Made by a program: the position numbers and the translations under genes | DNA from: Muribaculaceae bacterium Zag1 | GTDB lineage: Bacteria > Bacteroidota > Bacteroidia > Bacteroidales > Muribaculaceae | Assembly (NCBI GenBank): GCA_002633115.1 | Contig: NWBJ01000015.1 | Coordinates: forward strand, 1-33,443 | DNA length: 33,443 nt | Reading direction: 5' to 3' | Part shown: positions 1 to 33,443 of the stretch, in pieces | How positions within the stretch are numbered: the first letter of the stretch is position 1 | How the letters are laid out: every line of letters begins with the position of its first letter | Notes under the pieces: model-generated | Told to the model about the DNA's origin: nothing | The model's database searches: none | The model's input: the letters and a program-made list of their open reading frames with translations, nothing else

Positions 1-63
1 GTCACAAAATTTTGGACACCCTAAACAATAATTAACCTCTAATACCTTATAAATAGTTTTAAC

Positions 64-1437
64 ATGGAATTACCTTTTGCCGAATCATGGCGCATCAAGA
101 TGGTTGAACCCATCCACAAAAGCACACGCCGCGAGCGCGAACGCTGGATCAAACAAGCACACTACAACGTATTCCAACTCCCGGCCTCGCAGGTCTACAT
201 CGACTGCCTCACCGACTCTGGTACCGGAGCCATGAGCGACCGCCAATGGGCTATGCTCATGATGGGCGACGAAAGCTACGCCGGAGCCCGCTCTTTCTTC
301 CGCATGAAAGACACTATCGAGCGAATCACTGGCTTCAAGTATGTGATCCCTACTCACCAGGGACGCGCTGCCGAGAATGTGCTCTTCAGCGCTCTGGTAA
401 AACCCGGCATGATCGTGCCCGGCAACTCTCACTTTGACACCACCAAGGGCCACATCGAGAGCCGCAAAGCCGTGGCTTGCGACTGCACCATCGATGAGGC
501 ACGCGACACTCAGCTCGAGCATCCGTTCAAGGGCAATGTTGACCTCGGCAAACTCGAGGCTGTGCTGCGCGACAAGGGCGACTTGGTGCCGTTCATCATC
601 GTCACCATCACCAACAACACCGCTGGCGGTCAGCCCGTATCGATGGAGAATCTCAAGGGCGTGCGCGCTCTGGCCGACAAATACGGCAAGCGCGTAATCT
701 TCGACTCGGCTCGCTTTGCTGAGAATGCCTACTTCATCAAGGTGCGCGAGAAGGGATACGAGAAGAAGACCATCAAGGAGATCGTCAAGGAGATGTTCTC
801 GCTGGCCGATGCCATGACAATGTCGGCCAAGAAAGACGCTATCGTCAACATGGGCGGCTTCATCGCCACTCGCCACGAGGATTGGTACGAGGCTGCCAAG
901 GTCTACTGCATCCCTTACGAAGGCTACCTCACCTACGGCGGCATGAATGGCCGCGACATGGAGGCTCTGGCTGTCGGCTTGGAGGAGAACACTGAGTTTG
1001 ACAACCTTGAGACTCGCATCAAGCAGGTTGAATACCTGGCTGCTCGCCTCGACGAGTTTGGCATCCCCTACCAGCGTCCCGCTGGCGGCCACGCCATCTT
1101 CCTCGACGCCGGCAAGATTCTGACCAATGTGCCCAAGGAGGAGTTCCCAGCTCAGACCCTGACCGTTGAGCTGTATCTCGAGGCTGGCATCCGTGGCTGC
1201 GAAATCGGCTACATCCTGGCCGACCGCGACCCAGTGACGCGCGAGAATCGTTTCGGCGGTCTCGACCTGCTGCGCCTGGCCATCCCGCGCCGCACCTACA
1301 CCAACAATCACATGGATGTGATTGCCGTGGCCCTCAAAAACATCTACGACCGCCGCAACAAAATCAAGCGCGGCTACAAGATCGTCTGGGAGGCCGAGCT
1401 CATGCGCCACTTCACCGTCAAGCTCGCCAAAGCCTAA
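64..1437 (+). CDS. tnaA: Tryptophanase (L-tryptophan indole-lyase)
   Basis: This is a PLP-dependent beta-eliminating lyase that splits L-tryptophan into indole, pyruvate and ammonia in the cytoplasm. The 457-aa length fits the tryptophanase/tyrosine phenol-lyase family. Visible family blocks are LTDSGTGAMS near residue 50, PTHQGRAAEN near residue 97, SARFAENAYFIK, and SAKKDA with the PLP-binding lysine at 256/257. The C-terminal RLAIPRRTYT and LMRHFTVKLAK blocks are also present. SARFAENAYF and the HFTVKL ending resemble E. coli TnaA more than tyrosine phenol-lyase, so tryptophanase is preferred, although the two are hard to separate by eye. The start gives the usual N-terminus (LPFAESWRIKMVEP). 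No leader peptide can be judged because only 63 nt of upstream sequence is present. The gene converges on the oxidoreductase operon across a shared hairpin. Confidence 0.93.
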   Translation: MELPFAESWRIKMVEPIHKSTRRERERWIKQAHYNVFQLPASQVYIDCLTDSGTGAMSDRQWAMLMMGDESYAGARSFFRMKDTIERITGFKYVIPTHQGRAAENVLFSALVKPGMIVPGNSHFDTTKGHIESRKAVACDCTIDEARDTQLEHPFKGNVDLGKLEAVLRDKGDLVPFIIVTITNNTAGGQPVSMENLKGVRALADKYGKRVIFDSARFAENAYFIKVREKGYEKKTIKEIVKEMFSLADAMTMSAKKDAIVNMGGFIATRHEDWYEAAKVYCIPYEGYLTYGGMNGRDMEALAVGLEENTEFDNLETRIKQVEYLAARLDEFGIPYQRPAGGHAIFLDAGKILTNVPKEEFPAQTLTVELYLEAGIRGCEIGYILADRDPVTRENRFGGLDLLRLAIPRRTYTNNHMDVIAVALKNIYDRRNKIKRGYKIVWEAELMRHFTVKLAKA

Positions 1438-1450
1438 CCCTGATACCACC

Positions 1451-1492
1451 AATAATAAAAAAGCCCGCCAGTTGGCGGGCTTTTTTATTATT
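1451..1492. terminator. Bidirectional intrinsic terminator between tnaA and the oxidoreductase operon
   Basis: The perfect stem GCCCGCCA/TGGCGGGC (1463-1470 with 1473-1480) is flanked on one side by an A-rich run and on the other by its complement TTTTTTATTATT. The whole 42-nt block is palindromic, so it can terminate on both strands. The stop codon of the gamma-subunit gene (1488-1490) lies inside its left T/A tract. Confidence 0.93.
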
Positions 1493-2024
1493 TCACCAAG
1501 TCGCGGCCTTTGTCGATGGCCTGCTGGTTGAGGGGGATCAGGTGGTGGTGACGCTCGGGGAGGGTCTTCTTCAGGCCACGGATTACAGCCTCGTCGGGCA
1601 GGAGGTTGCGAGCCTTGAGCAGGGCGCCGAGCAGAATCATGTTGTAGGTCTTAGAGTTGCCAAGCTCAAAAGTAGCCTCCATGGCCTCAACGGGGATGAC
1701 AGTGATGTCGGTGCGCTCGGGAGCGTGGTGGATACTGTAGGGGTCGTAGATGAGAGTGCCGCCAGGCTTAACCTTCGATTCAAACTTGTCGAGGCTCTGC
1801 TGGTTGAGGATCACGGCAGTGTCATACTTGTCGAGCACGGGCGATGAAATGGGCTCGTCGCTGAGGATGACAGTGACATTGGCTGTGCCGCCGCGCTGCT
1901 CCGGGCCGTAGGCCGGCATCCAAGTCACCTCAAGATTGTCCATAAGGCCGGCGTAAGCCAAAATTTTGCCCATCGAGAGCACGCCCTGGCCGCCAAATCC
2001 GGCTATGATGATTTCTTCTTTCAT
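1488..2024 (-). CDS. korC: 2-oxoacid:ferredoxin oxidoreductase, gamma subunit
   Basis: This 178-aa protein is the gamma subunit of a pyruvate:ferredoxin-oxidoreductase superfamily enzyme. It opens with IIIAGFGGQGVLSMGKILAYAG and continues with PAYGPEQRGGTANVTVILSD, both hallmarks of the POR gamma domain (usual length about 180 aa). It is the last gene of a four-gene minus-strand operon, 12 nt after the beta subunit. Family members oxidatively decarboxylate 2-oxoacids to acyl-CoA with reduction of ferredoxin. The substrate (2-oxoglutarate or branched-chain 2-oxoacids) cannot be read from the sequence; close Bacteroidales proteins are often named Kor or Vor. The gene symbol is therefore provisional. 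Confidence 0.88.
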   Translation of the reverse strand: MKEEIIIAGFGGQGVLSMGKILAYAGLMDNLEVTWMPAYGPEQRGGTANVTVILSDEPISSPVLDKYDTAVILNQQSLDKFESKVKPGGTLIYDPYSIHHAPERTDITVIPVEAMEATFELGNSKTYNMILLGALLKARNLLPDEAVIRGLKKTLPERHHHLIPLNQQAIDKGRDLVK

Positions 2025-2036
2025 GATGCTGGGGAT

Positions 2037-2798
2037 TTACACGTTTTTAATGTCGCCAAGGGGATATTTCTCGAGCATGTGCTCGTTGAGCCATTCGTTG
2101 GCCTTCTCCGGGCTGAGCTTCCAGCCTGAGGGGCAGTTGGATACAACCTCCACGACCGAAGTGCCCTTATGTGCCATGGCATTCTGGAATGCCTTCTTCA
2201 GAGCAGCCTTGGTCTTGCGGGTAGCGGCAGTGGTGAACACAGCCTGGCGAGTCACATAGCATGTGCCATCGAGCTGAGCCAAGATATCGCTAATCTTGAT
2301 GGGGAAACCGTTGAGGTCAGCCTGGCGCCCGTAGGGGGTGGTAGCCGTCTTCTGACCCAGCAGAGTGGTCGGGGCCATCTGTCCGCCCGTCATGCCGTAG
2401 ATAGCATTGTTGATAAAGATTATCACAATATTCTCGCCACGGTTGGCAGCGTGGATGGTCTCGGCAGTGCCGATAGCGGCAAGGTCGCCATCGCCTTGAT
2501 ACGTAAACACCACATCGTTGGGGTAAAGCCTCGACACGGCTGTGGCGATTGCTGGTGCGCGGCCGTGAGCGGCCTCAATCCAGTCAACATCAATATAATT
2601 GTATGCAAACACGGCGCAACCCACCGGGGCAACGCCCACGGTGCGATCCTCGATGCCGAGTTCGTCGATCACCTCTGCCACCAGCTTGTGCACCACACCG
2701 TGGCCGCATCCCGGGCAGTAGTGAGTAATATTCTCAGTGAGCAAGCGCGGGCGCTCATACACCTTTTTGCCGCTCTGTATGATTTCTTCTGTTGTCAT
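2037..2798 (-). CDS. korB: 2-oxoacid:ferredoxin oxidoreductase, beta subunit (TPP-binding)
   Basis: This 253-aa protein is the thiamine-pyrophosphate-binding beta subunit. Near the N-terminus is HYCPGCGHG, the conserved beta-subunit block. The TPP/Mg motif starts at GDGDLAAIG and ends at the INNAIYGMTGGQ segment, which also carries the typical GQMAPTT stretch. The start is ATG, 3 nt after the alpha-subunit stop, so the genes are surely co-transcribed. The enzyme would accept a 2-oxoacid and CoA and pass electrons to ferredoxin. Its cofactor is the product of the thiamine operon at the other end of this window. The substrate is unresolved. Confidence 0.9.
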   Translation of the reverse strand: MTTEEIIQSGKKVYERPRLLTENITHYCPGCGHGVVHKLVAEVIDELGIEDRTVGVAPVGCAVFAYNYIDVDWIEAAHGRAPAIATAVSRLYPNDVVFTYQGDGDLAAIGTAETIHAANRGENIVIIFINNAIYGMTGGQMAPTTLLGQKTATTPYGRQADLNGFPIKISDILAQLDGTCYVTRQAVFTTAATRKTKAALKKAFQNAMAHKGTSVVEVVSNCPSGWKLSPEKANEWLNEHMLEKYPLGDIKNV

Positions 2799-2801
2799 AA
2801 C

Positions 2802-3893
2802 TCAATTCTGTTTTGCTTCGGGAAAAGCTGATAGGAAGGCATGTGTAATTTCGCCGGGGTTGGGCACGATGCCGCCCATGCGGCCGAAATGGTGCACCGG
2901 AATCTTGCACTCGGCAGCGAGCTTGACATCCTCGATCATCTGGCCGGCGTTGAGCTCGACAGTGAGGATGCCCTTGACCTGCTTTGACAGGCGCTCGATC
3001 TCCTTGGTCGGGAACGGCCATAGAGTGACTGGGCGCAACAGACCCACCTTGATGCCCATCTCGCGCATCTCCTCGATAGCCTTGAGGCTGATGCGAGCAA
3101 TCGAGCCGAAGGCTACGATCAGATATTCGGCGTCGTCGGTGTAGAACTCCTTGCAGCGAGCCTCATTCTCGGCAATCCGCTTATATGTAGCTTGCAAGCG
3201 CTCGTTGTTGACCTCCATGGGAGCGGGGTCGAGCTCGAGCGAGGTGACGATGTTGCGGTGCTTGCGGTCGCCCTTGCCCATAGCGGCCCAGGGGCATTGC
3301 TCGCGCACCTGCTCGTCGGTGCGGCGGGGACGGAAGGGGGGCAGCACCACCTTCTCCATCATCTGGCCCACCACGCCGTCGGCGAGGATCATCACCGGGG
3401 TGCGATATTTAAATGACAGGTCGATGCCCTCGACCACAAAGTCGGCCATCTCCTGGACCGAGGCCGGCGACAGCACGATCAGGTGATAGTCGCCATGGCC
3501 GCCGCCCTTGGTAGCCTGGAAATAGTCAGCCTGAGAGGGCTGGATCGTGCCCAGACCCGGACCGCCGCGCATCACATTGACAATCAATGCTGGCAGCTCG
3601 GCAGCTGCTATGTAGGATATACCTTCTTGCTTAAGGCTGATGCCGGGACTTGACGACGATGTCATCACAGCTTTACCGGCAGCCGCTCCGCCATACACCA
3701 TATTAATAGCGGCAACTTCGCTCTCGGCCTGAAGCACCACCATTCCGGTCGTGCGCCAAGGCATCTCTGCCTCGAGGGTCTCAAGCACTTCCGACTGTGG
3801 AGTGATGGGGTAGCCGAAGTAACCGTCGATGCCGGCACGGATGGCGGCATGGGCGATGGCTTCGTTGCCTTTCATCAATTTCACTTCTTCCAT
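2802..3893 (-). CDS. korA: 2-oxoacid:ferredoxin oxidoreductase, alpha subunit (KorA/VorB type)
   Basis: This 363-aa protein is the alpha subunit. It begins with KLMKGNEAIAHAAIRAG and FGYPITPQSEV, the pyrimidine-binding domain signature of POR alpha subunits. It continues with TSSSSPGISLKQEGI, RGGPGLGTIQPSQADY and a C-terminal transketolase-like domain (VAFGSIARISLKAIEEMRE, LLRPVTLWPFP). The length fits stand-alone alpha subunits of about 350-380 aa. It lies second in the operon, 58 nt after the ferredoxin gene. Proteins of this type are commonly annotated as 3-methyl-2-oxobutanoate dehydrogenase subunit VorB in Bacteroidales. Substrate preference is inference only. Confidence 0.9.
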   Translation of the reverse strand: MEEVKLMKGNEAIAHAAIRAGIDGYFGYPITPQSEVLETLEAEMPWRTTGMVVLQAESEVAAINMVYGGAAAGKAVMTSSSSPGISLKQEGISYIAAAELPALIVNVMRGGPGLGTIQPSQADYFQATKGGGHGDYHLIVLSPASVQEMADFVVEGIDLSFKYRTPVMILADGVVGQMMEKVVLPPFRPRRTDEQVREQCPWAAMGKGDRKHRNIVTSLELDPAPMEVNNERLQATYKRIAENEARCKEFYTDDAEYLIVAFGSIARISLKAIEEMREMGIKVGLLRPVTLWPFPTKEIERLSKQVKGILTVELNAGQMIEDVKLAAECKIPVHHFGRMGGIVPNPGEITHAFLSAFPEAKQN

Positions 3894-3951
3894 GTTTCTC
3901 TGAATAGGATTTTTAGGTTAACTAATCTTGGTCGTCGCGCAGTCAAGGAGG

Positions 3952-4188
3952 TTAGGCTTGCTGCAATGTCATGCGGTACACTTCGATGCATCCGTCGGGG
4001 CATACGATGGCGCACGAGGCGCAACCTATGCAGTTGTCCGGATTCTTCATAAACGCGAAATGATAGCCTCGGTCGTTGACCTCTTTGGGCTGAAGCATGA
4101 GTGTGTCGGTTGGGCAAGCCACAACGCAAAGGTCGCAACCCTTGCAGCGGTTTTCATCGATTGTCACTGCGCCTTTTACTTTTGCCAT
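3952..4188 (-). CDS. korD: Ferredoxin-type delta subunit, 2x[4Fe-4S]
   Basis: This 78-aa protein has two classical CxxCxxCxxxCP cluster motifs, CKGCDLCVVACP and CIGCASCAIVCP, so it should bind two [4Fe-4S] clusters. It is the first gene of the oxidoreductase operon and most likely serves as the electron-transfer subunit between the TPP site and soluble ferredoxin. The ATG start lies about 36 nt downstream of a TAnnTTTG promoter element. Family and role are clear; the symbol is provisional because the complex's substrate is not known. Confidence 0.9.
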   Translation of the reverse strand: MAKVKGAVTIDENRCKGCDLCVVACPTDTLMLQPKEVNDRGYHFAFMKNPDNCIGCASCAIVCPDGCIEVYRMTLQQA

Positions 4189-4224
4189 ATCGTCAAAGCG
4201 TGTATAGTTTAGAATTTTAATTCA

Positions 4225-4232
4225 CAAAAGTA
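4225..4232 (-). promoter_or_regulatory. Bacteroidota -7 element for the oxidoreductase operon
   Basis: Read on the minus strand this is TACTTTTG, matching the TAnnTTTG consensus of the Bacteroidota primary sigma factor. It lies about 36 nt before the ferredoxin start codon. No well-spaced TTTG -33 box was seen. Confidence 0.6.
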
Positions 4233-4637
4233 AGTATAATTTTTGAAATAAAATTCATCGCAAACAAATTTAACTTTTGGCACAAGTGGGAGGGTTTTGT
4301 GCCAAAATTTAGAAATTCGCACTAAAAATTATGTTAAATCTTGCGGTTATTGGTCTATAAAACGGTTTATCTAACAATCCTTTACATTTTTTGACACAAA
4401 AAAATTTTTTCGACCCCCAATTTTTTCGTTTATGCTAAAGCGACCTGTCATTCCCAGATAAAAAAATGGGAAGCACCTATCAGCGCGTAGCACGGCCATC
4501 CGGGCGTAAACTAGATAATGTATAATTTAAAGGCAAACTGTAATAGGGATGATGAATCCTGTTATATTCCTATTTTTGCATAAAATAGATGAAAAGGTGC
4601 GAAAAATAGAAGAAAACGTTAAATCTCACGACCAACT
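4233..4637. other. Non-coding intergenic stretch with a small hairpin
   Basis: About 400 nt between two divergent promoters contain no convincing gene. The first part is AT-rich. From about 4435 to 4520 the base composition rises. A hairpin TTCCCA/TGGGAA (4451-4456 with 4467-4472) is followed by a GC-rich stretch, which might be part of a structured RNA. I could not match it to a known RNA family. The open frame at 4549-4782 has no recognisable protein features and overlaps the promoter of the next gene. Confidence 0.4.
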
Positions 4638-4669
4638 ATTGTATAATCCAAATATTGTCCCTAACTTTG
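4638..4669 (+). promoter_or_regulatory. Bacteroidota promoter of the repeat-protein gene
   Basis: ATTG (4638-4641), a 20-nt spacer and TAACTTTG (4662-4669) match the TTTG-N19-21-TAnnTTTG promoter well. Transcription would start near 4675, giving a 5' UTR of about 125 nt before the ATG at 4802. Confidence 0.75.
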
Positions 4670-4801
4670 CAGCGCAAAGCCAGAAATTCTGCGCAATGCC
4701 TAATCCTAAGAGAGAAAATTTACTTTTTAACAACCCCTTATCTTTTTCGCGTGACGCGCCCCATGGGCCGCGCCGCACTTAAACATTTAATCCAACCCCT
4801 T

Positions 4802-6217
4802 ATGAAGAAAATTTACTTCAAATCACTGCGCCCCGTAGCTGTCGCTGCGGTCGTTGCCATGCTTGGCACTGCCGCTCCCGCAGCAATGGCTCAGGACGAT
4901 TCAACAGTCGAGACTCTCGACACCGAGACCCAAGAGGCCATCCAAGCCGAGTACGAGGAGATGATTGCCCTCTGGCAAGAGCTCCAGCTCGCTTACGCTG
5001 AGCTCCAGGAGCGCCTCGATGCCGAGGCTGACCTCTACAGCGAGGAGAAGCTCGCATACTTCACCGAGCAGAGCGGCCTCATCGCTACCACCCTCCAGCA
5101 ATTCTACAACCTGATCCAGGCTAGCTACGAAGAGGCTATGCAGACTGGCGAATTCGAGGTTGAGTACTTCCGCCTCACCTACCAGTCGCTCGCCGGCATG
5201 ATCAGCGAGCTCCAGTTCAACATGGACTGCGCTAAGGCTTACGCTGAATACGAAGAGATGACCGAGCAGGTACAAGAGCTCTTCATGGCTTACATCGAGC
5301 TGCAGAGCCTCCTCGACGAGGAATACGCTGGCTACTACGATGAGGCTGAGAGCGCAGCTATCGCTCAAGCTCTCGCTGCCCTCCAGGCCGAAATCCAAGA
5401 GGCTATGGAGCTGAGCCAACAGACCGGCGAATTCTATGTTGAGAACTTCCGTCAGACCTACCAGGAGATTTACAACGCTATCCTCGCTCTGCAGCAGAGC
5501 GCCGAGAACGCTAAGGCTTACGCTGAGTATGAGGAGATGATCGAGCTCTGGAACGAACTCACCGTTGCTTACGCTGAGCTCCAGGAGACCCTCGAGGCTG
5601 ACTACGCTGGTCTCTACGATGAGGCTGAGAGCGCTGCCATCGCACAGGCTATCTACGCCCTCTACAACGACATCCAGGCCGCTCTCGAGATCAGCCAGCA
5701 GACTGGCGTCTTCGAGGTTGAAGGCTTCCACCAGCAGTACAACGACATCGTTGCCGCTATGCAGGCTCTGCTCCAAAGCGCTGAGAACGCAGCCGCTTAC
5801 GCTGAGTATGAGGAGATGATTGAGCTCTGGAACGAACTCACCGTTGCTTACGCTGAGCTCCAGGATCTGCTCGAGACCGAATACGCTGGTCTCTACGACG
5901 AGGCTGAGAGCGCTGCCATCGCACAGGCTATCTACGCCCTCTACAACGACATCCAGGCCGCTCTCGAGATCAGCCAGCAGACTGGCGTCTTCGAGGTTGA
6001 AGGCTTCCACCAGCAGTACAACGACATCGTTGCCGCTATGCAGGCTCTGCTCCAAAGCGCCGAGGAAGAGAAGACCCTGGGCATCGCCGGCATCGGCACC
6101 GACGCTAAGGGCGCTATCTACTTCGACCTCAACGGCAACAGCATCGCCAAGCCCGCAAGCGGCCGCATCTGCATCCGCGTTATCGACGGCAAGGCTCAGA
6201 AAGTTGTGATCGACTAA
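4802..6217 (+). CDS. Secreted acidic protein of four ~93-residue helical repeats
   Basis: I do not recognise a named family. The ATG at 4802 was chosen because it starts a signal peptide (MKKIYFKSLRP, a hydrophobic Ala/Val segment, then AAMA before QDD); upstream in-frame starts would bury it. The mature part is very rich in Glu, Ala, Tyr and Gln and is probably alpha-helical. Four repeats start with AEYEEM at about residues 49, 148, 241 and 334, with periods of 99, 93 and 93 aa. Each contains an AYAELQ-like heptad, DEAESAAIAQA and a QQTGxFxVExF segment. The last ~45 residues (YFDLNGNSIAKPASG to KVVID) resemble the short C-terminal tail common on exported Bacteroidales proteins. It has its own promoter and terminator. 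It is probably periplasmic or surface-exposed; its function is unknown. Confidence 0.8.
   Translation: MKKIYFKSLRPVAVAAVVAMLGTAAPAAMAQDDSTVETLDTETQEAIQAEYEEMIALWQELQLAYAELQERLDAEADLYSEEKLAYFTEQSGLIATTLQQFYNLIQASYEEAMQTGEFEVEYFRLTYQSLAGMISELQFNMDCAKAYAEYEEMTEQVQELFMAYIELQSLLDEEYAGYYDEAESAAIAQALAALQAEIQEAMELSQQTGEFYVENFRQTYQEIYNAILALQQSAENAKAYAEYEEMIELWNELTVAYAELQETLEADYAGLYDEAESAAIAQAIYALYNDIQAALEISQQTGVFEVEGFHQQYNDIVAAMQALLQSAENAAAYAEYEEMIELWNELTVAYAELQDLLETEYAGLYDEAESAAIAQAIYALYNDIQAALEISQQTGVFEVEGFHQQYNDIVAAMQALLQSAEEEKTLGIAGIGTDAKGAIYFDLNGNSIAKPASGRICIRVIDGKAQKVVID
5522..6079 (+). repeat. Tandem 279-bp coding repeat, two near-identical copies
   Basis: Units 5522-5800 and 5801-6079 encode repeats 3 and 4 of the secreted repeat protein. 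The 161-bp stretch 5621-5781 is identical to 5900-6060 at DNA level, while repeats 1 and 2 are clearly diverged. This indicates a recent in-frame duplication or gene conversion. Confidence 0.92.
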
Positions 6218-6261
6218 TCTTAGCTTCCATATTCAAGCGGCATTGAGCCGCCCAATTACAG

Positions 6262-6300
6262 ACCGCCCCGGGGACAAATCCCCGAGGCGGTTTTTCTTTT
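6262..6300 (+). terminator. Intrinsic terminator after the repeat-protein gene
   Basis: A GC-rich hairpin with arms ACCGCCCCGGGGA and TCCCCGAGGCGGT has one mismatch and a CAAA loop. It is followed by TTTTTCTTTT. It starts about 45 nt after the stop codon. Confidence 0.93.
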
Positions 6301-6314
6301 TGGAAAATTATTCG

Positions 6315-6322
6315 TAATTTTG
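6315..6322 (+). promoter_or_regulatory. Bacteroidota -7 element upstream of glsA
   Basis: TAATTTTG matches TAnnTTTG and lies about 30 nt before the ATG at 6353. This position rules out the upstream TTG at 6320 as the start codon, because it lies inside the promoter element. Confidence 0.6.
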
Positions 6323-6352
6323 CACCCGTATCTCAGACAACGATCTCAGACA

Positions 6353-7201
6353 ATGACAAACAAGGCAGACACAAGCGGCGCGGCCCCGCTGCAAATCGAC
6401 ATCGACCACGTGCTGGCCGGCAAGCTGGGCAAGAACATGAAATTCGTGCCCAAGCCCTTGGTGGCTTGGCTAAAACGCACAGTCAGGCAAGACGAGATTA
6501 ACCGCCTGCTGCGGCTGTTCCACCCAAAGACCGGAGCCGATTTTTGCGAAGCCGCCATCAAAGAGTTGAATGTCGATGTGACGGTCTCCAACCCCGAGGC
6601 ACTGCCAGCCCCCGAGGACCGCAGAGTGATATTTGCGTGCAACCATCCGCTGGGCGGATTCGACGGCGTGGCTCTGATAGCCTTGCTGTCGCGCCGCTAC
6701 GGGCCGAATGTGCGATTTGTGGTCAACGACCTGCTGATGCATGTCGAGCCATTGTCCGATGTGTTCCTGCCCATCAACAAGCACGGGCGCCAGAGCCGCG
6801 AGGCCATCGATGCCATCAACCAAGCCATGGAGGGCCCCGAGCCAATCGTCGTGTTCCCGGCCGGCCTGGTGTCTCGCCAAGGCAAGGATGGCACAATCCG
6901 CGACTTGGAGTGGCACAAGATGTTTGCCGCCAAGGCCGTACAGCACCACCGCGACGTGGTGCCGGTGCATTTCTCGGGCCGATTGTCTGACCATTTCTAC
7001 CGCGTGGCTCGGCGCCGCAAGCGCTGGGGGCTCAAATTCAACATCGAAATGCTGTATCTGCCAGCCGAAACGCTCGACACTCGCGACCACTCATTCTCAA
7101 TCACCGTGGGCCAGCGCATACCCTGGCGACAAATCCAACAATGGGGCGATTCGGCCACGGCTGCCCAGCGTGTGAAGGAGAAAGTTTACGAAATGGAATA
7201 A
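6353..7201 (+). CDS. glsA: Glycine-lipid O-acyltransferase (PlsC-like)
   Basis: This 282-aa protein has the PlsC/LPLAT acyltransferase catalytic block NHPLGGFDG, with His98 and Asp104. It is followed by FLPINKHGRQSREAI and VVFPAGLVSRQG, which resemble acyl-acceptor motifs II and III of the family. The neighbour 112 nt downstream is a GNAT-type N-acyltransferase. In Bacteroides thetaiotaomicron such a pair, GlsB and GlsA, makes glycine lipids: GlsB N-acylates glycine and GlsA adds the second acyl chain by O-acylation. The same pairing supports that role here, with ornithine-lipid-type OlsA as the alternative. The ATG at 6353 is preferred over the TTG inside the promoter. It is probably peripheral at the inner membrane; no clear transmembrane segment is visible. 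Confidence 0.78.
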   Translation: MTNKADTSGAAPLQIDIDHVLAGKLGKNMKFVPKPLVAWLKRTVRQDEINRLLRLFHPKTGADFCEAAIKELNVDVTVSNPEALPAPEDRRVIFACNHPLGGFDGVALIALLSRRYGPNVRFVVNDLLMHVEPLSDVFLPINKHGRQSREAIDAINQAMEGPEPIVVFPAGLVSRQGKDGTIRDLEWHKMFAAKAVQHHRDVVPVHFSGRLSDHFYRVARRRKRWGLKFNIEMLYLPAETLDTRDHSFSITVGQRIPWRQIQQWGDSATAAQRVKEKVYEME

Positions 7202-7250
7202 TTTCTCAACTTTTTCTGCAGGTTTTTATCGTAGTTTAGACAAAATTTAA

Positions 7251-7258
7251 TAATTTTG
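7251..7258 (+). promoter_or_regulatory. Bacteroidota -7 element upstream of glsB
   Basis: TAATTTTG matches TAnnTTTG and lies about 55 nt before the glsB ATG. It suggests glsB has its own promoter besides any read-through from glsA. Confidence 0.6.
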
Positions 7259-7313
7259 CGATTGTTTTCCCATATCGGGAATGCCAAGCTACTAAAAAGC
7301 ACAGCCAGGATAC

Positions 7314-8243
7314 ATGAACCAGAGAATTATTGACCCCATTGATGTAAGCCTTATCGAAGCTGAACTCACCGAAGAACGCTTCCTGCGCGATTCAAACAAA
7401 GGCGGCAACAAAATCTATATTGTCGATGGGCGCGAGGCCCCCAATATCATGCGCGAGATTGGGCGCCTGCGCGAGGTGGCATTCCGCACAGCCGGCGGTG
7501 GCACCGGCAAGGACTGTGACATCGACGAGTTTGACCTGATGGACCCACCATGCCGACAGCTCATAGTGTGGGACCCCGACAGCAAGCTGATCCTCGGGGG
7601 CTACCGCTTCATCATCGGCGAGGACATACGCTACACCCCCGACGGCCGGCCGCGCATTGCCACAAGCCACATGTTCCACTTCTCAGAGCGCTTCCTCAAC
7701 GAGTGCCTGCCCTGGACCATGGAGCTGGGCCGCAGCTTTGTTAGGCCCGAATACCAGTCGTCGCGCGCCGGAGCCAAGGCTCTCTACGCCCTTGACAATC
7801 TGTGGGACGGCCTGGGTGCCCTCACCGTGGTTTTCCCGCAGGTGAAATATCTCTTTGGCAAGGTGACCATGTACCCGAGCTATTCGGCCGAGTGCCGCAA
7901 CATGATCCTGTATTTCTTGCACAAGCATTTCCCGGACCCCGACCATCTGGTGCGTCCCATCAAGAGCCTCGACACCGGCATCGACCATGAGGCTATGGAG
8001 CGCCTCTTCACAGGCAATTGCTTCAAGGAGGACTACAAGATTCTCAACACCGAGGTGCGAAAGCACGGATTCAACATCCCGCCGCTGGTCAACGCCTATA
8101 TGAGCCTCTCGCCAACGATGCGCATGTTTGGCACAGCCATCAATGATGAATTTGGCGATGTCGAGGAGAGTGGCATATTCTTCGCCCTCTCTGACATATT
8201 TGAAGAGAAAAAGCACCGTCATATCTCCACCTTCAAATCCTAG
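7314..8243 (+). CDS. glsB: Glycine-lipid N-acyltransferase (GNAT, hemolysin-like)
   Basis: This 309-aa protein belongs to the acyl-ACP-dependent N-acyltransferase group (OlsB/GlsB-like GNAT fold). Recognisable stretches are REIGRLREVAFRTAGGGTGK, LIVWDPDSKLILGGYRFIIG and MELGRSFVRPEYQ, the last being the usual GNAT core of this group. In Bacteroides GlsB transfers a 3-hydroxy fatty acyl chain to the amino group of glycine, the first step of glycine-lipid synthesis; GlsA completes it. Here the order is glsA then glsB. The ATG start follows a TAnnTTTG element. An OlsB-like acceptor (ornithine) cannot be excluded from sequence alone. Confidence 0.78.
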   Translation: MNQRIIDPIDVSLIEAELTEERFLRDSNKGGNKIYIVDGREAPNIMREIGRLREVAFRTAGGGTGKDCDIDEFDLMDPPCRQLIVWDPDSKLILGGYRFIIGEDIRYTPDGRPRIATSHMFHFSERFLNECLPWTMELGRSFVRPEYQSSRAGAKALYALDNLWDGLGALTVVFPQVKYLFGKVTMYPSYSAECRNMILYFLHKHFPDPDHLVRPIKSLDTGIDHEAMERLFTGNCFKEDYKILNTEVRKHGFNIPPLVNAYMSLSPTMRMFGTAINDEFGDVEESGIFFALSDIFEEKKHRHISTFKS

Positions 8244-8269
8244 AAGTCACTTCTTTAAAAATTTTTTCG

Positions 8270-8277
8270 TAACTTTG
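8270..8277 (+). promoter_or_regulatory. Bacteroidota -7 element upstream of parC
   Basis: TAACTTTG matches TAnnTTTG. It lies 47 nt before the parC ATG, in the short gap after glsB. Confidence 0.6.
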
Positions 8278-8324
8278 TAGGCAGAAAGGCCCCCTTGCGG
8301 CCCTAAACCACGAAAAGGATACCC

Positions 8325-11078
8325 ATGAGCGACTACCCAGAAGACCCTAACGATGACATAATCCCCGAAGACCTCCCCGCTGAGGGTGGCGAAAATATTC
8401 CCGAAGACATTGAGGCTGAGGAAATCATCTCTTCAGATCCCGAAGAAGAAACGGCGCAGCCAATACCCACGGCTGAGTTCCGTCCCTACACCGATAATCT
8501 CGAAGCCGTCAAGAACCAACTCAGAGGCATGTACCAGAGCTGGTTTCTCGACTATGCCTCCTACGTAATCCTCGAGCGTGCTGTGCCTAACATCGAAGAC
8601 GGCCTAAAACCCGTGCAGCGGCGCATACTGCACTCGATGAAGACTCTCGATGATGGCCGATTCAACAAGGTGGCCAACATCGTGGGCAACACCATGCAAT
8701 ATCACCCCCACGGCGACGCGTCGATCAACGACGCGCTGGTGCAACTGGGCCAGAAAGACCTGCTGGTGCGCACCCAAGGCAACTGGGGCAACATACTGAC
8801 CGGGGCCTCGGCCGCTGCCGGCCGTTACATCGAGGCAAAATTGTCGCATTTCGCCCTCGATGTGCTGTTCAATCCCAAAATTACGCAATGGACGCCCACC
8901 TATGATGGCCGCAAAAAGGAGCCAGTGACTCTGCCGGCAAAGTTCCCCTTGCTGCTGGCTCAGGGAGCCGAAGGCATCGCCGTGGGCCTGTCGTCAAAAA
9001 TCCTGCCTCATAATTTCAACGAAATTCTCGATGCCGCCATCTCATACCTGCGCGGCGAGGAGTTTGAGCTGTATCCCGACTTTGTCACCGGCGGCTTGAT
9101 CGATGTGAGCCGCTACAACGATGGCGCACGCGGCGGTGCAGTAAAGGTGAGGGCTAAAATCGAAAAAGTCGACAATAAGACCCTCGCTATCACCGAGATA
9201 CCATTCGGACAGACCACCCCTACCCTAATCGATTCGATACTTAAAGCCCAGGAAAAGGGCAAAATCAAGATACGCAGTGTCGACGACCTCACCGCCGAAC
9301 ATGCCCGCGTGGTGGTGAACTTGCTGCCAGGCACATCATCTGACAAAACAATTGACGCCCTCTATGCCTTCACGGCTTGCGAGGCCTCGATTTCGCCCAA
9401 TTGCTGCGTCATTTCGGGCGACAAGCCTCTATTCCTTGGCGTAAGCGATGTGCTGCGCCACAGCGTTGAGACAACCAAGAACATTCTCAAGACCGAACTC
9501 GAATTGCGCTTGTCAGAGCTGTCTGAGCAATTGCAGAACGCCTCGCTCGAGCGCTATTTCATCGAGAAGCGCATCTATAAGGACAAGGCTTATGAGCAGG
9601 CTCCCGACATCGAGGCCGCTATCGAGCACATCGGCCAGCGCTTGCAGCCGATACGCAAGAAGCTGGTGCGCGACATCACTCGCGATGACATCCTGCGCCT
9701 GCTCGAAATCAGGATGAAACGCATCCTCAAGTTCAACTCTGAGGAAAACGAAAACCTAATCCTGCGCATCAAGGCCGACATCGAGGCCACGAAAGAAAAT
9801 CTTGAGCATCTGGTGGAATACACCATCGACTGGTATCAGGAGCTGAAGACCAAATATGGCGAGAATTATCCGCGCCACACTGTGATACGCGGATTTGACA
9901 GCATCGAGGCTGCCAACGTGGCTGAGGCCAATGAGAAGCTCTATATCAACCGCGAGGAAGGATTCATCGGCACTGGCCTTAAAAAGGATGAATTCATTGC
10001 TAACTGCTCGACCATCGACGATGTGATCATCTTCTACAAAGATGGGCGCTACAAGGTGGTCAAGGTACAAGAAAAGCTATTCATCGGCAAGGGCGTGTTG
10101 TATGTCAATGTATTCAAGCGCAACGACACGCGCACCATATACAATGTGATTTACCAGAACGGCCGAGGCGGATTCTACTACATGAAGCGCTTTGCCGTGA
10201 CGGGAGTGACTCGCGACAAGGAGTACAACCTGACACCTGGTGAACCTGGCACCAAGATTAACTGGTTCTCGGCCAACAGCAACGGCGAGGCCGAGGTGGT
10301 GAAGGTGACGCTCAAGCCCAAGCAGAAGATCAAGCAGCTGCAATTTGACGTCGATTTTGCCAAGCTCGCCATCAAGGGCAAGCAAGCCATGGGCAACTTG
10401 GTCACCAAGCATGAGGTGCATCGCTTCTCGCTCAAGGAGAAGGGCACATCCACTCTGGGCGGTCGTCAGGTATGGTTCGACCCCGACGTGCTGCGCATCA
10501 ACTATGCGGGCCAGGGTGACTATTTGGGCGAGTTTATGGGCGATGACCGCGTACTGGTGATCATGACCAACGGAGAATACTACACTACCACTTTTGAGGC
10601 CACCAACCATTTCTCTGACAATATCTTGCGCATCGAGAAATACGAGCCGCAAAAGGTGTGGACCGCCATACTCAACGATGCCGACCAAGGGTATCCCTAT
10701 ATCAAGCGCTTCAAGCTCGAGCCGAGCGTGAAGCCTCAGCGCTACCTTGGCGAAAATGAGAAATCGACCCTGATTTTGCTCACCGACACCCTTGGGGCAA
10801 GATTCCGTCTGACATTTGGCAAGCCCGACGATTTCCGCGAACCCATGGAAATCGACGCTTGGGACTTCATAGGCGAGAAATCATCAAAGGCACGAGGTAA
10901 GCGCCTCACCACTTGGGCGTTGGAGAATGTCGAGGAGATAGAACCGGCACAAATTGAGGAGGCTCTTCCTACCCCGGAGGCCGACTTGAGTGATGATAAT
11001 GGAGAGGACGAGCAAACTCCCGACATCTCAGATGAGGATCTGCGCGACCAAATAAATGGCCAACAGAAACTGTTTTGA
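8325..11078 (+). CDS. parC: DNA topoisomerase IV subunit A
   Basis: This 917-aa type IIA topoisomerase cleavage subunit acts on chromosomal DNA together with ParE. After an acidic N-terminal extension of about 60 residues comes the breakage-reunion domain (SYVILERAVPNIEDGLKPVQRRIL, YHPHGDASI, GNWGNILTGASAAAGRY). The catalytic tyrosine is Tyr168. A coiled-coil region near 400-500 and a C-terminal DNA-wrapping region follow. The GyrA-box expected of gyrase is not evident, and the LLAQGAEGIAVGLSSKILPHNF and C-terminal features fit the Bacteroidales topoisomerase IV A proteins of about 900 aa. The C-terminus is again acidic (DDNGEDEQTPDISDED). GyrA is the alternative call but less likely. Confidence 0.87.
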   Translation: MSDYPEDPNDDIIPEDLPAEGGENIPEDIEAEEIISSDPEEETAQPIPTAEFRPYTDNLEAVKNQLRGMYQSWFLDYASYVILERAVPNIEDGLKPVQRRILHSMKTLDDGRFNKVANIVGNTMQYHPHGDASINDALVQLGQKDLLVRTQGNWGNILTGASAAAGRYIEAKLSHFALDVLFNPKITQWTPTYDGRKKEPVTLPAKFPLLLAQGAEGIAVGLSSKILPHNFNEILDAAISYLRGEEFELYPDFVTGGLIDVSRYNDGARGGAVKVRAKIEKVDNKTLAITEIPFGQTTPTLIDSILKAQEKGKIKIRSVDDLTAEHARVVVNLLPGTSSDKTIDALYAFTACEASISPNCCVISGDKPLFLGVSDVLRHSVETTKNILKTELELRLSELSEQLQNASLERYFIEKRIYKDKAYEQAPDIEAAIEHIGQRLQPIRKKLVRDITRDDILRLLEIRMKRILKFNSEENENLILRIKADIEATKENLEHLVEYTIDWYQELKTKYGENYPRHTVIRGFDSIEAANVAEANEKLYINREEGFIGTGLKKDEFIANCSTIDDVIIFYKDGRYKVVKVQEKLFIGKGVLYVNVFKRNDTRTIYNVIYQNGRGGFYYMKRFAVTGVTRDKEYNLTPGEPGTKINWFSANSNGEAEVVKVTLKPKQKIKQLQFDVDFAKLAIKGKQAMGNLVTKHEVHRFSLKEKGTSTLGGRQVWFDPDVLRINYAGQGDYLGEFMGDDRVLVIMTNGEYYTTTFEATNHFSDNILRIEKYEPQKVWTAILNDADQGYPYIKRFKLEPSVKPQRYLGENEKSTLILLTDTLGARFRLTFGKPDDFREPMEIDAWDFIGEKSSKARGKRLTTWALENVEEIEPAQIEEALPTPEADLSDDNGEDEQTPDISDEDLRDQINGQQKLF

Positions 11079-11079
11079 A

Positions 11080-11130
11080 ATGAAAAATGAAGAAAGAAGT
11101 GTGAAAAATGAATAATGAAAAATGAAAAAT
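11080..11130. repeat. ATGAAAAA-type short tandem repeat in the parC-DUF3316 gap
   Basis: Repeats of the unit AAATGAAAAATGAA fill the whole gap after the parC stop. The same family recurs at 20399, 28388, 30662 and 33419 in this window, always in gaps between genes. Confidence 0.8.
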
Positions 11131-11138
11131 ACGGGAGG

Positions 11139-11978
11139 ATGAGCCTGTGGAAGCTCATTGTGTGTCTACTGAGCGCGTTGGCTGGTTGGGCACAAAATGC
11201 TGAAACCGAACCTATACGGCCTGTGACCTCGGCCTACACAACCGAAGTGGGCACTGGGCATCTGGCCGACACTTACCTCACACCTCTGCATTACAACGGC
11301 GTGCATGTGGGTCTGCGCTATGAGCGCACTCAGGCCATGAAATCCAATCCTGAACACTGGATTATGCAGCTAAGCTTGGGCCTATGGGGCGATATCACAA
11401 AGAATCCGGCCAAGAATGCCACAATGGGTAATGCCATGCTCCAATTCTCTTGGGGCACGATGCGTCGCTGGACCCTGGCTCCGCGTCTTTCTCTTGGTAT
11501 CGGACCCGCTATCTCGCTCAGCGGCGGCTGCCTGTATCTGGATCGCAACGGCAACAATCCCTGTTCGGCCCGCGGCGCAGTCACCATTGATGCCATAGGG
11601 TATGCCAGTTACAGCCATACGCTATGGGGTTTGCCTATGACTCTGCGTTATCAGGCCCAACTGCCCGCCATCGGCACTTTCTTCTCACCCGAATATGGCC
11701 AATTGTACTATCAAATTTACCTCGGCGACACCGAGGGACTTGTACATACCGCTTGGTGGGGCAATTATTTCTTGCTCGACAATTTGGCTACGGCCGACTT
11801 GCATTTCGGGGCCACGACCCTGAGGCTTGGTTATCACTGCCGGATATTCTCGTCAAAGGTCAACAATCTGGTGGCTCGCGATGTCTCGCACTCCTTTGTC
11901 ATAGGCGTGGTCTGCGACTGGATTTCCCTCACCCGAGGCAAACGCCTCCCCGATGCCCGCATCATCTCAGCGTACTAA
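11139..11978 (+). CDS. DUF3316-like predicted outer-membrane beta-barrel protein
   Basis: This protein is about 279 aa. The ATG at 11139 is preferred because it begins a compact signal peptide (MSLWKLIVCLLSALAGWA, cleavage before QNAE). The in-frame ATG at 11115 would add residues translated from the repeat DNA. The mature part has alternating aromatic strands typical of a beta-barrel, with stretches such as TYLTPLHYNGVHVGLRYER near the start and FFSPEYGQLYYQIYLG near the middle. The overall shape and these blocks recall the DUF3316 family of Bacteroidales, as remembered rather than searched. Function is unknown; location is probably the outer membrane. It may be read through from parC, since no terminator or strong promoter separates them. 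Confidence 0.68.
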   Translation: MSLWKLIVCLLSALAGWAQNAETEPIRPVTSAYTTEVGTGHLADTYLTPLHYNGVHVGLRYERTQAMKSNPEHWIMQLSLGLWGDITKNPAKNATMGNAMLQFSWGTMRRWTLAPRLSLGIGPAISLSGGCLYLDRNGNNPCSARGAVTIDAIGYASYSHTLWGLPMTLRYQAQLPAIGTFFSPEYGQLYYQIYLGDTEGLVHTAWWGNYFLLDNLATADLHFGATTLRLGYHCRIFSSKVNNLVARDVSHSFVIGVVCDWISLTRGKRLPDARIISAY

Positions 11979-11981
11979 GAC

Positions 11982-12014
11982 CATAAGGACATAAGCTGCA
12001 TAAGGACATAAGCT
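11982..12014. repeat. Direct repeat of CATAAGGACATAAGCT
   Basis: Two exact 16-nt copies (11982-11997 and 11999-12014) follow the stop codon of the DUF3316-like gene. A related CATAAG repeat lies in the thiC-thiG gap at 28261-28387. Confidence 0.85.
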
Positions 12015-12034
12015 ACCCTCAACCCATAGTCCCC

Positions 12035-12113
12035 ACCCAGCTACCCCGTAGGGGTTCTTTCAACTAGCACCAGACAATACCACCAACCCAGCTACCCCGT
12101 TGGGGTTGTTTCA
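12035..12113. repeat. REP-like pair with ACCCC/GGGGT hairpins
   Basis: Two related 28-nt copies (12035-12062 and 12086-12113) share ACCCAGCTACCCCGT and then differ slightly. Each contains a small ACCCC-GTN-GGGGT hairpin. The second copy runs to 1 nt before the ATG of the S41 peptidase gene, so that gene's ribosome-binding region lies inside the repeat. Confidence 0.82.
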
Positions 12114-12114
12114 T

Positions 12115-13131
12115 ATGAATAGGACAATTATTTATATATTATTCTTGCTTCCCCTCGCTGCTTGCCACAGCATCGAGGACTTTGACAACACCGTCGAGGG
12201 CAACTTTGATGCCCTCTGGACGATGGTCGACCAACATTACTGCTTCTTTGACCAGAAAGATGTGGATTGGGATGAATGTTACACTCGCTATAAGGCTCGC
12301 CTCTACGATGGCATGTCGTCGCAAGCGCTCTTCTCGGTTTGCGCTGAGATGCTCGACGAGCTCCAAGACGGCCATGTCAATCTCTCGTCATGGTTCAACA
12401 CCTCATACTACACCAAATGGTGGAGCGACTATCCCCAGAATTACGAAGCTCGCCTCATCGAGGAGTATTACCTGAATTTCAACTACCGCTCGCTCGGAGC
12501 TGCCAAATATGCCATATTGCCGCAAAATATTGGGTATATCAACTATTCATCCTTTGAATCATCGCTCGGCGCAAGCAATATCGATGCCATGCTCAGCTAT
12601 TTCAGCCTCTGCATCGGCCTGATCATTGACATTCGCGACAATGGGGGCGGCGAACTCACCAACTCAGAGCGGCTTTGCCGCCACTTCATACCTGAGCGCA
12701 CCCTCGCCGGATACATGATCAACAAGACCGGGCCTGGGCATGACGACTTGTCCAAGCCGTTTGAATATTACTTCGACCCCATCGAGAGTCCTCACATAGC
12801 TTGGTCCAAGCCAGTGGTTATCCTCACCAACCGCAGCACATTCAGCGCCGCTAACAATTTCGTGTCGGTGATGCAGTACTTGCCCAATGTCAAAATCGTT
12901 GGAGCCCGCACCGGCGGCGGCAGCGGCATCCCCCTCAACATGGAACTTCCCTGCGGCTGGGGCATTCGCATGAGTTCTGTCTCTGTGCTCGACGCCAAGG
13001 GCATCTCCACCGAGTCTGGCATCGATCCTACCCCCGGCTATGCCGTCGACCTCGACCCCGTCCTCGCCCTCTCCGGCATCGACACCATCCTCGAATCTGC
13101 CATCTCCCTCCTCCAATCCGACTGGCAATAA
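12115..13131 (+). CDS. S41-family peptidase, lipoprotein
   Basis: This 338-aa protein begins with a lipoprotein signal peptide: MNRTIIYILFLLPLAAC, with the lipid-attachment cysteine at the end of LLPLAAC. The ATG at 12115 is therefore chosen rather than the TTG 15 nt upstream. An N-terminal helical domain (DALWTMVDQHYCFFDQKDVDW) is typical of Tricorn-type S41 peptidases. It is followed by the protease core LIIDIRDNGGGELTNSE and TNRSTFSAANNFVSVM, with the likely nucleophile Ser244, and GARTGGGSGIP. STESGIDPTPGYAVD closes the domain. It probably sits on a cell-envelope membrane facing the periplasm or outside. The substrate is unknown. Confidence 0.85.
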   Translation: MNRTIIYILFLLPLAACHSIEDFDNTVEGNFDALWTMVDQHYCFFDQKDVDWDECYTRYKARLYDGMSSQALFSVCAEMLDELQDGHVNLSSWFNTSYYTKWWSDYPQNYEARLIEEYYLNFNYRSLGAAKYAILPQNIGYINYSSFESSLGASNIDAMLSYFSLCIGLIIDIRDNGGGELTNSERLCRHFIPERTLAGYMINKTGPGHDDLSKPFEYYFDPIESPHIAWSKPVVILTNRSTFSAANNFVSVMQYLPNVKIVGARTGGGSGIPLNMELPCGWGIRMSSVSVLDAKGISTESGIDPTPGYAVDLDPVLALSGIDTILESAISLLQSDWQ

Positions 13132-13379
13132 TGCTGCATCTTGGCATATCATCAAGCGTATATTTGCCACAAATTTGATTCGTATGACCCTGAAAGAATT
13201 GGACCGCCTTGCCAACCGTTAGGATTTTGCCTGTGCAATTTAGCAGTTCGAGAAAAAGAGGAAAATGAAGAGCCATAAAGTAAAGGAGATTACGTCCCGT
13301 TTTTTCATAGATTGAAACATTTTGTTGAAAACATCTTTGCTTATTACCAGGAAACAATTAAATTTCAAAACCTTTTACA
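13132..13379. other. Intergenic boundary between the S41 gene and the McrBC island
   Basis: About 250 nt without a clear gene. A 12-codon frame at 13184-13222 ends at a stop but has nothing to support it. AT content rises towards mcrB. No integrase remnant, direct repeat or clean promoter was recognised. Confidence 0.4.
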
Positions 13380-14852
13380 ATGAACAGACGATATTGGTCA
13401 TGGAAACACAAACCAGGCACTAGAGGCGGGGGGCAAGCAATGGACTTCGTCCGATGGGCCATTCGTGAAAATTCCGCTTTGTTTCAATACGAATACGGAA
13501 TTCAAGAGTATGGCCGCCAAGTGACAATGCACTGGAAGAAAGCAGCAAGGATTTCTGTGGGAGATGTGATATTCCTACGTGGTGACAGTCAAATCTTCGC
13601 CTATGGAATTGTTACGGCTCCTCGTCAAAACGGGGATGTCGTTCTTAATATGAACAAGATTATCCACTCCAATTCGCATAATGGCTATGATTCAGCCCAC
13701 TACAAAGGAATTATTAGATTTGACGATTCCAGCTGCTTCTATGAGGCTCTTGATGGCGAAGAGAATTGGGGGCAACGCGTCGATGTACAGAGTTGGAGGT
13801 GCTTCAGTGGTCGGGGTATAAACGCCCAGGCAATGGATTTGTACATCGACCAGGACCAATTCACTGCTATACTTGAGATGAAGCCTGAGGAAGGAGAACG
13901 TATTATAGAACAATTAGAAACAATGTTTATGAACAAATTAACCAAACAACTTAAAATCAATCACAACATCATACTGCATGGAGCCCCCGGTACCGGCAAG
14001 ACCTTCCTCGCTAAAAACCTGATTGCCCGTGAACTTATATTGGGTAAGACGGACGAGACCCTTATGTCGGATAGAGACAAAGCTAAACTGGAAGGGCAGA
14101 TAGGTTTTGTACAGTTCCACCCGAGTTATGACTACACGGACTTCGTAGAGGGATTGCGGCCTGTTTCCAAGAATGGTCAGATAGGATTTGAACGGAGGAA
14201 CGGGATCTTCAAGGAGTTCTGCAAGAAGGCCATAGAGAACCAAAATGATGATTTCGTATTCATCATTGACGAGATAAACCGTGGTGACATTTCCAAGATC
14301 TTCGGCGAATTGTTCTTTTCAATTGACCCGAGTTATCGCGGCAAGGCTGGGGTAGTCCAGACACAATACCAGAACCTAATAGATCCTAACAATCCAGACC
14401 CGTTTAAGGATGGCTTTTATGTGCCTGATAACGTCTATATCATCGGCACAATGAATGATATTGATCGTTCGGTGGAGGCGTTGGACTTTGCCATGCGTCG
14501 CCGTTTTGCCTTCCACGAAATATCAGCAGAGGAAAGCCAATCCATGCTTACAGAAAAGGCATTCAAGGCTGTGTCTGAAGAGAACGGGAACAAGGCTTTT
14601 GCTGCCTGTGAAGAAATTAAAGAGAGGATGAACCGACTCAATGATGAGATCGTAAAGGTAGGGCTGTCGAGAGATTACCAAATAGGAACAGCCTATTTCT
14701 TGAAATACGCCTTGTATGCGGGCACCAATGACCCGTTCGGTCTTTTGTGGGAGAATCATCTCGTAGGGTTGCTTCGCGAATACTTGCGTGGATCAGGTGA
14801 CGAAGAAGAAAAGATGAAGCAACTGGAAGAAGCATACGGATACAACAAGTGA
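13380..14852 (+). CDS. mcrB: McrB-like AAA+ GTPase with N-terminal PUA/EVE-like domain
   Basis: This 490-aa protein is the motor and recognition subunit of a type IV (modification-dependent) restriction system. Residues 1 to about 170 look like a PUA/EVE-type modified-base reader (KKAARISVGDVIFLRGDSQIFAYGIV). The AAA+ domain follows, with Walker A GAPGTGKT at 201-208, Walker B IIDEINRGD with Asp297/Glu298, and MNDIDRS at 358-364, which corresponds to the McrB-specific MNTADRS signature. In known systems McrB forms GTP-hydrolysing rings that recruit the McrC nuclease to modified DNA. Its stop overlaps the mcrC start by 4 nt. The recognised modification is not predictable from sequence. Base composition is more AT-rich than flanking genes, suggesting acquisition by transfer. 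Confidence 0.87.
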   Translation: MNRRYWSWKHKPGTRGGGQAMDFVRWAIRENSALFQYEYGIQEYGRQVTMHWKKAARISVGDVIFLRGDSQIFAYGIVTAPRQNGDVVLNMNKIIHSNSHNGYDSAHYKGIIRFDDSSCFYEALDGEENWGQRVDVQSWRCFSGRGINAQAMDLYIDQDQFTAILEMKPEEGERIIEQLETMFMNKLTKQLKINHNIILHGAPGTGKTFLAKNLIARELILGKTDETLMSDRDKAKLEGQIGFVQFHPSYDYTDFVEGLRPVSKNGQIGFERRNGIFKEFCKKAIENQNDDFVFIIDEINRGDISKIFGELFFSIDPSYRGKAGVVQTQYQNLIDPNNPDPFKDGFYVPDNVYIIGTMNDIDRSVEALDFAMRRRFAFHEISAEESQSMLTEKAFKAVSEENGNKAFAACEEIKERMNRLNDEIVKVGLSRDYQIGTAYFLKYALYAGTNDPFGLLWENHLVGLLREYLRGSGDEEEKMKQLEEAYGYNK

Positions 14853-16219
14853 GACTGAAGATAACCGATAATGCCTACCGGAATGGCCATGATGGTTGGC
14901 CGCTCACGGATTGTGTCGGTGGTGTAAAACCGACACATGAGATGCGTGTAGAGATTACGAATGATCTCGCTATGATTGGAGGTAAACGGCTGTCGGATAT
15001 TGTTAACGACAACCCCGATTTACTCGTTTTCCCCGATTGTCTTGGACTGCACAACGATGATATTGGTAATTTGCATATATGTTCCTACAATGTAGCCTAC
15101 GACCGCATATTTACCGGCAATCTGATGGGTTTTGTAGGGGTCAACAATACTCTTCTCGACATCACGTCTCGGTTTGCAAGAGGCGATGAGGACTATTTCC
15201 TTCCCTACATCCTCATCAAAGTGTTTTGTCCAAACATCCTCAACCTGAAGCACGATATCAGCCGTGCCTCAGTTTTCGACTTCTTGCTATATCTCTTTCC
15301 GCATTTCTTCAACGAGGCAATGCGTCAGGGATTGTTCAAGGAATATTGTCATTTCGAGCATAACGACAGCCGGGTTAAAGGCACCCTTGATGTGGCCCGG
15401 CACATCAAGCGCAACATTCCTTTCTACGGACGCATAGCCTACAATACCAGAGAATATTCTTTCAACAACCGCATCACACAACTTTTACGTCACACGATAG
15501 AATACATTAAGGTTTCCTACTGGGGTAGAGGCATACTGAGTGCGAAAGAGACACAGGCAAACATTCGCATTGTGGCAGACTGCACTCCGAACTATTCTGT
15601 CGGAGACCGACGCAAAGTCTTGGCAGACAACCGCCATGAGGTGCGGCATCCCTATTTCACGCGTTATACAGCATTGCAAAAACTCTGTGTCGCCATTTTG
15701 AGGCATGAGGAACTTAAATACGGGACCGCCAAGAACAAAATACACGGCATCCTGTTCGATGGCGCGTGGCTCTGGGAGGAATACCTCAATACCATATTCA
15801 AACCTCTGGGCATTACACACGCCGAGAACAAGACGGGCAGGAATCCCATATATCTGTTTGCCGACCGAAGCGATTATGTCAGTTACCCAGATTTCTATCT
15901 GAAAGGGAAGATAGTAATCGACGCCAAATATAAACATGTAAAGGAAGACAAAATTGCACGTGAAGATATACACCAAATAATCACCTACCTGCACGCACTC
16001 AATGCAAAAACGACATGCTTGGCATTCCCAATCGATAATGACCGCGAAACCAACATCACTCCGGTGGGTATCCTAAACGGTCAAAAGGGCTATGTAGCCC
16101 TCATCGGTCTGAAGATACCCCAAGAGTGCAGTTCCTTCGAAGAATTTGTCAGAGCTATGGAGTGTGAATCAAAAAGTCTGGAAAATAAAATCAAGCCTTA
16201 CCTTTATGCACTACCTTGA
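14849..16219 (+). CDS. mcrC: McrC-family PD-(D/E)xK endonuclease subunit
   Basis: This 456-aa protein is the nuclease partner of McrB. The start is GTG overlapping the mcrB stop (GTGA), consistent with translational coupling. The N-terminal half has typical McrC blocks (IYNLLxY-like VFDFLLYLFPHFFNEAM, KGTLDVARHIKRNI, FNNRITQLLRHTIEYI). The C-terminal nuclease core is YPDFYLKG-KIVIDAKYK, with catalytic Asp348, Asp358 and Lys360 in the D-x9-DxK spacing. This explains cleavage activity; specificity would come from McrB. Length is somewhat larger than E. coli McrC (about 350 aa) but normal for this wider family. No frameshift is visible, so the system looks intact. Confidence 0.87.
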   Translation: MRLKITDNAYRNGHDGWPLTDCVGGVKPTHEMRVEITNDLAMIGGKRLSDIVNDNPDLLVFPDCLGLHNDDIGNLHICSYNVAYDRIFTGNLMGFVGVNNTLLDITSRFARGDEDYFLPYILIKVFCPNILNLKHDISRASVFDFLLYLFPHFFNEAMRQGLFKEYCHFEHNDSRVKGTLDVARHIKRNIPFYGRIAYNTREYSFNNRITQLLRHTIEYIKVSYWGRGILSAKETQANIRIVADCTPNYSVGDRRKVLADNRHEVRHPYFTRYTALQKLCVAILRHEELKYGTAKNKIHGILFDGAWLWEEYLNTIFKPLGITHAENKTGRNPIYLFADRSDYVSYPDFYLKGKIVIDAKYKHVKEDKIAREDIHQIITYLHALNAKTTCLAFPIDNDRETNITPVGILNGQKGYVALIGLKIPQECSSFEEFVRAMECESKSLENKIKPYLYALP

Positions 16220-16367
16220 CCTTTCCAATCGAAACGATAACGTAATTGTCTGCGGTGATATTCATGGTGAGTTTGAAACGCTGGTTTATGAAATATGCCG
16301 GCGTCAAATAACTGATGCAATATTAGGGCTTCGCCAATCATTTACTTTCCATCAGAATGTCTCTTAA
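16206..16367 (+). pseudogene. Truncated metallophosphoesterase (N-terminal fragment)
   Basis: A 53-codon frame beginning at ATG 16206, inside the end of mcrC, reads LSNRNDNVIVCGDIHGEFETLVYEICRR. This contains the GDIHG metal-binding motif of calcineurin-type phosphoesterases. The match appears to stop after ITDAI (about 16325); the expected following motif (a GDC/GNH block) is absent, and the remaining residues look unrelated. Full-length homologues run to more than 200 aa. The frame overlaps the 3' end of the opposite-strand 161-aa gene. It is most likely a relic cut off by insertion or deletion at this junction. Confidence 0.65.
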
Positions 16368-16823
16368 AGTATGTATTTCATTCAAATATTTCAAAGAACA
16401 AATAAAATGGAAGTACCTCTTTTCTCCGTTGTCTTCATAAATATTCACATCATTTACCAAATCATAAACATCATTATGGCGAGCGAATGATTCAAACATT
16501 CTTGTGAATAGGTTGCTCCTATATTCTTGCGGACTCATATCTCTATGCCTTCGAGGTACGTCAGTTGAGAAATCACACACAAAGCAAAAGATAGTATCAT
16601 TACTTTGTTTGATGATTTCCATAAGTTTTTTACACACTGCGTTTAATACTTTATGCCCTACATTTCCAGAACCAGATTTTCGCCATAAAGTCACATCATA
16701 GATATTAAGACTTAGTATGGCAGGATTTGTTGTAATAGATCCCAAAGATAGGGCGTCATAATAAGAAAGGACGACACAAATGATATCGTCCTTTTCATTT
16801 CGTATTTCAAAGCTAATATCCAT
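16338..16823 (-). CDS. Uncharacterised 161-aa protein of a two-gene module
   Basis: I do not recognise this protein with confidence. It is AT-rich in base composition, without signal peptide or transmembrane segment. It has a beta-rich start (ISFEIRNEKDDIICVVLSYYD), a helical middle (NAVCKKLMEIIKQS) and a hydrophobic strand ending in FVCDFSTDVPRRHRDMSPQ, followed by SNLFTRMFESF. This layout distantly recalls small Bacteroidota proteins annotated as DUF6169-like, but that is a weak impression. Its ATG overlaps the stop of the preceding 44-aa gene (TAATG), so the pair is translationally coupled and shares one strong promoter. The small-partner-first arrangement is like a toxin-antitoxin pair, but no toxin fold is recognised. 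Confidence 0.7.
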   Translation of the reverse strand: MDISFEIRNEKDDIICVVLSYYDALSLGSITTNPAILSLNIYDVTLWRKSGSGNVGHKVLNAVCKKLMEIIKQSNDTIFCFVCDFSTDVPRRHRDMSPQEYRSNLFTRMFESFARHNDVYDLVNDVNIYEDNGEKRYFHFICSLKYLNEIHTLRDILMESK

Positions 16824-16957
16824 TATACTTTAATGGTGAAATTGCATTCCTGACCTTCCTCCAGCTTTTTTATCTGTTGGTGTTTTTTATCCACCAATCC
16901 ATCAAAAAATTTCTTGACAGATGGGGAAGGGTTTCTTATAATAGTTATCTGAGTCAT
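16823..16957 (-). CDS. Small 44-aa protein, first gene of the two-gene module
   Basis: This short gene encodes 44 aa beginning MTQITIIRNPSPSVKKFFDG and ending CNFTIKV. It is supported by a consensus promoter 12-15 nt upstream of its ATG and by the 1-nt overlap (TAATG) with the following 161-aa gene. The protein is basic and rich in lysine, with a central helical stretch (VKKFFDGLVDKKHQQIKKLEE). No DNA-binding motif is identifiable. Its position suggests a small regulatory or antitoxin-like partner of the 161-aa protein; this is inference. Confidence 0.72.
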   Translation of the reverse strand: MTQITIIRNPSPSVKKFFDGLVDKKHQQIKKLEEGQECNFTIKV

Positions 16958-16974
16958 ACGCTTACTATTTTCTG

Positions 16975-17006
16975 CAAAGTTACAAACTATTTTTCAAAAC
17001 AACAAA
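16975..17006 (-). promoter_or_regulatory. Consensus Bacteroidota promoter for the two-gene module
   Basis: On the minus strand the sequence reads TTTG (17003-17006), a 20-nt spacer, then TAACTTTG (16975-16982). This is a perfect match to TTTG-N19-21-TAnnTTTG. The -7 box is 17 nt from the ATG, so the mRNA would be nearly leaderless, consistent with a short 5' UTR. Confidence 0.85.
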
Positions 17007-17123
17007 CATAGGAATATAAAAGTCTGACAAGCATTTAATTTTTAACAAGACAATTAACATATGCTTCTTCAATGACCTGTGCCGTCTATACGCGCCTCCT
17101 TTAAGTCATGAGTATATCCAAAC

Positions 17124-17182
17124 TATACCTTATGGGGGTATAATATATTTTCATTTATCCATATTAATACCCGATAGGGTAT
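17124..17182. promoter_or_regulatory. Two operator-like palindromes without an attached gene
   Basis: TATACC-N7-GGTATA (17124-17142) and ATACCC-GATA-GGGTAT (17167-17182) are related dyad symmetries about 41 nt apart. Such paired TATACC/GGTATA palindromes resemble operators of XRE-type antitoxins such as HipB. No regulator gene lies next to them, so they may be the relic of a lost toxin-antitoxin promoter or may control the module downstream at 16957. Confidence 0.5.
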
Positions 17183-17204
17183 AATATTATACTCAGTTTC
17201 TCAG

Positions 17205-17256
17205 TGTAATCCGTGGTTTTAAAGTAACTACTCAGGTAACTGATCCGTGGTTATAA
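17205..17256. repeat. Short direct repeat around GATCCGTGGTT
   Basis: Two related copies, GTAATCCGTGGTTTTAA (from 17205) and TGATCCGTGGTTATAA (from 17241), lie in the AT-rich spacer before the tRNA genes. They appear to be degenerate intergenic repeats; no function is visible. Confidence 0.5.
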
Positions 17257-17297
17257 GCCCCTCTATGTGCAAAAAATCACAAAATAGGGGCGAAAAA

Positions 17298-17329
17298 TTT
17301 GGTAGTGTCAAATAAAAGGCGTAACTTTG
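17298..17329 (+). promoter_or_regulatory. Consensus promoter of the tRNA-Val pair
   Basis: TTTG (17298-17301), a 20-nt spacer and TAACTTTG (17322-17329) exactly match the Bacteroidota consensus. The -7 box lies 22 nt before the first tRNA. Confidence 0.9.
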
Positions 17330-17351
17330 CACTGCTTTTCAACGAGGAGAC

Positions 17352-17426
17352 GGGCGCTTAGCTCAGCTGGTTCAGAGCGTCTGCCTTACAAGCAGAGGGT
17401 CGGGGGTTCGAATCCCTCAGCGCCCA
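17352..17426 (+). tRNA. tRNA-Val (anticodon TAC), copy 1
   Basis: The acceptor stem GGGCGCT pairs with AGCGCCC, with discriminator A. The D-arm region is TAGCTCAGCTGGTTCAGAGC. The anticodon loop CTTACAA gives anticodon TAC, decoding GTA/GTG valine codons. The T-arm has the usual GGTTCGAATCC. CCA is not encoded in the DNA and must be added after transcription. Confidence 0.96.
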
Positions 17427-17469
17427 CATGATTTCGAAATCCGCTCCTCGCAAAAGCATTTTTTGACCC

Positions 17470-17544
17470 GGGCGCTTAGCTCAGCTGGTTCAGAGCGTCT
17501 GCCTTACAAGCAGAGGGTCGGGGGTTCGAATCCCTCAGCGCCCA
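17470..17544 (+). tRNA. tRNA-Val (anticodon TAC), copy 2
   Basis: This is identical over all 75 nt to the first copy, 43 nt downstream, and presumably shares its transcript. The promoter before copy 1 and the terminator after copy 2 define a two-tRNA unit. Confidence 0.96.
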
Positions 17545-17548
17545 CCGC

Positions 17549-17576
17549 AAGCCGCATCAACCGATGCGGCTTTTTT
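17549..17576 (+). terminator. Intrinsic terminator of the tRNA-Val unit
   Basis: The stem AAGCCGCATC/GATGCGGCTT with an AACC loop is followed by a run of T. Confidence 0.93.
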
Positions 17577-17593
17577 ATTATAATGATCTAATG

Positions 17594-17632
17594 ATAAGGG
17601 CGTGGCTCCGAAAATTGGAGCCACGCCCTTAT
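17594..17632 (-). terminator. Long perfect hairpin after the transporter genes
   Basis: The 16-bp perfect stem ATAAGGGCGTGGCTCC/GGAGCCACGCCCTTAT with a 7-nt loop lies just downstream of the minus-strand transporter stop (17653). The trailing sequence on the minus strand is only weakly T-rich, so it may work partly as an mRNA 3'-end stabiliser. Confidence 0.7.
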
Positions 17633-17652
17633 TGTTAGGTCATCACGAGGTA

Positions 17653-18990
17653 TTATAACAGTCCGTAGATGAAAACTATGCAGATTGCTATTGGGGCGAT
17701 AAAGCGCATGCAGAAGCGCAGAGGCTTGACCCAACGCGCCGAGAGGCGCCCATCGTTGGTGAGCTGATTGCGCATGATGGCGCGGTCTAAAGCCCAACCG
17801 GCAAAGAGGCTCAGCAAGATGCCGCCACAGGGGAGGAAGATATTGCTCGCCACATAGTCGAACAGGTCGAATATGTTTTTGCCACAGATAGTAAATTCTG
17901 ACAAGGGTCCGAACGACAAGGCGCACAACACGCCCAGCACAGCGCAAACTCCAGTATTCAGAATCGAGGCCTTCTGTCGCTCCATGCGTCTTTCCTCAAC
18001 CAGATAAGATATAAATATCTCACTCATCGAGATGGTAGAGGTCAGTGAAGCGAAGAATAGCAGCAAGAAGAACGCTACCGACCAAATATGTCCGCCAGTC
18101 ATCTCGGCAAATATCGAGGGCAGCACCTCAAACACGAGCTTGGGGCCTTCCTCCGGGGTCTTGCCAAAGCTGAACACTGCCGGGAATATCACCAAGCCAG
18201 CCAGAATGGCCACCAACGAGTCGAGGATTGCGGTCAGCACTGCGCTCTGGGTGAGCTTGGTGCTGTCGCTGAAATATGATGCGTAGGTGAGCATACAGGT
18301 TAGACCCAAGCTGAGCGAGAAGAAAGCCTGACCCATCGCGCCAATCACAACTGAGGCGCTCAGCTCCTCGAAATGCGGAGTAAACAGGAATTTCACGCCT
18401 TCCGTAGCCCGAGGCAGCGACAGCGAGTTGGCGCAGAATATCACCAACAGGATAAACAACACCGGCATCAGGATATTGGAGATTTTCTCAATTCCCTTTT
18501 CTACCCCTCGGCGCAGCACCAAGAAATTCATAGCCAAGAAAATCAGCGTCCATAGCGCCGGGCGCCACGGATTGGAGATAAAGGCCGCGAATCGCTCGGC
18601 ATACTGCTCAGCATCGACATTCCAGAATAGGCCCTCGATTGACTGGAACAGATATTCCATAATCCACCCTGCCACTACCGAATAGAAGCTGAGAATCATC
18701 ACCGAGGCGATGATGCCCATATAGGCAACTATGCGGAATGGCGAACGCGGAGCCAGCTTGCGGAAGGCCCCTACTCCATTTTGGTGGGTGGCTCGACCGA
18801 GCACAAACTCTGACAACATCACCGGGATGCCTATCAGGAAAATACACACTATATAGAGGAGCAGGAACGCCCCACCCCCGTGCACTCCAGCCTCGTAAGG
18901 GAAGCGCCAGATATTACCCAAGCCAACGGCGCTGCCGACAGTGGCGGCTATCACGCCGGTCTTGGTTACGAATTGAGATCTTTTTGTCAC
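17653..18990 (-). CDS. NSS-family sodium-dependent transporter, second copy
   Basis: This 445-aa inner-membrane protein of the neurotransmitter:sodium symporter family has the LeuT fold. The TM1 signature GSAVGLGNIWRFPYEAG, with its unwound sodium and substrate site, is complete. Later hydrophobic segments fit about 11 transmembrane helices, as in other bacterial NSS proteins such as Tyt1 and MhsT. Sodium-driven amino-acid uptake is the usual role; the substrate cannot be read. It follows the paralogue at 18995-20398 with only 4 nt between the genes, so the pair is co-transcribed. The two proteins share blocks such as TVGSAxGLGNIWRFP and IGIPVML, showing an old tandem duplication. Confidence 0.9.
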   Translation of the reverse strand: MTKRSQFVTKTGVIAATVGSAVGLGNIWRFPYEAGVHGGGAFLLLYIVCIFLIGIPVMLSEFVLGRATHQNGVGAFRKLAPRSPFRIVAYMGIIASVMILSFYSVVAGWIMEYLFQSIEGLFWNVDAEQYAERFAAFISNPWRPALWTLIFLAMNFLVLRRGVEKGIEKISNILMPVLFILLVIFCANSLSLPRATEGVKFLFTPHFEELSASVVIGAMGQAFFSLSLGLTCMLTYASYFSDSTKLTQSAVLTAILDSLVAILAGLVIFPAVFSFGKTPEEGPKLVFEVLPSIFAEMTGGHIWSVAFFLLLFFASLTSTISMSEIFISYLVEERRMERQKASILNTGVCAVLGVLCALSFGPLSEFTICGKNIFDLFDYVASNIFLPCGGILLSLFAGWALDRAIMRNQLTNDGRLSARWVKPLRFCMRFIAPIAICIVFIYGLL

Positions 18991-18994
18991 TATA

Positions 18995-20398
18995 TCAAAG
19001 CATTTGTATTAACTTAGCCACCAAAATCACCGTAATCAATACGGGACTGAGAAAGCGAATCAGAAAAGCCACCAGCGGAGCCGACTTGGCCGGAATCGTG
19101 CCAAAATTGCTCAGCTGCTGGTGTATGAAATCACGGGGCAATACCCACCCCACATAGATGCATATTGCCAATGCGCTGAGGGGCAGCAACAGGTTGGTGG
19201 CGAAATTGTCGAGGGCGTCAAAAAGCGGCAACCCTGCTATTTTGATGCCCGGCACCGCTCCGAGCGATAGCGAGCACAGGGTGCTGGTAATCAGCAGCGG
19301 TATCATCACTATCCAGCAAGCCTTGGTGCGCGACACTCGGCACCGATCCCTGATAAACGCCACCGATACCTCGGTGATGGATATCGTTGAGGTGATGGCT
19401 GCCACAGCGAGGAGCAAGAAGAACAGCGATGCCCAGATGCGCTCGCCGCCCATGTGGGCAAATATCTCAGGCAGGGTCACAAACACCAGGGTCGTACCCT
19501 CGAGCTGAGTCTCATTGTTGTTGAGCCCGAAACTCATCACAGCCGGGAATATCACCAGACCCATCAAGAAAGCCATAAAGAAATCAAGCATAGCCACCGT
19601 CACCGATGTTTGCCCAAGCTTGGTAGTCTTGGGATAATAGGCCGCATAAGTCACCAAGATGCCCATACCGAGGCTGAGCGAGAAGAAAGCCTGGCCCAAG
19701 GCATTGAGTATCACATTGATGTCAAGCTTGCTGAAATCAGGATGCAAGAAAAATTTCACGCCCTCGCTGGCATTGGGCAGCGACAGCGACACGGCGCAGA
19801 ATATGACCATCAGCACAAACATCATCGGCATCAACACATTTGACATCTTCTCGATGCCTTTCTGCACCCCCTTGAGCAGCACGATCAGGTTGAGGACAAT
19901 CATCACCAGAGTCCACAACAGGGGATTCCAGGTCGAACTCACATAATTGGCCATCTTGCTGGCAAAGAATGCATTCTCCTGATCCTGAGTAGCCGCTATA
20001 TAGCCGTCATACAAATCGCCCGACAGGGAATCAAACAAATATTCGATAGTCCAGCCGGCCACAACCATGTAGAACGACAATATCAAATAGCTGGCCAACA
20101 ATCCAATTGTGCCAGCAATCCACCATCGGCTCTTGGGCGTAAGGTTCTTGAAATTGCCTACAGAATCGCTCCCCCCGGCTCGACCAAGCGACAGCTCGGC
20201 CAGCATCACCGGGATACCGAGGATAAATACGCACAGCACATACACAAACAGGAATGCTGCGCCGCCATTTGCTTGCGCTTCGCTCGGGAAGCGCCATATA
20301 TTGCCCAGACCGATGGCGCTGCCCACTGTGGCAGCAATCACACCAATCTTGGTGCCAAATTTCACTCTTTGGCTTTCGTTATTACTATTCACTCTCAA
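18995..20398 (-). CDS. NSS-family sodium-dependent transporter, first copy
   Basis: This 467-aa protein is an NSS symporter with the TM1 motif GSAIGLGNIWRFPSEAQ and repeated hydrophobic segments giving about 11 transmembrane helices. SYLILSFYMVVAGWTIEYLF is the TM3 region. It lies upstream of its paralogue in the same direction and 39 nt downstream of polA. The N-terminus (MRVNSNNESQRVKFGTKIG) is short and polar, as expected for a cytoplasmic tail. A role in sodium-coupled uptake of an amino acid is likely. Two adjacent copies suggest different substrate ranges or hetero-association, but neither can be shown here. Confidence 0.9.
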   Translation of the reverse strand: MRVNSNNESQRVKFGTKIGVIAATVGSAIGLGNIWRFPSEAQANGGAAFLFVYVLCVFILGIPVMLAELSLGRAGGSDSVGNFKNLTPKSRWWIAGTIGLLASYLILSFYMVVAGWTIEYLFDSLSGDLYDGYIAATQDQENAFFASKMANYVSSTWNPLLWTLVMIVLNLIVLLKGVQKGIEKMSNVLMPMMFVLMVIFCAVSLSLPNASEGVKFFLHPDFSKLDINVILNALGQAFFSLSLGMGILVTYAAYYPKTTKLGQTSVTVAMLDFFMAFLMGLVIFPAVMSFGLNNNETQLEGTTLVFVTLPEIFAHMGGERIWASLFFLLLAVAAITSTISITEVSVAFIRDRCRVSRTKACWIVMIPLLITSTLCSLSLGAVPGIKIAGLPLFDALDNFATNLLLPLSALAICIYVGWVLPRDFIHQQLSNFGTIPAKSAPLVAFLIRFLSPVLITVILVAKLIQML

Positions 20399-20437
20399 TC
20401 TTTATTTTTCACTCTTCATTTTTAATTATTAATTTTC
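20399..20437. repeat. TTTTTCA-type AT-rich repeat between polA and the transporter
   Basis: The 39-nt gap is made of repeats of TTTTTCACTCTTCAT type, the same family as the ATGAAAAA repeats elsewhere in the window read on the other strand. Confidence 0.65.
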
Positions 20438-23194
20438 TCAGTGGGCCTCAAGCCAATTGGCTCCCATGCCCGCTGAAACCTCCAATGGCACCTTGCCTTG
20501 GTAGGCTTGCTCCATTTGGCGCACCACTATCTCCTCGAGCTTGGCTGCCTCATCGGGATAGACGTTGAATATCAACTCGTCGTGCACCTGCAGGATCATG
20601 CGGCTGCGCATGGCATTGCGCTGCATCTCATCATAAATCTTGACCATCGCGATCTTGATGATGTCGGCAGCCGACCCTTGCAGCGGAGCATTGATGGCGT
20701 TGCGCTCGGCATATCCGCGCACAGTAGCGTTGCGCGAATTGATGTCGGGCAGATAGCGCTTACGCCCCTTGATGGTAGTCACATATCCCTGCTCGCGAGC
20801 GCGCTCGATAGATGCGTCCATGTATTCCTTAACCTTGGGATAGGTAGCCAAATACCCCTCAATCAGCATCTTGGCCTCGCTGCGCGGTATCTCCAAGCGC
20901 TCCGACAAGCCAAAAGCCGAGATGCCGTAGATGATACCGAAATTAGCAGTCTTGGCATTGCGGCGCTCATTGTCGGTGACCTCATCGAGGGGCTTATGGT
21001 AAATCTTGGCAGCAGTGGCGCGGTGGATATCCTTGCCCGAATTGAAAGCCTCGATCATGCCCTCGTCGCCGCTGAAGTCAGCGATAAGCCTCAGCTCAAT
21101 CTGCGAGTAGTCGGCCGACAGCAACAGACAACCCGGGTCGGGGATGAATGCGCGGCGTATCTCGCGCCCGTCATCGGTGCGGATAGGGATATTCTGCAGA
21201 TTGGGATTGTTCGAGCTGATTCGGCCAGTCGAGGTATTGGTCTGATTGTAAGTGGTATGCAATTTGCCCGTGACGGGATTGATGAGCGCCGGCAGTGTGT
21301 CGATGTATGTGGCCAGCAGCTTGCGCAGAGCGCGAGCCTTGAGTATCTTGTCGACCAGTGGGTATTCCTTGCGATGCTTCTCGAGGATATCCTCGGTGGT
21401 TGACCAGGCTCCGGTCTTGGTCTTTTTGGCCTTGGGGTCGATTTGCATCTTGCCAAACAATATCTCGCCCACCTGCGACGGACTGCCAATGTTGAATTTC
21501 TGTCCAGCCAACTCGTAACATTCCTGCTCGAGTTTTTCCAAGCGCGCTGTCATATCAATCGACATTTTGGTCAGGGCCGACACGTCAACCCGGGCCCCCT
21601 CCCACTCCATCGAGGCGAGCACCTTGACCAATGGCAACTCAATGGCCTCCATCAGCATGGTCTGTTCTTGCTCAGCCAGAGCCTTCTGGATAGCCGGCAT
21701 CAGGGCAAGCACTACGCGAGCGCGCTCAGCCGCCTGCTTGGGCGAATTGAGGGTGTAGGTCTGAGCGTCCTTTTTGCGCTGCAGGTCGGTGAGTTCATAA
21801 GTGAATGTGCGGTAGCCTATCACATCGTAAGCCACAAAGTCAATGCCGTGCTTCATCTCGGGCTTGAGCAGATAGTGGCCCACTGCCGTGTCGTAATACT
21901 GGGCGTTGAAGTCTATCTCCTCGCGGCGCAGCAATATCATGTCGCGCTTCACATCGTGGCTGATTATCAGCACCTTGGGGTTGCCAAACAGTGGCTCGAG
22001 CATGGTCATTACCTCTTGGCGCCCAAAGGCTGATTCTGGCAGCGGCACATACACATTTTCTTTCTCGCCATAAGCCAGGGCTATGCCGTACAGCTTAGCT
22101 GTCATGGCCTCCTCGCCGATGGCAAGGAATGACACGCCTACTGTGCCAGCCTCGATGGCTCGCTTGGCCCAACGATCCACCTCGGCCGGGGTATTGGCCA
22201 CGACAAACGAGGCCTCGGAGAAACCTGCGGCCAAGGCTGGTTTGTCCTCCTGAGGCTTTTCTTCCTCATCCATACCGTCAAAGAGACTGCCCATCTGCGG
22301 GGGCGCTGGAGCTGCCGATGTGCTGGCAGCATTGAATTTGGCTATGAACGACTTGAATTCCAGTTCGTTGAACACTCCCATCAGTTTGTCGATATCTGGC
22401 TCTCGGCGCCTCAGGCTCTCCAGGTCGATGTCGATGGGCACATCGGTCTTGATGGTGACCAGAAATTTTGAGAAACGTATCTGCTCGGCGTTCTCAGCGA
22501 TTTTCTTTTGCATCGCGCCTTTCAGGTCGGGGATATGGTCGATGAGATTCTCGACGCTCCCCCAGTCGGATATCAGCTTGGCAGCAGTCTTCTCACCCAC
22601 GCCCGGACAGCCGGGTATATTGTCTGAGGTGTCGCCCTCGAGGGCCAGCACATCGATCACCTGCTTGGGGTCATTGATTCCGTAGCGCTCGCACACCTGC
22701 TTGGGCCCTCTCACCTCGAATCCCTGGCCTCGCAGTGCCGGACGGTACATCAGCACATTATCCTTGACCAGTTGGCCATAGTCCTTGTCGAGGGTCATCA
22801 TATAGGTGGTGAATCCCTCGTGCGAGGCTCTCTCGGCCAAGGTGCCTATCACATCGTCGGCCTCATAATTGTCCATCTCGATCATCGGGATGCGGTAGCC
22901 CTCGAGGATGCGCTTGATGTAGGGCAGCGCAATCGCGATATCCTCGGGCTGCTTCTCGCGCTGAGCCTTATACTCGGCATACGCTTCGTGACGGAATGTC
23001 TTGCCGCCGGGTGGGTCGAAGCAAACGGCGATGTAGTCAGGCTCCTCGGCGCGCAGCAAGTCGTCGAGTGTGTTGCAAAAGCCAAACACGGCCGAGGTAT
23101 TCATTCCTTTCGAGGTCACGCGCGGCGCGCGTATCAGAGCATAGTATGCTCTGTATATTAGCCCGTAGGCATCCAGTAGGAAAAGCTTCTTCAT
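20438..23194 (-). CDS. polA: DNA polymerase I with degenerate 3'-5' exonuclease domain
   Basis: This 918-aa family A polymerase is used in Okazaki-fragment processing and repair. Residues 1 to about 290 form the 5'-3' exonuclease (NYEADDVIGTLA, TLDKDYGQLV, GDTSDNIPGCPGVGEKTA). The polymerase motifs are intact: motif A LLSADYSQIE with Asp695, motif B RRNAKTANFGIIYG at 744-757, and motif C QVHDE with Asp872. The middle domain aligns with the 3'-5' proofreading exonuclease, but key residues are lost. The DxE of motif Exo I is replaced around SFLAIG (355-360), and Exo III reads AAERARVVL near 488 instead of YAxxDADVTL. Only the Exo II aspartate (Asp418) remains. Proofreading is therefore probably absent. 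Confidence 0.95.
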   Translation of the reverse strand: MKKLFLLDAYGLIYRAYYALIRAPRVTSKGMNTSAVFGFCNTLDDLLRAEEPDYIAVCFDPPGGKTFRHEAYAEYKAQREKQPEDIAIALPYIKRILEGYRIPMIEMDNYEADDVIGTLAERASHEGFTTYMMTLDKDYGQLVKDNVLMYRPALRGQGFEVRGPKQVCERYGINDPKQVIDVLALEGDTSDNIPGCPGVGEKTAAKLISDWGSVENLIDHIPDLKGAMQKKIAENAEQIRFSKFLVTIKTDVPIDIDLESLRRREPDIDKLMGVFNELEFKSFIAKFNAASTSAAPAPPQMGSLFDGMDEEEKPQEDKPALAAGFSEASFVVANTPAEVDRWAKRAIEAGTVGVSFLAIGEEAMTAKLYGIALAYGEKENVYVPLPESAFGRQEVMTMLEPLFGNPKVLIISHDVKRDMILLRREEIDFNAQYYDTAVGHYLLKPEMKHGIDFVAYDVIGYRTFTYELTDLQRKKDAQTYTLNSPKQAAERARVVLALMPAIQKALAEQEQTMLMEAIELPLVKVLASMEWEGARVDVSALTKMSIDMTARLEKLEQECYELAGQKFNIGSPSQVGEILFGKMQIDPKAKKTKTGAWSTTEDILEKHRKEYPLVDKILKARALRKLLATYIDTLPALINPVTGKLHTTYNQTNTSTGRISSNNPNLQNIPIRTDDGREIRRAFIPDPGCLLLSADYSQIELRLIADFSGDEGMIEAFNSGKDIHRATAAKIYHKPLDEVTDNERRNAKTANFGIIYGISAFGLSERLEIPRSEAKMLIEGYLATYPKVKEYMDASIERAREQGYVTTIKGRKRYLPDINSRNATVRGYAERNAINAPLQGSAADIIKIAMVKIYDEMQRNAMRSRMILQVHDELIFNVYPDEAAKLEEIVVRQMEQAYQGKVPLEVSAGMGANWLEAH

Positions 23195-23398
23195 GCGAGG
23201 TCAGTTTTGCGTTATGAGAGGCGAAATGTTGTTACTGTCACCGGTTGAGAAGCCCATTTGGCTTCGACCTTAAAAGATATAACGTATAGAAAGGGGAAAA
23301 ATTGGAGCAAATTGTTCACATTTTTTTGAAAAACATCTTATCTGTCGGGAAAAGTACATAAAATCTCACAGAACTCTCTGTTTTTACAATAAATTTAT
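23195..23398. other. Divergent intergenic region between polA and the prenyl synthase
   Basis: About 200 nt separate two divergent genes. The polA side shows no convincing TAnnTTTG element. The side towards the prenyl synthase gene is AT-rich and leads into its promoter. No RNA gene or repeat was recognised. Confidence 0.45.
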
Positions 23399-23406
23399 TA
23401 ACTTTG
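23399..23406 (+). promoter_or_regulatory. Bacteroidota -7 element of the prenyl synthase gene
   Basis: TAACTTTG matches TAnnTTTG and lies 17 nt before the ATG, implying a very short 5' UTR. A -33 box at good spacing was not clear. Confidence 0.65.
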
Positions 23407-23423
23407 CACATCATTTCGGAATT

Positions 23424-24392
23424 ATGTCCACTCTACAGACGATAAAACAATCAATCGCATCAGAGCTCGACCAGCTCAACCGCCGTATCAGCGACCAATT
23501 GGGTGGCGGCAATCCGCTTATGGATACAGTGGTCCAGACTTATCTGCGCACCAAAGGCAAGCAGATAAGGCCGATTATTGTATTGCTTACCGCAAAGATG
23601 TTGGGAACCATCAACGACAAGACTCTTGCCGCCGCTGCCGCCGTCGAGCTGCTACACAATGCCTCGCTTATCCACGATGACGTGGTTGACAATTCGCAAC
23701 TGCGCCGTGGCACTCCCACTATCAACGCTATTTGGGACAACCATATCGCAGTGCTGGTGGGCGACCTGTTTGTGTCATCGGCAATGCAGCAGGCCATCTC
23801 GACCGGCGACATCCATATCATCGATTCGCTGTGCCGCCTGGGCAAGGAGTTGTCGCTCGGCGAGCTCGACCAAATCTACAATGCCCGATACCACAAGCTC
23901 ACCGAGGATGCCTATTTCCGGATAATCAAATTCAAGACGGCCTCGCTCTTTGTGGCTTGCACCGAGATGGGCTCCTACGCCGTGGGGGCTTCTGACCATG
24001 ACCGGGAGTTGCTCACGCAGTTTGCCGAACTCATGGGCCTGTGTTTCCAAATCCGCGACGACATCTACGACTATTTTTCAGAGGAGGCTGTGGGCAAACC
24101 CACCGGCAACGACCTGCGCGAGGGCAAAATCACTCTGCCGCTGCTGCACGTGCTGCTTGATGATGAAAATGCCGACAATGCCGAGATGCGTCCGCTGTCG
24201 CAAAAAGAGATGCTCAGTGATGAAGAAATAGCGCGCTTGATCCAGCACGCTATCAATGGGGGTGGCATCGACTACGCTTTTGACCGCATGGGCCAATTGC
24301 GCGACGAGGCGTCATTGATTCTCAATCAGCTGCCTGAATCTGAGGCCTCGCACTCGATGCTCGATTTGTTTGACTCTATTATCGCTCGCTAA
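23424..24392 (+). CDS. ispB: Long-chain polyprenyl diphosphate synthase
   Basis: This 322-aa trans-isoprenyl diphosphate synthase adds isopentenyl units to an allylic diphosphate, most likely making the side chain of menaquinone. The first aspartate-rich motif is LIHDDVVD (Asp85, Asp86 to Asp89) and the second is FQIRDDIYDY (Asp212, Asp213, Asp216). KGKQIRP and the GDLF segment are the usual diphosphate and chain regions. A small residue (Ala80), the fifth position before the first Asp, is compatible with a long product. The exact chain length is not predictable. The gene ends convergently, overlapping the thiF stop by 4 nt. Confidence 0.92.
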   Translation: MSTLQTIKQSIASELDQLNRRISDQLGGGNPLMDTVVQTYLRTKGKQIRPIIVLLTAKMLGTINDKTLAAAAAVELLHNASLIHDDVVDNSQLRRGTPTINAIWDNHIAVLVGDLFVSSAMQQAISTGDIHIIDSLCRLGKELSLGELDQIYNARYHKLTEDAYFRIIKFKTASLFVACTEMGSYAVGASDHDRELLTQFAELMGLCFQIRDDIYDYFSEEAVGKPTGNDLREGKITLPLLHVLLDDENADNAEMRPLSQKEMLSDEEIARLIQHAINGGGIDYAFDRMGQLRDEASLILNQLPESEASHSMLDLFDSIIAR

Positions 24393-25084
24393 TCCATCCT
24401 TACTGTCTGAAATTTCATAGTCCTGACATCAATCAGCAGCAACCGCCCGAGCAGCGGCTGCCCTATGCCTGTGAGCAGTTTTATGGCCTCGCTTGCCTGG
24501 ATTGACGCTACTATGCCGGGAGCGGGCCCAAACACGCCCCCTACGGAACATGGCATATATCCTCCGGCCTCGGCCCCGAGAGGGAAAAAGGCTGAATATC
24601 CGGGATATCCCGATCGCCACGACATGGCTTGGCCTCGATATTGCGCCACTCCGCCCAGTGCGTAGGGTATTCCAACCGCCTCGCAACTCTCAGTGACAGC
24701 GTATTTAGTTTCGGGATTATCCGACCCCTCCACCACCAAGTCATAATCTTTGACCAGAGCAGCTATGTCGGCGCGGCGCAGAAAGGCGTTGCGAGCCTCG
24801 ACCTCGATTTCTGAATTTATCGAGCGCAGGCGCGAAGCCAAAGCCTCGGCTTTGCTTTTGCCCACATCGCCCTCGGTGTATGAGAGCTGTCGCTGCAGAT
24901 TGGTGATATCTATATTGTCAAAATCTACGACGCACAAGCTCCCTACTCCGCTGCCAGCCAAATACATAGCTGCAACCGAGCCGAGAGCTCCAGCGCCGAT
25001 AATCAGCACGCGGCTTTGGCCCAGACGCTCCTGCGCCTCTGGACCAAAGCCATCGAGCTGCTTATTCCTTATATACCGATCCAT
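24389..25084 (-). CDS. thiF: ThiF/MoeB-type adenylyltransferase for sulfur-carrier ThiS
   Basis: This 231-aa protein, counted from the ATG at 25084, should adenylate the C-terminal glycine of ThiS so it can accept sulfur for thiazole synthesis. The ATG at 25102 falls in repeat DNA and gives an atypical N-terminus, so the downstream start is preferred (MDRYIRNKQLDGFG). The nucleotide motif GAGALGSVAAMYLAG (from residue 30) and VDFDNIDITNLQRQ are intact. The cysteine in MPCSVGGVFGP corresponds to the ThiF cysteine that forms a disulfide with ThiS. The paired CxxC zinc ligands of E. coli ThiF are not visible, so this is a zinc-less shortened form. It is the last gene of the thiamine operon. Confidence 0.88.
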   Translation of the reverse strand: MDRYIRNKQLDGFGPEAQERLGQSRVLIIGAGALGSVAAMYLAGSGVGSLCVVDFDNIDITNLQRQLSYTEGDVGKSKAEALASRLRSINSEIEVEARNAFLRRADIAALVKDYDLVVEGSDNPETKYAVTESCEAVGIPYALGGVAQYRGQAMSWRSGYPGYSAFFPLGAEAGGYMPCSVGGVFGPAPGIVASIQASEAIKLLTGIGQPLLGRLLLIDVRTMKFQTVRMD

Positions 25085-25090
25085 AAGCAA

Positions 25091-25269
25091 TGCACAATGC
25101 ACAATTCATAATGCACAATTCATAATGCACAATTCATAATGCACAATGTAGAATTCACAATTCACAATGCACAATTCACAATGCACAATGCACAATGCAC
25201 AATTGTGAATTGTGCATTGTGCATTGTGCATTGTGAATTGTGAATTCTACATTGTGCATTATGAATTGT
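25091..25269. repeat. GCACAATTCATAAT tandem repeat forming a long inverted repeat
   Basis: The thiF-thiH gap is filled with variants of GCACAATTCATAAT and GCACAATGCACAATTC. The left arm (25129-25204) and right arm (25208-25269) are inverted copies separated by only GTG. About 62 nt pair, with a 14-nt extra unit in the left arm. The right end lies 6 nt from the thiH stop codon, so any transcript of the operon must contain this stem. Confidence 0.93.
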
Positions 25270-25275
25270 ATTGGA

Positions 25276-26430
25276 TTAATCATACAGTTGGTCCCAGTCT
25301 TTCCAGACCACATCATAGCCGCCGGCGCGTATCGAGTCAGCCACCATCTTAGGCGAACGCGGGTCGCTCACGTGGAATTGCTCAAGCGCATCGGGGCATG
25401 TGGCATAGCCGCCCGGTTCGGTCTGGCTGCCAGCGCTCATCGAGGTTACGCCCAGGCGCATCATATTAGCGCGGAAGTCGGGGTTCTCACGGGTCGAGTA
25501 GCTGATATCCACATCATGGTCAAAAATGCGGAATGCCATGGTGAGCTGGGCCAATTCAGCATCAGTCATCACCACATTGGGCTGGAATCCGCTCTCCGAC
25601 GGACACATGCGCGGGAAATTCACGCTGTAGCGTGTGCGCCAATAGTGGCGTTGCAGATAGCGCAGATGGCGAGCCATCATCGTGACATCAGCGCGCCAAT
25701 CCTCCAAGCCGATCAACACTCCCATGCCAATCTTGTGCACCCCGGCCTGGCCCATGCGGTCATAGCCGTTGAGGCGCCAGCCGTAGAACGACTTCATGCC
25801 CTTGGGATGATAGCAGCGATAGCGGTCACGATTGTATGTCTCTTGGAAACAGACCACGCCATTGAGGCCCGCATGCGTCAGGCGCTCGTATTCCTCCATC
25901 TTCATGGGTTGCACCTCGATGGTGAGATTGTGGAAATATGGGCGACACCGATGCAGCACCTGCTCGAAATATTCCACGCCACACACCCTTGGGGCCTCAC
26001 CGCTCACAATCAGCAGATTCTCAAACGGACCAAGGCGCTTGATGGCCTTGCATTCCTCCTCGACCTGGTCTATGGTGAGGGTGGTGCGCAGCATGGGATT
26101 GTTGTGGTTGAAACCGCAATAGACACAGAAATTGGTGCAGCGGTTTGAGACGTACATGGGTATGTACATCGATATGGTGCGACCAAAGCGCTCCTGGGTG
26201 AAGCGCAAGGCCAACTGGGCCATCTGCTCGAGATAAGGCACAGCGGCTGGCGATATGAGGGCCATAAAGTCGGTGTCGGTGAGCTGCTTAGCATTGCGCT
26301 GGGCCTTGGCAAGCACCCTCAGCACATCAGCTTCGGTCATCGAGGCAATTTGGTCGATGGTGTCTTGCCAGCCCCACTGCTCTATCTCATCGGCAAAGCC
26401 GTGGCCCCAAAAATTTGTATCTTTTTCCAT
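25276..26430 (-). CDS. thiH: 2-iminoacetate synthase (tyrosine lyase)
   Basis: This 384-aa radical-SAM enzyme cleaves tyrosine to dehydroglycine (2-iminoacetate) and p-cresol, giving the C2-N unit of the thiazole. The SAM cluster motif CxxxCxxC is CTNFCVYC (Cys98, Cys102, Cys105), preceded by YIPMYVSNR. SGEAPRVCGVEYFEQ, CFQETYNRDRYR and RMGQAGVHKIGMGVLIGLEDW are typical ThiH blocks. It is oxygen-sensitive, consistent with an anaerobic host. It lies between thiC and thiF in the operon. The use of thiH rather than thiO fits anaerobic Bacteroidales. Confidence 0.95.
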   Translation of the reverse strand: MEKDTNFWGHGFADEIEQWGWQDTIDQIASMTEADVLRVLAKAQRNAKQLTDTDFMALISPAAVPYLEQMAQLALRFTQERFGRTISMYIPMYVSNRCTNFCVYCGFNHNNPMLRTTLTIDQVEEECKAIKRLGPFENLLIVSGEAPRVCGVEYFEQVLHRCRPYFHNLTIEVQPMKMEEYERLTHAGLNGVVCFQETYNRDRYRCYHPKGMKSFYGWRLNGYDRMGQAGVHKIGMGVLIGLEDWRADVTMMARHLRYLQRHYWRTRYSVNFPRMCPSESGFQPNVVMTDAELAQLTMAFRIFDHDVDISYSTRENPDFRANMMRLGVTSMSAGSQTEPGGYATCPDALEQFHVSDPRSPKMVADSIRAGGYDVVWKDWDQLYD

Positions 26431-26452
26431 TTTCTATTTTATTTAGAGAGGA

Positions 26453-26539
26453 CCCCGCGCCAAAACCGCGGGGCCCTTGACTGCCCTTGCGGTTTTATGG
26501 CCTTGCGGTTTTGTGGTCATCTCTCGGCGTAGCCGAGAG
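26453..26539. repeat. ACCGCAAGG-type repeat and hairpins in the thiC-thiH gap
   Basis: CCTTGCGGTTTT occurs twice with a 16-nt period (26485-26496 and 26501-26512). A hairpin CCCCGCG/CGCGGGG spans 26453-26473, and a CTCTCGGC/GCCGAGAG hairpin spans 26521-26539 directly after the thiC stop. This 110-nt gap holds no gene. Confidence 0.82.
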
Positions 26540-26540
26540 C

Positions 26541-28422
<1,882 letters not shown>

Positions 28423-28436
<14 letters not shown>

Positions 28437-29199
28437 GAAAAGCGGTGAGAGGGCTGGTGGCCTGGGCGTAGGTGCTGGTGGCGCCTAAGCCGGCGAGGAA
28501 TGCCTTGCGGCCAGCTATCACGGCGAGGCGGAAGGCATCGGCCATCTCCACCGGGTCGCCAGCCACGGCAATGGCAGTGTTGACAAGCACGGCATCGGCT
28601 CCCATCTCCATGGCATCAGCGGCATGCGAGGGTGCGCCGAGGCCGGCATCAACCACCACTGGAACTTGACTCTGCTCGATTATAATCTCCAAGAAATCGC
28701 GGGTGCGCAGTCCCTTGTTTGTGCCAATGGGGGCAGCCAGGGGCATCACTGCGGCAGCGCCAACCTCTTCGAGGCGCTTGCACAGCACTGGGTCGGCCTG
28801 GATGTAGGGGAGCACCACAAAACCGTCTTTTGCCAATTCCTCGGTGGCGCGGAGGGTCTCGATGGGGTCGGGCATCAGATACTTGGGGTCAGGGTGAATC
28901 TCGAGCTTCACAAAGTCGGTGCCGAATACCTCGCGGCTCATCTGAGCGGCAAGGACAGCCTCTTTGGCGTTTCTTACGCCGGAGGTGTTGGGCAAGAATT
29001 GCACGTGCTCACGGTTGATGTGGGTGAGCATTTCGTCGGTGGCCTCGTTCATCATATTGACACGCTTGAGGGCCACGGTGATCATTTCTGACTTTGAGGC
29101 TTTGATGGCCTCGAGCATCAATTCGGGCGAAGAGAATTTGCCCGTGCCTACAAATAGGCGCGATCCAAACTCTTTGCCTCCAATCTTAAGTTTATCCAT
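28423..29199 (-). CDS. thiG: Thiazole synthase
   Basis: This 258-aa TIM-barrel enzyme forms the thiazole phosphate from deoxyxylulose phosphate, ThiS thiocarboxylate and dehydroglycine. The Schiff-base lysine is Lys98 in [27 protein letters not shown] near the start, [14 protein letters not shown], and the C-terminal [30 protein letters not shown] phosphate site all fit ThiG. The stop codon and the last residues (NEK) are encoded by the AATGAAAAxTGA-type repeat that fills the gap downstream. It lies between the thiE fusion and thiC. Confidence 0.95.
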
Positions 29200-29200
29200 A

Positions 29201-29234
29201 TTTTGGTTTTTGGTCTTTGGTTTTTAGTTTTTGG
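29201..29234. repeat. TTTTTGGT tandem repeat in the thiE-thiG gap
   Basis: Variants of TTTTGGTTTTTGGTC fill the 24-nt gap and run into the last codons of the thiE fusion, whose stop codon (29224-29226) lies within the array. Confidence 0.8.
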
Positions 29235-30468
29235 AAAAGTTAGACAGTTGGGCGATAAATTGGTGGGTGGCTGAGGTTGGGTCGGGAGCGTTGGAGATGG
29301 CTCCGCTCACGGCTACGCCTTGGGCTCCGACCTTAAGCAGGGATGGCACATCCTCGGGGGTCACTCCTCCGATGGCTACCACGGGCATATCGTGGCCGCT
29401 CGAGCGCATCCAAGAGAATATCTGCTCGTATCCCTCTATGCCAAGCACCGGAGCGAGTTTCTTCTTGGTAGTGGTAAACCGCAACGGCCCAACCCCGGCA
29501 TAATCGGCATTAGCAAAGTCGAGATGCTGCACCTGCTCCAGATTGTTGGCAGTACTGCCTATGATCGCCATTGGACTTAAGAATTGGCGAGCTTGAGCCG
29601 GAGACATGTCATCCTTGCCCAGATGCACACCGTCAATTCTCGTATTTCGAGCCAATGGCACACAGTCGTCTACCAATAAAATGGCTCCAGCCTCTTGGCA
29701 CATCTTCTTTACATTATATATAGCGAGCAGCAGGGTCTTGACTTCAGCCTCCTTCATGCGTATCTGTATCCAGCGGCAGCCGCCTTTCAGCACAGCCTTT
29801 ACTTCCTCCTTGACCTCAGCAGGAGTGGTGCCATTGGTGATATACTGCAGCCCGAAGCGACCGCCACGCCTCATCTTAAGTCTCCTCAACTCCTTATAAG
29901 GGTCTTGCGCTTGCCAGATTGCGCCCAACAAGGCCGCACCTCCGAAACCCATCTTCTCCACCTGGTCAAGGTTCTCAATCGTCACCCCGCCCAAAGCAAT
30001 GACTTTGCCCTTGTGAACAGGGGACAGGTACGTGTGCACATCAGCCTCGGTGTGAACAGGGACCAGTCCCCTGTTCACAGGCCCATACCCTGGCTTTGAT
30101 ATGGAGGGGAAAATGGGCGAAAGAGTGACGTAATCATAATCTTGGGCTTCAGCCAGCTCTTGAATCGAGTGGCAAGAACGCGACAAATGGGACGGGTAAC
30201 CTTCGTAATTAGGATTTCGGCTATTTAGATGGGGACCCAGCAGACCCAGCTCGCCAATCAACGAAAAATGGTCGTGCAACTTGATGCGATCTCTGAAACA
30301 AATAGGAATTTGTTTCAAGATTTCACGCAGTTCCTCCTTATTCAGCCCCGGATGACGCAGATGCATGATATCGACAGCATTGTACTCTAAAGCTGCCGTA
30401 AGGATCTCTCCCTCATCGGGATGAGGGGTCTCTGGAGTAAAGAGCAATATTTGGAATTTATCCTCCAT
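29224..30468 (-). CDS. thiE: TenI-like/thiamine-phosphate synthase fusion
   Basis: This 414-aa protein is a tandem of two thiamine-phosphate-synthase-fold domains. The C-terminal half (about 205-414) has the full ThiE set: QIRMKEAEV, LLVDDCVPLA, GVHLGKDDM, GSTANNLEQV, GVGPLRFTTTKK and VVAIGGV. It should couple HMP diphosphate with thiazole phosphate. The N-terminal half (IMHLRHP, KLHDHF, YVTLSPIFPSISKPGYG, VIALGGV) lacks several of these residues and resembles TenI, the thiazole tautomerase. Residues 130-153 (PVNRGLVPVH...LSPVHKG) are encoded by an inserted palindromic element. Its start overlaps the thiS stop by 11 nt. The final residues SKN are encoded by repeat DNA. Confidence 0.9.
   Translation of the reverse strand: MEDKFQILLFTPETPHPDEGEILTAALEYNAVDIMHLRHPGLNKEELREILKQIPICFRDRIKLHDHFSLIGELGLLGPHLNSRNPNYEGYPSHLSRSCHSIQELAEAQDYDYVTLSPIFPSISKPGYGPVNRGLVPVHTEADVHTYLSPVHKGKVIALGGVTIENLDQVEKMGFGGAALLGAIWQAQDPYKELRRLKMRRGGRFGLQYITNGTTPAEVKEEVKAVLKGGCRWIQIRMKEAEVKTLLLAIYNVKKMCQEAGAILLVDDCVPLARNTRIDGVHLGKDDMSPAQARQFLSPMAIIGSTANNLEQVQHLDFANADYAGVGPLRFTTTKKKLAPVLGIEGYEQIFSWMRSSGHDMPVVAIGGVTPEDVPSLLKVGAQGVAVSGAISNAPDPTSATHQFIAQLSNFSKN
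30012..30079. repeat. In-frame palindromic element inside thiE
   Basis: TGTGAACAGGGGAC (30012-30025) is the inverted copy of GTCCCCTGTTCACA (30066-30079), and a further direct copy TGTGAACAGGGAC lies at 30051-30063. The whole 68-nt unit is open in the coding frame. Its GGGGACAGGT core also occurs in the element inside thiD, and both elements are read in the same phase. Confidence 0.92.
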
Positions 30469-30658
30469 AGGCTGCGGATATTATCAGCACATTGTCGTTG
30501 GGATTGAGCACTATTGCCTCCCAATCGGCGCGTTTGGCAATCTTGTCGTTGAGGGCAACGGCGGTGCCCCGCTCCGGCACATTCAGCTCCTTTACCAATT
30601 GAGCCAAGGTCAAGCCCTCAGCCACCTCTTGTTTTTCATCGTTTACTATAATCTGCAT
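30458..30658 (-). CDS. thiS: Sulfur-carrier protein ThiS
   Basis: This is a 66-aa ubiquitin-fold sulfur carrier. It ends in the essential Gly-Gly (ISAAYGG), which ThiF adenylates and which then bears the thiocarboxylate used by ThiG. The ATG at 30658 (MQIIVNDEKQEV) is preferred over one 12 nt further upstream, which lies in the TTTTTCAT repeat. QIIVNDEKQEVAEGLTLAQLV is the usual beta-grasp start. Its stop overlaps the start of thiE by 11 nt. Confidence 0.95.
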   Translation of the reverse strand: MQIIVNDEKQEVAEGLTLAQLVKELNVPERGTAVALNDKIAKRADWEAIVLNPNDNVLIISAAYGG

Positions 30659-30661
30659 AGT

Positions 30662-30704
30662 ATTTTTCATTTTTCATTTTTCATTCTTCATTTTTCATTC
30701 TCCC
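30662..30704. repeat. TTTTTCAT tandem repeat in the thiD-thiS gap
   Basis: Five TTTTTCAT/TTCTTCAT units lie between the genes and extend over the thiD stop (30688-30690), so its last residues NEK are encoded by repeat sequence. Confidence 0.82.
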
Positions 30705-31584
30705 ATCCGTGTCTCACAGAGCCATGGCCATGGCCCAATTCATAATCAGCGCCGGCGGCGATGGCGTGCTGCAGCCAATCGATGGCGCGTTCTACTGCCT
30801 GCGGCACATCCTCCCCCTTGGCCAAGAAGCAAGCGATGGCTGTGGAGAGGGAGCAGCCGGTGCCGTGGGTGTTGACCGTGTCAACCAGCGGATGGCGAAA
30901 TTCGCATTCAGTGCCCTTCCACCAAAGCCGATCAACCAGCACCCGCCCATCGCCATGGCCTCCCTTGACCAACACCCCGATCCAGCCATAGAGACTCGCG
31001 ATAGCCGATGGCGTAATTCCCTTGGGTATAAATGGCGAAAAGAATCGATCCACCGTCTCCCGAAACGGAGCCTCCTCTCCCACAGGGGACAGGTCAGCGT
31101 GGGAGCCCTGTTCTCCCACAGGTACCTGTCCCCTGTGGGAGAACAGGGCGGTTGCCTCGGGGAGGTTGGGGGTGATGAGGGTGGCGAGGGGGAAGACGCG
31201 CTTGGCGAGCACGGCGATGGCCGAGCTGTCGCTGAGGGCGTCGCCTGAGGTGGCTACCATCACGGGGTCGAGCACTATGCGTTTGAGTTGGAATTTTTCG
31301 ATGGCATCAGCTATGGCATTGGCGCAGTCGGCATCGGGAACCATGCCGATTTTTACGGCATCGGGCATCACGTCGGAGCATACGGCCTCGAGCTGCTCAG
31401 CCAGAAGCTTAGCCCCGACCGACTGGTAAGAGACTACGCCGCACGTGTTTTGGGCTGTGACGGCGGTAATGGCCGTCATGGCATAGACATCGAGGGCGCA
31501 GCAGGTCTTTATATCGGCCTGTATGCCCGCACCGCCAATGGAATCGCTCCCGGCAATCGACAAAACTGTGGTGTACTTTTTCAT
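30688..31584 (-). CDS. thiD: Hydroxymethylpyrimidine (phosphate) kinase
   Basis: This 298-aa ribokinase-fold enzyme phosphorylates HMP and HMP-phosphate, giving the diphosphate used by ThiE. VLSIAGSDSIGGAGIQADIKTC at the start, MPDAVKIGMV, RIVLDPVMVATSGD and HGTGCSLSTAIACFLAKG near the end (anion hole with catalytic Cys) are all typical. Length is larger than the usual ~265 aa because residues 146-170 (about FSHRGQVPVGE...LSPVGEE) come from a palindromic DNA element inserted in frame between NLPEATALF and the rest of the domain. The start follows the TPP riboswitch by about 50 nt. It heads the thiamine operon. Confidence 0.95.
   Translation of the reverse strand: MKKYTTVLSIAGSDSIGGAGIQADIKTCCALDVYAMTAITAVTAQNTCGVVSYQSVGAKLLAEQLEAVCSDVMPDAVKIGMVPDADCANAIADAIEKFQLKRIVLDPVMVATSGDALSDSSAIAVLAKRVFPLATLITPNLPEATALFSHRGQVPVGEQGSHADLSPVGEEAPFRETVDRFFSPFIPKGITPSAIASLYGWIGVLVKGGHGDGRVLVDRLWWKGTECEFRHPLVDTVNTHGTGCSLSTAIACFLAKGEDVPQAVERAIDWLQHAIAAGADYELGHGHGSVRHGWENEK
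31076..31148. repeat. In-frame palindromic element inside thiD
   Basis: TCTCCCACAGGGGACAGG (31076-31093) and CCTGTCCCCTGTGGGAGA (31125-31142) are a perfect 18-bp inverted repeat. An inner hairpin GTGGGAG/CTCCCAC sits at 31099-31119, and GGGAGAACAGGG (31137-31148) is the complement of 31106-31117. The unit is open in the thiD frame and shares ACAGGGGACAGGT with the element in thiE. Confidence 0.93.
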
Positions 31585-31635
31585 CTTATCGGCTTTAATA
31601 AAGCAAGCCCATATAGATGACGTGCGATGAGCTTT

Positions 31636-31735
31636 GGCTCTTATCCCTACGGCAGCATTACCTGCATCAGGTTATAAGGGTATAATCTCAGCCGGAGCAG
31701 AATCGCCCGACACCCCTTGCGAGCCTTGGCTCGCA
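31636..31735 (-). promoter_or_regulatory. TPP riboswitch with competing upstream hairpin
   Basis: Read on the minus strand, the THI-box core is complete: GGGGTG, CTGAGATTATACCC, ACCTGATGCAGGTAATGC and GTAGGGA. P1 can form between GGCTC (31721-31725) and GAGCC (31636-31640). Immediately upstream a perfect hairpin TGCGAGCC/GGCTCGCA (31718-31735) uses the same GGCTC, so the two structures exclude each other. The switch controls the whole thiD-thiF operon; TPP binding is expected to lower expression. Confidence 0.95.
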
Positions 31736-31767
31736 GCTATGAGCGGCGCAATTTCCTTGCGCCACCG

Positions 31768-31775
31768 CAAAATTA
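31768..31775 (-). promoter_or_regulatory. Bacteroidota -7 element of the thiamine operon
   Basis: TAATTTTG on the minus strand matches TAnnTTTG and lies about 33 nt before the hairpin of the riboswitch leader. A -33 TTTG at correct spacing was not seen. Confidence 0.65.
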
Positions 31776-31914
31776 CAAATTTTTCTCCAACCCGCCTACA
31801 TCTCCCCACATTTTTTTCTCCAAATGACCGAGGATATGAGCTAATCTTTTCAGAAACTTTTCAGATTGGCTGTGCGTTGTAAGGATACACACATCAACTA
31901 AACGACATTTGATT

Positions 31915-32598
31915 ATGAAAAAGACATTACTCCTCATTGCAGCCGCGACACTCGGCAGCATGTTTGCTTCAGCACAGGATTACCTGCTCAACAACCCCAA
32001 CAATAAGGCATACTTCGGTCTGCGCGCATCAGTAGATATCTCTTGCCCATACTCAAAACCGGGCGACATGTATAAAAATGGTGCCGGCTTCTCCATTGCT
32101 GGCATCTACAACACTCCTATCACCGCCAACTTCTACTTTGAGCCCCAATTGCAACTATATTACAATACCTGGGGCGCTAAGAGCAACAACTTCCAGCTCT
32201 ACGAAGACTGGGATATGACCGATATCTCATTCCGCAACTTCGGATTGGCTATTCCTCTCAACTTCGGTTATCATTTCGACTTTACCCAAGACACTAAGCT
32301 AATGGTCTTCACTGGCCCGATGCTGCGCATAGGCTTCGTCAATGATATGCACTTCAAGGGCTACGGCTATGGAGCCGAGGCTGGATATGAGATTAAGGAC
32401 TATCAAGGCATGTATGATGACAATGGCCTCTTCAACCGCGCCGACTGCGCTTGGAATTTTGGCGTAGGTCTCACTATCCAGAACTATTATATAGGCGTGA
32501 GCGGTTCGGTCGGCATGGTCAACCTCTACAACGACCTACCCGACGGTTATAAATTCCGCCAAAACACCGTAGAGTTCACTCTCGGTTACAACTTCTGA
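31915..32598 (+). CDS. Outer-membrane beta-barrel protein (porin-like)
   Basis: This 227-aa protein has a signal peptide (MKKTLLLIAAATLGSMFASA, cleavage before QDYLL). The ATG at 31915 is chosen; the in-frame TTG 6 nt upstream is unnecessary. The mature part has alternating aromatic and hydrophobic strands (AYFGLRASVDIS, NFYFEPQLQLYYN, FGLAIPLNFGYHF, KLMVFTGPMLRIGFV) and ends in VEFTLGYNF, the terminal Phe motif used for outer-membrane assembly. The pattern fits the OMP_b-brl family of Bacteroidota, often annotated as PorT-like or simply outer-membrane beta-barrel. Function is unknown. A hairpin follows the stop. Confidence 0.82.
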   Translation: MKKTLLLIAAATLGSMFASAQDYLLNNPNNKAYFGLRASVDISCPYSKPGDMYKNGAGFSIAGIYNTPITANFYFEPQLQLYYNTWGAKSNNFQLYEDWDMTDISFRNFGLAIPLNFGYHFDFTQDTKLMVFTGPMLRIGFVNDMHFKGYGYGAEAGYEIKDYQGMYDDNGLFNRADCAWNFGVGLTIQNYYIGVSGSVGMVNLYNDLPDGYKFRQNTVEFTLGYNF

Positions 32599-32617
32599 TA
32601 TACGCTCTTATCTATAC

Positions 32618-32649
32618 CGAGGCCAAGCCCCACAGGGAGCTTGGCCTCG
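32618..32649 (+). terminator. Hairpin after the beta-barrel gene
   Basis: The perfect stem CGAGGCCAAGC/GCTTGGCCTCG with a 10-nt loop is positioned 20 nt after the stop codon. The trailing T content is low, so termination may be partial and could allow some read-through into the regulator gene. Confidence 0.65.
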
Positions 32650-32732
32650 TTGCGTGTGAACAAAATTATTTAAACTATGTTAGGTAAATACAGAATTGTA
32701 TCAAAAATCGACAACCTATATAGATTTCTGCC

Positions 32733-33419
32733 ATGGATAGCATGTTTGAAATACTCACTAATCTCCCGCTATTTCGGGGTGTGACCCACGAGCGCATAGC
32801 CGCAACCGTGGGAATGGCCAAATTCCATTTCCTCAAATATTCACCCGGCGAAACAGTAGTGGAGGCAGGCGAACCTTGCACACATATCAAATTCATAATA
32901 GACGGGAGTGTGCGCATCAGCATTGCCAATAGCGACGACCGTTTCCGCATCAGCCAAACCCTTAAGGCGCCAGATGTAATCAGTCCCGACTTCTTGTTTG
33001 GCAGCTCGACCATATACCCCGGCAAGGGCGTAGCGGTCGAGGAAGCCAGCATCGTGCAAGTATCAAAGAGCGACTATGTCAAGATCCTGGCCTCAGACGA
33101 GATATTCATGTTCAACTTCCTCAACTACCTGTCGATGAATGCGCAGAAATGCATCGAGGGCGTATTGGCTATGACCGGCGGCAGCATCGAGGAGCGCTTG
33201 GCCATGTGGGTAATTGCCCTCACCCAGCCCACCGCTCAAGACATCACCATCACATGCCGGCAGAGAGACCTCTATGCTATGTTTGGGGTGCAGCGCAGCA
33301 GCTACATCGCCGCCCTCGACCACCTGGTCGAGATGGGATGCATCACCTACGCCCCCGGCGAAATCACCGTCACCTCGCGCCGAGCCATGCTATCCGTGAT
33401 GCGCGACGGCATAGAATGA
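32733..33419 (+). CDS. Crp/Fnr-family transcriptional regulator
   Basis: This 228-aa protein has an N-terminal cyclic-nucleotide-binding-like beta-roll (LPLFRGVTHERIAATV, FLKYSPGETVVEAGEPCTHIKFIIDG, DFLFGSSTIYP) and a C-terminal winged helix. The recognition helix region is RQRDLYAMFGVQRSSYIAALDHLVEMGCI. No cysteine quartet for an Fe-S cluster is visible, and the cAMP-contacting residues of E. coli Crp are not evident, so the signal is unknown. Such regulators in Bacteroidales usually sense metabolic or stress signals. The gene lies about 135 nt after the beta-barrel gene in the same direction. A further ATGAAAAA-type repeat starts at its stop codon. Confidence 0.87.
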   Translation: MDSMFEILTNLPLFRGVTHERIAATVGMAKFHFLKYSPGETVVEAGEPCTHIKFIIDGSVRISIANSDDRFRISQTLKAPDVISPDFLFGSSTIYPGKGVAVEEASIVQVSKSDYVKILASDEIFMFNFLNYLSMNAQKCIEGVLAMTGGSIEERLAMWVIALTQPTAQDITITCRQRDLYAMFGVQRSSYIAALDHLVEMGCITYAPGEITVTSRRAMLSVMRDGIE

Positions 33420-33443
33420 TAAATGAAAAATGAATAATGAAAA
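33419..33443. repeat. ATGAAAAATGAATA-type repeat at the window end
   Basis: The sequence after the regulator stop is again the ATGAAAAATGAATAATGAAAA repeat family; its end is cut by the window. Confidence 0.7.

Follow-up and report, generated by a model that had tools for sequence, protein, structure and literature searches.

Two genes of the thiamine operon of Muribaculaceae bacterium Zag1, thiE and thiD, each carry two short facing hairpins, which lie in frame and leave the coding sequence free of stops. These inserts very probably belong to a family of short mobile palindromes that is specific to the lineage, REP-like and closest to the TIR repeats of TIRYT genes. The dispersal of the repeats and the flanking of transposase genes by their copies suggest that the family moves by transposition. 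The window referred to below is the whole stretch of DNA that was analysed (contig NWBJ01000015.1, 33,443 nucleotides).

Paired hairpins within thiE and thiD

A TPP riboswitch is located at positions 31627-31727 of the window, and the minus-strand genes thiD, thiE and thiG, the last of which was named by Pfam, lie downstream of it. Two TenI/ThiE-type domains are fused in the product of thiE (Pfam TMP-TENI, two stretches), and the insert falls in the N-terminal half of the fusion. A plasmid search with the thiE-thiD DNA returned zero matches. The window also contains AT-rich tandem repeats of the TTTTTCAT / TTATTCAT type (28383-28434, 30662-30699 and 33413-33443, the last oriented oppositely), which are placed in or beside three intergenic gaps.

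Table 1. Host genes and REP-like hairpins in the thiamine operon; positions refer to the window.
Feature	Positions	Strand	Details
thiE host gene	29224..30468	-	414 aa; frame open across insert; named by Pfam and NCBIfam thiE
REP-like hairpin 1 in thiE	30012..30040	+	TGTGAAC subfamily
REP-like hairpin 2 in thiE	30051..30079	-	inverted relative to hairpin 1
thiD host gene	30688..31584	-	298 aa; frame open across insert; named by Pfam and NCBIfam
REP-like hairpin 1 in thiD	31078..31104	+	TCCCAC subfamily; 27/27 identical to copy flanking C34 transposase gene
REP-like hairpin 2 in thiD	31114..31140	-	inverted relative to hairpin 1

The inserts occupy positions 30012-30079 in thiE and 31076-31148 in thiD, coordinates which proved correct when the window was read again, and they encode about residues 130-153 and 146-170 of the respective proteins. 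The inverted-repeat arms are 86% complementary in thiE (30012-30040 and 30051-30079, with a spacing of 10 nt) and 83% complementary in thiD (31071-31105 and 31113-31147, with a spacing of 7 nt). The core ACAGGGGACAGGT is found exactly at 30017, at 31082 and, on the minus strand, at 31124, and a copy with one mismatch is present at 30062, again on the minus strand.

The original prediction had described a single palindrome of about 70 nt in each gene. The self-complementarity of the stretch stood, but each stretch consists of two separate hairpins arranged as a doublet, and each pair folds as one long hairpin, whether as RNA or as DNA. The arms, which differ between the two genes, had moreover been taken to have co-varied. 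Both stems recur elsewhere in the genome, each with the same arms, and the difference between the thiE and thiD copies is therefore one between two stem subfamilies; no co-variation was seen within one lineage. Translation confirmed that the two inserts give related peptides, VNRGLVPVH...LSPVH in thiE and SHRGQVPVG...LSPVG in thiD.

When synonymous codons were shuffled within the gene, the observed inverted-repeat score was reached in 0/200 cases for thiE and in 0/200 for thiD. Folding of the two coding-strand inserts gave z values of -5.5 and -7.7, and none of 200 shuffles folded as well in either case. Together with the genome-wide count of the core given below, the shuffles established the in-frame palindromes of both genes as real. 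Less telling is the 8-mer CAGGGGAC, which in the window alone has 4 matches vs 0.86 expected, a number reached by 2/100 shuffles.

The repeat family and its candidate transposases

In the 4.46 Mb draft genome the core ACAGGGGACAGGT is present in 22 exact copies, and the backward-read control has 0. Searches for the core with one mismatch had a noisy control (39 vs 20 here and 33 vs 13 in a sister species of the same genus), and for this reason exact patterns were chosen for the counts. The family units are hairpins whose inner part is constant and whose stems are variable (TCCCAC, TGTGAAC, TGTGTAC, TGCAAC and others), the copies in thiE having the TGTGAAC stem and those in thiD the TCCCAC stem. 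A related second class consists of near-perfect 25-base palindromes, e.g. GGTACAGGGGACTGTCCCCTGTACC, with 23 among the listed sites of this genome and 5 among those of the sister. The pattern ACAGGGGACNG gave 90 matches here vs 10 in the control, and 36 vs 2 in the sister.

Among the extra matches of the one-mismatch search was a variant repeat with the core ACACGGGACAGGT, observed in six copies on contig 19 (811-9616) and in five on contig 264 of the sister. Most of its copies have no good coding frame around them, and one copy in the sister forms the last codons of a frame of 368 codons.

Repeat clusters numbered 73 in all, 49 of them from this genome and 24 from the sister. Before counting, nine clusters of this genome were left out, which leaves it 40 kept sites. 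Seven of these clusters (C132, C133, two on C134, C136:202074 and two on C97) were dropped since they have a different, longer repeated context in common; this longer repeat, which places ACAGGGGACTG beside CACCAACAA..CTAAGGTGG on contigs 132, 133, 134, 136 and 97, is possibly a separate miniature element. Two clusters on C81 were dropped as not palindromic, and the position of one of them, C81:17854, in a coding-like frame was taken as chance. None of the 24 sister clusters was dropped, though some (e.g. C203) are not palindromic.

Five Y1_Tnp matches were obtained in this genome, and two tyrosine transposase genes, C34 and C131, have family copies on either side. The C34 gene (C34:97272-98072) encodes a protein which scores above the Y1_Tnp cut-off and contains the motifs NHIH and YIHQNP, and it has one family copy upstream and four downstream. 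Its sole NCBIfam match is the REP-transposase model NF047646, with 54.9 bits vs a cut-off of 80. The C131 gene (contig 131, 1114-1722; 202 codons) encodes a protein 30% identical to that of C34, with the middle part absent and a score of 20.2 bits, below cut-off, against the NCBIfam REP-transposase model; copies with the TGCAAC stem are found on both of its sides. Two transposases that each have a different stem and the same core are as expected for coevolving REP-transposase pairs. A transposase matching the TGTGAAC subfamily, to which the thiE copy belongs, was looked for and none was found.

The sequence link between the C34 gene and the genic copies is close. Among nine loci examined, exact copies of the 27-mer TCCCACAGGGGACAGGTCAGCGTGGGA are present in rsmF, on C116, next to the C34 transposase gene and in the thiD genes of both species, and the rsmF copy also has the GGCTGCGCC extension, nine further bases of the transposase-flanking copy. 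The Y1_Tnp genes on C66 and on C206 of the sister are adjoined by repeats of other sequence (the GGCGCGCCACAGAACCGG and CTTAGCGGCGTGC types). The sister has two Y1_Tnp matches, and neither belongs to the C34 type (one has 23% identity over 84 residues, the other no match), so that the repeat copies of the sister may be relics, or the C34-type gene may be unassembled there. Homologues of the C34 transposase were detected in 132/393 genomes of the order, the best outside this genome reaching 36% identity, and a GGGGAC-like string was present at only 2/29 of the non-own homologue loci examined.

Genic copies and their remodelling in a sister species

One hairpin of the same family is located in dapF, and an rsmF-like gene contains one hairpin together with three second-class palindromes, all of them in frame. 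A restriction of the elements to the thiamine genes consequently does not hold, since these two genes carry them as well and most sites are extragenic: 4 of the 40 kept sites were judged intragenic (thiE, thiD, dapF and rsmF) and 36 outside genes, in a count made by judgement. In the sister, 3 of the 24 were judged intragenic (thiE, thiD and dapF). The call was our own, made from homologues and from a codon score trained on 13 genes of the window, and a site was scored as outside a gene when it reached no further than some forty codons into a frame running from stop to stop, examples being C68:18459, C136:155933 and C24:39246 here and C274:3633, C23 and C203 in the sister. The comparison of copies inside and outside genes that had been proposed with the prediction was thus carried out, and the four intragenic sites are all in frame, a state which is expected from selection alone for genic copies that survive.

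Among 99 genomes searched, the exact core is present in two, this one and the sister species; it is absent from the 47 other genomes of the genus, the 10 of the family and the 40 of the order that were searched. The two repeat-bearing species have genomes of 4.1-4.5 Mb, and the other 47 genus members searched have genomes of 1.8-2.9 Mb. The search of related genomes suggested at the outset therefore places the core in the sister only. A scan of a named genome collection for CCCACAGGGGACAGGTNNNNGTGGG, from which the window's own genome may be excluded, returned one record, in thiD of the metagenome-assembled genome Bacteroidales bacterium isolate U_126944; the thiD flanks match those of the sister, and the two are therefore probably the same assembly.

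The two species differ in the number of hairpins at the same gene positions. In thiE and in thiD the sister has a single hairpin vs the doublet of the window, being 15 codons shorter overall in thiE and 12 codons shorter in thiD. In dapF a single hairpin of identical type is present in both species, with two differences inside it. The comparison of rsmF ends early, as the sister contig stops before the insert site. A set of 11 intergenic orthologous pairs, which we selected, was also aligned: three show a change between single hairpin and doublet (C1:11454, C68 and C124:18965), four keep one palindrome in both species (C44:9417, C26, C38:11653 and C30), and the remaining four are too altered on one side to be judged (C116, C136:155933, C44:9598 and C44:2278).

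The insert peptide is absent from the aligned homologues of the other relatives (7 of thiE, 14 of thiD, 5 of dapF and 9 of rsmF), and GGGGACAGG occurs in 0/35 of these loci. The thiE and thiD genes of the other relatives, against which the prediction was to be checked, accordingly have neither the palindrome nor the peptide. In thiE the insert takes the place of a short native stretch that follows SISKPGY and precedes the next strand, and it is thus not a clean addition. A cleanly empty orthologous site was not seen for the genic copies, those of thiE, thiD and dapF being occupied in both species.

Affinities and origin of the inserts

As short imperfect palindromes dispersed in many copies, the units resemble REP elements in the broad sense. 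Their closest counterparts are the TIR repeats, which flank a RAYT-like tyrosine transposase gene, as here, and of which some are self-complementary, form dimers or clusters and are dispersed (PMC3733652). The TIR repeats of TIRYT genes, or 'TIRtrons', were reported in 2013 to have a common GGGGWSAS motif (PMC3733652), with which the core GGGGACAG agrees, in a match that rests on an 8-base consensus. They differ in that sections 15, 16 and 17 of the same source report copies within genes for the GTAG and the CGTC repeats but not for TIRs. The GTAG REPs and REPINs with their RAYTs are alike in forming single hairpins and inverted doublets, mostly extragenic and tied to a transposase (PMC3733652; PMC3116915), and in being found partly in frame within genes, as dimers and clusters too (PMC3733652). 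Here, however, the usual REP tag GTAG precedes the core at a distance of up to 18 nt on the 5' side in only 4 of 44 units, and the constant part lies inside the hairpin while the stems vary; judged from the 5' side, the family does not look like GTAG REPs.

The Rickettsia palindromic elements, which the original prediction had named as precedent, are an apt one: RPE-1 to RPE-7 also keep frames unbroken, fall in exposed parts of proteins and often occupy the same site in orthologues (PMC3767692; PMC3733652), although they have another sequence and belong to another phylum. RPE-4 and RPE-6 are CGTC repeats, for which PMC3733652 reports that no flanked transposase gene was found, whereas transposase genes are flanked here; CGTC stands beside 1 of 44 units on the 5' side, and judged from that side the family does not look like CGTC REPs. 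A nearer precedent is provided by the REP and TIR repeats that go with tyrosine transposases; their in-frame insertion into genes, also as dimers, has been published (PMC3733652). In several species, in-frame REPs within genes add 20-30 aa as dimers or groups and 43-82 aa as clusters, and the argument that intragenic REPs settle in loops and linkers has already been made (both PMC3733652). The C34 protein may be related to TnpA_REP subclass 2.6 of Bacteroidetes, with which it was compared by motif: NH[LIV]H and YIH[QN]NP fit NHIH and YIHQNP, the table giving WQ and the C34 protein having FQ, and genes of this subclass likewise have atypical hairpins on their flanks that recur at other genomic places (PMC6006769). 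A literature search on palindromes in thiE and thiD left intact the earlier statement that the family had not been described in thiamine genes, and searches for REP elements with RAYTs in Bacteroides and for REP elements within coding sequences with RAYTs found nothing.

In the proposed mechanism, an HUH tyrosine transposase, of the C34 type for the TCCCAC subfamily, would cut the single-stranded hairpin and copy it elsewhere; in E. coli, single-stranded REPs are processed by such a transposase (PMC8266576; PMC3733652). Insertions into genes would persist only if they preserve the reading frame by their length, bring in no stop codon and fall in a surface loop or linker, and the inserted peptide would be tolerated, not used. 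Hairpins already in place would then switch between the single form and the inverted doublet, either through the transposase or through replication slippage or template switching at palindromes, and inside genes only changes of whole codons would persist. Slippage at palindromes may account for the single/doublet changes equally well. The further idea that the family is suited to genes, having few stops, one preferred register and whole-codon changes of length, and is thus a mobile source of surface loops, appears unlikely to us; if true, palindromes would supply new surface loops to housekeeping enzymes. In the six consensus units examined, 4 to 6 of the 6 frames lack stops.

An origin of the hairpins in assembly artefact or chance is scarcely credible. 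The draft assemblies are fragmented (137 and about 280 contigs), and the interruption of the C34 repeat array by a run of N, like the early end of the sister rsmF contig, indicates that the repeats trouble assembly, but two assemblies carry elements at orthologous sites whose flanks have diverged, and both the genome control and the codon shuffles of each gene speak against chance. It is very improbable that the hairpins are kept for a role in the mRNA of the thiamine operon, as elongation brakes or RNase barriers which set the thiD : thiE ratio. Such a role would suit the position of both inserts downstream of the TPP riboswitch and the high predicted stability of their RNA (-37.4 and -55.4 kcal/mol), yet the same elements are also found in dapF, in rsmF and at many other sites, and the sister has shorter single hairpins at both the thiE and the thiD places. 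Moreover, translating ribosomes would be expected to unfold such hairpins.

A co-option of the insert peptides, with selection acting on their protein sequence and in one register in every host gene, is very improbable. The REP proper is indeed read in one register in all four host genes (RGQV / RGLV / LSPV), with a probability of about 0.04 (0.4 x 0.4 x 0.5 x 0.5, open frames being taken as equally likely; a post hoc figure for four genes), and both differences within the dapF insert are synonymous. The carriers, however, are four unrelated proteins, and the inserts of thiE and thiD differ in length between the sisters, whereas both proteins are otherwise conserved. Structure models also give the inserts little confidence: in the AlphaFold prediction for thiE (mean pLDDT 86.2, with 27 residues below 50) the sole listed stretch of at least three residues with pLDDT below 50 is 131-151, within the element-encoded part, and in that of thiD (mean pLDDT 75.9) values below 50 are found at 154-184, overlapping the element-encoded residues, and at the C-terminus (282-298), the input alignments being shallow (9 and 10 sequences). 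The host genes are maintained under purifying selection, as dN/dS between the two species is 0.16 for thiE, 0.14 for thiD, 0.10 for dapF and 0.20 for rsmF (N-terminal part). Both this selection and the overlap of the inserts with low-confidence parts of the two models speak for copies of a mobile palindrome family.

With the inserts read as copies of a mobile palindrome family, the phenomenon itself is already described, and the remodelling between sister species is the most useful new element. The in-frame palindromes of the family and a candidate transposase are found together in this genome, a combination which, according to PMC3733652, was not found for the CGTC-type Rickettsia elements, and the sister pair offers the same genes with a different copy number of elements. 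The pair and the candidate transposase together make it testable whether such palindromes enter genes by transposition, and whether the peptides they encode are tolerated or used by the enzymes which carry them.
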